A stretch of DNA of 58,675 bases, from the NCBI GenBank assembly GCA_002839495.1, contig PGYD01000003.1, positions 1 to 58,675 on the forward strand, written 5' to 3'. The DNA comes from Planctomycetes bacterium HGW-Planctomycetes-1. Its GTDB lineage: Bacteria; Planctomycetota; Phycisphaerae; Sedimentisphaerales; UBA12454. Every line of letters starts with the position of its first letter. Position 1 is the stretch's first letter. Below the pieces are notes generated by a model. It had not been told where the DNA came from. It made no database searches and saw only the letters and a list, made by a program, of their open reading frames with translations. A program made the position numbers and the translations under genes. This document shows positions 1-58,675 of this stretch, piece by piece.

Positions 1-1
1 G

Positions 2-598
2 GTCTCTGTGAGCTCTGTGGCTAATACGTACCTGTTTACTGGTCGTGAATACGATACTGAGACTGGAAACTATTACTATCGAGCCAGATATTATAAACCG
101 AGTATCGGCAGGTTTTTGCAGACTGACCCAATCGGCTACGCCGATTCGCTCAATCTGTATCAGTATTGCTTGAATAATCCGGTAAATTACATAGATCCGT
201 ATGGATTGTGTAAAAAAGACGGCGGTAGCATCGATTATGGCAATATGACTCCTGCAGAAAAAGCATTAGAGTTTGCAAAAGCAGCCGCCAAAGGAGCTGC
301 CGATGGAGCGGTAATTACAGCTAACGAATACACATTCGGATTGATTAAGCCGTTAAACAAAGCTGCTTCTAAGAAGGTTAATGAATATGGGGCAATAGGT
401 CTGGCTTCGCAGAAAGCCGCACGTGTGTCGCGAAATGCAGCGATGGCAGCAGCAGCGTTGAAAGCAAGTGGATGGAATGTCAAAGGAGGGATACATGGCC
501 CGCACCATGGCCAAGGTACGCATGCCCAACTGAATTGGTGGAAATCTGGCGTTAAAGATAGTGGTGGACGATGTTCCTTTCCCATTCCAATTGATTGA
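2..598 (+). CDS. Rhs repeat-associated core domain protein, C-terminal fragment with a variable tail (5' end outside window)
   Basis: YLFTGREYDTETGNYYYRARYYKPSIGRFLQTDPIGYADSLNLYQYCLNNPVNYIDPYGL is the hallmark Rhs core C-terminus; frame is open to the window edge. Confidence 0.93.
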   Translation, partial: VSVSSVANTYLFTGREYDTETGNYYYRARYYKPSIGRFLQTDPIGYADSLNLYQYCLNNPVNYIDPYGLCKKDGGSIDYGNMTPAEKALEFAKAAAKGAADGAVITANEYTFGLIKPLNKAASKKVNEYGAIGLASQKAARVSRNAAMAAAALKASGWNVKGGIHGPHHGQGTHAQLNWWKSGVKDSGGRCSFPIPID

Positions 599-646
599 GT
601 TTGGCGGGTTGCGGAGTGAGAAAACAAAAATAGGCAGATTTTGCTG

Positions 647-676
647 TTGCGTTTAATAGCAGGGGGCGAGTATAAT
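647..676 (+). promoter_or_regulatory. sigma70-like promoter TTGCGT-18 bp-TATAAT upstream of RRM gene
   Basis: TTGCGT at 647-652, TATAAT at 671-676, about 48 bp before the ATG at 724. Confidence 0.55.
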
Positions 677-723
677 CCCGATATATTTTGTATGAAATTT
701 CTCAAAAGAAAGGAAGTAACAGG

Positions 724-1125
724 ATGAATCTTTATGTAGGTAATTTATTGTTTGACGTGACCGAAGCAGAGTTAAAAGGGCTTTTTTCGCCATACGGCGA
801 GGTTACGGAAGTCCGTCTGATAATGGATAAGTTCAGCGGTAAAACCAAGGGATTCGGTTTTGTAGAAATGCCCTCGAAAGAGGAAGCAGAAAAAGCTATC
901 GCAGAGTTGAACGGCAAAGATTTAAGGGGCCGGGCAATGACAGTCAATGAGGCAAAGCCCAAGACTGATCGCGGCGGCAGAGGCGGCGGCGGTGGTCGCG
1001 GCGGTTACGGCGGCGGCGGCAGAAGCGGCGGCGGACGCGGCGGTTATGGCGGTGGCGGCGGCGGCAGAGATAGCAGAGGCGGCGGCGGTTATGGTGGTGG
1101 TGGCGGCGGCAGAAGAAGCTACTAA
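724..1125 (+). CDS. RRM-domain RNA-binding protein with Gly/Arg-rich C-terminus
   Basis: MNLYVGNLLFDVTEAELKGLFSPYGEV...KGFGFVEM (RNP2/RNP1) followed by RGGGGGRGG repeats; ATG at 724 preceded by AAGAAAGGAAGT; the track start at 688 is likely too early. Confidence 0.93.
   Translation: MNLYVGNLLFDVTEAELKGLFSPYGEVTEVRLIMDKFSGKTKGFGFVEMPSKEEAEKAIAELNGKDLRGRAMTVNEAKPKTDRGGRGGGGGRGGYGGGGRSGGGRGGYGGGGGGRDSRGGGGYGGGGGGRRSY
970..1122 (+). repeat. GGC-rich low-complexity tract encoding the Gly/Arg tail
   Basis: Repeated GGCGGC/GGTGGC units. Confidence 0.85.
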
Positions 1126-1216
1126 GAGCCAGTGTCGCTGAAAAAGTAAATACTCGACAAGCAGAGCAGCAGTGCTGCAGATGTGATTAGTCGTTCTGCG
1201 TAGAAAGGAAACTGAT

Positions 1217-1324
1217 ATGGGTGACAAGGGAAAAAAAGATAAAGGCGGAAGAGAACAAAGGAAAAAGGCCTTGCTTAGTCCGGAAGAAAAGCGAAGGCTA
1301 AAAAGAGAAAAGAGAAATGGTTAA
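1217..1324 (+). CDS. Small highly basic protein (35 aa), not in the ORF track
   Basis: MGDKGKKDKGGREQRKKALLSPEEKRRLKREKRNG*; SD-like AGAAAGGAA upstream; ends just before an intrinsic terminator. Confidence 0.65.
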   Translation: MGDKGKKDKGGREQRKKALLSPEEKRRLKREKRNG

Positions 1325-1329
1325 TTACT

Positions 1330-1363
1330 GACCCCGCCAAAGTTTTGGCGGGGTCAATTTTTT
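1330..1363 (+). terminator. Rho-independent terminator
   Basis: GACCCCGCCAAA-GT-TTTGGCGGGGTC followed by AATTTTTTT. Confidence 0.92.
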
Positions 1364-1414
1364 GATGGGCAAATAATCCGTGAAGTTTGCCGTATTCCCG
1401 ATTAAAATAGGAGT

Positions 1415-3400
1415 ATGGCGAAGTTTCAATTAATCAGCAATTTTAAGCCGAAAGGCGACCAGCCCCAGGCGATAAAGGCCCTTGCCGATAACCTCAAATC
1501 AGGCAGGCAGTATCAAACCCTCTACGGTGTAACGGGCAGCGGAAAAACATTCACGATGGCCAACGTCATCGCCAAGTATCAGAGGCCTGCTCTCGTAATC
1601 AGCCATAATAAAACGCTGGCGGCACAGCTTTACGAGGAATTTAAAGGGCTTTTTCCCAATAACGCGGTCGAATACTTCGTCAGCTATTACGATTATTACC
1701 AGCCTGAGGCGTATATACCGCAGCGGGATATTTATATCGAAAAAGACGCATCGCGAAACGACGAGTTGGACAGGCTTCGGCTTGCGGCGACGGCGAGTCT
1801 GACGAGCAGGGACGATGTGATAATCGTCGCATCGGTATCGTGTATTTTCGGATTGGGTTCGCCGCAGGATTATAAGGCCAGCGTAATCACGGTGAAAATC
1901 GGTGAGGCTGTCGAGCGGAACGAACTGCTTGGCAGGCTGTCAGATTTGCAGTACGCAAGAAACGATATTGATTTTAAACGCGGGACGTTCCGGGTTCGCG
2001 GCGATGTTGTGGAATTGTGGCCCAGCTATGAATCGTTCGCGGTGAGACTGGAATTTTTCGGCGACGAAATCGAAAAAATCAATTATATCAATCCGACAAG
2101 CGGAGAAATACTTGCCAAAGAAGAGCAATTATTCGTATATCCTGCCGGACATTATGTAATGCCTGCCGATAGGATTGAGGCCGCGACGGAGAGTATAAAG
2201 GCTGAACTCGAACAGCAGCTTATGAAACTTCGGCAGGATGGCAAGCTGCTGGAGGCGCAAAGATTGCAGGCAAGAACTCTTTACGATATCGAGATGCTGA
2301 AAGAAGTCGGGTTTTGCAGCGGGATTGAGAATTATTCGAGGCATTTGAGCGGTCTGCCTGCGGGGGCAAGGCCTTATACGCTGATAGATTATTTCGGAGA
2401 CGATTTTCTTTTGTTTATCGACGAGTCGCACGCGACAGTGCCGCAGATTCGGGCGATGCACGCCGGCGATAAGAGCAGGAAAGAGGTTCTGGTTGAGCAC
2501 GGATTCAGACTGCCCAGCGCGATGGATAATCGGCCTTTGCGGTTCGAGGAATTTCAGGAGAACTGGAAGCACGTTGTATTTGTTTCCGCGACGCCTGCGG
2601 AGTTCGAATTAAACCTGAGTAAAGGCGCGGTTGTCGAGCAGGTTGTAAGGCCGACGGGGCTGCTCGACCCGGAAATTTTTGTTCATCCTGCGGCCAATCA
2701 GGTGCCGCATTTGCTTGACCAGATTGAAAAACACGTGCAGGCAAAACAGCGGGTACTGGTTACGACGCTGACGAAAAGGCTTGCGGAGGATTTGTCGGCG
2801 TACATAGCGAAAAAGGGATATAAGTGCAGGTATCTGCATAGTGAAATAAAGACGCTGGAGAGGGTTCAGATTTTGCGGGATTTGCGGAGCGGGGCGTTCG
2901 ATGTTTTAGTCGGGATTAACCTGTTGCGTGAAGGCCTGGATTTGCCGGAGGTTTCGCTGGTGGCGATTCTTGACGCGGACAAGGAAGGATTTTTGCGAAG
3001 CCAGACGTCTCTTGTCCAGACTATCGGCAGGACGGCGAGAAATGTCGATGCGAAGGTGTTTTTGTACGCGGACAGGGTAACAGAGTCGATGCAAAAAGCA
3101 ATTGACGAAACGAATCGGCGGCGTAAAATACAGACACAATATAATAAGGAAAACGGGATTACGCCTGAGACGATAAAGAAGCAGATTTACAGCGGCTTGC
3201 AGGACAAATTGAAGGCAAGACAGGCGGCGCAGCAGGCGGTGAACCTTGGCGACGATGAATATGATGCCGCCGAGATTGCGGTGCAGATTGAAAAGGAAAT
3301 GCTCGAAGCGGCAGAAAAACTTGATTTTGAAAAGGCGGCGTTTTTGCGGGACCAGTTGAAGGAACTGAAAGAGCTGCCGCAGATAGGAAAAAAGAAGTAA
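1415..3400 (+). CDS. uvrB: Excinuclease ABC subunit UvrB
   Basis: YGVTGSGKTFTMANVI, YFVSYYDYYQPEAYIP, LVGINLLREGLDLPEVSLVAILDADKEGFLRS; C-terminal UVR motif. Confidence 0.98.
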   Translation: MAKFQLISNFKPKGDQPQAIKALADNLKSGRQYQTLYGVTGSGKTFTMANVIAKYQRPALVISHNKTLAAQLYEEFKGLFPNNAVEYFVSYYDYYQPEAYIPQRDIYIEKDASRNDELDRLRLAATASLTSRDDVIIVASVSCIFGLGSPQDYKASVITVKIGEAVERNELLGRLSDLQYARNDIDFKRGTFRVRGDVVELWPSYESFAVRLEFFGDEIEKINYINPTSGEILAKEEQLFVYPAGHYVMPADRIEAATESIKAELEQQLMKLRQDGKLLEAQRLQARTLYDIEMLKEVGFCSGIENYSRHLSGLPAGARPYTLIDYFGDDFLLFIDESHATVPQIRAMHAGDKSRKEVLVEHGFRLPSAMDNRPLRFEEFQENWKHVVFVSATPAEFELNLSKGAVVEQVVRPTGLLDPEIFVHPAANQVPHLLDQIEKHVQAKQRVLVTTLTKRLAEDLSAYIAKKGYKCRYLHSEIKTLERVQILRDLRSGAFDVLVGINLLREGLDLPEVSLVAILDADKEGFLRSQTSLVQTIGRTARNVDAKVFLYADRVTESMQKAIDETNRRRKIQTQYNKENGITPETIKKQIYSGLQDKLKARQAAQQAVNLGDDEYDAAEIAVQIEKEMLEAAEKLDFEKAAFLRDQLKELKELPQIGKKK

Positions 3401-3424
3401 GGAAATAGAGAAATAAGGATTAAG

Positions 3425-4303
3425 ATGAAAACTTTGGATTTTAAAAGAATCGATAAATTAATTGATATGGCAATCGAGGAAGATTACGGCGGGCGAGACC
3501 CTTCGAGCGAACTGATGATACCTGCGAAGGCGACCGGCAAGGCTTATATCATAAGCCGAGAGGAAATTGTCGTCAGCGGTATGAATATCGCCAAAGAGGT
3601 ACTGAGGCGATACGACCCGAAGCTGAAGCTGCGGATACTCAAGCGCGACGGACAAAGGGCGAATGTTGCCGACAGGCTCGGCGTAATCGAAGGGCCTATA
3701 CGAACAATGCTGAGCGCAGAAAGAGTGGTATTGAATTTTCTTCAGAGGATGTGCGGAATAGCGACGATGACTTATAAATACGTTCACGCGACTCGCGGAA
3801 CAAGGGCGAAGATATACGATACACGAAAGACGATACCGGGCTGGCGGGAACTTGAAAAATACGCCGTGCGGTGCGGCAAGGGACACAATCACCGGTTTAG
3901 TTTGAAAGAAGCGGTGATGTTCAAGGATAATCACGTTGCCCAGCTCGGAAAGAATTTCGAGCCCAGACTTAGAAAACTCGTCGAAAAAGCAAGGGCAATC
4001 GAAGGTGTGAAATTCGTATGTGTTGAAGTTGACCACGTTGACGACCAGTTGAATCACGTTTTAAAAGTGCCGGGCGTTGATGTCGTGCTTTTGGATAATA
4101 TGGGTCAGTGGCAATATACGCACGCCGTCGAGATGCGGAACAAGATGTGCAAAGGCAAACACAAGCCGCAACTCGAGGCGAGCGGCGGAATTACGCTTAA
4201 TAACGTCAGACAAATTGCGCTTTGCGGCGTTGACAGGATTTCAATCGGAGCGATAACGCACAGCGCGGTGTCGGTCGATATCGGCATGGATAGAGAATTT
4301 TAA
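3425..4303 (+). CDS. nadC: Nicotinate-nucleotide pyrophosphorylase (carboxylating)
   Basis: ERVVLNFLQRMCGIAT, DTRKTIPGWRELEKYAVRCGKGHNHR, LEASGGITLNNVR. Confidence 0.95.
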   Translation: MKTLDFKRIDKLIDMAIEEDYGGRDPSSELMIPAKATGKAYIISREEIVVSGMNIAKEVLRRYDPKLKLRILKRDGQRANVADRLGVIEGPIRTMLSAERVVLNFLQRMCGIATMTYKYVHATRGTRAKIYDTRKTIPGWRELEKYAVRCGKGHNHRFSLKEAVMFKDNHVAQLGKNFEPRLRKLVEKARAIEGVKFVCVEVDHVDDQLNHVLKVPGVDVVLLDNMGQWQYTHAVEMRNKMCKGKHKPQLEASGGITLNNVRQIALCGVDRISIGAITHSAVSVDIGMDREF

Positions 4304-4307
4304 AAAG

Positions 4308-5102
4308 ATGTCCGAATATAACGCTTTAGACGCAGAATTTATAAGAGCAAATCTGGATACGAGCCGAATCGGCAGAGAAATACTCGTATATAAAAGCACA
4401 TCGAGCACGAATGATATCGCGGCTGAATACGCAAAAGCGGGCGATAAAAATGATGGGCTTGCGGTTTTTGCCGAACACCAGACGGCAGGCAGAGGCAGAC
4501 GGGGCAATCAATGGCTGAGCGGCAAAGGCAAGAGCGTCCTCTGCTCGGTCGTGTTCTTCGAACCGAAAATCGAAGCGGATATGATAACAATCACGGCCGC
4601 TGTCGCCGTTGTTGAGACGATTGATAAAAACGCTAAAATCAAATGGCCGAACGATATTCTGCTCGGCGGCAAAAAGACCGCGGGTATTCTGGTCGAGGCG
4701 TTTACCAAAAATAAGAAAAAATATTTTATAATCGGTATCGGGATAAACTGCCATCAGTCAAAGAAAGACTTTGACGGCGAACTGGCTTCGATAGCGACGA
4801 GTATTGATATCGAAAGCGGGACGGTTTGCGACAGGAACAGAATCGCAAAAAGGCTGCTCGTGAATCTGGAGCATTTTCTGGATATCGCGGTCAAAGACCC
4901 TGACGAGATTGTGGAAAGATGGCGGGCGGCGAGTATGCTGTTCGGAAAACGAATTACCGTCGAGCATAACGGGGCGCAATTTACGGGCAACTGTATCGGC
5001 GTAGAGCCTGCCGAGGGCTTGATAATCCAGCTCGAACGCGGCGGAGTGAGAATGTTTCACGCGGTTTCGACGACAATCGTTAAAAACGGAACGGAGATGT
5101 GA
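4308..5102 (+). CDS. birA: Biotin--[acetyl-CoA-carboxylase] ligase, class I (no N-terminal HTH)
   Basis: STSSTNDIA, AEHQTAGRGRRGNQWLSGKGKSVLCSV, KWPNDILLGGKKTAGILVE. Confidence 0.93.
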   Translation: MSEYNALDAEFIRANLDTSRIGREILVYKSTSSTNDIAAEYAKAGDKNDGLAVFAEHQTAGRGRRGNQWLSGKGKSVLCSVVFFEPKIEADMITITAAVAVVETIDKNAKIKWPNDILLGGKKTAGILVEAFTKNKKKYFIIGIGINCHQSKKDFDGELASIATSIDIESGTVCDRNRIAKRLLVNLEHFLDIAVKDPDEIVERWRAASMLFGKRITVEHNGAQFTGNCIGVEPAEGLIIQLERGGVRMFHAVSTTIVKNGTEM

Positions 5103-5103
5103 G

Positions 5104-6486
5104 ATGGCCGAAAAATTCGATGTTGCAGTAATAGGGTCGGGGCCGGGCGGATACGCAGTGGCAATCAGATGTGCACAAAAAGGAGGCAAAATTGCGATTA
5201 TCGAAAAAGGAGATATCGGCGGAGTGTGTCTTAACTGCGGGTGCATACCGTCGAAAACCTTGCTGGCGTCGGCGCATATTTTTAACCTTGCAAAAAACGC
5301 AGGGGCAATGGGAATCGATATTGAGAATCCGAGAGTGAACTGGCCGAAAGTGCAGAGCAGAAAAGAAGCGGTCGTGGCGGGGTTCAGGAAAGGGCTGGCA
5401 GGTCTGCTGGCGGGTAATAAAATAAAAATCTTTCAGGGTGCGGGAATCGTTACGGCTAAAAATAAAATCGCTGTGCAGGGTGATACAACTGCTGAAATTG
5501 AAGCGGCAAAAATAATAATTGCAACGGGGTCGGCACCGATTGAAATTCCATTTATGCCGTTTGATGGTGAAAAAATCATAAGCAGTACGGAGGCTTTGTC
5601 ATTAAACGAGATACCAAAATCTATGGTTGTAATCGGCGGGGGAGTTATAGGTTGCGAAATGGCGTGTATTTACGCAAGTATCGGGACGAAAGTTACGATT
5701 GTCGAGGCTTTGGATAGGATTTTGCCTTTCGAGGACGAATGGGTCGGGCAATTGCTGGCGAGGGAATTTAAAAAAGCAGGGATAGATGTAATTGTGGGCA
5801 AAAAGGTAACGGGCTGTGAAAAAACAGGTTCGCAGATAAAGCTAACTCTCGAAGACGGAACGGCAATCGAGGTGGAAAAGGCGCTCGTATCCGTCGGCAG
5901 GAAGGCGTCTTGCGACAGTCAGACCGTCAAAGCCTTATCGCTTGAGATGAACGCCTCGGCGATAAAGGTTAATGATAAGATGGAAACGAGTGCGGCGGGG
6001 GTTTACGCAATCGGCGATGTAGTCGGGACAACGTACCTTGCGCACGGGGCGTTTTTCGAGGCGGAAATTGCTGCTGCCAATGCGATGGGCGAAGAAGCCC
6101 GCATAGGAGATTATTCGCTTGTGCCGCGGGCGGTTTACACATTTCCCGAAGTCGCATCGGTCGGACAAAACGAAGCCAAATGCAAAGAAGCAGCGATTGA
6201 TTACACAATCGGCAGGGCATTTTTCAGGGCGAATGGCAGGAGCATTGCGCATAATGAAACTGCCGGCGAGATAAGAGTTATAAAAGATAAAAAGACGAAT
6301 CAAATTCTGGGGGTAACGATAATTGGGGCAGGCGCTGCGGAAATGATAGCGGCGGCGAGGGCACTCATCGGCAGCAGAGAAAAAATGGGCGAAATTTCGT
6401 TCGCGCATCCGACTGTTTCCGAGGTGCTCAAAGAAGCGTGGGAAGATGCTTTCGGATTGAGCCTGCATACGCCGCCAAAAGGCTGA
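5104..6486 (+). CDS. lpdA: Dihydrolipoyl dehydrogenase family protein
   Basis: GSGPGGYAVAIRCAQKGGKIAIIEKGDIGGVCLNCGCIPSKTLL; C-terminal FAHPTVSEVLKEA. Confidence 0.93.
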   Translation: MAEKFDVAVIGSGPGGYAVAIRCAQKGGKIAIIEKGDIGGVCLNCGCIPSKTLLASAHIFNLAKNAGAMGIDIENPRVNWPKVQSRKEAVVAGFRKGLAGLLAGNKIKIFQGAGIVTAKNKIAVQGDTTAEIEAAKIIIATGSAPIEIPFMPFDGEKIISSTEALSLNEIPKSMVVIGGGVIGCEMACIYASIGTKVTIVEALDRILPFEDEWVGQLLAREFKKAGIDVIVGKKVTGCEKTGSQIKLTLEDGTAIEVEKALVSVGRKASCDSQTVKALSLEMNASAIKVNDKMETSAAGVYAIGDVVGTTYLAHGAFFEAEIAAANAMGEEARIGDYSLVPRAVYTFPEVASVGQNEAKCKEAAIDYTIGRAFFRANGRSIAHNETAGEIRVIKDKKTNQILGVTIIGAGAAEMIAAARALIGSREKMGEISFAHPTVSEVLKEAWEDAFGLSLHTPPKG

Positions 6487-6663
6487 TTAATCCGTTGCCG
6501 TACAATAGATTAAGTCTTAATTTTTTGTTGACGGCAAAAGGTCTGTAAAGTACAGTGGGTTATAGATTTGACGCAGTTTTTTGTCCGTTTTTAAGGTGTT
6601 TTAAAGCTAACGGCTTGACGTAAGCCGAAGAAAAAATAATAAAAGGATTGTAAGTTAGGGGAA

Positions 6664-7485
6664 ATGCAGGCGTTGCATAATTTTAAAACCTACTTTTTAA
6701 GAGGTTTGGCGACACTTCTGCCGACCATTTTGACGGTCTGGATTTTTGTTCAACTTTACCTATTTATCCAAAAAAATGTAAGTGCCCATATTAACCGCGG
6801 TATGGTTAGGGTTCTGGTGTACAGCTCTCCATATTATCCTCATATAAGCGAAGATGATTTACTGGTTTATGTAAAAAATACTTATCCTGCCGCGGCTGAT
6901 AACCAGCAGATATTAGAAGAGAAGCTGAATGACCCTGCGGTAAAACGGGCGGCGCGTATCGGCGAAGCCGAGAGATTCTGGGTTTACGGCGGAGGACAGA
7001 TAACCGGTTTTTTACTGGCCTTTATCGGTGTGGTTTTTGTCGGGGCCTTTCTGGCAAGCTTTATCGGCAAGGCTCTGTGGCGAATGTTTGAAAAAGCCTT
7101 TGTAAAAACGCCTTTCATTCGAACGGTATATCCTCATATCAAACAGGTTACAGATTTTTTCCTTACGAAGGAAAAAATGAGTTTCAGCCGAGTAGTCGCT
7201 ATCGAATATCCGCGTAAAGGCACCTGGTCGGTAGCAATGGTAACGGGAGCAGGTCTTCAAAAGATTAACGAGAAGGAACAAAAAGAGTTTCTGACGGTAT
7301 TTCTTCCGACATCTCCGACGCCATTTACCGGTTATGTTATTATAGTTCCCAAAGAAGAAGTTATAGAGTTGAAGATGTCGGTGGAAGAGGCGTTGAGATT
7401 TACCATAAGCGGCGGCGTTATCAGTCCTACGATTTTTGAGTCTTATTCACAAGAGACGAAACCTGTAAAGCCAAAGAAAGAATAG
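6664..7485 (+). CDS. DUF502 family membrane protein
   Basis: LRGLATLLPTILTVWIF, PFIRTVYPHIKQVTDFF, FLPTSPTPFTGYVIIVPKEEVIELKMSVEEALRFTISGG. Confidence 0.88.
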   Translation: MQALHNFKTYFLRGLATLLPTILTVWIFVQLYLFIQKNVSAHINRGMVRVLVYSSPYYPHISEDDLLVYVKNTYPAAADNQQILEEKLNDPAVKRAARIGEAERFWVYGGGQITGFLLAFIGVVFVGAFLASFIGKALWRMFEKAFVKTPFIRTVYPHIKQVTDFFLTKEKMSFSRVVAIEYPRKGTWSVAMVTGAGLQKINEKEQKEFLTVFLPTSPTPFTGYVIIVPKEEVIELKMSVEEALRFTISGGVISPTIFESYSQETKPVKPKKE

Positions 7486-7508
7486 ACATTTGTTAAGGAG
7501 TAATAGAT

Positions 7509-7838
7509 TTGGATATTAGAATAACAGGCAAGCATACGGAGATGACGGAAGATATCAAGGCAAGGATTGAAGAGAAAGTTTCGGGATTTCCGCGATTTTA
7601 CAGCAGCGTGCTCGATGCGGAAGTAATCATCGAGGGCGGCAAGACCGGGGCAGCGAACATCGCGGAAATAATTGTAAGGGCAAAACACAATCGTGTCTTT
7701 ATCGGCAAGCATAGTGACCCCGATGTGTACGTATGCATAGACCAAGCGGCAGAGAAAGTTGAACGCCAGCTTACCAAACAAAAGCAAAAAGAACGCGACA
7801 ATAAACATTCAGGCGGTGAAGTGAAAACACAGGAGTAA
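7509..7838 (+). CDS. hpf: Ribosome hibernation promoting factor (short HPF/RaiA family), TTG start
   Basis: MDIRITGKHTEMTEDIKARIEEKVSGFPRFYSSVLDAEVII. Confidence 0.88.
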   Translation: MDIRITGKHTEMTEDIKARIEEKVSGFPRFYSSVLDAEVIIEGGKTGAANIAEIIVRAKHNRVFIGKHSDPDVYVCIDQAAEKVERQLTKQKQKERDNKHSGGEVKTQE

Positions 7839-7840
7839 AT

Positions 7841-8311
7841 ATGAAGATAGCTGATGTTATTTGCGCCAAGGCTATAGTACCACGGCTCAAAGCGGCAAAA
7901 CGGGACGAAGCGATAAAAGAACTTGTCGATATTCTCGACAAGGCGGGCAAAATCGGCAAGGACAACGCGGCTGATATTTCAAAGTCTGTTATCAAAAGAG
8001 AAAACGAGGCCAGTACCGGTATAGGCAAAGGAGTAGCAGTTCCGCATATCAAGCACAAGGCCGTGAAAAAAGTTGTTGCGGCAATTGGAGTAAGCGCTAC
8101 AGGCATCGATTTTTCGGCTTTGGATAAACAGCCGGTTTATACGGTAATTTTGCTGATTAGTCCGCTCGAAGGCGACCAGCACCTTCAGGCGATGGAAGCG
8201 ATATTCGGACAGCTTCAAAACGACAATTTCAGGAAGTTTCTCAAGCAGTCCGAGACAGTAGAACAGATAAAAGAGCTATTGGCCGAAGCAGGTCAGAATC
8301 CATCGTGGTAG
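7841..8311 (+). CDS. ptsN: PTS IIA (fructose/Ntr type) protein
   Basis: STGIGKGVAVPHIKH active-site region; EGDQHLQAMEAIFGQL. Confidence 0.9.
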   Translation: MKIADVICAKAIVPRLKAAKRDEAIKELVDILDKAGKIGKDNAADISKSVIKRENEASTGIGKGVAVPHIKHKAVKKVVAAIGVSATGIDFSALDKQPVYTVILLISPLEGDQHLQAMEAIFGQLQNDNFRKFLKQSETVEQIKELLAEAGQNPSW

Positions 8312-8361
8312 CCTGACCGGAATATTTTTACAGGATTCCTGCTGAATGCACGGGAGAGTAA

Positions 8362-8676
8362 GTGTTGGCAGAAACAGTCAATAAGATAGAAGTTGAGATA
8401 AAGAACGCCAACGGGCTTCATATGCGGCCTGCGATGCAGTTCGTCGATACTGCGAGCAAATTTTCCAGCAGTGTCAAGGTGGGCAACGGAGATATAGAAG
8501 TGGACGGCAAAAGCATAATGCATATGGCGATGCTTGCGGCGGCGGCAGGGACGAAACTGACGATAACAGCCGAGGGAGCGGACGCTCAAAAGGCGTTAGA
8601 GGCACTGAAAGACCTTGTGGAAAACAAGCTTTTCGACGAGTCTGCCTGGCAGGGTAAAAACGAAGCTGATAAATAA
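8362..8676 (+). CDS. ptsH: HPr family phosphocarrier protein
   Basis: NANGLHMRPAMQFVDTASKF (His site), GKSIMHMAMLAAAAGT (Ser46-type site). Confidence 0.92.
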   Translation: MLAETVNKIEVEIKNANGLHMRPAMQFVDTASKFSSSVKVGNGDIEVDGKSIMHMAMLAAAAGTKLTITAEGADAQKALEALKDLVENKLFDESAWQGKNEADK

Positions 8677-8689
8677 GTGAAAATATAAG

Positions 8690-10426
8690 ATGGAAATAAA
8701 AAAAGGAATCGCTGTTTCGCCCGGTATCGCAATTGCCCGGTCGCTTGTTATCGATTCCGAAGATTATCGCATACCAAGACGGTCGATATTGCCGTCGGTA
8801 AAAGTTATGGAGGTTAAGCGGGTCAGGGACGCATTCAAGAAAGCTGTCGCTGAACTTGAAAAGCCCGACTCCGATGAGATAATCGCGGAAGGAAATATAA
8901 AGGATATATTCGCGGTTCATCTGCGTTTCCTGAAAGATAAGAATCTCAGGAAGAAAATTACCGACCTTGTTTATAACGACCTTTTGACGGCGGAATACGC
9001 TGTTTCGACGACACTTCGCGATATAGCCAATCATTTTGCGAGCGTGCAGAACAAGTATATCAGCGAACGGGCGACGGATATTTACGATATTGAGAAGCGT
9101 TTGCTGCGACATCTGCTCGGCAAGAAGCGCGAAGACGTAGGGCACATAAATCGTGAGGTAGTGGTCGTAGCACATGAGTTAAGTCCTACACAAACGGCCG
9201 GTTTCGACAGGAAATTCATAAAAGGATTTGCGACCGATGCAGGCGGCAGGACAAGCCATACGGCTATAGTTGCCCGTTCTTTGGGTATTCCTGCGGTTGT
9301 GGGCCTCGAAGATGTTACGAGAAATGTCGCTCCTGCCGCGACGGTGATAATAGACGGTAATCGCGGCGTGGTAATAATCGAGCCGGACGAGCCGACACTA
9401 AAGGAATATCAGCAGCACGCGATAGAATTTGAAAGGCTCGAAAGAGAGCTTGACGCTCTGCGGGACCTTGACGCGGTTACGCGCGACGGAGTTAAGGTGG
9501 AGCTTTACGGAAATATCGAGTTTCCGCACGAGGCGGAAATAGTAATAGACAAAGGCGGGCAGGGGATAGGCCTTTACCGTACTGAGTTTTTGTATCTTTA
9601 CAGTCAAACCGAACCGACGGAAGAAGACCATTACAGGGCGTACAGCGAAGTCATCAGGGTTTTCGGGAATATGCCGATAGTGATAAGAACGATGGATTTG
9701 GGGGCGGACAAATTTACACAAAGCCGGCGGTTTGTGCGTGAGCCCAACCCGTTTCTCGGTCTTCGTTCGATAAGGTTTTGTCTGCAGAATATCGTGCTGT
9801 TCAAGACTCAACTGCGTGCGATTCTGCGTGCATCGGTTCACGGCGATGTACGGATAATGTTCCCGCTGATAAGCAGTCTTCACGAACTTCGGCAGGCGAA
9901 GATGATATTGCGTGATGTTATGGAAGACCTTGACGAAGACGGGATAAAATATAATTCGAGCGTGCCGGTAGGGATAATGGTTGAAACGCCGTCGGCGGCG
10001 CTTACAGCGTCGATTCTTGCCGGCGAATCGGATTTCTTCAGTATCGGAACAAACGACCTTATTCAATATACTCTGGCGGTTGACCGCGGAAACGAGCGTG
10101 TTTCGACTTTATATTCCGGAGCCGACCCTGCGGTGGTAAGTCTTCTTCGCAGTATTATACACGATGCGAACAAGGCGAAGATAAACGTCAGTATCTGCGG
10201 CGAAATGGCGTCGGAGCCGGAGTTTATTATGCTGCTTTTAGGGCTCGGGTTCAGGACATTTTCGCTTGCTCCGCCGATGATACCGGAAATTAAAAAGCTC
10301 GTCCGCTCGGTTACGGTTGAGTCGTGCAACGTTATCGCTCGGAAAGTTCTTATGATGAATTCGGAACGGGAAGTTATAAATTACCTTCGGAGTGCGGCGA
10401 TGAAGGTTCTTCCCGAAGTGTTCTAA
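8690..10426 (+). CDS. ptsI: Phosphoenolpyruvate-protein phosphotransferase (enzyme I)
   Basis: GGRTSHTAIVARSLGIPAVVG, GIGLYRTEFLY, FSIGTNDLIQYTLAVDRGNE. Confidence 0.97.
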   Translation: MEIKKGIAVSPGIAIARSLVIDSEDYRIPRRSILPSVKVMEVKRVRDAFKKAVAELEKPDSDEIIAEGNIKDIFAVHLRFLKDKNLRKKITDLVYNDLLTAEYAVSTTLRDIANHFASVQNKYISERATDIYDIEKRLLRHLLGKKREDVGHINREVVVVAHELSPTQTAGFDRKFIKGFATDAGGRTSHTAIVARSLGIPAVVGLEDVTRNVAPAATVIIDGNRGVVIIEPDEPTLKEYQQHAIEFERLERELDALRDLDAVTRDGVKVELYGNIEFPHEAEIVIDKGGQGIGLYRTEFLYLYSQTEPTEEDHYRAYSEVIRVFGNMPIVIRTMDLGADKFTQSRRFVREPNPFLGLRSIRFCLQNIVLFKTQLRAILRASVHGDVRIMFPLISSLHELRQAKMILRDVMEDLDEDGIKYNSSVPVGIMVETPSAALTASILAGESDFFSIGTNDLIQYTLAVDRGNERVSTLYSGADPAVVSLLRSIIHDANKAKINVSICGEMASEPEFIMLLLGLGFRTFSLAPPMIPEIKKLVRSVTVESCNVIARKVLMMNSEREVINYLRSAAMKVLPEVF

Positions 10427-10460
10427 ATAAAATTGATTTTTACGGATTAGGAGACAGCAG

Positions 10461-11135
10461 ATAAAATCGAGTGTACAGACACTGGTTGGAAGATATAAGA
10501 TACGAGACAGTGTCAGATTTTTATCACATCAGGAATCGTTCAGAGCGGTTCAGAGGGCTCTTGTGCGCAGTGAGATAAATCTGATTTACAGTCAGGGTTA
10601 TAATCCGCATCCGAGGCTGTCGCTGCCGCTGCCCAAAAGTGTGGGGCTCGCATCGGAAGACGAACTTTTCTGTGTGCAAATCTCCGGGGCCGCCGGTACA
10701 ACGGCTGAGCAAAATAAGGAACTTTATAAAAGGATTTCGGCTCAACTTCCGGAAGGTTTTGTTCTGACCGAACTGATAATTCACGATGAAAGAATCGCGT
10801 ATAGGCCGCTCGAAGCGGAATATCTTATCAGGTTCGAAGACGAAAAGGAGCTCGAAGAAATCTGGGCGCAGGCGGATAAACTTAACAGCCTTGTCCGAGC
10901 GGGCGAAAAAATAACGATTGAAAGAAGACTCGACGAAAAAGGCTCAGTAAAAACCGCCGATGTAGGGGGATTTATTAAATCGGTCGAGCAGACAGGCGAA
11001 GGCGTCAGAGTCGTATGTAAAATTACAGATAAAGGAACAATAAGGCCGGATGAAACTGCAAGACTTTTGGGATTGAAGCCGGAAAGCGTCGGCGTCTCAA
11101 TGAGCAGAAAAAAAGTCGTCTGGCAGACAAATTAA
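10461..11135 (+). CDS. DUF2344 / TIGR03936-type protein; start codon uncertain, possibly ATA at 10461
   Basis: In-frame upstream of the track ORF: YKIRDSVRFLSHQESFRAVQRALVRSEINLIYSQGYNPHPRLSLPLP; AGGAG 7 nt before ATA 10461; no ATG/GTG/TTG in frame between the TGA at 10434 and TTG 10563. Confidence 0.8.
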   Translation: MKSSVQTLVGRYKIRDSVRFLSHQESFRAVQRALVRSEINLIYSQGYNPHPRLSLPLPKSVGLASEDELFCVQISGAAGTTAEQNKELYKRISAQLPEGFVLTELIIHDERIAYRPLEAEYLIRFEDEKELEEIWAQADKLNSLVRAGEKITIERRLDEKGSVKTADVGGFIKSVEQTGEGVRVVCKITDKGTIRPDETARLLGLKPESVGVSMSRKKVVWQTN

Positions 11136-11148
11136 GGACAATAAATAT

Positions 11149-12675
11149 ATGGCAATAGAAATGTTAATCAATTTTGCCGAGGCGGCTGAATGCCGGATAG
11201 CTGTTGTCGAAAACAACAGTCTTGAGGAGCTTTATATCGAGAGGCCTTCGGTGGCGAGCCATGTCGGCAATATTTACAAGGGGAAAGTGGTAAACATCGA
11301 GCCTGCGATACAGGCGGCGTTTATCGATTTCGGTATGGGCAAGAACGGGTTTCTGCATATAAGTGACCTGCACCCGCGATACTTTATGCGCAAGGGACAG
11401 GACTATACCGAACATATCGGAAAGCGCAAATCGCTGCGGGAAAGGCCGCCCATTCAGCAGTGTATAAAAAGGGGTCAGGATATTATCGTACAGGTTACCA
11501 AGGAAGGCATAAATACCAAAGGGCCTACGCTTTCGACGTATCTGTCGCTGCCGGGCAAATATCTTGTGATGATGCCGTGGATGCATAATCTCGGCGTTTC
11601 GCAGAAAATCGAAGACGAGCAGGAAAGAGCGAGACTTAGGACGATTCTTGACGAGGTTCATCCTCCGGAAAAGGCCGGTTTTATACTGCGTACCGCAAGT
11701 CAGGGTTGTTCGAGAAGAGACATCCAAAAGGATATGGATTATATAGACAGATTGTGGAAGGCGATTCAAAAGCGAATCGATACAGTGCAGTCGCCGGCGG
11801 AGCTGTACCGGGAGTCGGACCTTGTGATTCGCACGATGCGGGATATTTTCAACAATAATATAAGCAAGATTATATGCGATAGTGAAAACGTCTGCCACAA
11901 AATCAGAGATTTCTTCCGGATAGTTCAGCCGAGGATGATAAAGCGTGTAACGTATCACGACGGCAAAGTGCCGCTGTTTCACAAATATAAAATCGAAGAT
12001 GAAATCCGGAAGATTCATTCACGAAAAGTGGATTTGAAAAGCGGCGGGTCGGTCATTATCGAGCAGACCGAAGCGCTTGTAGCGATAGACGTCAACAGCG
12101 GCAAATATACCAAGCATGAAAACGCCGAACAGACCGCTTTAAGGATAAATCTCGAGGCCGCAAAGGAAATCTCGCGGCAGTTGAAGCTTCGCGATATGGG
12201 CGGCCTGATTATCTGCGATTTTATAGATATGCGGGACAGTAAAAACAGAAGAGAAGTCGAAAAGATGTTTAGGTCGGCTTTGGCAAGCGACCGGGCCCGA
12301 AGCAGGATATTGCGAATCAGCGCATTCGGAATTATCGAGATGACAAGGCAGCGAATGCGGCCGAGCCTGCAGTCGAGCAATTATTTGGAATGTCCGTTCT
12401 GCGCGGGAAGCGGAATGATAAAAAGTCCCGAATCGGCCGCGATAGAATCGCTGAGGGCTTTGGGAATGGCGGCATCGAAAAAAGAGGTTAAAAGGATAGA
12501 ACTGGGAGTAGCGCCGTCAGTCGCGGATTTTCTGCTTAATAAACGCAGGGCGGCGATTGCTAAAATAGAGGCGAACGAGCAAAAGCAGATAATAATCCGT
12601 CCCGATGAAACTTGTCCTGCGGACAGATATAATGTAATATGTTTCGACGAACGTGAAGGGATTGTGAAGATTTAG
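11149..12675 (+). CDS. rng: Ribonuclease E/G family
   Basis: VGNIYKGKVVNIEPAIQAAFIDFGMGKNGFLHISD, VAIDVNSGKYTK, CPFCAGSGMI. Confidence 0.96.
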   Translation: MAIEMLINFAEAAECRIAVVENNSLEELYIERPSVASHVGNIYKGKVVNIEPAIQAAFIDFGMGKNGFLHISDLHPRYFMRKGQDYTEHIGKRKSLRERPPIQQCIKRGQDIIVQVTKEGINTKGPTLSTYLSLPGKYLVMMPWMHNLGVSQKIEDEQERARLRTILDEVHPPEKAGFILRTASQGCSRRDIQKDMDYIDRLWKAIQKRIDTVQSPAELYRESDLVIRTMRDIFNNNISKIICDSENVCHKIRDFFRIVQPRMIKRVTYHDGKVPLFHKYKIEDEIRKIHSRKVDLKSGGSVIIEQTEALVAIDVNSGKYTKHENAEQTALRINLEAAKEISRQLKLRDMGGLIICDFIDMRDSKNRREVEKMFRSALASDRARSRILRISAFGIIEMTRQRMRPSLQSSNYLECPFCAGSGMIKSPESAAIESLRALGMAASKKEVKRIELGVAPSVADFLLNKRRAAIAKIEANEQKQIIIRPDETCPADRYNVICFDEREGIVKI

Positions 12676-12706
12676 AATGTTTATCCGGTATTAACGGAGC
12701 TGTTAA

Positions 12707-13684
12707 ATGGCATTTGACCTTGAATACGCAAGGCAGGTAATAAACGCCGAGGCCAAAGGCGTGGCGAAAATGGCCGAGCTTGTCGATAAGACCTTTGCCG
12801 ATGCGGCGGAGCTTATTTATAACTGCAAAGGCGCGGTTATCGTTACGGGCATCGGAAAGGCGGGCATTGTCGGCAGAAAAATCAGCGCTACGCTCGCATC
12901 GACGGGAACGCCGAGCCATTTTCTGCATCCTGCCGAAGCGGTTCACGGCGATTTAGGCAGACTGCGAAAAGGCGATATCGTACTTGCGCTGAGCTATGGC
13001 GGAGAAACGGACGAAATTATCCGCCTGATAAATATAGTCAAACAGCTCGAGGTCAAGCTGATAGCGATTACCGCCAGCAGTGATTCGCGTCTCGCCGCAC
13101 ACAGCGATATTGTTTTGTGTATGGGCCAGCTCGACGAGGCTTGTCCGTTCGGCGTCGCGCCGAGCGTTTCGACTACCTGTATGCTTGCGATTGGCGATGC
13201 ACTGGCGCTTACGGTAATGAAGGTCAGAAAATTCAGCATCGAGGATTACGCCAGATTTCACCCGGCTGGTTCGCTGGGGCCGAAACTTATCACGGTCGAA
13301 CAATCGATGTTGTTTAAAGCGGGAGAAAAACTGCCTCTTGCGAAAATTACAGATACGGTCAAGCAGCTTCTCGAAAAAAACAGTGAAATAAAAAGACACG
13401 GAGCCGTGATGATTGTCGATGCAGGCGGAAAACTGGCGGGAATTATCACGGACGCGGATTTGAGAAGACTTATGGCGAAAGACGGAGCTAAATTTTTCGA
13501 TTATGCGGTAAAAGATATAATGACGCCCAATTGCAAGAGAATCAGGGCCAGCGCCCTTGCCGCCGAGGCGATGGCGATATTCCATAAGCATAGAATCGAC
13601 GATTTGCCTGTTGTCGATGAGCAGGACAAACCCATCGGCCTAATCGATGTACAGGATATTGTCGCGATAAAGATTGTAGGATAA
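12707..13684 (+). CDS. kdsD: D-arabinose 5-phosphate isomerase (KpsF/GutQ, SIS + CBS domains)
   Basis: VTGIGKAGIVGRKISATLASTGTPSHFLHPAEAVHGDLG; tandem CBS C-terminus. Confidence 0.95.
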   Translation: MAFDLEYARQVINAEAKGVAKMAELVDKTFADAAELIYNCKGAVIVTGIGKAGIVGRKISATLASTGTPSHFLHPAEAVHGDLGRLRKGDIVLALSYGGETDEIIRLINIVKQLEVKLIAITASSDSRLAAHSDIVLCMGQLDEACPFGVAPSVSTTCMLAIGDALALTVMKVRKFSIEDYARFHPAGSLGPKLITVEQSMLFKAGEKLPLAKITDTVKQLLEKNSEIKRHGAVMIVDAGGKLAGIITDADLRRLMAKDGAKFFDYAVKDIMTPNCKRIRASALAAEAMAIFHKHRIDDLPVVDEQDKPIGLIDVQDIVAIKIVG

Positions 13685-13691
13685 CCGGTAA

Positions 13692-14219
13692 ATGACGCAG
13701 ATAAGCAAGATAGAACTTAATCAGATAAAGCTGCTGGCGATGGATGTTGACGGCGTTTTGACCGATGGGACGATAACGATAGGCTCCGACGGTTCGGAAC
13801 ATAAGACCTTTAATCTGCTCGACGGTCACGGTATAAGGATGTGGCGAAGAGCGGGTTTAAAAGCGGCATTGATAAGCGGCAGGGAAAGTGCTGTAACCGC
13901 GCAAAGGGCCAAAGAAATGGAAATCGATTTTGTATATCAGCCCTGTCAGCGAAAACTGGACTGCTTCGAGAAACTTCTTGCGGACTCGAAACTTGAGCCG
14001 AAAAACATCGCATATATCGGCGATGATGTGCTTGATATTCCGATTGTAAAACGCGTCGGCTTCGGCATCGCCGTGGCAAATTCGGTGGAAGAGCTTAAAA
14101 GCGCGGCTCTCTATGTAACTTCGAGAACCGGCGGCAGCGGCGCTGTAAGGGAGGTTGTCGAGTATATCCTCAAGAACACCGGCCAATGGGCGGCCCTTAT
14201 GGAACGTTATCTCGTTTGA
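13692..14219 (+). CDS. kdsC: 3-deoxy-D-manno-octulosonate-8-phosphate phosphatase
   Basis: KLLAMDVDGVLTDGTITIGSDGSEHKTFNLLDGHGIRMWRRAGLKAALISGR. Confidence 0.94.
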   Translation: MTQISKIELNQIKLLAMDVDGVLTDGTITIGSDGSEHKTFNLLDGHGIRMWRRAGLKAALISGRESAVTAQRAKEMEIDFVYQPCQRKLDCFEKLLADSKLEPKNIAYIGDDVLDIPIVKRVGFGIAVANSVEELKSAALYVTSRTGGSGAVREVVEYILKNTGQWAALMERYLV

Positions 14220-14237
14220 AATTAGACCGGCTGTATT

Positions 14238-16388
14238 ATGATTCATAGCAGAAAATTTAAAATCTGGCTCACCTCGTTTCTTATCGTGCTGGTTGTCTTT
14301 CTGTTTTACAGAATATTCGGCAGCGTCGGCGTTATAAGGATATCGAGGCCGGATTATGGAATCGGCGATACGAATGCACTGCCGGGCGGCTCGCAGGCGG
14401 GACAGGTAGGACAAGCGAAACTTGAGTATGTTGAACGCGCACGTTTCGAAACAGTTGACCCAAAAACACGCAAACTCAGGCGCGTTGTAGGTTTCGAGAA
14501 AGTGCTGCACAAAAGCGGCAACGAATGGGACCTCGACAAGCCCTATATGAACGTTTTTCAGGATAACTTCCGCTGCAATATCACCGCAAATACCGGTACA
14601 GTCGAACTCGAAAATGTCGAAGGCGGAGACCCTGCTCCGAAAACAGCTATTTTAAAAGGCGATGTTCTGGTTCACGTTATTCCGGATGGAGAAAACCGTT
14701 CGGAAAGTTTCATCTATCTTAAAGATGTGGCTTTTGACAGCGACCGTTCGATGCTTTGGTCGAATAACGATGTTAATTTTGTCTCGGCCGACGCCGACCT
14801 GATGGGAAAAGGACTGGAAATTGTTTATAACAACGCCACCAACAAGCTCGAATATCTCAAAATAAAGAAAGTCGAATACCTGAATATAAAAAGACTGGCA
14901 GAGACGGCCGGCGATACAAAAAAACCTGCGCCGCAATCACCAAAAGCAGAAAAACCTGCCGAAGTTCGCAGCGTACCGGATAAACCTGCGGCCGTGAAAG
15001 AATCGGCGCAGCAGGATCAGGATAAAGAAGAATATCAATGTTTGTTTAGAGATAATGTAATCATAGAATATAAAAACGAAGTGGTTCTTTCCGAAGAAAT
15101 CGCCATAAAAAATCTTTTATGGTCGCAAAGCAGCCGACCGAGTCAGGAGCCTCAATCTCAGCAATTCGAGCAAAGCCCGCAGCAGCCCCAAACAGAGCCG
15201 CAGCCGTCATCACCGCCCCAGCCGCAAGATACCGAAAGGCCTCAGGAAAAACCCCAGCCGCCAAAGGCCTGGCGAGAAATACCTGTTATAGCTACGGTAC
15301 AATGCGACGGGCCTATGATAGTAAAGCCTTTGGTGACAAATCTTTACGACGATTTCAAGCCTGACAAATTCAGGGGGTTTTATCAGTTGAGCAGCAAGCT
15401 CTTTTATAAGCTTGGCCAGCGAAATGTGCTTATCGGCCAAAAGGTTGATTATGACGTCGCCAGCCAGACCGCAAGCGCTATCGGAGATGTAGAGCTTGTC
15501 TTTTATCCGCAGATAGAGACATCGAAGGGAAAACAGAAAGTGCCTTTTATCATAAGCGCAAAAGAAGGCGCACAATTTGTCGTGCCGGACAAGGTGGCGA
15601 CTTTTAACGGCGATGTGAAAGGCAAGTTCGTCAAGCAGACAGAATATTATGACGAAGAAAATGTCTTTTACGGCAGCAAGCTTATCGCGAACCTTTCCGA
15701 AAAGCAGGGCAGCGGGGATATTATGCCCGCAGGCGATATATCGCATATAACGGTTCTCGGGCCGAGTGTTCGGCTCGAATCGGTAAGGACGTTCGAGAAG
15801 ACAAAACTGAGCCATGTAAGGCTAAAATCCGAACGAATCGATTACGACCGTGCTACGGATGATATAGTCGCTTCCGGCAGGGGCAAAATCGAGTACGGCA
15901 ATACCGTTAAACACCCCGGCAGACCTACCGGCCAAAGAGCGCTGGACAAACCCTGCTATGCGCTGGTCGAAGGATTTACCAGACTTGTCTGGAATACAAA
16001 AACAATGCATGTTCAGGCGACCAGCGAAGAGAGCGGAGGAATCCATATCGGCTATGTTCCTATTTTAGATAAAGGTTACGGACAAAGAGTTACAATCGAT
16101 ACCCGCCGGATTGATATAGATTATCACGAGCCGATAAAGGGCAGGGCCCAGCTTAAACAACTAAAAGCGACGGGCGGAATAGTTTACTACGAACAGGGCA
16201 GGTACGAATTTGCCGGCAAGGAACTTGCCTATAACGCCACGGAAGATTTTATGACCGTCTCCGGCAGTCCGGAAATGCCCTGTATGCTCAACGGCGTCTT
16301 TACTGAGGGAATCGAATACAATCTAAAAACAGGTGCGGCCAGCGCGGTTCTCAGCGGCGGGGTCGGAATTATGCCCGTCAGAGAATAA
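14238..16388 (+). CDS. LptC-like / OstA-like large LPS-export-associated protein
   Basis: Single N-terminal TM, position after kdsC, LptC/LptA-like beta segments, Pro/Gln-rich linker. Confidence 0.7.
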   Translation: MIHSRKFKIWLTSFLIVLVVFLFYRIFGSVGVIRISRPDYGIGDTNALPGGSQAGQVGQAKLEYVERARFETVDPKTRKLRRVVGFEKVLHKSGNEWDLDKPYMNVFQDNFRCNITANTGTVELENVEGGDPAPKTAILKGDVLVHVIPDGENRSESFIYLKDVAFDSDRSMLWSNNDVNFVSADADLMGKGLEIVYNNATNKLEYLKIKKVEYLNIKRLAETAGDTKKPAPQSPKAEKPAEVRSVPDKPAAVKESAQQDQDKEEYQCLFRDNVIIEYKNEVVLSEEIAIKNLLWSQSSRPSQEPQSQQFEQSPQQPQTEPQPSSPPQPQDTERPQEKPQPPKAWREIPVIATVQCDGPMIVKPLVTNLYDDFKPDKFRGFYQLSSKLFYKLGQRNVLIGQKVDYDVASQTASAIGDVELVFYPQIETSKGKQKVPFIISAKEGAQFVVPDKVATFNGDVKGKFVKQTEYYDEENVFYGSKLIANLSEKQGSGDIMPAGDISHITVLGPSVRLESVRTFEKTKLSHVRLKSERIDYDRATDDIVASGRGKIEYGNTVKHPGRPTGQRALDKPCYALVEGFTRLVWNTKTMHVQATSEESGGIHIGYVPILDKGYGQRVTIDTRRIDIDYHEPIKGRAQLKQLKATGGIVYYEQGRYEFAGKELAYNATEDFMTVSGSPEMPCMLNGVFTEGIEYNLKTGAASAVLSGGVGIMPVRE

Positions 16389-16422
16389 TCTCTGTCTTGT
16401 TTATCTACAATGTGTTTTTGAG

Positions 16423-16450
16423 TTGACTTGTGTTTTAATTTAGCTAAACT
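16423..16450 (+). promoter_or_regulatory. sigma70-like promoter TTGACT-16 bp-TAAACT for etfBA-acd
   Basis: TTGACT 16423-16428, TAAACT 16445-16450, followed by AAGGAGG and the start at 16494. Confidence 0.5.
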
Positions 16451-16493
16451 ACCCCTCTTCAAACCATTGGATTTCTGATATAAGGAGGTCAGA

Positions 16494-17405
16494 TTGGCTT
16501 ATAATTGCGTAGTATCGATAAAACAGGTGCCTGATACCAAGAGAATTACAGGCGAAGCGATGAACGACGACGGCACGGTTAATAGAGGTTCTCTGCCGGC
16601 GATTTTCAATCCGGAAGACCTTAACGCTCTCGAATTGGCGCTGGATATAAAGGACAAATATGGCGGCAAAGTAACCGTTATCACTATGGGACTGCCTGCG
16701 GCAAGCGCGATTCTGCGCGAGTCCTTATATCGCGGAGCGGACGAGGCGATTTTGATTACCGACAGACGATGCGCAGCAAGCGATACACTGGCGACAAGCT
16801 ATATATTAAGCTGTGCGGTTAAAAAACTGGATTGCGATATCGTACTTTGCGGAAGACAGGCAATCGACGGCGACACCGCACAGGTAGGGCCGCAACTTGC
16901 CGAAAAACTCGGCATCTCTCAGATTACTTATGTCGAAGAACTTATAAGTCTTGAAAAAAAGACAATCACCGCAAGACGCAATATCGGCAACGGCTGGCAG
17001 GAAGTAAAATGCAATCTTCCGGTACTGCTTACCGTTGTTGACGAGGCGAACGAGCCGAGAGTCTCGGTCGCGAAAAGACTGATGAAATATAAAAAGGCCA
17101 GAACACCTGTTGAAATTCAAATGCAGCTCAAGCAGGATAATCCTCACGCAAGCGACGAGGAACTGAAACAGCTTGCCAAGGCCAAGGCAGAGGAGCTTCA
17201 GGAAAAAGGTCTTTTAATAAAACAGTGGGACATTGATTATCTGGGCGCCGATTTGCAGTGGTGCGGCAGAGACGGCTCGCCGACGAAGGTACACCGCATT
17301 CAAAGCGTTATTCTGACCGCCCGCGAGAGCAAGACAGTCGAGCCGAGCGAGCAGTGCATCGCGGATATGGTTCACGAATTAATAAGCGACAAGACAATAA
17401 GTTAG
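16494..17405 (+). CDS. etfB: Electron transfer flavoprotein subunit beta
   Basis: VSIKQVPDTKRITGEAMNDDGTVNRGSLPAIFNPEDLNALE; CGRQAIDGDTAQVGPQLAE; TTG start. Confidence 0.95.
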   Translation: MAYNCVVSIKQVPDTKRITGEAMNDDGTVNRGSLPAIFNPEDLNALELALDIKDKYGGKVTVITMGLPAASAILRESLYRGADEAILITDRRCAASDTLATSYILSCAVKKLDCDIVLCGRQAIDGDTAQVGPQLAEKLGISQITYVEELISLEKKTITARRNIGNGWQEVKCNLPVLLTVVDEANEPRVSVAKRLMKYKKARTPVEIQMQLKQDNPHASDEELKQLAKAKAEELQEKGLLIKQWDIDYLGADLQWCGRDGSPTKVHRIQSVILTARESKTVEPSEQCIADMVHELISDKTIS

Positions 17406-17419
17406 TTTCAGGATAATCT

Positions 17420-18442
17420 ATGATTTCAGTCAACAGAAAAGGTGAAGTATGGGTGTTCGCCGAACAGCACAGCGGCAAACTCGAAGATATCGGCCTTGAA
17501 CTTTTAGGCAGGGCGAGGACGCTCGGCGATACGCTCGGCGTTAAGGTCGGAGCGGTCCTTATCGGCGACGAGATTAAGGGCCTTGCGGAAAAGCTCTGCC
17601 ATTACAGGGCGGACAAGGTTTATGTGCTCGAACATCCGCTGCTGGAGCATTACCAGGCCAACAGCTATGCCAAGGTGATATACGACCTTATTCACAAATA
17701 CGAGCCTCAGATAATGATTTACGGCGCAAGCGCGTGCGGCAGAGACCTTGCCCCGCGTGTAGCAAGTGCGGCCAAGGCCGGTCTTACCGCTGACTGCACC
17801 GATTTGCGAATCGGCGACCATGAGAACAAAGACGTAGTTCATAAGAATCTGCTCTTGCAGATAAGGCCCGCGTTCGGCGGAAATATTATCGCGACGATTA
17901 TAAATTACGACCGCTGGCCGCAGATGGCGACTGTCCGCGAAGGCGTTATGCCGATGCCGGAAGCGAACGGCACAAGGAAAGGCGAAATTATTGTCGAGAA
18001 AGTACACCTGACGCCTGACGAGCTGCCGATAGAAATTCTTAATGAACATAAACGCGAAAAAAAGGTTAATCTCAAGGCATCGAGGATAGTCGTATCCGGC
18101 GGTGCGGGTGTCGGCAGCAAGGAAAACTTCCGGCTAATCTGGGACCTCGCCAACGCACTGGGCGCGGCGCCGGGAGCAACGAGAGCGGCGGTCGATTTGG
18201 GATTTATCGACAGAGACCATCAGGTAGGACAGACCGGCACGACGGTAAGGCCGAGTTTGTATATCGCGGTCGGAATAAGCGGAGCTATTCAGCATCAGGC
18301 GGGTATGGGCGACAGTCAGAAGATTATCGCAATCAACAACGACCCGCAGGCCCCGATTTTCGATATTGCTCATTATAAAGTTATCGGCGACCTTAATGAA
18401 ATCGTTCCGAAGATGATAAAAGCTATAAAGGCGAGAGTTTAA
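17420..18442 (+). CDS. etfA: Electron transfer flavoprotein subunit alpha
   Basis: VVSGGAGVGSKENF, DHQVGQTGTTVRPSLYIAVGISGAIQHQAGM. Confidence 0.96.
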   Translation: MISVNRKGEVWVFAEQHSGKLEDIGLELLGRARTLGDTLGVKVGAVLIGDEIKGLAEKLCHYRADKVYVLEHPLLEHYQANSYAKVIYDLIHKYEPQIMIYGASACGRDLAPRVASAAKAGLTADCTDLRIGDHENKDVVHKNLLLQIRPAFGGNIIATIINYDRWPQMATVREGVMPMPEANGTRKGEIIVEKVHLTPDELPIEILNEHKREKKVNLKASRIVVSGGAGVGSKENFRLIWDLANALGAAPGATRAAVDLGFIDRDHQVGQTGTTVRPSLYIAVGISGAIQHQAGMGDSQKIIAINNDPQAPIFDIAHYKVIGDLNEIVPKMIKAIKARV

Positions 18443-18446
18443 AAAA

Positions 18447-20255
18447 ATGGCAAATTTCTACAAAGATAACGACGATATTCAGTTTTTATTCAGGCATATG
18501 GATATGGCGGGCGCTGCCAATCTTATAGAAGAGGGCTTCAAGTTCGCGAAGGACTTCGATTACGCCCCCGCGGATGCCGCAGAGGCAATCGAAAATTATG
18601 ACCTTGTGCTCGATTCGATAGGCAAACTCAGCGGCGACTTTATTGCTCCGCGCAGCGAAGATATCGACAGACAGGGAAGCACTCTTAATGAAGACGGCAC
18701 TGTCAGCTATGCCGACGGCATAAAGGAATCGCTCGATATGCTCGCCAAGGCACACGTTATGGGCTCCACTTTGCCGCATAGATTCGGCGGACTGAATTTT
18801 CCAAACCTTGCCCACTCAATCTCCATCGAAATAGTTTCTCGTGCTGATGCTTCGTTAATGAATCTTTTCGGTCTTCAGGGTATAGCCGAGACGATTAACG
18901 CGTTCGCATCGGAAGAAATAAAACAGAAATACCTGCACGATTTTGCGGCAGGAAAAATAACCGGCGCAATGGTTCTGACCGAACCGGACGCAGGAAGCGA
19001 CCTGCAAAGCTGTAAATTAAGGGCTTTTCAGGATGACAGCGGCAACTGGTACCTGCACGGCGTAAAACGCTTTATAACCAACGGCTGCGGCGAAGTGCTG
19101 CTGGTTCTTTCCAGAAGCGAGCCGGACAGAAGCGGCGGACTCGGCTTGAGTTTGTTTGTCTGCGACAGAGGCCCAACGGTTCATGTTCGCAGAATTGAAG
19201 ACAAACTCGGTATTCACGGTTCGCCCACCTGCGAATTGTTCTTCGATAATACGCCCTGCGAACTGATTGGCGAAAGAAAACGCGGACTTGCTCCTTATGT
19301 TATGACTCTTATGAATGGAGCGAGGCTTGGCATATCGGCTCAAGGACTCGGAATCGGAGAGGCCGCTTTCAGGGTTGCCAGAGATTACGCCGCCAGCAGG
19401 AAGCAGTTCGGCGGGCCGATTGAAAAACTGCCCGCGGTTCGCGATATGGTTATAGATATGAAAATCGACGTCGAAGCCTCTCGTGCGCTTCTTTACGAAA
19501 CAAACAGAGTGGTCGATTACGATGTCGGATATACGAAAAAGCTCGAATTCGACCCGCCTGCGGACAAAGAAGAGCTTAAAAAACTCAAAGAGGTTTCCAG
19601 ACGATACGGACGATACGCGGGAATGCTTACGCCGATGACGAAGTATTTGAGCTCGGAGATGTGCAATAGGGTCGCGTATAATTCGATACAGGTTCTCGGC
19701 GGCAGCGGATTTATGCGGGATTATCCGTGCGAAAGATACGCCAGAGACGCAAGAATTACGACGATATACGAAGGTACGAGCCAACTGCAGGTTGTTGCTG
19801 CCGTCAGGGGCGTTTGCAGCGGAACGGCAGAAAAATATTTTGAAGAACTCGCGGCAGGACACTACGAGCCGCAGGTTAAAGACCTGCTGGATATTCTTAA
19901 ACAAAACACAGAGATTCTGCTCAAGGCGGCGGCTTTCGTAAAGGAAACAGGCGCAGATTATATGGACCTTTGCGGCAGGGCGCTTGTGGATTCGGCGATT
20001 TATATTATTTGCGGCTATTTATTCTGCGGACAGGCGAGCAGTAAATTCGATATGGAAGTTGACACTGCCGACGGCAAGAACAATGGTAAGCCGCAGAAAG
20101 TAAGTATGAAAAAACGCAAGGGAATGCTTGCCAGAAGATATATAACGAAAAATTCGCCGCTGATAAAGTCGCTTGTCGATATGATACACAGCGGCGATAA
20201 ATCGACGTTCGAACAATACGAGACTCTTGCAGGACCGGTACCACAGGAGAAATAA
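18447..20255 (+). CDS. Acyl-CoA dehydrogenase
   Basis: GAMVLTEPDAGSDLQSCKLRA, RKQFGGPIEKLPAVRDM, QVLGGSGFMRDYPCERYARDARITTIYEGTSQLQ. Confidence 0.95.
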   Translation: MANFYKDNDDIQFLFRHMDMAGAANLIEEGFKFAKDFDYAPADAAEAIENYDLVLDSIGKLSGDFIAPRSEDIDRQGSTLNEDGTVSYADGIKESLDMLAKAHVMGSTLPHRFGGLNFPNLAHSISIEIVSRADASLMNLFGLQGIAETINAFASEEIKQKYLHDFAAGKITGAMVLTEPDAGSDLQSCKLRAFQDDSGNWYLHGVKRFITNGCGEVLLVLSRSEPDRSGGLGLSLFVCDRGPTVHVRRIEDKLGIHGSPTCELFFDNTPCELIGERKRGLAPYVMTLMNGARLGISAQGLGIGEAAFRVARDYAASRKQFGGPIEKLPAVRDMVIDMKIDVEASRALLYETNRVVDYDVGYTKKLEFDPPADKEELKKLKEVSRRYGRYAGMLTPMTKYLSSEMCNRVAYNSIQVLGGSGFMRDYPCERYARDARITTIYEGTSQLQVVAAVRGVCSGTAEKYFEELAAGHYEPQVKDLLDILKQNTEILLKAAAFVKETGADYMDLCGRALVDSAIYIICGYLFCGQASSKFDMEVDTADGKNNGKPQKVSMKKRKGMLARRYITKNSPLIKSLVDMIHSGDKSTFEQYETLAGPVPQEK

Positions 20256-20260
20256 CAAGG

Positions 20261-20944
20261 GTGTTAAAGGCCGTAATATTCGACTTTGACGGAGTGATTT
20301 CGGATTCCGAACCGTGTCATTTCGCGGCCGCAAACGAAGTGCTTAAGGATTTTGGCGCTCAAATCAGCAAAGAGGAGTATTACGCCGAGTATCTGGGTTT
20401 TACGGATTACGAACTTTTCGAAGCCGTCAGAGACAAAAGCAAAGCGGATTACAAAGACGTTTCCATCGACCGGCTCGTCGAAAAAAAAGCAGCCGCTTTT
20501 GAAAAACTTATCAAACAAATCGACCATCTGATTGACGGTGTTCCGGAACTGATTGAACAGCTTAAAAATAACAAGATAAAAGTCGCTATTAATTCCGGCG
20601 CCTGTCTTGCTGATATAAAAATTATGCTCGCCGGCTCATCTATTGAGAAATCTTTCGATGTTATTGTTTCCGCCGATGATGTTGAGCGAGGCAAACCCGA
20701 CCCCCAGGGCTATCTTATGGCCATTGAAAAACTTAATGTAGTTTTTGATTCGATGATTCAGGCCGGCCAATGTGTGGTTATCGAGGATTCACGATGGGGG
20801 ATTATTTCCGCCAAAAAAGCGGGGATGAAGGTAATTGCCGTAACCAACAGCTATCCTGCCGATGAATTAAACGAAGCGGATTTGGTGGTAGATTCCGTCA
20901 GGCAGCTTAAAATCGGCGATTTGCAAAAGTTGTGTTCGGCTTAA
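20261..20944 (+). CDS. HAD family hydrolase (beta-phosphoglucomutase-like)
   Basis: KAVIFDFDGVISDSEPCHFAA, VSADDVERGKPDPQGYL, VVIEDSRWGIISAKKAGMKVIAVTN; GTG start. Confidence 0.9.
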   Translation: MLKAVIFDFDGVISDSEPCHFAAANEVLKDFGAQISKEEYYAEYLGFTDYELFEAVRDKSKADYKDVSIDRLVEKKAAAFEKLIKQIDHLIDGVPELIEQLKNNKIKVAINSGACLADIKIMLAGSSIEKSFDVIVSADDVERGKPDPQGYLMAIEKLNVVFDSMIQAGQCVVIEDSRWGIISAKKAGMKVIAVTNSYPADELNEADLVVDSVRQLKIGDLQKLCSA

Positions 20945-21522
20945 AAAACCCGCAATTTTTCGATGATATAATCGATGATTTCGTTATCCGCATTAGTGTC
21001 AAAAACCGTCTTTGTCCAGATATTTCCAATCAATATGCTGACGACTAAATCGGTCTGCTGCTGGGCGGAAAACTTATTGCCTATCAGTTTCAAATCCCTG
21101 CACTGGATTATCAACTGGCGGTATTGGTCTATATACCATTGCCAGAAGCCGTCTAATTTTTGTTTTATCGGGGATTTTAAAAGATGCCCCTGCGTGCTGA
21201 TATGTAATATAAGTTTGCAGTTTACCCACTGGCCGGAACAGTTTAATTCGAGAATTTGTCCGATTACGTTTTTCAGCTTTTCGAGAGGGTCGGCATCTTT
21301 CGGCAGGGACTCGAATATATTTTGATAATCTTTTTGTATATCGTCTATTATTTCGGTACAGATAGCCTCTTTGCTTTTGAAGTAATGATAAAACGCTCCT
21401 TTCGTTATCCCAACCGCAGTGATTATGTCGTCGATGGTCGCTTCGCTGTAGCCGTGGGTGCTGAACAGGTTTTTCGCCGCGTCGATGATTTTCTGTCTCG
21501 TAGTTATTTTTTCAGCGGTCAT
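20941..21522 (-). CDS. TetR family transcriptional regulator
   Basis: TTRQKIIDAAKNLFSTHGYSEATIDDIITAVGITKGAFYHYFKSKEAI. Confidence 0.93.
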   Translation of the reverse strand: MTAEKITTRQKIIDAAKNLFSTHGYSEATIDDIITAVGITKGAFYHYFKSKEAICTEIIDDIQKDYQNIFESLPKDADPLEKLKNVIGQILELNCSGQWVNCKLILHISTQGHLLKSPIKQKLDGFWQWYIDQYRQLIIQCRDLKLIGNKFSAQQQTDLVVSILIGNIWTKTVFDTNADNEIIDYIIEKLRVF

Positions 21523-22568
21523 TTCGGCAAATCCTGCAGAGAATGCTTGATAGCTTCTAAAAGCGTATCTTTATTTTTATCAATCCAGGAGCATTTTCGC
21601 TGAATCATTTTCAGGAAGTCGCCGCCGGAGAGATTTATAAAAAAACCTGTTGCCGCTATCGGCAGAACCGCCTCTGCTATAAGAGTTTCAATCATCAAAT
21701 CCGGCAGGGTTTCGAGCAGCTTTTCTTCGGGCATATTTACTTCGCAGTAGCCGCAGATAAAGTGGACCAGTTTTGACTGGTCGAGATAATCAGGCCAATC
21801 AGCAGGGTTGGGTCTTCCGCCTACGATTGAAAACTGCAAAGCTCCATTGGCGATGTCCGTTATGGCCGGCGCGATTTTGAGCGAATCGTAATCGAGAACG
21901 GCGACGATTTTCCCGCCGCTAAAGAGCATATTGCCGGGATGCCAGTCTCCGTGAATAATCTGGCTCGGCCAGTTGTCGAAGCCGTACTGGTTTATATTTA
22001 CACTTGAGTTATTATACATTGTCATCAGCAGTTCCACGGTTTTGCGGAAGCCCTGTTTGGTTTCGCCGTTTTTCTCGGCGCTGATTTTCTTCAGATGGCT
22101 TCTTACAGAACGGCAATCGTGAAAGCTGCCTTTAAGCGGCACGGATTGATACGAAAAATTTTGCAAAAAGCTGTGGAATTTCGCCAGCTTGGCGCCGGCG
22201 TCCACGACAGCTTCCATTTTGCCTTCAAAACGCGCCCCGTTCGTAAATTCGAAAAGCTCGTAAATATGACCTTCGAGTTCGAGAAAAGTATTTTTTTCGT
22301 CCTTGGCGGGGATAAGACGCGGAACCGGAAAATTTTTATCTTTAAGGTAGTTCTGTACCGCGTGGGCGAATGCGACACGGTAGTGGTCGTCTTTGCCTTT
22401 TGCCCGTCTTTTGAGCAGATATTTGCCGGTGTCGGAAACGACAATCTGTTTCGGCGCGCGTCTATTGCCCGATACGAGCGGCTTTATGTGCTGGATAATG
22501 CCGATATCGTAATGGCTCAGGACAAGAGCAAGCTCCTGCGATGTAAAATGTGCGCCTCCTTTTGACAT
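21519..22568 (-). CDS. Aminoglycoside phosphotransferase-fold (APH/CotS-like) protein
   Basis: QIIHGDWHPGNMLFSGGKIVAVLDYDSLKIAPAITDIANG; start set at MSKGGAHF (22568). Confidence 0.85.
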   Translation of the reverse strand: MSKGGAHFTSQELALVLSHYDIGIIQHIKPLVSGNRRAPKQIVVSDTGKYLLKRRAKGKDDHYRVAFAHAVQNYLKDKNFPVPRLIPAKDEKNTFLELEGHIYELFEFTNGARFEGKMEAVVDAGAKLAKFHSFLQNFSYQSVPLKGSFHDCRSVRSHLKKISAEKNGETKQGFRKTVELLMTMYNNSSVNINQYGFDNWPSQIIHGDWHPGNMLFSGGKIVAVLDYDSLKIAPAITDIANGALQFSIVGGRPNPADWPDYLDQSKLVHFICGYCEVNMPEEKLLETLPDLMIETLIAEAVLPIAATGFFINLSGGDFLKMIQRKCSWIDKNKDTLLEAIKHSLQDLPK

Positions 22569-22649
22569 AATAACTCCGCAAAAGACCAAAAACAGTAATA
22601 TAATGGGCAAAAACGGCTAATTAGTCAATGCAAAATACGGGAAAGGGGG

Positions 22650-23888
22650 TTATTTTGAGGCGAAAAGAAAGACAACCAGCAGCACAAGAACCGCTATTAC
22701 CGAGCTGAGAATAACGACCAGTACCTTGTACCTGCTTATCAGGGCCTCATCGTGGTAAACATTTACCTGTGTATCGATGAATTGGCCGTCCTGAAGGTCC
22801 TGCAGGTCGTCGAGATTGAATTTTCTTCTTGCCCTTAAAGGAGGCTCTCCCCTGCGAACAGCGTTAAGGTCTGCCAGCAGTTCTTCAGCGGACGGATACC
22901 TGTCTTCTTTCTTTTTTGCCATCATCATTTCGATGACTTCCGATATTCCCGCCGAGAGCGATGTGTTGATATGGTCCGGCGGGATAAGCGGCTCTCTTAA
23001 ATGTTTTTTCATTACTTCCGAAGGAGTCGAGGCCTCGAACGGTACCCTTCCGGTAACCATATTATAAAAAGTGGCTCCGAGTGAATAAATATCGCCTCGG
23101 GCATCAAGGTCCATTTCACCCCTGATTTGTTCGGGAGAAATATAATAAGGCGTGCCGAAAGCCTTTCCGGCTTCGCTCTTAGCCATCTCTATATCAGATG
23201 CGTCGCGGGCAAGACCGAGGTCTGCGAGCTTTACGATGCCGGCGGGATTAATCATTATGTTCTTCGGCTTAACATCTCTGTGAATCAGTCCTCGTGCGTG
23301 GGCGTGGGCAAGGGCGTTGGCGACCTGTGTTATGACATCTATCGCTTCCTGTTCGGAAAAGATTTTGCCTTTGGAAATGTCCTCATAAAGAGTTTTGCCC
23401 TCGACATATTCCATTACAAAGTAATGATAACCGCCCGCTTCGCCTACGTCATAAGCCCCCACGATATTATTATGATTTAATTTGGCCGCCGCTTTACCTT
23501 CCTTATAGAACCTTTTGACATAATCCTGATTTTCGCTGAATCTGCGGGGCAGAATCTTTATCGCTACGATACGGTCGAGGCTGAGCTGTCTTGCCTTGTA
23601 AACGATAGCCATCGCGCCGGCGCCGAGTTTACCGAGGATTTTATAGCCGGGGATTTGTTCCGCTACGTCCTTGGTTTCTCTCGTACTTTCCTTACTGACC
23701 TGCTTTAATCTTTTTGCTTGGTTAGGAGTGATGAAACGGTTGGATATTAAAAGCTGTTCGAGTGTAATCGGCTCGTCCTTGGGACGGTCCTTGATTTGTT
23801 TTTTGCAATATGCCAGTTCCTCTTCGGTGCAGTATCCCTGGTCGATAACCATCTTGCCAAAAATCGAATCGTAATTCGTTTCGCTCAT
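22650..23888 (-). CDS. Serine/threonine protein kinase with C-terminal TM segment
   Basis: LGAGAMAIVYKARQ, LIHRDVKPKNIM, LADLGLARD, GTPYYISPEQIRGE; hydrophobic C-terminus. Confidence 0.95.
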   Translation of the reverse strand: MSETNYDSIFGKMVIDQGYCTEEELAYCKKQIKDRPKDEPITLEQLLISNRFITPNQAKRLKQVSKESTRETKDVAEQIPGYKILGKLGAGAMAIVYKARQLSLDRIVAIKILPRRFSENQDYVKRFYKEGKAAAKLNHNNIVGAYDVGEAGGYHYFVMEYVEGKTLYEDISKGKIFSEQEAIDVITQVANALAHAHARGLIHRDVKPKNIMINPAGIVKLADLGLARDASDIEMAKSEAGKAFGTPYYISPEQIRGEMDLDARGDIYSLGATFYNMVTGRVPFEASTPSEVMKKHLREPLIPPDHINTSLSAGISEVIEMMMAKKKEDRYPSAEELLADLNAVRRGEPPLRARRKFNLDDLQDLQDGQFIDTQVNVYHDEALISRYKVLVVILSSVIAVLVLLVVFLFASK

Positions 23889-23905
23889 TACACTTCCATT
23901 TGCTC

Positions 23906-24922
23906 TTATGTATAGCAGTCTTCTGGACCAATTATCTTAAGACATTGGCCTTTGTCAAAGAAAAATTGCCGTAAATCCGTACATAAATGACACTTACCAG
24001 AATATAATCGGCTTTTTTCGTATCCTTGTTTAACAGCTTTTTCGAGCAGGCCGGCAGGGCCCTCATTAAATAATACGCTCAAAAACTCTTCTTTGGCCGG
24101 GTCAAAATCAAGCCATACCTGCTCCAGAGGCTTTTCGTTGATATTTCCAATGATTATTCCGCTGCATACCCCGCTGAAAATATTGCCGTAAGGGTCAATA
24201 TGAATGCCCTTAGAGCCCAGAAAGGAGTTTTTGCAGTTTTTTGGGGCTATTTCTTCAAATTCTTTGTTTGCAAGCGCTTGCGCAAGTTTTCCCGCCGCCC
24301 GGCCGGTAAATCGGCAGGGATGTTCTTTAATAGAATTTATGAAAAATTCGGTCTTTTCTTCTTCACAAAGGTCTTTGACCGACAGGTCTTTTTGGAGGTA
24401 TTCCTGCCAGCGGACAAGCACCCTTTCGGGGCCGAGGATTTGACGGGCGGTTTCCGCCAGAAGTTTAACCCTGCCGTACTCGACAAATTCAGCGTGGAAA
24501 GGGTCATAGCTTATCTTCAGCTTTTTGACGTTATGAGTATCAAGAAATTTAAGCTTGTCGATAATGTCGGATTTATTGTCTGCCCATGAGCCGTTGGTTT
24601 CCACCATATCGACAGTGCCGAGGTTAAGATTCGCGGCTTTTTCGAGCAGTTCGGCAAGGTGCTGCCAGTATAAAAACGGCTCGCCGCCGGTAATGTGTAT
24701 TTTGGCGGATTCACCTGCGATGGCTTTTAAGCCCTTCCATGCGGCTATAGCGTTTTCGATGCTTATAAGGCCCGCCTTTTGAGGTTCGCATTTATAATAG
24801 CAAAAGCCGCAGGCGGCGGAGCATTTGTAGGTTAGCAATAGACCCAACGATGTCCAGAGTTTGAACTTGGGCATTTCGGGGCTCAAAGACCGGTTGTACG
24901 CATTGTCATTAAGGTCAAACAT
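23906..24922 (-). CDS. Radical SAM protein
   Basis: LLTYKCSAACGFCYYKC (CxxxCxxC), HITGGEPFLY, CHLCTDL C-terminal Cys cluster. Confidence 0.88.
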   Translation of the reverse strand: MFDLNDNAYNRSLSPEMPKFKLWTSLGLLLTYKCSAACGFCYYKCEPQKAGLISIENAIAAWKGLKAIAGESAKIHITGGEPFLYWQHLAELLEKAANLNLGTVDMVETNGSWADNKSDIIDKLKFLDTHNVKKLKISYDPFHAEFVEYGRVKLLAETARQILGPERVLVRWQEYLQKDLSVKDLCEEEKTEFFINSIKEHPCRFTGRAAGKLAQALANKEFEEIAPKNCKNSFLGSKGIHIDPYGNIFSGVCSGIIIGNINEKPLEQVWLDFDPAKEEFLSVLFNEGPAGLLEKAVKQGYEKSRLYSGKCHLCTDLRQFFFDKGQCLKIIGPEDCYT

Positions 24923-25232
24923 AAAACACTTGCGACAAATATAAGTCCCGGTGTCCGGTGGGCGGATGAAAATAAAGTGAAATATAAAATAATTGCAAAT
25001 TTTTTATGAAGCCCTGCTGCCCGCCGACGCCGTTTTTATAGGACACGCATAAATGGTACAAATCGGGCAGGAAAGTGCAACTATATAATGTAAAAATTTT
25101 ATCGGCCTGCCGATATATAGTATCCCGTGTTATGGGGCGTTAAAAACCGCCATTTTGGGGCTTAAAGAAAAATTACCCTTTGTTCCGATATTTAAATAGC
25201 GGAAAGATGATATAACATTTGGAGATGAAAAA

Positions 25233-25385
25233 ATGAGTAAGCGGGAAGTAATCGACTTTATCTGTCAAATCAACAAGAGCGCAAAACCTGAATTTCTTGC
25301 TCGTTTTTCGATTTCCGATTTAAGCAGCTATCTCGATAAACTGATGGAAATTGACACGCGGGAACTGCAGCTTGTAGAAACCTAA
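25233..25385 (+). CDS. Small hypothetical protein (50 aa), not in the ORF track
   Basis: MSKREVIDFICQINKSAKPEFLARFSISDLSSYLDKLMEIDTRELQLVET*; GGAG SD at 25221. Confidence 0.6.
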   Translation: MSKREVIDFICQINKSAKPEFLARFSISDLSSYLDKLMEIDTRELQLVET

Positions 25386-25451
25386 AATCATCGACAAAAA
25401 GCCGATTTTCTCTCTTCTAATTCAAGTCTTGTGCCTGAATCCACGCAAAGT

Positions 25452-26534
25452 TTATAACGAAACGGGTATTTTGTCTCCGCTGACCAGCTTTCCAATTTGA
25501 GCGGCAGAATTCAGCTTAAATTGTATCATTACCGGAACGCTATCGGCGGAAATGTAAAATACAAAGTCATACCATTTTTTGCCGCCGGAGAAATCTTTTG
25601 AGGTAAGATTAATCTCGTTGGTAAGATTTTGAATTTCGACAACATTTCCTTTCCTGATAAAACCGATAGGAAACGCCAATTCAGCGCTGCCTGTAAGGTC
25701 GTTTGCAGATTCATTGGCTTTACAGGACAGCCTTATCTGAGATGTTGTAAATGACATTGTTCCGCTTTCCGGCATTGCTCCACCGTCTTTTATGTTTCTG
25801 TTGCTTATTCCGGTTCGGACGATAACAATCTTTTTACCCGAAGGAGGACTCAACGGCTGATTATCCGAGGCGGATACGAGTTCAGCGGGGGCGAGCCATG
25901 CGGCCTTGACTTCAACAGCCTGATTTCCTGTGATAATCGTGTTGTTTTTATTTATTCCGATACGATTCAGATGTATTTCATTAATAAAATCAGGATGAAA
26001 TACCGCAAGACTCTTTTTCCCGCTAATCGAACCGCGGCTGAACCACGAAGCGAGAGAGGCAGTAAAGCCGTCGGCATTTAAAATCAGCCCTTTATCGGGT
26101 TGGGTCGGACGAAGATTCTTATTTTGCGGATTGAAGCGTCCATAAGGCAATTTTGTTCCTATCGGCATCAGTGCGGCGGCTATTAAAACGGCTCCCGCAA
26201 TGACAAGGCCGGTAAATATAGAGATAAAGGACCTTACAGCTATATCGGGGAAATCGCCGAAATGCACATTTTCCGGTGCCAGCTTTTCTGCCAGGACGTT
26301 TAGCAATAAGAAAACAAGAACAAAAATAACTATAAAAGTGCCGCCGAAGACCCATTCGCCGCCGTAGCCGTAACCGAGTATCAATCGTCCCGCCGTCTCG
26401 AAAAAGGACAAAGCTGCGGTCGAGCCGATAAGTGCGTTCATCAGGAGCGTAAATGATTTTATTGTCGAGCCTTTGACATAAATAAAGCCGACGGTTGCGA
26501 GTATTACCACTATTACGATAAGTTCTGCGAGCAT
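25452..26534 (-). CDS. CvpA-like multi-TM protein with large C-terminal domain
   Basis: N-terminal TM pattern LIVIVVILATVGFIYVKGSTIKSFTLLMNALIGS...; weak family call. Confidence 0.55.
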   Translation of the reverse strand: MLAELIVIVVILATVGFIYVKGSTIKSFTLLMNALIGSTAALSFFETAGRLILGYGYGGEWVFGGTFIVIFVLVFLLLNVLAEKLAPENVHFGDFPDIAVRSFISIFTGLVIAGAVLIAAALMPIGTKLPYGRFNPQNKNLRPTQPDKGLILNADGFTASLASWFSRGSISGKKSLAVFHPDFINEIHLNRIGINKNNTIITGNQAVEVKAAWLAPAELVSASDNQPLSPPSGKKIVIVRTGISNRNIKDGGAMPESGTMSFTTSQIRLSCKANESANDLTGSAELAFPIGFIRKGNVVEIQNLTNEINLTSKDFSGGKKWYDFVFYISADSVPVMIQFKLNSAAQIGKLVSGDKIPVSL

Positions 26535-26547
26535 ATTTTATAAACCT

Positions 26548-28206
26548 TTAACTTTTTGCCTGTGTTTTTTTAGCGCCTTCACGAGATGCCGAGAGGGTCT
26601 GGATGACTTCGTTCACGGAAGTTATGCCCTCAGCGACTTTTCTTATAGCCTGTTCCTGCAGATAAAGCATTCTTGCCCGTCTGAAGATACCTGCGATATC
26701 GTTCATACTTTTCGCCTGTTTTAGAAGTTGCTTTATCTGGTCGTCGAATATAATTGTTTCGAATACAGCCGTTCTGCCGTAAAAACCCGTACCCTGACAA
26801 TGCGGACAAAGAACGGGTTTGCCCCGCTTGTAGTGGGGCTCTCCGGGTTTGTAAAACGCGGTGATTTTGTCTGCCGGAATGTTATGTTTGCGAAGCAGTT
26901 CTTTGTTGGGCTCATAAGGCTGACGGCACTGTGCACATAGTTTTCTTACTAATCTTTGATTGCTTATGCCTATAACGCAATCGATAGCCGCATTCCTGTC
27001 TGCGACGAAGTTTATCCATTTGCTAATCGCTTCTACTGTACTTGTTGTCTCGAAAGTGGCGTAAACTATTTTGCCGTCTCTTGCGGCGGCGCAGGCAAGT
27101 TTTGCGACATTTTTTTCTTCACAATGCTCGACGCCCACAATATCCGGGCCGACCCGCAGTATCGACTGAAATTTTTTGGAGTAGGTTGTCGTCCCTGTAT
27201 CGCTGAGCGAAAAGGCGTTTTGCGTTATATTCGGCACTTCTCCGGCCGGGCGTTTTTCAAGGGTGTTGATATTATTCAAAAACGGGTCGTGATTTCGAAT
27301 AAGTGCATAAAACGTAGTGGTTACGCCGCTTTTTTTGGGGCCTGTTACAAGGAATACTCCGGTTGGGCCTTTGGCGACTGCTTTGAGTTTTTCAAGCTGG
27401 TCCGGCATTAGTCCCAAATCCGGCAGCATCTTAAAGCTGTATTCGGCCATAGATTTAAGTTTTACCTGCTCGCCGGCGGTTGTTCCTGCCGTCGTTACTT
27501 CCCAGACGAAGGTATTGCCGTCTTTTTGCACCGTGAATTTGCCCACTTGCGGTTTGCGGTGCTCTTCGATGTCGAGGTCGGCAAGGTTTTTCAGGTAACG
27601 AATAAAGTATTCGATTTCCTCCCTGCCTCTGGGCTGTTGTTTTGCCATAACGCCGTCGATTACATATTGAACGCTGTACTGCTGGTCGGCAGGCGTAAGC
27701 AGGACGTATTCCGCTCGTCGCCATATAGCATCATCGAAAAATTCCTGTGAAGTTTTATAGCCGAAAAATTCAGGGGTTTGGGTGTTCGGTACAGGAGCCT
27801 TGTTTTTGTTGGCAGTGATAAAAACAAGACCTTTTGTGATTTTTTTGACCTGTTTCTGCTCATTCACAAAGAGACTTTTAATATGACCTACCGTAAGTAT
27901 TTTATGATATACGTCAACGATGCTGTTTCTGTGTATGATATATACTATTGCGGTTGTGCCCACGGCGATTACGTACATCAGCAGGCCTATTATGAAAAGC
28001 GGTATGATAAGCCAGACAAGCAGACCTGCCGCACCTGCGGCAAAGACAGTAATAGTCCATTTTTGCACCATTGTTCTGACTTTAACTGCGTCCTTATTTA
28101 CCCATTTCAGCAGGGGCAGCCAGGCGAGAAATCCCAATACAAAAACGGCCAGTTTGACAGGTGAGACATAAAAGCCCATCTCAATCGTCGCTGTAATTGT
28201 CGGCAT
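26548..28206 (-). CDS. GspE/PilB-like secretion ATPase homologue, membrane-anchored, divergent Walker A
   Basis: N-terminal TM helices; FLVTGPKKSGVTTTFYALIRNHD; LCAQCRQPYEPNKE...CPHCQGTGFYGRTAVFE zinc motif typical of GspE. Confidence 0.8.
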   Translation of the reverse strand: MPTITATIEMGFYVSPVKLAVFVLGFLAWLPLLKWVNKDAVKVRTMVQKWTITVFAAGAAGLLVWLIIPLFIIGLLMYVIAVGTTAIVYIIHRNSIVDVYHKILTVGHIKSLFVNEQKQVKKITKGLVFITANKNKAPVPNTQTPEFFGYKTSQEFFDDAIWRRAEYVLLTPADQQYSVQYVIDGVMAKQQPRGREEIEYFIRYLKNLADLDIEEHRKPQVGKFTVQKDGNTFVWEVTTAGTTAGEQVKLKSMAEYSFKMLPDLGLMPDQLEKLKAVAKGPTGVFLVTGPKKSGVTTTFYALIRNHDPFLNNINTLEKRPAGEVPNITQNAFSLSDTGTTTYSKKFQSILRVGPDIVGVEHCEEKNVAKLACAAARDGKIVYATFETTSTVEAISKWINFVADRNAAIDCVIGISNQRLVRKLCAQCRQPYEPNKELLRKHNIPADKITAFYKPGEPHYKRGKPVLCPHCQGTGFYGRTAVFETIIFDDQIKQLLKQAKSMNDIAGIFRRARMLYLQEQAIRKVAEGITSVNEVIQTLSASREGAKKTQAKS

Positions 28207-28238
28207 CAGTTACTCCGATATTTTCCTTAAATATTATT

Positions 28239-29366
28239 CTAACCCCTTGACCTTATTCCCTTAAGGGCCATTTTTAGTTCTTCGACATTAGGAGCATACT
28301 GCAAAGCTGTCTTGAGGTCAATCCAATCGCCCTCGACAAGACTCCGCAGGCTTTCGATAAAGTCGAGCATTCCGTCGCTTTCACCTGTTTTTATGATGCT
28401 GATGACCTCGGTTTCATGGCCGTCCGCTATGAGATTTCTGACGACAGGCGTGGCAATCATGATTTCAACGGCCGGGATTCTTGGTGTCGTCTTTTTCAAG
28501 CCTGCTAAAAGCATCTGGGTTATGACGGCTCTGAGCACATTGGCGAGGGTCTGTCTTGCAAGACCCCTTTCCTCCGGCGGAAACAGGTCAACAAGTCTCT
28601 GTATAGCCTGTATTCCATTTGCGGCGTTGACGGTGCCGAATACGAGTTTGCCGGTTTCGGCGGCTCTTATCGCGGCCGTAATGGTTTCCTTTTCCTGCAG
28701 CTCGCCGATTAGAACCACATCGGGATCCTGCCTTTTCAATGACTTAAGAGCATCTTCATAATCTCTGACGTCAAGGCCGATTTCCCGCTGCGAAACAATC
28801 GCTTTTTGGTCTACATAAATAAACTCAAGCGGGTCTTCTATAGTGATTATATGACAGGGACGGGTACTATTGATGTGGTTAATCATCGAGGCTATTGTGG
28901 TACTTTTTCCGCATCCGCCCGGACCGCCAACGAGAATGAGCCCCTCGTGGGATTTATCGGCAATAGCTTTAATTGAAGGGGGCAGATGGAGCGATTCGAA
29001 AGGAGGAATCGCCGACACTATTCTTCTTGCCGAAAGACTGATTTTGGACCGCTGTCTGAAGACATTCACTCTGAATCTGTCGGCCTGGCCGACTTCGTAG
29101 GCGAAGTCGAGCGAGCCGTTTTCGAGCAGGAACTGTTTTTGTTTGTCGTTTAGAATCTGAAAAACGAGCTTTTCGATTTTTTCTTCGGTCATCACTTCCG
29201 CGGTGGTGTCTTTTATGTCCTTATTTACCCGCAATTTAAGAGAATGGCCGACCTTCAAATGCAGGTCGCTGGCCTGTGCCTTTATGGCGGCTTTGAAATA
29301 CCTGTTAATCTCCGGTTCTACTTCTAAATGTATCTGGCTGTCAATCGGTTGTGTCTTCTCAGACAT
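28239..29366 (-). CDS. pilT: PilT-family type IV pilus ATPase
   Basis: ASDLHLKVG, LVGGPGGCGKSTTIASMINHIN, ITIEDPLEFIY, LKRQDPDVVLIGELQEKETI. Confidence 0.9.
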   Translation of the reverse strand: MSEKTQPIDSQIHLEVEPEINRYFKAAIKAQASDLHLKVGHSLKLRVNKDIKDTTAEVMTEEKIEKLVFQILNDKQKQFLLENGSLDFAYEVGQADRFRVNVFRQRSKISLSARRIVSAIPPFESLHLPPSIKAIADKSHEGLILVGGPGGCGKSTTIASMINHINSTRPCHIITIEDPLEFIYVDQKAIVSQREIGLDVRDYEDALKSLKRQDPDVVLIGELQEKETITAAIRAAETGKLVFGTVNAANGIQAIQRLVDLFPPEERGLARQTLANVLRAVITQMLLAGLKKTTPRIPAVEIMIATPVVRNLIADGHETEVISIIKTGESDGMLDFIESLRSLVEGDWIDLKTALQYAPNVEELKMALKGIRSRG

Positions 29367-29533
29367 TGTACGCTCCAACTTATAACTATTTGTCAAAAAA
29401 ATAGTTATGATAATCACTAACTGCGGTCTAAGGCCCGCCGCACAGGCTCAGGCTGATTTGAATACTATATTGTACAATGAATATAAGTTATTGTCAATAA
29501 GGAGGCAAGGAAATATGGCATAAGGATAGTTTG

Positions 29534-29562
29534 TTGACGTTCCTGCCGCATTACCCTATAAT
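29534..29562 (+). promoter_or_regulatory. sigma70-like promoter TTGACG-17 bp-TATAAT for hisS
   Basis: TTGACG 29534-29539, TATAAT 29557-29562, ATG at 29586. Confidence 0.75.
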
Positions 29563-29585
29563 CCGGTTGTTTTTCAGGTGTTATT

Positions 29586-30872
29586 ATGGAAATTCAATCG
29601 GTAAAAGGGACAAGAGATTTTTATCCGGAGGATATGGCTAAACGCAATTTTATAGCCGACCTCTGGAAGCAGGTATCGTTGCGCAACGGCTTTTCCGAAT
29701 ATGACGGGCCGATATTCGAGTACCTTGCAATGTACCAACTCAAAAGCGGCGATGAAATCGCGACGCAGCTTTTCGCGTTCGAGGACCGAGGCGAAAGAAA
29801 GCTCGCTATCCGTCCTGAAATTACACCGACTCTTGCCCGTATGGTCAACCAGAGAATCAATACTCTGCCAAGACCTATAAAGTGGTTCTCAGTGCCGAGA
29901 TTGTGCAGGGCGGAGCGTCCGCAAAAAGGCAGACTTAGAGAATTTTTTCAGTGGAATATCGACATCATCGGCGTTGACGATTGCCTTGCGGATGCGGAGG
30001 TTATTTTCTGCTCGGTCGATTACCTGATGCAAACAGGCCTTACGAGCGATGATGTAGTCGTCAGGATTTCGAGCAGAAGGCTTATAGCGGCGATGCTCGA
30101 ATATTTCGGCATAGAAGAAAAGCATCTCGAAAAAGTTTATGGCATTCTTGATAAGAAAAGCAAAATGCCGCAGGAAACCTTCGAAAAAATGCTCGAAGAG
30201 GCAATTTCCGATTCGAATAAGCGTCAAAAAGTGCTGAACCTTATGGCGGTTGAGTCTCTGGTAGAGTTTGAGAGTTTCGCAGGGGCCGACAAAAATGCAA
30301 ACGAGGCGATCGAAGAGCTTAAAAAGCTGTTTAATTATCTTAATATAATGGGTATTTCTGAATTTTGCAGATTCGACATAGGTATTGTCAGGGGGCTTGC
30401 CTATTATACGGGCATAGTTTTCGAGATTTATGACAAATCCGAGCAACTGCGGGCGATTTGCGGCGGCGGCAGGTACGACAACCTGCTTGCGGATTTCGGC
30501 GGACAGAAAATCAGCGCAACCGGTATGGGTATGGGCGATTGTGTTCTCGGGATTGTGCTTGAAGAAAAAGGACTGTTTAAAAATCTTTCGCAAAAAAGCG
30601 GTATAGAATATTTTGTCGCCTTTGCCGAAGAGTCTTTACAGAACGAATCGTTAAAAATTATCGCCAGACTCCGCAGGGCCGGACGCAAGGCAGACTTCAG
30701 TTATAAAGGCGGCTCATTGGGCAAGCAGCTCAAGCAGGCTTCCGCGGTCAATGCGGCGATATGTGTAATAGTCGGCGAGGAATTTACACAGAAAAAACAG
30801 CTTGTAATTAAGGATATGAACAGCGGCAAACAGGATATTATCGCGGTGGAAGATTTCTTCAGCCGACTTTAG
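29586..30872 (+). CDS. hisS: Histidyl-tRNA synthetase
   Basis: VKGTRDFYPEDMAKR, RPEITPTLARM, GIVRGLAYYTGIVFEIY, AICGGGRYDNLL. Confidence 0.95.
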   Translation: MEIQSVKGTRDFYPEDMAKRNFIADLWKQVSLRNGFSEYDGPIFEYLAMYQLKSGDEIATQLFAFEDRGERKLAIRPEITPTLARMVNQRINTLPRPIKWFSVPRLCRAERPQKGRLREFFQWNIDIIGVDDCLADAEVIFCSVDYLMQTGLTSDDVVVRISSRRLIAAMLEYFGIEEKHLEKVYGILDKKSKMPQETFEKMLEEAISDSNKRQKVLNLMAVESLVEFESFAGADKNANEAIEELKKLFNYLNIMGISEFCRFDIGIVRGLAYYTGIVFEIYDKSEQLRAICGGGRYDNLLADFGGQKISATGMGMGDCVLGIVLEEKGLFKNLSQKSGIEYFVAFAEESLQNESLKIIARLRRAGRKADFSYKGGSLGKQLKQASAVNAAICVIVGEEFTQKKQLVIKDMNSGKQDIIAVEDFFSRL

Positions 30873-30881
30873 GAAAAATGG

Positions 30882-31427
30882 ATGGCGCAAATTGCCGGTA
30901 ATCATTATGAAAAGGCATTTGAAAGCTGGCTGAAGGATAACGGGATTCAATATCTCCTTGTTGACCAGCGGAAACGGACGGCGTTTTCGAGGAGCAAAAT
31001 CAAAAGTTTCGACTTCCTTTTTTATCCGCCGAAGGCGGACTCGCCCGATTCGAACGCTTATATAGCGGAGATAAAAGGGCGTAAATTTTCGGGTAAAACT
31101 TTTACCGCTTTTGGAAGTCTGCCGAACTGGGTAACTCTTGACGATGTTAAAGGGCTTGAGAACTGGGTCGAAATATTCGGCGGCCGATATCAGGGGTTAT
31201 TCGTCTTTGCCTACGAGCTTGAGAATATCGATGTAGATACCGACGGCAGAGAAATTTACGAATACCTTGGCAGACGATATGTATTTGCCGCTATTAGGCT
31301 TAGCGATTACAAGAAAGGGGCGGCCAGACGGAGTGAAAAATGGCAAACCGTGCATTTGTCTGCGGAATTTTATAAAAATTGTATTATCGATGCGGACGAA
31401 TTGATTTGCAGAAAGGTTAGATTGTGA
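30882..31427 (+). CDS. HYExAFE family protein, PD-(D/E)XK-like
   Basis: NHYEKAFESWL; FDFLFYPP...AYIAEIKGRKF (D...ExK). Confidence 0.8.
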   Translation: MAQIAGNHYEKAFESWLKDNGIQYLLVDQRKRTAFSRSKIKSFDFLFYPPKADSPDSNAYIAEIKGRKFSGKTFTAFGSLPNWVTLDDVKGLENWVEIFGGRYQGLFVFAYELENIDVDTDGREIYEYLGRRYVFAAIRLSDYKKGAARRSEKWQTVHLSAEFYKNCIIDADELICRKVRL

Positions 31428-31428
31428 A

Positions 31429-31536
31429 TCCCGCACCTTCTAAATATTTCAGTGAATAAAACAAGGCACTTAAGGACTTAAAGATTTATATATGGGATAT
31501 AGCGAAGTTAAAAACGAAATTAAAGAAGGTGCGGGA
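31429..31536 (+). promoter_or_regulatory. 13-bp inverted repeat bracketing the bioB leader, right arm over the SD/start
   Basis: TCCCGCACCTTCT (31429-31441) and AGAAGGTGCGGGA (31524-31536) are exact reverse complements; bioB ATG is 31536-31538. Confidence 0.6.
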
Positions 31537-32522
31537 TGAACGACAAGGTCGCACAAATTGCACAAGAAATATTAGACGGCAAAATCATCGACAGGGCCGA
31601 GATAAAATATCTTTTTTCACTTGGCGATGAAGATTTTGATGACCTGCTGTATTGGGCGAATCGAATACGCGAAAAGTTTTTCGGCAAAAAAGTGAAAGTC
31701 TGTTCAATAGTCCCCGGCAGGCTCGGCGGATGCAGTCAGGACTGTAAGTTCTGCGCGCAATCTTCAAGATATGAAACATCGTTTAAGAAAACCGAAACGC
31801 TCAGCGATGAGGAAATTTTAAGAGCCGCAAAAAAGGCCAAAGAAAAAGGCGTGCCGAACTTCGGCATAGTTTACAGCGGCAAAACCATCAGCGAAGAAGA
31901 GCTGGCAAGACTTGAAAAGCTGATTGCGAAAATCAAGAACGAAATCGGTATCGGCGTTTGCGGAGGGTTCGGAATAATCAGTTATGAACAAGCTGCCAGA
32001 TTAAAAAAAGCGGGAATGTCGAGATATAACCATAATCTTGAGACTTCACGGAATCATTTTAAGGATATTGTAACGACACACGATTACGATTCGCGCATCG
32101 AGACGGTAAAAGCGGCCAAAAAGGCCGGACTTGGGTTGTGTACAGGAGGTTTATTTGGTATCGGTGAAGAAGATTGCGATAGAATCGATATGGCGATGGA
32201 ATTGCGAGAACTTGACGTTGATATGGTGCCGATGAATTTTCTGCATCCGATAGCAGGCACACCATTGGGCGAATTGCCGACTATGCAGCCGCGGCAAATT
32301 CTGCAATTGCTCGCTTTATACCGTTTTATTTTGCCGAAGGTTCATATAAAAGCGGCCGGCGGCAGGGCATTAAATCTGCGAGATATGCAAAGCTGGATTT
32401 TTTACGCCGGTGCTACGGCAATAATCAGCGGCGATTATCTTACAACAGCAGGCAGGGCGGTTGAAGATGATTTGCGAATGATAAAAGATTTAGGTCTTGA
32501 GGCGGATGTGGTATGCGGATAA
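31536..32522 (+). CDS. bioB: Biotin synthase
   Basis: GRLGGCSQDCKFCAQSSRYET, YNHNLETSRNHF, CTGGLFGIGE, MNFLHPIAGTPLG, AGGRALNLRD. Confidence 0.96.
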   Translation: MNDKVAQIAQEILDGKIIDRAEIKYLFSLGDEDFDDLLYWANRIREKFFGKKVKVCSIVPGRLGGCSQDCKFCAQSSRYETSFKKTETLSDEEILRAAKKAKEKGVPNFGIVYSGKTISEEELARLEKLIAKIKNEIGIGVCGGFGIISYEQAARLKKAGMSRYNHNLETSRNHFKDIVTTHDYDSRIETVKAAKKAGLGLCTGGLFGIGEEDCDRIDMAMELRELDVDMVPMNFLHPIAGTPLGELPTMQPRQILQLLALYRFILPKVHIKAAGGRALNLRDMQSWIFYAGATAIISGDYLTTAGRAVEDDLRMIKDLGLEADVVCG

Positions 32523-33199
32523 TTGCCGGCACAAAACGGGGAATGACAATTCTGCCGCCGAAAGGCGATAAGACCCGGCCGATAACCGACCGTATCAAAG
32601 AATCCATATTCGATGTGCTGTATAAGTATAATCTTATAGAAGACCGAATCGTTGCGGATTTGTTTTGCGGCACAGGCTCGTTCGGACTTGAGGCTTTGAG
32701 CAGGGGAGCCAAAGAAGCGATTTTCATTGATACCGACAGAAAAGCGATAGAAATTCTCAGAAAAAACATTGCCAAAACGGGTTTTACAGCTCAATCAAAA
32801 GTTGTTTGCGCAAATGCGTTTAAGGTTGGAGCTCCAGCAGGTGCGGGACAAAAATGTTCGCTTGTTTTTGTTGACCCGCCTTATGTAATGAGCAGGGAAA
32901 CCGACGCCAATTCCCGTCTGGCAGGGCTTTTGGAACTTTTGGCCGTTCAGCTTGCCGATGATGGATTGGTTGTAGTTAGAACGGAAAAAAAGATAAACCC
33001 CGTTAGAGACAAGGTGTCAAAGATACCTGACAGCCGTCATAAACGGCCTGTCTCTAACGGGGTAAATCTTCTCGACAGTTACGGCTCTTTGAGGATAATT
33101 GATAAGAGAATATGGAGTACAATGACAGTAACTTTTCTGGTGTTGAGGAAAAATGACCGGCAAACAGGCGGCAATACAGATAATTCGCAAACTGCGTAA
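32513..33199 (+). CDS. rsmD: 16S rRNA (guanine(966)-N(2))-methyltransferase RsmD, with in-frame insertion
   Basis: MRIIAGTKRGMTILPPKGDKTRPITDRIKESIFDVL, DLFCGTGSFGLEALSRGA, FVDPPY. Confidence 0.93.
   Translation: MRIIAGTKRGMTILPPKGDKTRPITDRIKESIFDVLYKYNLIEDRIVADLFCGTGSFGLEALSRGAKEAIFIDTDRKAIEILRKNIAKTGFTAQSKVVCANAFKVGAPAGAGQKCSLVFVDPPYVMSRETDANSRLAGLLELLAVQLADDGLVVVRTEKKINPVRDKVSKIPDSRHKRPVSNGVNLLDSYGSLRIIDKRIWSTMTVTFLVLRKNDRQTGGNTDNSQTA
32994..33066. repeat. Palindromic (REP/RPE-like) element with 4-bp TAAA direct repeats, inserted in rsmD
   Basis: TAAA|CCCCGTTAGAGAC ... GTCTCTAACGGGG|TAAA; 65-bp core (32998-33062), inner GACAGCCGT/ACGGCCTGTC complementarity. Confidence 0.85.
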
Positions 33200-34364
33200 A
33201 GCGGGTTTTGAGGCTTTATTGGCAGGCGGCTGCGTGCGCGATATGCTCTGCGGCAAAAAGCCCAAGGACTACGATGTCGTTACCGGCGCAAAACCTGCCG
33301 AGGTTTGCAGATTGTTTCGCAGGACGATTAAGGTCGGCGCAAAATTCGGCGTAATTATCGTGCTTGCGGATAAGCATCAGATTGAAGTCGCCACATTCAG
33401 AGCCGAGACGGGATACAGCGACGGCAGACGGCCGGACAATGTCAGTTTTACCTGTGCCAAAGAAGATGCCCTGCGGAGAGACTTTACAATAAATGGTATG
33501 TTTTACGACCCGCTGAAAAAAGATGTTATCGATTATGTCGGCGGCAGGAGAGATTTGAAGAAAAAAACAATAAGGACCATCGGCAAACCCGCTGAAAGGT
33601 TCAGCGAAGATTATTTGAGAATGCTCAGAGCTGTTCGTTTTTCCGCCCAGCTTGATTTTAAGGTCGAAAAGAATACTTTAAACGCGGTAAGAAAATACTC
33701 CACGAATATCGTAAAAATCAGCGGCGAGAGAATCGCTATGGAGCTTGAGTCGCTTTTCGCCGCTGCGAAACGACAAAAAGGCGTAAAACTGCTTATTGAA
33801 ACAGGTCTTGCGAAGAAAATCTTTCCGATTTTTAAAAGCAAATCGAAAGCTCAATTCGCAGTAAAGGTTTTCGAGTTTTTGCCGAGGCAGATAACGTTTG
33901 AACTTGCCGTTGCGGCCTTTTTTGCGGGCTGCGATAGCGGCGAGGCAATGAAAAATCTGGAGATTTTAAAGCTCAGCAGAACTCAGTTGAAGTATATAAA
34001 ATTCCTGCTCGAAAAAAGGGATTATCTGCTGGGCGATTTATCTCTTGCCCAGCTTAAAATGATTGTTTCAGAACCTTATTTTGAGGATTTATATCTGCTG
34101 CAAAAGGCGATTCGAAAGGCTGAAAAAAAGGGCCTTTCGGCACTTTCGGCGGTTCGCAGAAGGGCAAAGGCTTTGGCCGGTAAGGAATTAAGACCTAAGC
34201 CGATGCTTAACGGTTATGAAATTATTCGGCTCGGCGCAAAACCCGGCCCGCAGGTAGGGCTTGTCGCGAAAGAGCTTTATATTGAGCAGCTTTCCGAAAG
34301 AATTACCGATAAACAAAGGGCTGTAAGTTGGGTAAAAGACTGGCTGAAAAAACACAAGAGCTGA
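33153..34364 (+). CDS. CCA tRNA nucleotidyltransferase / poly(A) polymerase family
   Basis: LLAGGCVRDMLCGKKPKDYDVVTGAKP, RRDFTINGMFYDP, RFSEDYLRMLRAVRFSAQL. Confidence 0.93.
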   Translation: MTGKQAAIQIIRKLRKAGFEALLAGGCVRDMLCGKKPKDYDVVTGAKPAEVCRLFRRTIKVGAKFGVIIVLADKHQIEVATFRAETGYSDGRRPDNVSFTCAKEDALRRDFTINGMFYDPLKKDVIDYVGGRRDLKKKTIRTIGKPAERFSEDYLRMLRAVRFSAQLDFKVEKNTLNAVRKYSTNIVKISGERIAMELESLFAAAKRQKGVKLLIETGLAKKIFPIFKSKSKAQFAVKVFEFLPRQITFELAVAAFFAGCDSGEAMKNLEILKLSRTQLKYIKFLLEKRDYLLGDLSLAQLKMIVSEPYFEDLYLLQKAIRKAEKKGLSALSAVRRRAKALAGKELRPKPMLNGYEIIRLGAKPGPQVGLVAKELYIEQLSERITDKQRAVSWVKDWLKKHKS

Positions 34365-34407
34365 CCTTGCAAAGGTGGTCTTTTTGTGTTATTATAGTTT
34401 TTGATAC

Positions 34408-34480
<73 letters not shown>

Positions 34481-34595
34481 TTTTATATCCAATTGAAATC
34501 AAATAGTTTATAATAGCTTCTTTCAATCTCAATCAGATGTTAAACTACACTTTTGGTGCTTATCTATTCCAAAATATATCACAGTTTTTTTGTTT

Positions 34596-34625
34596 TTGAC
34601 AAAAACGAAAATAATGCGATAAATT
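34596..34625 (+). promoter_or_regulatory. Possible promoter TTGACA-18 bp-TAAATT
   Basis: TTGACA 34596-34601, TAAATT 34620-34625. Confidence 0.35.
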
Positions 34626-34864
34626 ATGTATTTGTCAGATAGTTATGTTTAGGATTCTAATGACTGATTCCGATTATTCACCTGTTAATCCTTTGCCAGG
34701 TTTAGTACAAGAATACATCTTACAGCGAATTATATGATTAAGCATATTCAAGACAATCAGTTAAATCTTGCGGTATCTGCGATTAACGTTGATTCACAAT
34801 ATTCATCTCAAGTACTTGCGCTATGTAACAAAAAATATGCGGATATATTACCGGGGGAACGAAT

Positions 34865-35803
34865 ATGCTAAGAGTGATTTCCAAGCAACGCAAAACGAAT
34901 TTTCTTACGCCATCTGGTTTGCGCTGTTTGGCGAATTTGCCTACTGTGAATATTTCAGCAGGTTGCGTTCACAATTGCGTTTACTGTTACACTAAAGGGT
35001 ATTCGATTTATCCCGGCGACAATTCAATCGAAGTTTACGAGAACATGGCAGAGGAGATTGCTAACGAGATCAAACGAAAACGAAAAAAACCTACAGCGGT
35101 TTATTTTTGTCCTTCCTGCGACCCATTTCAACTGGTTCCAGAAGTTCAGCAGATTACTTTTGAGGTAATGAAGATTCTTTTAGAAAATGATATAGGCGTT
35201 CAATTTGTGACTAAAGGAAGTATGCCAGAAGAAATCTTTGATTTATTTGAAAAACATAGTTCGAAAATAGCCGGCCAAATCGGATTGATATCTGTAGATG
35301 AAAAAATCTTGAATATATTCGAACCTAACGCTGCAAATGTATATCAGAGACTTAAACAGCTTGGAAAGCTTGTAAAAATCGGAGTTAAAATGTCCGCGCG
35401 TTGCGACCCAATGATATATGGCCTTACTGATACAAATGAACAATTACAGAATTTATTTTCAGCGGTTGCCAAAACGGGGTGCAGGAAAACCGCGGTTAGC
35501 TTTCTTTTTTTACGACCCGCAATTACTGCCAGTCTCAAAAAGAATATTGTCGATAAAAATATTCTTAATGAAATTTTGAAACCTTTTTCAAAAAGTGTTT
35601 GTTTGCCGATTGGTATTAAAAATTCCACAGGGGCTGTTTTGCCTGTAGAAATCAGGAAAACAACTTTTGGAAAAATCAGGAAAACAGCGAATGATTTTGG
35701 TATCAAAACACACATATGTGGCTGCAAGAACTGTGATATCACAAGAGATAGCTGTTATATTACCCGTGAGCTTAATTCCCAAGAATGTTTATTTCCAAAA
35801 TAA
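34865..35803 (+). CDS. SPL-family-like radical SAM protein
   Basis: VNISAGCVHNCVYCYTKGYSIYPG (CxxxCxxC); C-terminal CGCKNCDITRDSC. Confidence 0.82.
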   Translation: MLRVISKQRKTNFLTPSGLRCLANLPTVNISAGCVHNCVYCYTKGYSIYPGDNSIEVYENMAEEIANEIKRKRKKPTAVYFCPSCDPFQLVPEVQQITFEVMKILLENDIGVQFVTKGSMPEEIFDLFEKHSSKIAGQIGLISVDEKILNIFEPNAANVYQRLKQLGKLVKIGVKMSARCDPMIYGLTDTNEQLQNLFSAVAKTGCRKTAVSFLFLRPAITASLKKNIVDKNILNEILKPFSKSVCLPIGIKNSTGAVLPVEIRKTTFGKIRKTANDFGIKTHICGCKNCDITRDSCYITRELNSQECLFPK

Positions 35804-35855
35804 ATTGCCGCCGTGGTGTCAGACTCATAAGTGCCATTCCTGAAAGAGCGAAGAA

Positions 35856-35921
<66 letters not shown>

Positions 35922-35943
<22 letters not shown>

Positions 35944-36731
35944 GAAATACCAATATTATGCCAAAGAATTACTTTTATGCCTTCCTGTCTTAAATAACTT
36001 TTAAGTTCAGGAATTTTAATAATATTAAAATGAAAGACCGATGCCGCCAGCAGTACCGTAGCGCCTGCCTTTGCGGCATCTGCAAAATGTTTCATTTCGC
36101 CTGCTCCGCCTGAAGCGACGATTTCGGCGCTTGTAGCATCTGCGATTGCCTTTATCAGCGGCAAATCATAGCCTGTCTTTGCACCGTCGGTTGCCTTGCT
36201 TGTCGGCAGAATGACTTTTACGCCGAATGAGTCGATTTTTTTCGCCCATTCGACGGCATCTGTGCCGGTAGCGGTTCTGCCGCCGTCGATATAGACTTCG
36301 TAGCCGCTGGGCAGTTTGGGATTTTTATCGACGTCAATGGCGACGGTTACTTTTTCTGCGCCGAACTGTTTTACCATTTCGGCAATCATATCAGGTTTTC
36401 GAAAGGCTGCGCTGCTCGTAGAAATTTTGTCTGCGCCGGCATCAAGAACGGCCTCGGCAGTTTTGAGGTCGCTGATTCCGCCGCCTACGGTGAACGGAAT
36501 AGTGGTAACAAACGCTACTTTTTTGACGACGTCGAGCATAGTGGCCCTGTTTTCGACGGTGGCGGTGATGTCGAGCATAGCCAGCTCATCGGCGCCGGCT
36601 TCGCAGTAGGCTTTTGCGCATTCGGCGGGGTCGCCGGCATCTTTTATATTGACAAAATGAACGCCTTTTACGACTCTGCCGTTCTGCATATCGAGGCAGG
36701 GCATAATTTTTACTTTTTTGTCATCTTGCAT
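35922..36731 (-). CDS. hisF: Imidazole glycerol phosphate synthase cyclase subunit HisF
   Basis: IMPCLDMQNGRVVKGVHFVNIKDAGDPAECAKAY, VGGGISDLKTAE, VASGGAGEMKHFADAAKAGATVLLAASVFH; stop lies within tRNA-Ser. Confidence 0.94.
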
Positions 36732-36742
36732 TGTTCACCTTT

Positions 36743-37219
36743 TCAAAATCCGTTGTCTTTGCGCTGCCTTTTTACACTGAAAAAGTCCTGCAGCAATTTC
36801 GAGCAGTCATCCGCAAGGACGCCTTTGGTTATTTCGAGCCTATGATTAAGGCGATTGTCCTGAACGATATTGTACAGGCTGCCGCAGGCGCCTGTTTTCG
36901 GGTCGTCGCAGCCGAAGACCAATCTATTGATTCTGGCCAGTACCAAAGCGCCGGCACACATAGGGCAGGGCTCTAATGTAACATAAATTGTGCAGTTAAG
37001 CAATCGCCAGTGTCCGATATGCTCGGCGGCGGCGGTTAATGCGATTATTTCAGCGTGAGCGGTCGGGTCGTTGAGCTGCTGACGCTGATTATAGCCCTTG
37101 GCGATTATTTTATTTTCGCAGACTATTACGGCGCCGACGGGCACATCGTCGTTTTCAAGAGCGATGTTTGCCTGGTCGATAGCGGCCCGCATAAAATGCT
37201 GGTCTTGTTTTTCGTCCAT
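36743..37219 (-). CDS. tadA: tRNA-specific adenosine deaminase
   Basis: [52 protein letters not shown]. Confidence 0.94.
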
Positions 37220-37265
37220 TATCTAAAAGGGGAAAATAGGATTATCTATCTGCACAGTTTAAAAA

Positions 37266-37338
37266 TACCCCCAAGGGGAATCGAACCCCTGTTACCGGGA
37301 TGAGAACCCGGCGTCCTGGGCCGCTAGACGATGGGGGC
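37266..37338 (-). tRNA. tRNA-Glu (CTC)
   Basis: Reverse complement GCCCCCATCGTCTAGCGGCCCAGGACGCCGGGTTCTCATCCCGGTAACAGGGGTTCGATTCCCCTTGGGGGTA, anticodon CTC. Confidence 0.94.
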
Positions 37339-37375
37339 CAAAACACATCGAAAATCGAAATCTAAAAATTAAAAA

Positions 37376-37449
37376 TGGCGGCGGGTGGATTCGAACCGCC
37401 GACCCTGGGCTTATGAATCCCATGCTCTAACCAACTGAGCTACGCCGCC
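37376..37449 (-). tRNA. tRNA-Met (CAT); tRNA-Ile2(CAT) not excluded
   Basis: Reverse complement GGCGGCGTAGCTCAGTTGGTTAGAGCATGGGATTCATAAGCCCAGGGTCGGCGGTTCGAATCCACCCGCCGCCA. Confidence 0.93.
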
Positions 37450-37604
37450 ATAACACCTTGTTTTGAAAGTGGTTATATATCAAAAACCGTTATTTGTGTC
37501 CAGATAATTATCGCCCGAACACAAAAAAATCATAAGCCTTTACAGGCCAAGCCAATAGCTAATTTACCTTCAAAAAAGCGATTTTGCAAGAAGAAGATTG
37601 CGCA

Positions 37605-40073
37605 CTAATTCGATTTAAAGATTGAAACTTTGATTTTTCCGGCTGGATTAATCGAAACGGCTACCGCACCGTCCCTGCTGGTAAAATAATTATGGTCGAA
37701 ATCGCGGATTCGAGGACTTGTCCTGCCAGATTGACTGTATGAAGAGCTTGTTATCAGAAATTCCGGCTTGAAATAATCCAAAAAGGCGGGGTCGATAGTC
37801 CTTGCCGAGCCGTGATGAGGAACAACCATTATATTAGTATCAAGGTCGGGATAGAGTTCCATAAGGCGGTTCTGAATATTTTTTGGAATGTCGGAACAAA
37901 ACAGTATTTTCCTGCTGGCATATTCGAGCAAAAACACAAGAGAAGATTCATTGTCCGACAAATCTTCAGATACATCTTTCGGCCAGAGCTGCGTAATGAC
38001 GACCTTATTTAACGAAAATTTTTCAGGCGAGATTTTAAGTGAAAGATTTTGCGATTTTAGAAACTCGATAAGTATCGAAGCGGCATTCGAATTATTACGG
38101 ATAAATTGCGGATTTGTATAAATATTTTTGCATTTATATCTGCTTAAGATTTCAGGCAGGCCGTTGTAATGGTCGATATCGTCGTGGCTTATGAAGGCCG
38201 AGTCGATTTTGCCGGCGGCGGTATAAGCGAGAAAAGGATTTACTATTCTGCCGCCGATATCGCTTTTCGAGATTGAGCCTGCATCGAAGATTAGATTTTT
38301 ATTGTCCGGCGTTTTGACGCAGATTGCCTGGCCATGCCCGACAGATAATACGGTTAGCCGCAGATTATTTAAGTTTTTAAAGTATCTGACGGATAAAGCG
38401 GAGATGAGCATCAGTATAATTGCCGCAGGATAAATATAATTTTTGCGAAGCGGGAAAAACTTCCACAAAAAAATCAGTAGGTAAAAGAGCAGGACAATAT
38501 AAATAGCAGGCTTGCCGATTATTATTTGCGAAAACGGAACTTTGGCAAACAGAATAACTAAAAGTGAAAGTATGTCGGCGCATAAATCGAGCAGAATTCC
38601 TAAAAAGGCGGCAACGCTCGGCAGCAAAGAAGCAAAAATAATTTTGAGCGGGCCGAGAATTACAATTGCTGTTACCGGAAAGGAAGCCGGAACTGTCCAA
38701 AGTGCTGTAAATAACTGAAATTGATAAAAATGCCAGGCGATTATAGGGGCGACGGCAAGCCAGGCGGCAAGACCTACGGCAAAAATATCAAGCGGCAGTC
38801 GAATAGGCGAATAAAAAGAAGTTTGTTTCAACGGCTCAATAGGCAATAAAAGAATTCTCCTGATAGGCTCATTAAACAGCAGTATGCCGAGCGTTGCCGC
38901 GAAGGACAGTTGGAAGCCGGGACTTAAAAAATCCATCGGCCTTATGAGCAAAAGCAGGATTGCCGAAATAGCCAGACCGTTTAACGCCATCGAACGGCGA
39001 TTGAATAATCGACCCAGACATAACACTGTGAACATTATGCCAGCGCGGAGTGTCGGCGAGGCGGGCGGGACGATGAGAAGAAAAATAATTATCGCTGAAA
39101 TAGCGGTAATCGAACGGCCCCGATGCAAAAGACCGCTTCTTTTGGCAAGCCACCACGCAAAGGCGGCAAAAATGCCGACATGCAGGCCGGAAAGGCAAAC
39201 AAGATGCACAAGTCCGGTCTTCATAAAAGCATTATAAAGGTTTTTGTCGATTTTAGAACGGCTGCCTAATACGAGGGCTTCAACAAGACGGCTATTATTA
39301 TCTTCATCGGCATCGCTGAGCGAAGCAACGGCAAGCTGACGCAGTTTTGCTCTTATGCTGAAAGGTTTTTGCATTGGTTCGGCATTTAATACCGTTATAG
39401 CGGCGGCGGATTTGACAGAAGCCGACAGGTAAACGCCGTTGCGGTGCATATAACGGGCGATATCGAATTGGCCGGGGTTGTCAGGAGGAGAAAATCCTTT
39501 TAATCTGCAAAAGGCCTGAAACTCATTGCCGAGTTTCAGATGGCCGGCGTCTTCGGAAATATAAAATTTTATTTTACCTGCTGCCGGCCTCCAGCCTTCG
39601 ACAGTTTTTACATCGGAAACCTTTGCGTAAAAATGGGTATAAGGATACGAACGGGAAAACTTCGAAAAGAGCCAATCGCCTTGTCTGACGACGAGCGGTT
39701 CGATAATGATTTTGGCCCGGATATGCGCGAAAGTAATATCCTGTATCGGGATTTTGCGGATATCGTTCGGAGTGGGTAGATTTCTGTTTATCAATCTGAA
39801 TGAGCCGAGGCAGATAAAGCATAACGAAACGGAAATAAAGATAAGATACTGATTTCGGATTAAAAACCTGTGAGACAAAAACAAGACCAGAGAGAAAATT
39901 AAAACGATGAACCAGATAACCGCCGGAAAGTTGAAATAAAACTGTGTAACAAGACCGACAGTTAATCCGACAGCGGGCAAAACGGCAGGGCAGGATAGCA
40001 AAATCTCCTTTAAAGGGGATTGAGATTCAAGAGTTCGTTTAAACTCCTCGATTTTTTGCTGTATTTCATCCAT
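37605..40073 (-). CDS. comEC: DNA internalization-related competence protein ComEC/Rec2
   Basis: GLVHLVCLSGLHVGIFA, PTLRAGIMFTVL, C-terminal metallo-beta-lactamase domain SHDDIDHYNGLPEIL, VPHHGSARTI. Confidence 0.93.
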   Translation of the reverse strand: MDEIQQKIEEFKRTLESQSPLKEILLSCPAVLPAVGLTVGLVTQFYFNFPAVIWFIVLIFSLVLFLSHRFLIRNQYLIFISVSLCFICLGSFRLINRNLPTPNDIRKIPIQDITFAHIRAKIIIEPLVVRQGDWLFSKFSRSYPYTHFYAKVSDVKTVEGWRPAAGKIKFYISEDAGHLKLGNEFQAFCRLKGFSPPDNPGQFDIARYMHRNGVYLSASVKSAAAITVLNAEPMQKPFSIRAKLRQLAVASLSDADEDNNSRLVEALVLGSRSKIDKNLYNAFMKTGLVHLVCLSGLHVGIFAAFAWWLAKRSGLLHRGRSITAISAIIIFLLIVPPASPTLRAGIMFTVLCLGRLFNRRSMALNGLAISAILLLLIRPMDFLSPGFQLSFAATLGILLFNEPIRRILLLPIEPLKQTSFYSPIRLPLDIFAVGLAAWLAVAPIIAWHFYQFQLFTALWTVPASFPVTAIVILGPLKIIFASLLPSVAAFLGILLDLCADILSLLVILFAKVPFSQIIIGKPAIYIVLLFYLLIFLWKFFPLRKNYIYPAAIILMLISALSVRYFKNLNNLRLTVLSVGHGQAICVKTPDNKNLIFDAGSISKSDIGGRIVNPFLAYTAAGKIDSAFISHDDIDHYNGLPEILSRYKCKNIYTNPQFIRNNSNAASILIEFLKSQNLSLKISPEKFSLNKVVITQLWPKDVSEDLSDNESSLVFLLEYASRKILFCSDIPKNIQNRLMELYPDLDTNIMVVPHHGSARTIDPAFLDYFKPEFLITSSSYSQSGRTSPRIRDFDHNYFTSRDGAVAVSINPAGKIKVSIFKSN

Positions 40074-40112
40074 TAAGGAGATAAGCCCTCAGCAAATCAG
40101 GGGATTAAAAAT

Positions 40113-41384
40113 TTATTTGGCGATTTTTTCCATACCGTTCATATACGGCCTGAGAACTTCCGGTATATTTATTGAGCCGTCGGCGTTCTGGTTAAGTTCG
40201 AGAACCGGTATCAGGATTCTCGGCGAAGCGATAACGGTATTATTCAGTGTATGGCAGAAGAAATTTTTCTTCTGTTTATTGTCCTTATAGCGAAGGTTCA
40301 ATCGCCTCGACTGGAAGTCATAGAATTTACTTGCGCTGTGCGTTTCGCCGTAACTTTTGCGAGACGGCATCCAGGCTTCGATATCGTATTTTTTGGCCTG
40401 ACCTCTGCCGAGGTCGCCTGTGCAGACTTTTACCACACGGTAAGGAATGCCGATTGCCTGCATCACGCCTTCTGAGTTGGCCCTGATTTCTTCGTGATAT
40501 TTTGCGCTTTCTGCGGGGTCGTTTTCACAAATGACAACCTGCTCGACTTTGTCGAACTGATGGATTCGATAAAGGCCGTAAGTGTCCTTGCCCGCGGCGC
40601 CGGCTTCTCTTCTATAACAAGTACTGAGACCGACGAATTTTTTCGGAAGTTTTTCCTGCGGCAGAATTTCACCTGTGTAATAGGCGGTAAGCGGAACTTC
40701 AGCGGTGCCTGCGAGATTTAATTCATCCCGTTCCATCCTGTAGGTCTGCTCTTCTGCGCCGGGATAGTAGCCTGTGCCGGCCATCGCCTCGTTTTTCATC
40801 AGCATCGGCACTGAAAAAGGCACATAGCCTTTTTTAATCATAAAATCCATCGCAAATCGAAGGATTGCCCAATGCAGAACCGCGCCTGTACCTTTTAGAA
40901 AATAATTTCTCGTTCCCGCCAGCCTTACAGCCCTTTCAATATCTATTATGTCAAGAGCCGTACCGAGATGGATATGGTCTTTGGGCTCGAAATCGAATTT
41001 CCGGATTTCGCCCCATTTTGCAATCTCAATATTTTCCGTGTCATCCTTACCGAAAGGCACATCATCGTCGGCAGGCTGAGGCACGGCAAGCATAAGCTCG
41101 TCGAATTCCGGCTGGAGATTTTTAATCTGCTCGGCGAGGGCGGCTTCCTCATTTTTGTATTCAGCGAGCTTGTTGATAAGTTTCTGTTTTTCGTCGCCGG
41201 CGAGTTTCGGAATGGATTTGCCGACGGTGTTCTTTTCAGTTGTTATTTCCTGCAGACGGGTTTTTACCTTTCGCAAATCATTGTCAAGCCCAAGCAGGCG
41301 GTCGATATCGACATAAAAATTCTTCGCTTTGCAGGCTGTTTTAAACGGCTCAGGATTATCGCGAATAAGTTTTATATCAATCAT
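40113..41384 (-). CDS. serS: Seryl-tRNA synthetase
   Basis: MIDIKLIRDNPEPFKTACKAKN, TAEVPLTAYYTGEILPQEKLPKKFVGLSTCYRREAGAAGKDTYGLYRIHQFDKVE, HTLNNTVIASPRILIPVLE. Confidence 0.96.
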   Translation of the reverse strand: MIDIKLIRDNPEPFKTACKAKNFYVDIDRLLGLDNDLRKVKTRLQEITTEKNTVGKSIPKLAGDEKQKLINKLAEYKNEEAALAEQIKNLQPEFDELMLAVPQPADDDVPFGKDDTENIEIAKWGEIRKFDFEPKDHIHLGTALDIIDIERAVRLAGTRNYFLKGTGAVLHWAILRFAMDFMIKKGYVPFSVPMLMKNEAMAGTGYYPGAEEQTYRMERDELNLAGTAEVPLTAYYTGEILPQEKLPKKFVGLSTCYRREAGAAGKDTYGLYRIHQFDKVEQVVICENDPAESAKYHEEIRANSEGVMQAIGIPYRVVKVCTGDLGRGQAKKYDIEAWMPSRKSYGETHSASKFYDFQSRRLNLRYKDNKQKKNFFCHTLNNTVIASPRILIPVLELNQNADGSINIPEVLRPYMNGMEKIAK

Positions 41385-41397
41385 AGTTTAGACAGAA

Positions 41398-41495
41398 ATA
41401 AGGATGTAAGGACATAAAGATGTAAGGATACAACAGCCAACAAATCGGCTATGATAGTTTTCCTTACTTCCTTGCATCTTTGTTTCCTTACTTCT
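41398..41495. repeat. Intergenic imperfect inverted repeat built of AAGGANNTAAGGA-like units
   Basis: AATAAGGATGTAAGGACATAAAGATGTAAGGA ... TCCTTACTTCCTTGCATCTTTGTTTCCTTACTTCT; similar element at 50436-50513. Confidence 0.65.
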
Positions 41496-41519
41496 TTTTT
41501 TATTCGTATTCATTCGTGG

Positions 41520-42839
41520 TTAATTTTTATATCGCTTTATTATAACAACATTATTCTGACCGCCAAAGCCAAAAGATTCCTTCAATACGATATTAACCTC
41601 TGCTTTTCGCGGCTTGTTCGGCACATAATCCAAATCGAGATTTGGGTCCGGGTCGTTAAGATTTGCCGTCGGCGGCAGCACATTATCACGAATCGCGAGG
41701 ATACAGGTAATCATCTCTGCCACACCGGCTGCGCCGATTAAATGCCCCATCATACTTTTGACACTGCTGACGGGGGTATTCTTCGCTTCTTCCTTAAAAA
41801 CCTTTTTTATGGCCAGAGTCTCAATCGAATCGTTCTCGGAAGTGCTTGTGCCGTGTGTACTTACATAATCTATATCCTTATAGGATACTTTTGCGTCTTT
41901 CAGGGCCGCTTCCAACGCCGCGACGGCTCCGCGGGCATCTTCGTGCATATCGGTTACACGAAAAGCGTCGCTGCTGCTGCCGTAGCCGAGAACCTCGGCG
42001 AGAATTTCAACGCCTCGTTTCTTTGCCGATTCGAGCGTTTCGAGTATGACGATTGCCGCTCCTTCGCCGATGACAAATCCGTCTCTGCTTGCGGTGAACG
42101 GACGCGAAGCGGTTTCGATACTATCGTTTCTGGTCGATAGGGCGGTCAGGCGGTTAAAGCCCATAACGCCCAAAGGATGAATCATCGAATGCGCGCCGCC
42201 GGCGAGCATTACATCGGCTTGGCCGGACTGCAAAATCTTAAATGCTTCGCCGATTGCCTGGGTGCTTGCCGCACAAGCCGTAAGGCAGCTTCTAATCACC
42301 CCGCGAGCGCCGGTCAGCATCGAGACGTGAGCGGCAGGCATATTCGGTTCCTGCTCAAGCTCGCGATAAGGCTGCATTTTGCCGAAGGCAACGGCTGCCC
42401 ATTTGTTCCAGTCCATCGTTCCGGCAGCGTCGTCCCAGCCCTGGACAATAGCGTTAAAGAAATTCTCGTTATCGACAGAGCCTTCGCCGGCGCCCAGATA
42501 TATGCCGATTCTTCTGCGGTCAATGCCGTCTTTGGGATTTTCTGTTTCTACATCTATTTTTGCCTGTTTGCAGGCCTGGGATGCCGCTCCGACAACGAAT
42601 TTACTGTGGCGGTTGCCATCTTTGTGCAGGTCGGGGTTCTTTGTGAATTTTGTAATGTCGTAATTTTTGACCTCGCAGCAGAATTTTGTCGGATATGTCG
42701 AGGCGTCGAAAATCGTGGTCTTATTCATACCGCTGCGGCAGTTGAGAATATTGTCCCACATTGTCGGAATATCGTTGCCGAGCGGACAAACGATGCCCAT
42801 TCCTGTTATCACAACACGATTTTTTGTTTTCTCATTCAT
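41520..42839 (-). CDS. Beta-ketoacyl-ACP synthase (FabF-like), C-H-H catalytic set intact
   Basis: RVVITGMGIVCPLGND; SCLTACAASTQAIGEA; STHGTSTSENDS; KSMMGHLIGAAG. Confidence 0.93.
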   Translation of the reverse strand: MNEKTKNRVVITGMGIVCPLGNDIPTMWDNILNCRSGMNKTTIFDASTYPTKFCCEVKNYDITKFTKNPDLHKDGNRHSKFVVGAASQACKQAKIDVETENPKDGIDRRRIGIYLGAGEGSVDNENFFNAIVQGWDDAAGTMDWNKWAAVAFGKMQPYRELEQEPNMPAAHVSMLTGARGVIRSCLTACAASTQAIGEAFKILQSGQADVMLAGGAHSMIHPLGVMGFNRLTALSTRNDSIETASRPFTASRDGFVIGEGAAIVILETLESAKKRGVEILAEVLGYGSSSDAFRVTDMHEDARGAVAALEAALKDAKVSYKDIDYVSTHGTSTSENDSIETLAIKKVFKEEAKNTPVSSVKSMMGHLIGAAGVAEMITCILAIRDNVLPPTANLNDPDPNLDLDYVPNKPRKAEVNIVLKESFGFGGQNNVVIIKRYKN

Positions 42840-44145
42840 ATTTTTTCAGAATAATCGCGGCAGTCTGGCCGCCGTAAGTATAACTTGTGCAAAGAACATA
42901 ATTGTTCTTTTTCTTAATCTGTTCTTTGGCGATATTTAATTTGCAATCTTTATTGATGTTTTCGCAATTTTTAGCCGCCGGAATAATTCCGTCTTTAATC
43001 GCACAGCAGGCGGCGATAATATCGACCGCACCAGCCGCTGCTCCAGTGTTACTCGTCATACTCTTTGTCGGAAATACAGGTATCGAATCGGTTGCATTAC
43101 CGAGAGCCTGCCTGATTCCCTTTGCCTCGGCTGTATCGTCGGCTAAAATGCCAGTTCCGTGCGGAATAATCAAATCGAGCTGCTGGGGTTTTATCCCCGC
43201 ATCTGCAAGGGCGGCTTCGATTGCGTATTGAACGCCTTTGCCGTCCGGCTCGAGAGATTCATATTTTGCGTTTATACTGCAGCTTTGACCCAAACCTGCG
43301 ATTTGAGCGTAGATTTTCGCGTTGCGTTTTTTCGCGTTTTCTGGATTTTCAAGGATTACATTCGCCGCCGCTTCGCCGAAAACCGAACCTTTCGCGTCTG
43401 CATCGAAAGGCCGACAGGCCTTTTCGGGTTTATCGTTATAGTCCGCAGTTGCGCGATTGAGAAGACACTGCCTCAAATGTACGATAGCGTTTACTTTTGC
43501 TTCACCGCCGCCTGCAAGGGCGAGGTTCGCATCGCCGCGAGCGATTATCTGGGCGGCTTCGGCGATTGCCAAAAGCCCCGCGGACTCGGCACAGGTAATC
43601 GTATTGCTCATCCCCTGTATGTCGTGAATGATGCCGATGTGGCAGGCGAGCATATTGGGCAAATATTTAAGCAGCCACAGAGGCGTAACCGCTTCAATGC
43701 TGTATGTGCCCCATTTTTTTATATCGAATTTTCCGTCCGTGATGCCTTTCGCGACCGCAGGAGCAAGCTCGACAAGGTCGCAGCTTATAAGCCCTGCGCC
43801 GAGAATAATTGCCGTTCTTTCCGGATTGATATTTATATTCTGCTCATCGAAAGCCTTGGTTATTAGTCCTGCATCCTTGAATGCCTCGTTAGCGGCGATA
43901 ACGGCAAGCTCGATATCTCGCGACATCAGCTTTGTAGTTTTGCGAATCGCTTTGGGAACGTGGTCGCGGATACTAAATTCCGGCGCCTGACCTGCAATCT
44001 GACAGGTAAAACCCGCCGGGTCAAAAGCGGTAATTCTGCCTATTCCGCATTTACCCTGGCAAAGACCAGACCATAAATCCTGATAGCTTAAGCCGAGCGG
44101 AGTAACCGCTCCCAATCCTGTTATTACCGGCTTATGAGAGGTCAT
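42832..44145 (-). CDS. Second beta-ketoacyl-ACP synthase-like protein, C-H-N
   Basis: PVITGLGAVTPLGLSYQDLWSGL; NTITCAESAGLLAIAEA; IPHGTGILADDTAE; KSMTSNTGAAAGAVD. Confidence 0.9.
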   Translation of the reverse strand: MTSHKPVITGLGAVTPLGLSYQDLWSGLCQGKCGIGRITAFDPAGFTCQIAGQAPEFSIRDHVPKAIRKTTKLMSRDIELAVIAANEAFKDAGLITKAFDEQNININPERTAIILGAGLISCDLVELAPAVAKGITDGKFDIKKWGTYSIEAVTPLWLLKYLPNMLACHIGIIHDIQGMSNTITCAESAGLLAIAEAAQIIARGDANLALAGGGEAKVNAIVHLRQCLLNRATADYNDKPEKACRPFDADAKGSVFGEAAANVILENPENAKKRNAKIYAQIAGLGQSCSINAKYESLEPDGKGVQYAIEAALADAGIKPQQLDLIIPHGTGILADDTAEAKGIRQALGNATDSIPVFPTKSMTSNTGAAAGAVDIIAACCAIKDGIIPAAKNCENINKDCKLNIAKEQIKKKNNYVLCTSYTYGGQTAAIILKKYE

Positions 44146-44633
44146 TTATCGCTCCCAAAGGCAGGTGCAGCAATGCCTGACGCCCTTAAGACAACGCCGA
44201 ACAGGTCGGTAAATACGAAGTTTTCTTTTGGAAATTGTTTGCCCGCGAGATTTTGGTCGATGTGGCTGAACATCAAATCAATTTCAGCGATTGTTTCGTC
44301 GCCGCAGGTGATTTTGCCTGTTGTCGAGGCGGCCTCGTCGGCAATCGATTCGATTTTGGCGTGAATTTTTATCGTATCTCCCGGCCGGACGTAGTTGAAA
44401 AACACAGCCTTATTGATTTTCGCAAGGATTACCTTTTCTTTGAACTGCCGCGCTTCGCCGACAAGAATGCCCGCAGTTTGCGCCATCGACTCAATCATCA
44501 GACATTCCGGCATAATCGGAAAGCCGGGAAAATTATCGTGCAGATACTCCTCAGCCATAGTTACATTCTTTATGGCGACGGCATTTGAGCCGCTGTTGAA
44601 CTCAATGAATTTATCTATCCAAATCCAACGCAA
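44142..44633 (-). CDS. FabZ-like hydroxyacyl-ACP dehydratase homologue, catalytic His replaced by Asn
   Basis: VTMAEEYLHDNFPGFPIMPECLMIESMAQTAG aligned to FabZ FFxGHFPxxPxxPGVLxxEAMAQ. Confidence 0.85.
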   Translation of the reverse strand: MRWIWIDKFIEFNSGSNAVAIKNVTMAEEYLHDNFPGFPIMPECLMIESMAQTAGILVGEARQFKEKVILAKINKAVFFNYVRPGDTIKIHAKIESIADEAASTTGKITCGDETIAEIDLMFSHIDQNLAGKQFPKENFVFTDLFGVVLRASGIAAPAFGSDK

Positions 44634-44689
44634 ATTTATTACCTACAGTGTTAATCCGTGTCTAATAAAGAACCGCATTAATCCGCGTC

Positions 44690-45088
44690 TTAAGCGGCCG
44701 CATTAAGTTTGCCGTCAACGAAATTAACAAGTGCATCGACGGTAAACAAATCACCGATTTTATTGACGCTCGGGTCTTCGATAAATGCTGAAAGGTCGCT
44801 GTGCGGCATACGCTTCTTCAGCTCGTCCAGGCCCTTTTGGGTGAGCTTGCCGTTGCTGACGTATTCGGCAGTGCTTAAAAGGCTTTCAGCAGGAAAGAGC
44901 TCTTCTCTTGGTATTTTTATTCCGAACGCTTTTTCCATACGAAAAACGATATCGAGAAAATCGATGCTTTCAGCGCCGAGGTCCGCCATCAAAGTGGCGT
45001 CCGGCTTAACTTCTTCTTCATCAACTCCGAGAGCATCGACAAGTACGTCCTGAATTTCCTTTAAAATCTCATCCCGCGTCATAGCCAT
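44690..45088 (-). CDS. Acyl carrier protein, extended (132 aa)
   Basis: ATLMADLGAESIDFLDIVFRMEKAFGIKIPREEL (phosphopantetheine Ser), TVDALVNFVDGKL C-terminus. Confidence 0.92.
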   Translation of the reverse strand: MAMTRDEILKEIQDVLVDALGVDEEEVKPDATLMADLGAESIDFLDIVFRMEKAFGIKIPREELFPAESLLSTAEYVSNGKLTQKGLDELKKRMPHSDLSAFIEDPSVNKIGDLFTVDALVNFVDGKLNAAA

Positions 45089-45131
45089 AACTTAAATCTC
45101 CGATAATAAAACATTAATCCTTTAATTACAT

Positions 45132-45181
45132 TGTCATTTCGAGCGAAGTCCCGATTTATCGGGACGAAGTCGAGAAATCTT
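45132..45181. repeat. Dispersed hairpin repeat TGTCATTTCGAGCGAAGTCCCGAT-TT-ATCGGGACGAAGTCGAGAAATCTT
   Basis: Perfect 18-nt palindrome GTCCCGATTTATCGGGAC flanked by CGAGCGAAG / CGAAGTCGAG arms. Confidence 0.7.
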
Positions 45182-45241
45182 TTGAGAACTCCGTGCCGAA
45201 GGCACTCCAAAAATTTTCAATTTTCAATCTTCAATATTAAA

Positions 45242-45724
45242 TTATGCAGCTCCGCTTCCGGCTGCTAATAATTTGTATCTTTCTTTTAATTTATTTATAA
45301 CATAGGCATCTTCGACAGCGAGTTTCGAATCTTTCTCGGCAAGGTTAAAATGTCTCAAACTGAACCTTGCCTCGACGATAGGTTCTCCGTTGCAGGTGCC
45401 TGTTCCCGAAAACGAACTTATATTTTCTTCTATATCCTTTGCCGTAACGGTGTACTGAATAGTCGCACCGGGAGCGGCAAAGCTTTTGTATTTTACATTT
45501 TTTGCCTGCCCAAGCAACACCATACTATGGGCAAAATTTTCGCTGTCCCTGACGAGCCAGCAGGCCGATTCGACCAACCCCTGCAGCAGAAAAACGCCCG
45601 GAAGTACCGGAAAAACGGGGAAATGGTCCCCCAGATATTCCTCAGAAAGGGATACATTCTTGATAGAGGTTATCTTTTTACCGGGCACTATTTTAACTAT
45701 TTTATCAATCAGTATGAACTTCAT
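45242..45724 (-). CDS. FabZ-like hydroxyacyl-ACP dehydratase homologue, catalytic Glu replaced by Gln
   Basis: VSLSEEYLGDHFPVFPVLPGVFLLQGLVESACWLV. Confidence 0.85.
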   Translation of the reverse strand: MKFILIDKIVKIVPGKKITSIKNVSLSEEYLGDHFPVFPVLPGVFLLQGLVESACWLVRDSENFAHSMVLLGQAKNVKYKSFAAPGATIQYTVTAKDIEENISSFSGTGTCNGEPIVEARFSLRHFNLAEKDSKLAVEDAYVINKLKERYKLLAAGSGAA

Positions 45725-45883
45725 AAGTGTTGGTCATTTTAGTGATTTAATTCCCTTTTACCAGCTTTTTTTAAAATTATAAGGGGGGCATTCCTATCGC
45801 AATTAGAGAGCCTATTTAAACTTTCAAAGGCAATTCGATTTTCTACAGTTTGTTTTATCTACTGCTATTTGTTATCTTTTTTC

Positions 45884-45912
45884 TTGACTTTGAAAGAACT
45901 CATTGCGATAAT
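45884..45912 (+). promoter_or_regulatory. sigma70-like promoter TTGACT-17 bp-GATAAT
   Basis: TTGACT 45884-45889, GATAAT 45907-45912, ATG at 45990. Confidence 0.55.
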
Positions 45913-45989
45913 CAGCAAGGACAAAAACACAGTGGAGAAAATCAAGAGATAATTTATTTGGAGAGAACTTGCGCTGTGAGAGGAATACA

Positions 45990-46703
45990 ATGGAGCATAA
46001 AATTTTTCCGGTCGTTTTTGTTTTTCTAACCATCACAGCAATCTCATCGGCTCAGTATGATTATCCCGATTTGGCGGGCGACGCCGATATAATCAATTTC
46101 GCCGATTTCGCCGTCTTTGCCGAAAACTGGCAGAAGTCAGGCACCGGATTAGCGGGCGATTTCGACGACAGCGGCAAAGTCGATTTTAACGATTTAGCCT
46201 ATCTTTCCTATTACTGGCTTACCGCACAATGGGAATGCAGGAAAATCGACCTCGATTACAGCGGCCTGATTGATTTTTCCGATTTTGTAATTTTCGCCGA
46301 CTGCTGGCTCAGCAGTGACGGTAGTCCGAACTATAAGACAAATTGCGATTTTGACGACGATGATATAGTTGATATTTACGATTTAAAGGCCTTTTGCAAT
46401 TGCTGGCTCAAAGGCACAAGACCGCAGGGTATCTGGGAACAGTTCAAGGCTGCACTGGCGGCAGGCGATATAGACCGAGCCGTCAGTTTCTTTGCTGTTT
46501 TCGTGGCGGACGATTATAGAGACATATTTAATGAACACAGCGATAAATTGCAGAGTTTAGCGGCCGATATGGGCCAATTAACTCTTGAATACAGGGATAG
46601 AGATATTGCCGTTTATGAGTTAAGCAACGCCGCAGGCAATCTCTTCTTTCCGGTCGTTTTTACTATGGACGACGAAAGCAAATGGAAAATCGCGGTCTTC
46701 TAA
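45990..46703 (+). CDS. Secreted protein with dockerin-like EF-hand repeats
   Basis: Signal peptide MEHKIFPVVFVFLTITAISSAQ; GDFDDSGKVDFNDLAYLSYYW, DLDYSGLIDFSDFVIFADCW, DFDDDDIVDIYDLKAFCNCW. Confidence 0.8.
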   Translation: MEHKIFPVVFVFLTITAISSAQYDYPDLAGDADIINFADFAVFAENWQKSGTGLAGDFDDSGKVDFNDLAYLSYYWLTAQWECRKIDLDYSGLIDFSDFVIFADCWLSSDGSPNYKTNCDFDDDDIVDIYDLKAFCNCWLKGTRPQGIWEQFKAALAAGDIDRAVSFFAVFVADDYRDIFNEHSDKLQSLAADMGQLTLEYRDRDIAVYELSNAAGNLFFPVVFTMDDESKWKIAVF

Positions 46704-46734
46704 CAGCCGGGCAAAAAATTCTGGAGAAAAACCT

Positions 46735-47052
46735 ATGACTGAAAAAACAAGAAAAGTGTTATTTGTTACGGGTGAAATTTTTGTTTTATGTGTCGCTACA
46801 GGTTTATTGATATTTAAATTCAATTTGTTGCTGCAACCAATTTTTAATTTGATATTTTTACTCCCCCTCGATGGAATCCCTATATTAACCAGTGTTGTAG
46901 TGCTAGTATTCGATATCATTTGGCTTGTATTAATGAAATTGTGGCCGCTAAAAAATATATATATCAAGTTGTTTTTAACGTATTTGGTACTTTTTTTATC
47001 AGGATGTGTTTTATTTGCTGTGATTATATTACCCAACCTTATGGTTCCCTAG
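46735..47052 (+). CDS. Small multi-TM membrane protein, unknown function
   Basis: Hydrophobic 105-aa ORF with start after GGAG. Confidence 0.55.
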   Translation: MTEKTRKVLFVTGEIFVLCVATGLLIFKFNLLLQPIFNLIFLLPLDGIPILTSVVVLVFDIIWLVLMKLWPLKNIYIKLFLTYLVLFLSGCVLFAVIILPNLMVP

Positions 47053-47089
47053 CGAGATTAAAAAATGTTTTATGTTTCTGGAGTATAAT

Positions 47090-48223
47090 ATGCGTATAAA
47101 AAATTCAATAATAATTTTCTCTTTATTTTTTGGATTATGCAGTAGCTTGTATGCCTTTGAAAACAAATATACCCATCCGGCATTAACCCAGAGAGCCATC
47201 GGAGACTCTGTGTGTGTTTTAGATGATTATCTAAAAACTCAACTGGGGATGACCGGAGGGCTGACAGCCGAATTATATTGGGATTTTCCTGCATCGATAA
47301 AGGCAAGAATGGACAAAGCCGAGCCGGACAAAACTACCAGAAGTATATCGGATTGGCTCAAAGCAGGCAGTATAATTGAGGATGAGCGCAAAATAGATTT
47401 AAGGTTTAATAATCACTTTTATGACCCAACCAGAAATAGCGGATTAGATAACACAGAAGCAAAGTATTGGTTGAGTGGCCGATTTAAAGGTGCATCCGCT
47501 AAGGATTGGGCAATAGATTATAGTTTAAATGAATTCGATTGGCAGGCAGCAAGAGAAGATTTCTATTTTGCCCTCACAAAGCCAACTCAATCCGAGCGTG
47601 ACGCATCGTTGGCGCAATCTATGCTGAATTTAGGCAGTGTTCTGCATCTTCTTGAAGATATGGGCGTTCCTGCCCATGCAAGAAACGATTCACTTTTCGC
47701 TCATGTTAGATCGTTGGTATTCGAAGAAGATAGAGTTGAACCGCTTGAAAGATGGATTGAAAAGAAGATTTCGAGCGACGGCTCATTGGCAAGATGGATT
47801 TCGCCGAGCTGGACTCCTACGCCACAAATTTATTCTAAAGTTTCGAGTTATTTCGATGCTGAGGAATACACCGGCAATTATCTCGGCGATGGCGTACCAA
47901 CTCCCGGCAACTGGGGGCTGGCGGAAAAGACTAATTATCAGTTTTTGTCATGGACAACGATTTTCAACGAAGATTTTTTGACCAGCCGGTATTATTTCCC
48001 TCATCCGGCAAAGATACATACTATCGATGTGAACGAATCGGGGCGCATTTATTTATCCGGCTATGGCGTGAACCATTTAGCCAGAAAAACAATGTCGTTT
48101 CATCGCTTGCAGCACGACCATTTGGATAAAGCGTGGTGTGTGCTCGGAATCGTTGTTTTTGATGATTATGCGGCGATAACTTTGCCTCGGACGATTAACT
48201 ATGCTGCCGGGCTGGTTAATTAA
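47090..48223 (+). CDS. Zinc-dependent phospholipase C / P1-nuclease-like secreted protein, truncated by frameshift
   Basis: Signal peptide; FENKYTHPALTQRAI, GSVLHLLEDMGVPAHARNDSLFAH. Confidence 0.7.
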   Translation: MRIKNSIIIFSLFFGLCSSLYAFENKYTHPALTQRAIGDSVCVLDDYLKTQLGMTGGLTAELYWDFPASIKARMDKAEPDKTTRSISDWLKAGSIIEDERKIDLRFNNHFYDPTRNSGLDNTEAKYWLSGRFKGASAKDWAIDYSLNEFDWQAAREDFYFALTKPTQSERDASLAQSMLNLGSVLHLLEDMGVPAHARNDSLFAHVRSLVFEEDRVEPLERWIEKKISSDGSLARWISPSWTPTPQIYSKVSSYFDAEEYTGNYLGDGVPTPGNWGLAEKTNYQFLSWTTIFNEDFLTSRYYFPHPAKIHTIDVNESGRIYLSGYGVNHLARKTMSFHRLQHDHLDKAWCVLGIVVFDDYAAITLPRTINYAAGLVN

Positions 48224-49121
48224 TTTCTTCCGCGGCAGATTAAGCGTTGAGGCCGAGTGTATAGAATGTGATGTCTTTGAGCTTACTATTACCAATAAGT
48301 CGGACAATTCAGGGTTTCCGCAAACCTTAAAAGGCGGCGATTTTGAGTTGTACTGGGAAGATGCGGCGGGCAATAGGGCAGAAGTGCCGGATTTCGGTAT
48401 CGACAGCGGCTGGACGTCAAGCAGTACTTTAGTTTACGATGGAACTGTAACGGCGACATTTATTAAGCCGACGGCAGGAGAGCCAGTTAAGTATATTTTG
48501 GTTTATAGGGGCAATATTTGTGAGAATCCGAACCAGCCGGATGCTGACGATGAAAATGCCATAGCCGTAACCGTCTTTACCCCTCCATCGGACAATTGCT
48601 GTGGTGTTTGTTCTTATTGTGGTGCAGACCCGACTCCAAGCCCTATAAGAATATCAAGTTTGGGCATAACAGGAAACGATTTAACTTGTTGTTATAGTTG
48701 GACTGTTTCAGGGTACAAATATACGACAGTATTCGAGATGCTATATCCTTTGCACTTGCCATTTGAAATATATATACCTTATGGCTATTATTATGGAGGA
48801 TATTGCAGATGGGAGAAAGTTTTTGCCGCCCAAATACGTTGTACAATATATCGCGGCAACGACTATCCAGAATGTGATGGAACTGGCGCAATAAGTTCAT
48901 CTGTCAATTACTACGATTTACTTTTTCAAATTAGGAGGTATAGTTCTTATGTTGCAGTATCAATAAGGTCTTTGCAGAGCTTTGATTTGGATTTTTTTTG
49001 GACAGGCTATGGCGCAATACCGGAAAGCGGCTGTGTCTATGGGGATTATTATGGCTATACTGCCAAAGGTTGTGGCTTTGCGGGATGGCAATGGGGTGGA
49101 GGTTTGATACATATTGATTGA
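48224..49121 (+). pseudogene. C-terminal continuation of the phospholipase-like ORF in a shifted frame
   Basis: ...TINYAAGLVN* in frame 1 continues as NFFRGRLSVEAECIECDVFELTITNKSDNSGF in the overlapping ORF 48201..49121. Confidence 0.6.
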
Positions 49122-49248
49122 TATAAATGCCTTGTACTAAAATAATAAAACCTGAAATGACAAAATATTTAGATTGCAAAATGCCAAGAGTGAGTATACA
49201 ATTTTGGACATAATGGTTATAAGTATTGAATTTAATCGGTTTTTGATA

Positions 49249-49857
49249 ATGAGGAAAAAACAAAAAATACAAGGCCTGACAATCGTTGAGATTTTGGTCG
49301 CTATTGCAATCGTAGCACTGCTGGCGGCAGGACTGTATTCTGTCAGCAGCTATGTTGGTAGGCAGGCAAAAATAAAACTCACCGAATCGACAATCGCAAT
49401 CCTCACCGCCGCCATCGACGAATATCATGACTTCTACGGCAAATTCCCTTTTGAAGCCGATGAAAGTTACAATAAGTCAAACCTTGAGTCAGGTGTTAAT
49501 GGCGTTAACGGGACTGTCAGGGCATTCGTTAATGATGTTGACCAAGGTACCGCTGGCAGCCATAAAGACGAATATTCATCAATTGAAGCGTTGTATTATT
49601 TTTTGAATCGCGCTCCGGATGCCAAAAAAATTGTCGGCTCTATAAATTCTTCATTATTTACCAATAAAAGCGAAAATAAGAGCGAGGAATTTCGAGTTAT
49701 TATCGGTTCGACACAGTATCCTTTGGTAAGAATCGTTGATGCCTGGGGTATGGCGTTAAGGTATACCTACGCGACAGGCAACAATTTTCCCGCGATTACT
49801 TCCGCCGGCCCCGATAAGGATTTTACTAAGACCGATGATAATATCACCAGCCGTTAG
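49249..49857 (+). CDS. Type II secretion / type IV pilin-like prepilin (GspG-like)
   Basis: MRKKQKIQGLTIVEILVAIAIVALLAAGLYSV prepilin cleavage and hydrophobic helix. Confidence 0.85.
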   Translation: MRKKQKIQGLTIVEILVAIAIVALLAAGLYSVSSYVGRQAKIKLTESTIAILTAAIDEYHDFYGKFPFEADESYNKSNLESGVNGVNGTVRAFVNDVDQGTAGSHKDEYSSIEALYYFLNRAPDAKKIVGSINSSLFTNKSENKSEEFRVIIGSTQYPLVRIVDAWGMALRYTYATGNNFPAITSAGPDKDFTKTDDNITSR

Positions 49858-49979
49858 TATTTAATTGAAAACACCTTTTCTCTATGGCTAAAAAATCCGT
49901 CTCGGTTCGTGTTCATTTGTGGTTAATTATCCCTTAAAATTTGTTGCAAAATTATGCGGCATGGGTATATTTCACAGCT

Positions 49980-50438
49980 ATGATAGTTAGAAACGCCGCA
50001 GTTAAAGATGTTGAAGCTATATATTTGCTCATCAGCCATTATGCGCAGTTCGACAAAATGCTGTTTAGGTCAAAAGCGTATATATTCGATAATCTGCAGA
50101 TGTACAATGTTGCGGAGGATGGCGGCAAGGTTGTCGGCTGCTGTGCTTTACAGGTAATATGGGCCGATTTGGCGGAGATAAAGTCATTGGCCGTGGATGA
50201 GAAATACCAGGATAAGGGAGTCGGCAAGGCACTGGTTGAAAAGGCCGTCGAACAGGCCAAAAATCTCGGCGTTAAAAAGGTTTTTGTCTTAACCCTTGTT
50301 CCGAAATTCTTCGAGCAGTATGGCTTTAAAATCGTGGAGAAAAAGACGCTTCCGATGAAGGTCTGGAGCGATTGTGCCAAATGTACCAAACAGGATAACT
50401 GTGACGAAACAGCGGTGGAGAAAGAAATAAAGAATTAA
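49980..50438 (+). CDS. GNAT N-acetyltransferase (ArgA-like)
   Basis: MIVRNAAVKDVEAIYLLISHYAQFDKMLFRS; LAVDEKYQDKGVGKALVEKAVEQAK; LVPKFFEQYGFKIVEKKTLPMKVWSDC. Confidence 0.88.
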   Translation: MIVRNAAVKDVEAIYLLISHYAQFDKMLFRSKAYIFDNLQMYNVAEDGGKVVGCCALQVIWADLAEIKSLAVDEKYQDKGVGKALVEKAVEQAKNLGVKKVFVLTLVPKFFEQYGFKIVEKKTLPMKVWSDCAKCTKQDNCDETAVEKEIKN

Positions 50439-50513
50439 GGAAGTAAAGATATAAGGAAATATCTTGAAGCAATAATCCTTATCTCCTTACTTCTTTGCAT
50501 CCTTACTTCCTTT
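50436..50513. repeat. Second copy of AAGGANNTAAGGA-type intergenic inverted repeat
   Basis: TAAGGAAGTAAAGATATAAGGAAAT ... AATCCTTATCTCCTTACTTCTTTGCATCCTTACTTCC. Confidence 0.65.
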
Positions 50514-50518
50514 CAATT

Positions 50519-51487
50519 TTACCCGACCTGTTTTCTTTCAAACATAGCGATGCCGAGCAGGATAAAGGCCGCAGTATAAATCAGTCCGTAAATGCCGCAG
50601 GAGATAATATAGCTGAAAGTGATTTTTGCGGACTCCTCATATATGGCATCGGTTATCCAAAACGCCTGAAAGCTGGGAATGATTATTTTGCCTATTTTAG
50701 CCCATAAATGGGTATCAGCCAGTCTGCCGAAAACGTAATCGCTCACAAGCCCAAGCAGAAACAGGCCTATGCAGCAGCTTAATGTAACAATCACATTAAA
50801 ACGGGTCGAAAACATAATCGCAGCGGCTGAAATAACAAAAAGAGCTATCAAAAGCAGTATTGAGGCATAAACATCGAGCATATTAAATCCGTTATTGGCA
50901 GGGTAAAACCTCCATTCTCTATCTATAAAGAACAAAAAGACTATAGAAATTGTAGCGAAAATAGAAGTAAATATTATAGCGGTTGATGTAAATTTAAAAT
51001 CGTAAGAGTAGTTAAGGAAAGAAGTTATAATAATAGAAAGGCCTAAGGTTGCCCCTGCACAAGTCAATACGGTCATATCATGATAATCAGAGGCAGTTGT
51101 GAGTACGCCATGCCTGATGGACATAAGAAGGGCTATTGTAAGGATGTAATGAGCGAGGATTACGGCGAAAATAACACCTAAAAACTTGCCTAAAATGAAA
51201 ATAAAGCGGGGAATAGGCTTTGAGAGGGTAGTAATAATGGTTTTTGTTTCAATTTCTTCGGTGATTGCCGCTGATGCGGAGAAAATTGAAATGAACAACC
51301 CGGCAATGAAAAGCGTAGATAAGCCTATCTCGCGTAAAAACTTATTGTCGTCGTCCAAAGAGTACATTGTGAGCGACGGACTTATAATAAACAGAAACAC
51401 AGCCGCGGCGATAATAATCGCGTAAATCGGCTGTCTGATTATTTCTACGAAGGTGTTTTTTACGATTGAAAAAAGTTTATAGAACAT
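50519..51487 (-). CDS. ABC-2 type transporter permease
   Basis: Six predicted hydrophobic segments; AAITEEIETKTIITTLSKPIPRFIFILGKFLG motif. Confidence 0.85.
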   Translation of the reverse strand: MFYKLFSIVKNTFVEIIRQPIYAIIIAAAVFLFIISPSLTMYSLDDDNKFLREIGLSTLFIAGLFISIFSASAAITEEIETKTIITTLSKPIPRFIFILGKFLGVIFAVILAHYILTIALLMSIRHGVLTTASDYHDMTVLTCAGATLGLSIIITSFLNYSYDFKFTSTAIIFTSIFATISIVFLFFIDREWRFYPANNGFNMLDVYASILLLIALFVISAAAIMFSTRFNVIVTLSCCIGLFLLGLVSDYVFGRLADTHLWAKIGKIIIPSFQAFWITDAIYEESAKITFSYIISCGIYGLIYTAAFILLGIAMFERKQVG

Positions 51488-51630
51488 ATTATTCTTTCAT
51501 TAACGGTTTACGGCGCAGAACTTATCTATTATATTAACGCCTTTTATACTTGTAGTAAAGCAACTTTATTGTATACTTTGGTCGCGAATATGGGTTCAGA
51601 AAATTTTGATTTAAGGATAAGCAATAGATA

Positions 51631-53676
51631 ATGATACAGACAGAGTACAAAAAGGCGGCGAATGTTTCTCTGGCAGCTCTTATATTAAGCGTTATATTCT
51701 TTCCGGCCTGTTTTATTCTGAGCAAAGTTACGGGAGTTTATGCGTTGTTTGCCCTGAGCTGGCAAGTACTCGGGGCGGTCCTGATATGGGCGGTTCTGGC
51801 AATCCAGTTTTATCAGAAAGCACTGGCGGAGCAGGAAAGACTTGACCTGGCACAGCTTGCCCAAAGCAGCGGCAGCGATACCATCTTTGAAGCGCAAAAG
51901 ACAAGTTCGGAACTTTTCGCGGTCGCTCAAAACAGGTTAAGAATCTTCGAGAAATGGTTTCTCCCGATTTTTTCGGTTTTTATTGCTGTATATCAGCTCG
52001 CTATCGGGTCGCATCTTTTAAGATTAACCATCAGAGGCGATATATATGACAGGGAAATGAGATTCTTGCTGCTCGGAGCGGTTCTTGCATCGGCAATAGC
52101 ATTTGTCAGCTTTCTGTTTTCGCTTTACGCTACCGGGCTGGCGAGCCAGGAAAAATGGCGGCCATTGAAAGCAGGCGGAAGCTATTTTCTGGCGACTGCG
52201 ATTTTCGCTTTTGTCTGTGCGGCGGGAATGGCATTTGCGCAGTTTAAGGTACAGATAGTTCTTACTGTGCTTAACTGGGCGGTGCCGACTGTTATTATTC
52301 TTGTCGGATGTGAAACGGCGTTAAACTTTATATTCGACATATATAGACCCAGAGTAAAGGGACAATACAGCAGTACCGCTTTTGACAGCAGGCTTTTGGG
52401 GATTATCGCCGCACCGCATAATATCCTTAAAACGGTCGCAAGCGTTATAGACTACCAGTTCGGCTTTAAGGTCTCTCAAACGTGGTTCTACAAAATAGTC
52501 GAACAGGCGGTAGTGCCTTTGGTCCTTGTTTCGGCGGTCATTCTTTATCTTTTAAGTTGTATTGTGATTGTCGAACCTGATTCAGAGGCGATAATCGAAA
52601 GGTTCGGTTCGCCGACAGATTCGCAGGGTAATGTGCGGCTCGTCGAAGCGGGAATAAGTTTTAAGCTGCCATGGCCTTTCGGAATAGCGAGAGAATTTCC
52701 GGCAAAACAGATTCAGGAAATATCTGTCGGATATATCCCGCTCGAAGACGAGACAAAACAAAGACAGCCGCTGTTATGGAACAGGGAGCATTATAAGGAA
52801 GAATATAACCTTTTGACCGCGACGGAGAGCATAAGCTCGCAGGAAGAAGGCGCTGTTCCGGTAAGTATTATAAGGGGCGCCATTCCCGTGCAGTACAGGG
52901 TCGTTGACCTTTACAAATATCTTTACAATCACGCCGACAGCAGGGAAGTCCTTACAGCGATTTGTTATCGTGAGGTGGTCAAATTCGTAGCCAGTGCGAG
53001 AATTGAGCCTGAATCCGAAACCGACAGCACCGAAGAGAGTCTGCTCGGGGCCGGCAGGGCAAGGGCCGCTTTGGAGGTCGCCAGGAATATTCAGCAGCGG
53101 GCCGACGAGATCGGACTTGGTGTTGAGATAGTATTTATGGGATTCGAGGGTTTTCATCCGCCTCCGCAGGTTGCCGAGGATTTTCAGGCTGTAACAGGGG
53201 CCGTACAGAAAAAACAGGCCGCGATACTTGAAGCAATCGCGATGCGAGACAGAATTTTTACCGGAAATGTCGGCTCTGTGAAACAGGCTGAATCGCTGCA
53301 CGAACTGGCAGGCAGATATCTGCAGTCGCAGCAAAAAGGCAAAGAGCACGAAGAGTTAAAACTGCAGCTTGATAAGGCGTTTACGGAGGCAAGCGGTGAG
53401 CTTTTCGCCAAACTTAGAGAGGCGCAGGCCTATGCTTATGAAAAATCGACGCTCGCAAAGGCCGCCGGCGAGAGGTTCAGCCAGCAATTACAGGCATATC
53501 GGGCGTCTCCAAGGATTTATAAGCATGAGCTTAAAATGAATATGCTCGAAGAGACGCTGGAGAAAATAAGAAAATACGTCATTATTTCGGACGGCGATTC
53601 GGAAGTAACAATTATAGATTTGCAGGAAAAACTCACGCCGAGTCTTTATGACATCGAGCCGGTACAGGGGCAATAA
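51631..53676 (+). CDS. Large SPFH/Band 7 protein with multi-TM N-terminus
   Basis: IVEPDSEAIIERFGSP...VEAGISFKLPWPFGIAREFPAKQIQEISVGY; several N-terminal TM segments. Confidence 0.85.
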   Translation: MIQTEYKKAANVSLAALILSVIFFPACFILSKVTGVYALFALSWQVLGAVLIWAVLAIQFYQKALAEQERLDLAQLAQSSGSDTIFEAQKTSSELFAVAQNRLRIFEKWFLPIFSVFIAVYQLAIGSHLLRLTIRGDIYDREMRFLLLGAVLASAIAFVSFLFSLYATGLASQEKWRPLKAGGSYFLATAIFAFVCAAGMAFAQFKVQIVLTVLNWAVPTVIILVGCETALNFIFDIYRPRVKGQYSSTAFDSRLLGIIAAPHNILKTVASVIDYQFGFKVSQTWFYKIVEQAVVPLVLVSAVILYLLSCIVIVEPDSEAIIERFGSPTDSQGNVRLVEAGISFKLPWPFGIAREFPAKQIQEISVGYIPLEDETKQRQPLLWNREHYKEEYNLLTATESISSQEEGAVPVSIIRGAIPVQYRVVDLYKYLYNHADSREVLTAICYREVVKFVASARIEPESETDSTEESLLGAGRARAALEVARNIQQRADEIGLGVEIVFMGFEGFHPPPQVAEDFQAVTGAVQKKQAAILEAIAMRDRIFTGNVGSVKQAESLHELAGRYLQSQQKGKEHEELKLQLDKAFTEASGELFAKLREAQAYAYEKSTLAKAAGERFSQQLQAYRASPRIYKHELKMNMLEETLEKIRKYVIISDGDSEVTIIDLQEKLTPSLYDIEPVQGQ

Positions 53677-53718
53677 TAAAGTTATAGAATAGCTGATAAA
53701 ATTTAAGGGTAAGCAAAA

Positions 53719-54609
53719 ATGAAGAATTTTGCGGTAATGTTTTTGGTGATATTAATCGTCGCGGTGATGGCACTCTATCTCGTATCGTTTCAGGTGCGGC
53801 AGACGGAAACTGCTCTGATTCTTACTTTCGGCAAGCCTACACGTTCGATAATCGAACCGGGCTGGAAATGGAAATGGCCTGCCCCGATTCAGACGCTGAT
53901 TAAATATGACTCGAGACAGATGCTTTTTGAGGGCGTTGAGGAAGAAACGGTTACAAAGGGCGGAGAACCGATAATTGTCCAGACGTATATCGTATGGCGA
54001 ATCGACGAGCCGATAAAATTTCGTGAAGCCGTTAGAGATGTGCAGGGAGCCGAAAGACTGCTCAAAGGCAGGCTTCGCGACGTGCAGAATCAAGTTATCG
54101 GCCAGCATTATTTCAGCGAATTTGTGAACACGGACAGAGAGCAGATAAAATTCGGCGAAATTGAAAAAGAAATGGAGCGGCTGCTCGACGAGCCTGTAAA
54201 AGAAGCGTACGGCGTAAAAGTGGAAACAGTCGGAATAAAAATGCTCAAGGTGAGCGAAAAAGTAACGGAAGATGTTTTTGCTCGAATGAGGGCTGACAGG
54301 AGACGCAAGGCCGAGGCGACATTGGCGCAGGGCAGCGCAGAGGCGACCAAGATAAGGAGCGACGCCGATTCGAAAATTACCGAGCTTATGGCGGCGACCG
54401 AAGCAAGGGCGAAAGCCATCCGCGGCTCGGGCGATGCCGAGGCGGCTCAATATTACAAAATGCTCGAGGCCGACCCTGAATTTGCGATGTTCCTGCGTGA
54501 AATAGAGACCCTCAAAAAAACCCTTAAGGAAAGAACGACCGTGGTTTTGCCTGCCGATGCCGAACCGTTTAAATTGCTTAAGGAAATGCCTAAAATCGAG
54601 CCTAAATAA
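53719..54609 (+). CDS. SPFH/Band 7 protein, HflC-like
   Basis: VRQTETALILTFGKPTRSIIEPGWKWKWPAPIQTLIKYDSRQ; RMRADRRRKAEATLAQGSAEATKIRSDADSK. Confidence 0.92.
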   Translation: MKNFAVMFLVILIVAVMALYLVSFQVRQTETALILTFGKPTRSIIEPGWKWKWPAPIQTLIKYDSRQMLFEGVEEETVTKGGEPIIVQTYIVWRIDEPIKFREAVRDVQGAERLLKGRLRDVQNQVIGQHYFSEFVNTDREQIKFGEIEKEMERLLDEPVKEAYGVKVETVGIKMLKVSEKVTEDVFARMRADRRRKAEATLAQGSAEATKIRSDADSKITELMAATEARAKAIRGSGDAEAAQYYKMLEADPEFAMFLREIETLKKTLKERTTVVLPADAEPFKLLKEMPKIEPK

Positions 54610-54626
54610 AGGAATTAGAATATCAA

Positions 54627-55874
54627 ATGAGTAACGAACATAACAATAACCATCATCATATAGCCGGTGAAACGAACGAGCCGTTGGATTTCGGCAGCGA
54701 ATTCGATGCCGGTACCAAGAGCCTTGCCGATGCCCTGAGAATCAGCTTCGCGGTACTGAAGATTATAATGGTTGTACTGGTTATACTGTTTTTCAGCTCC
54801 GGAGTCTTTACAGTCGCGCCTGACGAACGGGCGATGGTGCTTCGGTTCGGGAAAATCCGCGGAGAAACGACGGAGCAGAGAATACTCGGCCCGGGACTGC
54901 ACTGGGCGATACCGTATCCTATTGAAGAGGTCGTAAAACTGCCTGCCAGAAATACCATTCTGCGAACAGCGATAGATTCGTTCTGGTATGACGAGAAGAA
55001 TACATATCCGTCACGTTCGCTGGATCCGATACTCGAAGGATACTCCATAACCCGCAACGATACTATTGCTGATTTGAAAGAGGGAGACAGCGATTATAAT
55101 ATTGTGCATTCGAGATGGCTTTTGACGTATAGAATTTCCGATTGTGAAATGTTTTATAAAAACGTTTCTGTCAAAACGCCCGATGCGGGGCAGACTTTGA
55201 TTGATGTAATACCGAAAAGTGTCGAGCCGTTTTTAAAGGCGGTTGCTTCGGAAGCCATTGTCATAACTATGGTAAATTTCAGCATCGATGAAGCGATAAA
55301 AAGTGATTCGAGGATAAGCAAAGAAGCTGAAAAACTTCTGCAGCAGAAACTTGACGCTATGAACTGTGGAATAGAGGTCGATTCGATGCAGCTAACCGCC
55401 GTTATATGGCCAAAGCAGCTTAACGATTCGTTTGTTGCGTCTATAAAGGCCAGCAACGAAGCCGACAGAATGATACGCGAAACGAGAGGCTACACCGAGA
55501 GCAGAATCAACGAGGCCGGCGGCAGAGCACTTATTAACGCAATTCTTTCGCCGGAAATTGAAGACGAGCAAAAGGAATATTACTGGAACAACGCTTCGGG
55601 AACGGTGCAGCAGATAATCGCCGAGTCAAAGGCGTATAGGACGAAAGTTGTCGAATCGGCCAAAGCCAACGCCGATTATCTGCAAAAGCTGCTGCCGGAA
55701 TACCGGAAAAGACCGAAACTGGTTCTGCAGAGAATCTATCAGGACGCTATCGAAGAAGTCCTGAGCAATACGCAGGAAACGATAATAGCCCAGCCGAGCA
55801 GCGGCGCTAAGAACCGTGAATTCAGAGTTATGATAAACAGGGACCCTGCGGCGGTTAAGAAAAAACAGCAATAG
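54627..55874 (+). CDS. SPFH/Band 7 protein, HflK-like
   Basis: VAPDERAMVLRFGKIRGETTEQRILGPGLHWAIPYPIEEVVKL. Confidence 0.9.
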   Translation: MSNEHNNNHHHIAGETNEPLDFGSEFDAGTKSLADALRISFAVLKIIMVVLVILFFSSGVFTVAPDERAMVLRFGKIRGETTEQRILGPGLHWAIPYPIEEVVKLPARNTILRTAIDSFWYDEKNTYPSRSLDPILEGYSITRNDTIADLKEGDSDYNIVHSRWLLTYRISDCEMFYKNVSVKTPDAGQTLIDVIPKSVEPFLKAVASEAIVITMVNFSIDEAIKSDSRISKEAEKLLQQKLDAMNCGIEVDSMQLTAVIWPKQLNDSFVASIKASNEADRMIRETRGYTESRINEAGGRALINAILSPEIEDEQKEYYWNNASGTVQQIIAESKAYRTKVVESAKANADYLQKLLPEYRKRPKLVLQRIYQDAIEEVLSNTQETIIAQPSSGAKNREFRVMINRDPAAVKKKQQ

Positions 55875-55892
55875 CAAAAGTAAAAGGGAAAA

Positions 55893-57842
55893 ATGACACA
55901 TAGAGTATTGCAATTAGCGGAACACGAAGTTGATGCATCCAAAACGCGTCAGAAACAGGTTCGGGTAAGTCTCGCTCTGGCAGGAACGCTGCTGGGCGGA
56001 ACGCTGCTTTTGAACAGCATTATCAGTCCGATTTTCTACGGCAAAGATTCGCAAATCAAGGAATTGCTCGCTATGTTCGCGGCGGTATTGCTCGGAACGC
56101 CTGTTATTATTCATTCGATTAAAGGCGTTATCAGGGGCGAAATGCATATGGATGAGCTGGTGGCGCTGGCGATAGTAGCCGCATTTGCCACCGGAGATTA
56201 TGTCGCGGCAAGCGTTGTGGCATTCTTTTTGCTTTTGAGTGAACTTGTTGAAACAAGAACTGCGCTCGGGGCAAGGGCTGCGATTGAATTGCTTATCAAA
56301 CTTACCCCCACAAAGGCTTCGCTGCTCGACTCAGGCGGCGGCGAAAAAGAGGTCGATGTCAGCAGGTTGAAATGCGATGATATTATAAGGGTAAGGCCCG
56401 GCGACAACATCGCCGCCGACGGCGAAGTCGTGAAAGGGTTAAGCTCTATTAATGAAGCGACAATAACTGGAGAATCACTGCCTGTCGATAAAGTCCCCGG
56501 AATGCAGGTCTTTGCAGGAACGAACAATCTTACAGGTGTTCTTGATATTAAGGTTACAAGGGCCGGTAAAGATACGACGCTCGGAAAAGTGCAATCGCTT
56601 ATCCTGCAGGCCGAACATACGAAAATACCGATTATGCGTATAATCGACAGGTACGTAAAATGGTACATACCTTTGATATTGATGATTTCAGCGATAATAT
56701 GGTTCTTTACGCGGGATGTTAACCGCGCGATAGGTGCTTTGGTTGTTTCCTGTCCGTGCGCACTGATACTTGCGACGCCGACAGCAATGGTAGCGGCATT
56801 GTCCGCCTCGGCGAGGCTGGGCATCCTTATAAAGAAGGTCGCAGACCTCGAACTTGCCGGCAGAATTACCGCAATGGTATTCGATAAGACCGGAACCCTG
56901 ACGACAGGGCAGCTTTATGTTACCAAACTTACCCCTGCACAGGGAGTTGAGCCTGCGGAACTTTTGAAATTCGCCGCCTCGGCGGAACAAATGAGTAAAC
57001 ATCCTGCCGCAAGGGCACTGCAAATCGTAGCAAAAGAAGCGAACTTGTCGCTGGATACGCATAGCGAGTTTGCCGAAACGCCCGGAAAAGGTGTAAGAGC
57101 TTTAGTGAATGAAACGGAGGTATTTGTCGGACGGGATACTTTTCTTAAGGAAAATGGTATAGATACATCTGCTGTTCCGGACCCGGCATTGCACGAAGAG
57201 CAGGGATTCAGCACTTTATATGTCGGCAGGGACAAGAAATGTATCGGCTGGATAGGCTTGCAGGACAAGACCCGGCCGGAAGCAAGATATGCGGTCGAAC
57301 AGTTGTTGGAAACAGGTGTACGACGAGTAACGATGCTGACCGGAGACAGGGAAGAAGTAGCTAAAAGGGTTGCGACAGAACTCGGATGTACGGATGTAAA
57401 GGCAAAATGTCTGCCGCACGACAAACTCGCTATTGTCGAAAGAATGAAAGATGAAGGATTCGTTGTCGCGGTGGTCGGCGACGGAATAAATGACGCTCCG
57501 GCTCTTGCCAGCGGAGACCTCGGTATAGCGATGGGCGCCGCCGGTAGCGATGTCGCGATAAACTCGGCGTCGATAGCTCTTATGAGCAATGACCTTAAGA
57601 GGCTCCCGTTCCTCGTAAAACTTTCACGTAAAACCACGTCGATTATTAACCAGAATCTTTTGTTCGGAATTTTATTTATAATCCTCGGCGTTTCGGCCTC
57701 TGCAGCAGGCTGGCTGCCGCTGATTTACGCGGCTCTGCTGCACTTTGCCGGTTCGCTGGTTGTAGTATTCAATAGCGCAAGGCTTGTGCGGTATGGCGAA
57801 GAACTCGAACCGCATAGCTATACGCCGGCGGTAAATGTTTAG
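55893..57842 (+). CDS. P1B-type heavy-metal ATPase, no N-terminal HMA Cys motif
   Basis: VSCPCALILATPTAMVA, FDKTGTLTTGQL, MLTGDREEVAKRVA, VGDGINDAPALASGDLGIAMG. Confidence 0.95.
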   Translation: MTHRVLQLAEHEVDASKTRQKQVRVSLALAGTLLGGTLLLNSIISPIFYGKDSQIKELLAMFAAVLLGTPVIIHSIKGVIRGEMHMDELVALAIVAAFATGDYVAASVVAFFLLLSELVETRTALGARAAIELLIKLTPTKASLLDSGGGEKEVDVSRLKCDDIIRVRPGDNIAADGEVVKGLSSINEATITGESLPVDKVPGMQVFAGTNNLTGVLDIKVTRAGKDTTLGKVQSLILQAEHTKIPIMRIIDRYVKWYIPLILMISAIIWFFTRDVNRAIGALVVSCPCALILATPTAMVAALSASARLGILIKKVADLELAGRITAMVFDKTGTLTTGQLYVTKLTPAQGVEPAELLKFAASAEQMSKHPAARALQIVAKEANLSLDTHSEFAETPGKGVRALVNETEVFVGRDTFLKENGIDTSAVPDPALHEEQGFSTLYVGRDKKCIGWIGLQDKTRPEARYAVEQLLETGVRRVTMLTGDREEVAKRVATELGCTDVKAKCLPHDKLAIVERMKDEGFVVAVVGDGINDAPALASGDLGIAMGAAGSDVAINSASIALMSNDLKRLPFLVKLSRKTTSIINQNLLFGILFIILGVSASAAGWLPLIYAALLHFAGSLVVVFNSARLVRYGEELEPHSYTPAVNV

Positions 57843-57891
57843 TAAAGGATTACATCTCAAAATTTAATCTTGTTGATTTTAAGAGGGTCTA

Positions 57892-58675
57892 TTGGCAGCG
57901 GGAAATGGACAATTTGTAATAGAAACGTTTTCACTTACCAAAATTTTTGCGGACTGGTGGGGACGAAACAGAGTCGTTGCGGTCGATAATCTAAACCTCA
58001 AGGTCAGAAATAATCAGGTATTCGGACTTTTAGGGCCTAATGGGTCGGGAAAAACGACTATCCTGAAAATGCTGCTTGGACTCCTGCATCCTACAAAAGG
58101 AAGAGCGGTTGTGCTGGGCGGAGACGGCAGGGACCCAAAAATAACCTCGCAAATAGGATTCCTGCCGGAAGAGTCATATTTATATTCGTACCTGAATGCC
58201 AGAGAAACGCTGGATTTTTACGGCAGGCTGTTTGGCCTTAACAGCAGAATCAGAAAAGCAAGAGTCGATGCGCTTCTCGATATGGTCGGCCTGGCCGGAA
58301 TGGCAAACAGGCCTGTCGGGACATTCTCGAAAGGTATGGCAAGAAGAATAGGTCTGGCTCAGGCGCTTATAAACGACCCGAAACTGCTTATTCTCGACGA
58401 GCCGACGAGCGGACTGGACCCCATCGGCACAAGACAGATTAAAGACTTAATCGTCGAACTTGCAAGACGCGGCAAGACGGTTCTGCTGAGCAGTCATTTG
58501 CTGGCCGATGCCGAAGAGGTCTGCGACCGTGTCGTGATTCTTTATGGCGGACTGGTGCAGAGGGAAGGCAGTATCGAAGAACTTCTCGAAAGAAAAGACA
58601 AGACCCAGATTACCACGAATATTCTAACCGAAAGAGCGGTAGAGCAAATAAAACGGATAATTGAAAAAGACGGCG
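57892..58675 (+). CDS. ABC transporter ATP-binding protein (3' truncated by window), TTG start; not in ORF track
   Basis: VFGLLGPNGSGKTTILKMLLGLLHPTKG, GTFSKGMARRIGLAQALINDPKLLILDEPTSGLDPIGTRQI. Confidence 0.93.
   Translation, partial: MAAGNGQFVIETFSLTKIFADWWGRNRVVAVDNLNLKVRNNQVFGLLGPNGSGKTTILKMLLGLLHPTKGRAVVLGGDGRDPKITSQIGFLPEESYLYSYLNARETLDFYGRLFGLNSRIRKARVDALLDMVGLAGMANRPVGTFSKGMARRIGLAQALINDPKLLILDEPTSGLDPIGTRQIKDLIVELARRGKTVLLSSHLLADAEEVCDRVVILYGGLVQREGSIEELLERKDKTQITTNILTERAVEQIKRIIEKDG

Follow-up and report, generated by a model that had tools for sequence, protein, structure and literature searches.

In FabA each active site draws residues from different subunits, and the catalytic dyad of FabZ superposes on that of FabA (PMC2698920). 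Heterodimeric dehydratases with a single active site have been described for ApeI/ApeP of aryl polyene (APE) synthesis (PMC8041823) and for mycobacterial HadAB, a hot-dog enzyme (PMC4491049). In the dehydratase domains of type I PKS, which are double hot-dogs with one composite site, one hot-dog supplies the His and its partner the acid (PMC9135731). Here we describe a pair of FabZ-like proteins, DHQ and DHN, from a planctomycete operon and compare it with these systems.

The analysed stretch of DNA (the window) comprises 58,675 nucleotides. Its minus strand carries an operon with the gene order DHQ, ACP, DHN, KSN, KS and the following features:

45242 to 45724, minus strand: DHQ, FabZ-like subunit, proposed His donor (PF07977, E 2.1e-14; motif DHFPxFPxLPGV kept; Gln48)
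45623 to 45625, minus strand: DHQ catalytic His34, codon CAT, at the FabZ His54 position (alignment to FabZ)
45581 to 45583, minus strand: DHQ Gln48, codon CAG, at the FabZ Glu68 position (alignment to FabZ)
45569 to 45571, minus strand: DHQ Glu52, codon GAA, at the FabZ Gln72 position, an acid one helical turn past Gln48
44690 to 45088, minus strand: dedicated ACP between both dehydratase genes (PF00550, E 1.1e-13)
44142 to 44633, minus strand: DHN, FabZ-like subunit, proposed Glu donor (PF07977, E 9.9e-15; LMIESMAQTAG kept; Asn34)
44532 to 44534, minus strand: DHN Asn34, codon AAT, at the FabZ His54 position (alignment to FabZ)
44490 to 44492, minus strand: DHN catalytic Glu48, codon GAG, at the FabZ Glu68 position (alignment to FabZ)
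42832 to 44145, minus strand: KSN, ketosynthase-like, Glu in place of the catalytic Cys, a chain-length-factor-like partner
41520 to 42839, minus strand: KS, FabF-type ketosynthase with Cys-His-Lys-His intact

The gene order DHQ-ACP-DHN was conserved across the loci of relatives that we compared. The Cys-His-Lys-His residues were intact in all 34 KS homologues, and among 64 aligned KSN homologues the catalytic Cys position was occupied by Glu in 58 cases, by Asp in 4 and by Cys in none. An intact KS thus stands beside a Cys-less KS homologue, the arrangement by which type II ketosynthase/chain-length-factor pairs are recognized. This suggests that KS and KSN are a pair of that type, which would make the operon similar to a small type II synthase of the reducing kind. 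One relative that belongs to a class other than that of the window's genome (L047) has a FabG ketoreductase gene (8261 to 9082, plus strand) between DHQ and ACP, and FabF after DHN.

A sequence-only reading of this locus had proposed that the catalytic His is replaced by Asn in DHN while the Glu is kept, and that DHQ keeps the His and has Gln in place of the Glu. The sequence and the alignment with FabZ confirmed both: Asn34 and Glu48 of DHN and His34 and Gln48 of DHQ do occupy the catalytic positions. The numbering reference in our alignments was what we take to be the sequence of E. coli FabZ. The two proteins scored above the gathering cut-off of the FabA-like family PF07977 (54.8 bits for DHN and 53.7 for DHQ versus 23) and below the cut-offs of TIGR01750 (90.5 and 75.4 bits, curated cut-off 155.15) and NF000582 (92 and 81.6, cut-off 113). 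The combination that marks a canonical homodimeric FabZ, His and Glu in one chain, is absent from DHN (Asn) and from DHQ (Gln). AlphaFold models of both proteins (mean pLDDT 84 for DHN and 89 for DHQ) show the hot-dog fold and have FabZ crystal structures as their top matches, namely 3d6x (E 1.8e-11) for DHQ and the anammox amxFabZ for DHN. The window's genome encodes two more FabA-domain proteins, one of which is a canonical FabZ (an LpxC-FabZ fusion). A FabA-domain protein of this genome other than DHQ and DHN (L080, G000:C11) has the unusual motif GHIPGRPLMPAVIMIEAAAQ.

We compared the sequence surroundings of the two catalytic positions, using the E. coli FabZ numbering. Both halves of the motif are invariant across 30 canonical LpxC-FabZ proteins from this order, the His half at H54, P56, P59, P62, G63 and V64 and the Glu half at E68, A71, Q72 and G75. 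DHQ retained the His half (H, F55, G63 and V64 at a frequency of 1.00, P56 at 0.99), and its Glu half was eroded: E dropped to 0.83, A71 changed to V or I, Q72 to E or Q and G75 to A or S. For DHN we observed the reverse. All four positions of the Glu half (E, A71, Q72 and G75) were at 1.00, and in the His half H fell to 0.93, F55 to 0.84 and P56 to 0.88, with G63 changed to E or A and V64 to S or C. Twelve DHN, and no DHQ, had 6 to 11 residues inserted between the catalytic His and Glu positions. As the sites of FabA and FabZ span subunits, with one chain supplying the His and its partner the acid, the His half of DHQ and the Glu half of DHN would come together in a single site when the two proteins dimerize. 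The asymmetry is found phylum-wide in our phylum sample and, judged from the sequences, is older than the Asn and Gln losses. This corrects the sequence-only reading.

We consider it probable from these sequence patterns that DHQ and DHN are a FabZ-type heterodimer with one site to which DHQ contributes the His and DHN the Glu, and with a decaying twin site. We infer that the two proteins would physically heterodimerize, act as a dehydratase and use the neighbouring ACP. In such a scheme the hot-dog heterodimer would dehydrate 3-hydroxyacyl chains on the operon ACP. The site formed by His34 of DHQ and Glu48 of DHN would be complete and conserved in the mixed dimer, and the twin site (residue 34 of DHN and residue 48 of DHQ) would be unneeded and decay in many lineages, with Asn and Gln as the outcome in the window. 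More tentatively, the mixed dimer may have been fixed first, thereby freeing one of the two sites, and the freed site may then have been lost many times, with Asn, Tyr, Leu, Lys, Cys or Gln taking the place of the His and with a Glu/Gln swap.

We surveyed 245 DHQ/DHN pairs from Planctomycetota in which all four catalytic positions were resolved. Writing the state of a pair as DHN His and Glu, followed by DHQ His and Glu, we found HE/HE in 194 pairs, HE/HQ in 25, NE/HQ in 11, YE/HE in 5, NE/HE in 4 and LE/HE in 3; YE/HQ, QE/HE and CE/HE were seen once each. In DHQ the His was invariant in 245 of 245 pairs, and so was the Glu in DHN. On a FastTree topology computed with the two catalytic columns left out, parsimony required 15 changes of the DHN His, 19 of the DHQ Glu and none of either the DHQ His or the DHN Glu. 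Restricting the count to well-supported independent branches gave 10 contrasts for the DHN His and 8 for the DHQ Glu. All 18 contrasts fall on one diagonal, which would occur by chance in about 4 cases in a million if both diagonals were equally free. The invariance of one His and one Glu, the repeated losses in the twin site and the reciprocal half-motifs support the earlier suggestion of a composite site, with the other site dispensable. The two losses in the window do not belong together as one matched event: 194 of the 245 pairs keep both residues in each chain. Gln without a lost His was observed in 25 of the 245 pairs and a lost His without Gln in 14, and there was no association between the Asn and the Gln among phylogenetically independent pairs. 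A further pair beyond the 245 has Lys for the DHN His and an intact DHQ. Lys replaces the catalytic His in the two DHN copies of one genome (L344, L400 and L403), and one of these copies adjoins an ACP and an intact DHQ.

The two proteins could also form separate homodimers with two functions and non-FabZ chemistries, DHQ as a His-only enzyme, similar for instance to the hot-dog decarboxylase AmcE, and DHN as a Glu-only enzyme similar to a thioesterase. Such activities do exist on this fold: AmcE is a FabZ-like decarboxylase (PMC10698177) and many hot-dog thioesterases have an acid where FabZ has its Glu as their only catalytic residue (PMC2698920). We nevertheless regard this as unlikely, because both chains of most relatives keep His and Glu, the half-motifs that are retained would together build a single FabZ site, the single ACP between DHQ and DHN is conserved in the gene order and mixed dimers have a direct precedent in ApeI/ApeP.

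Another alternative keeps the heterodimer and denies it dehydratase activity, original or retained, in the window's family, where it would bind or gate acyl-ACP while the LpxC-FabZ fusion carries out the dehydration. The window's genome does encode a canonical FabZ, as do 57 of the 59 genomes sampled from the order. Furthermore, Asn34 of DHN reproduces the H48N mutation of Scalindua brodae amxFabZ, a mutant that according to its PDB title was crystallized as 8ayi. However, a binding or gating role leaves the invariance of one His and one Glu at one site in all 245 pairs unexplained, and we consider it quite improbable.

We then return to the heterodimer with one composite site and to the state of its twin site. 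The substitution in DHQ had been described as a loss of the Glu. In 37 of 37 DHQ sequences with Gln68, plus two more examined, position 72 is occupied by Glu or Asp, and the 110 DHQ that lack an acid at 72 never show Gln68. Because an acid follows one helical turn later in every Gln-bearing DHQ examined, the change is a Glu/Gln swap and not a plain loss. The twin site in the window accordingly consists of Asn and Gln, and a Glu follows the Gln at a distance of one helical turn. From its position in the sequence this nearby Glu or Asp might assume the role of the acid, and a dead twin site is therefore least certain where DHN retains its His. A mean-field DCA between the chains (Neff 130) gave DHN 64 and DHQ 72 as the top pair (z 8.4), located at the residual site. 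Phylogenetically independent pairs lent this coupling no support and we thus left it out as evidence.

Within the window's family DHN carries the Asn in 11 of 13 genomes, and Asn and Gln occur together as a resolved pair in nine of the 13 (window included). DHQ could be resolved in nine of the 11 family genomes with an Asn-bearing DHN and showed Gln every time. The two residues thus co-occur within the family, but no association between them remains once phylogeny is taken into account. The two exceptions in the family combine His in DHN with Gln in DHQ (G439) and Tyr with Glu (G435). Two genomes of another family in the order (L136 and L162) likewise combine Asn with Gln. As this pair recurs in nine genomes of the window's family and in the second family, the changes are substitutions and not errors.

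Across the order DHN was found in 146 of the 161 genomes, and all 66 of the 66 high-quality genomes have it. A search for DHQ, separate from that for DHN, also gave matches in 66 of 66 high-quality genomes, a count that is slightly inflated, as G433 and G441 at the least contribute a single match each that is a cross-match to DHN. The dN values within the family were 0.05 to 0.09 for DHN and 0.10 to 0.15 for DHQ; dS was about 1 or higher, so close to saturation that the dN/dS ratios are rough. Both genes are under strong purifying selection and are not decaying. The view that subfunctionalization explains the locus better than decay was thus right in rejecting decay. Drift in an operon that is being lost, or wrong base calls in the draft genome (167 contigs), would need a single base for each change, yet the probability of either is negligible, as Asn and Gln are common to separate genomes of the family, the reading frames are open, dN is low versus a near-saturated dS and both genes are near-universal in the order; this conservation in relatives rules out assembly error and decay.

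The pairing itself is not strict. In the complete genome G433 (L198) DHN is present and no DHQ was detectable, and in its sister G434 (L392) DHQ lies about 1.5 Mb from DHN. These two genomes indicate that the pairing of DHQ and DHN is not absolute, and the first of them speaks against the description of the pair as obligate. The DHN of G433 retains both His and Glu, which fits the heterodimer model as a single case.

Canonical FabZ (TIGR01750; amxFabZ, PDB 7qv0, 8ayb and 8ayd) shares the fold and the position of the dyad with DHQ and DHN and gave the best sequence and structure matches. It has His and Glu in each chain, whereas DHQ and DHN retain one half-motif per chain. The division into a His half and a Glu half on two hot-dog subunits is shared with ApeI/ApeP. 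In E. coli CFT073 we assigned ApeI and ApeP from the gene order; the His half is retained in ApeI as GHFAVQPLLPGV (GHF..PLLPGV), and ApeP has the Glu half LELMAQTVG without the His. By this assignment DHQ would work like ApeI and DHN like ApeP. Unlike in the DHN/DHQ series, which shows intermediate states, the His-loop motif of ApeP is wholly gone. An APE cluster combines a KS-CLF pair and ACPs, which resemble the KS/KSN and ACP of the window, with a ketoreductase, an exporter, a glycosyltransferase and an acyl-CoA synthetase; that of E. coli CFT073 served for comparison. The window's operon holds only DHQ, ACP, DHN, KSN and KS and no other APE genes adjoin it, so that it does not qualify as an APE cluster. 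The sequences appear only distantly related: hhalign to ApeI/ApeP gave an E-value of about 1e-4 at a probability of about 51%, and the profile matches to PDB 6qsr, which we read as ApeI:ApeP from its two molecule names, were weak (E 0.023 and 0.54). A comparison of descent with ApeI/ApeP involves long branches and weak profile matches.

In the type I PKS dehydratase domains the two halves are fused in one chain and the acid is Asp, in contrast to the two genes and the Glu of DHQ/DHN. In HadAB the dyad does not cross the subunits: HadB carries both catalytic residues, and HadA binds the substrate. We rejected a HadAB-type enzyme (MaoC-like, with His and Asp in one subunit) since its dyad sits in one subunit and in our pairs the His is invariant in DHQ and the Glu in DHN.

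The cross-subunit design with a single site is already known from ApeI/ApeP, and here it is probably caught at several evolutionary stages. Hundreds of natural pairs, ranging from intact to fully asymmetric, show half of a symmetric two-site enzyme being lost, and the step from a homodimer to a heterodimer with a single composite site becomes testable by residue swaps. They also call for caution in annotation, as a chain-by-chain approach would label both DHQ and DHN as inactive FabZ. More tentatively, the FabZ heterodimer may be phylum-wide and midway from two sites to one, forming a series towards an arrangement like ApeI/ApeP or a double hot-dog, and the operon may possibly serve an undescribed lipid or polyketide of Planctomycetota. 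This acyl-ACP operon is near-universal in the window's planctomycete order, and in the literature searched, with most subscription journals outside the coverage, we found no paper describing a DHQ-ACP-DHN-KSN-KS operon. Upstream of the operon in the window lies a divergently transcribed ORF (45969 to 46703, plus strand) with dockerin-like repeats (PF00404, E 5.5e-06).
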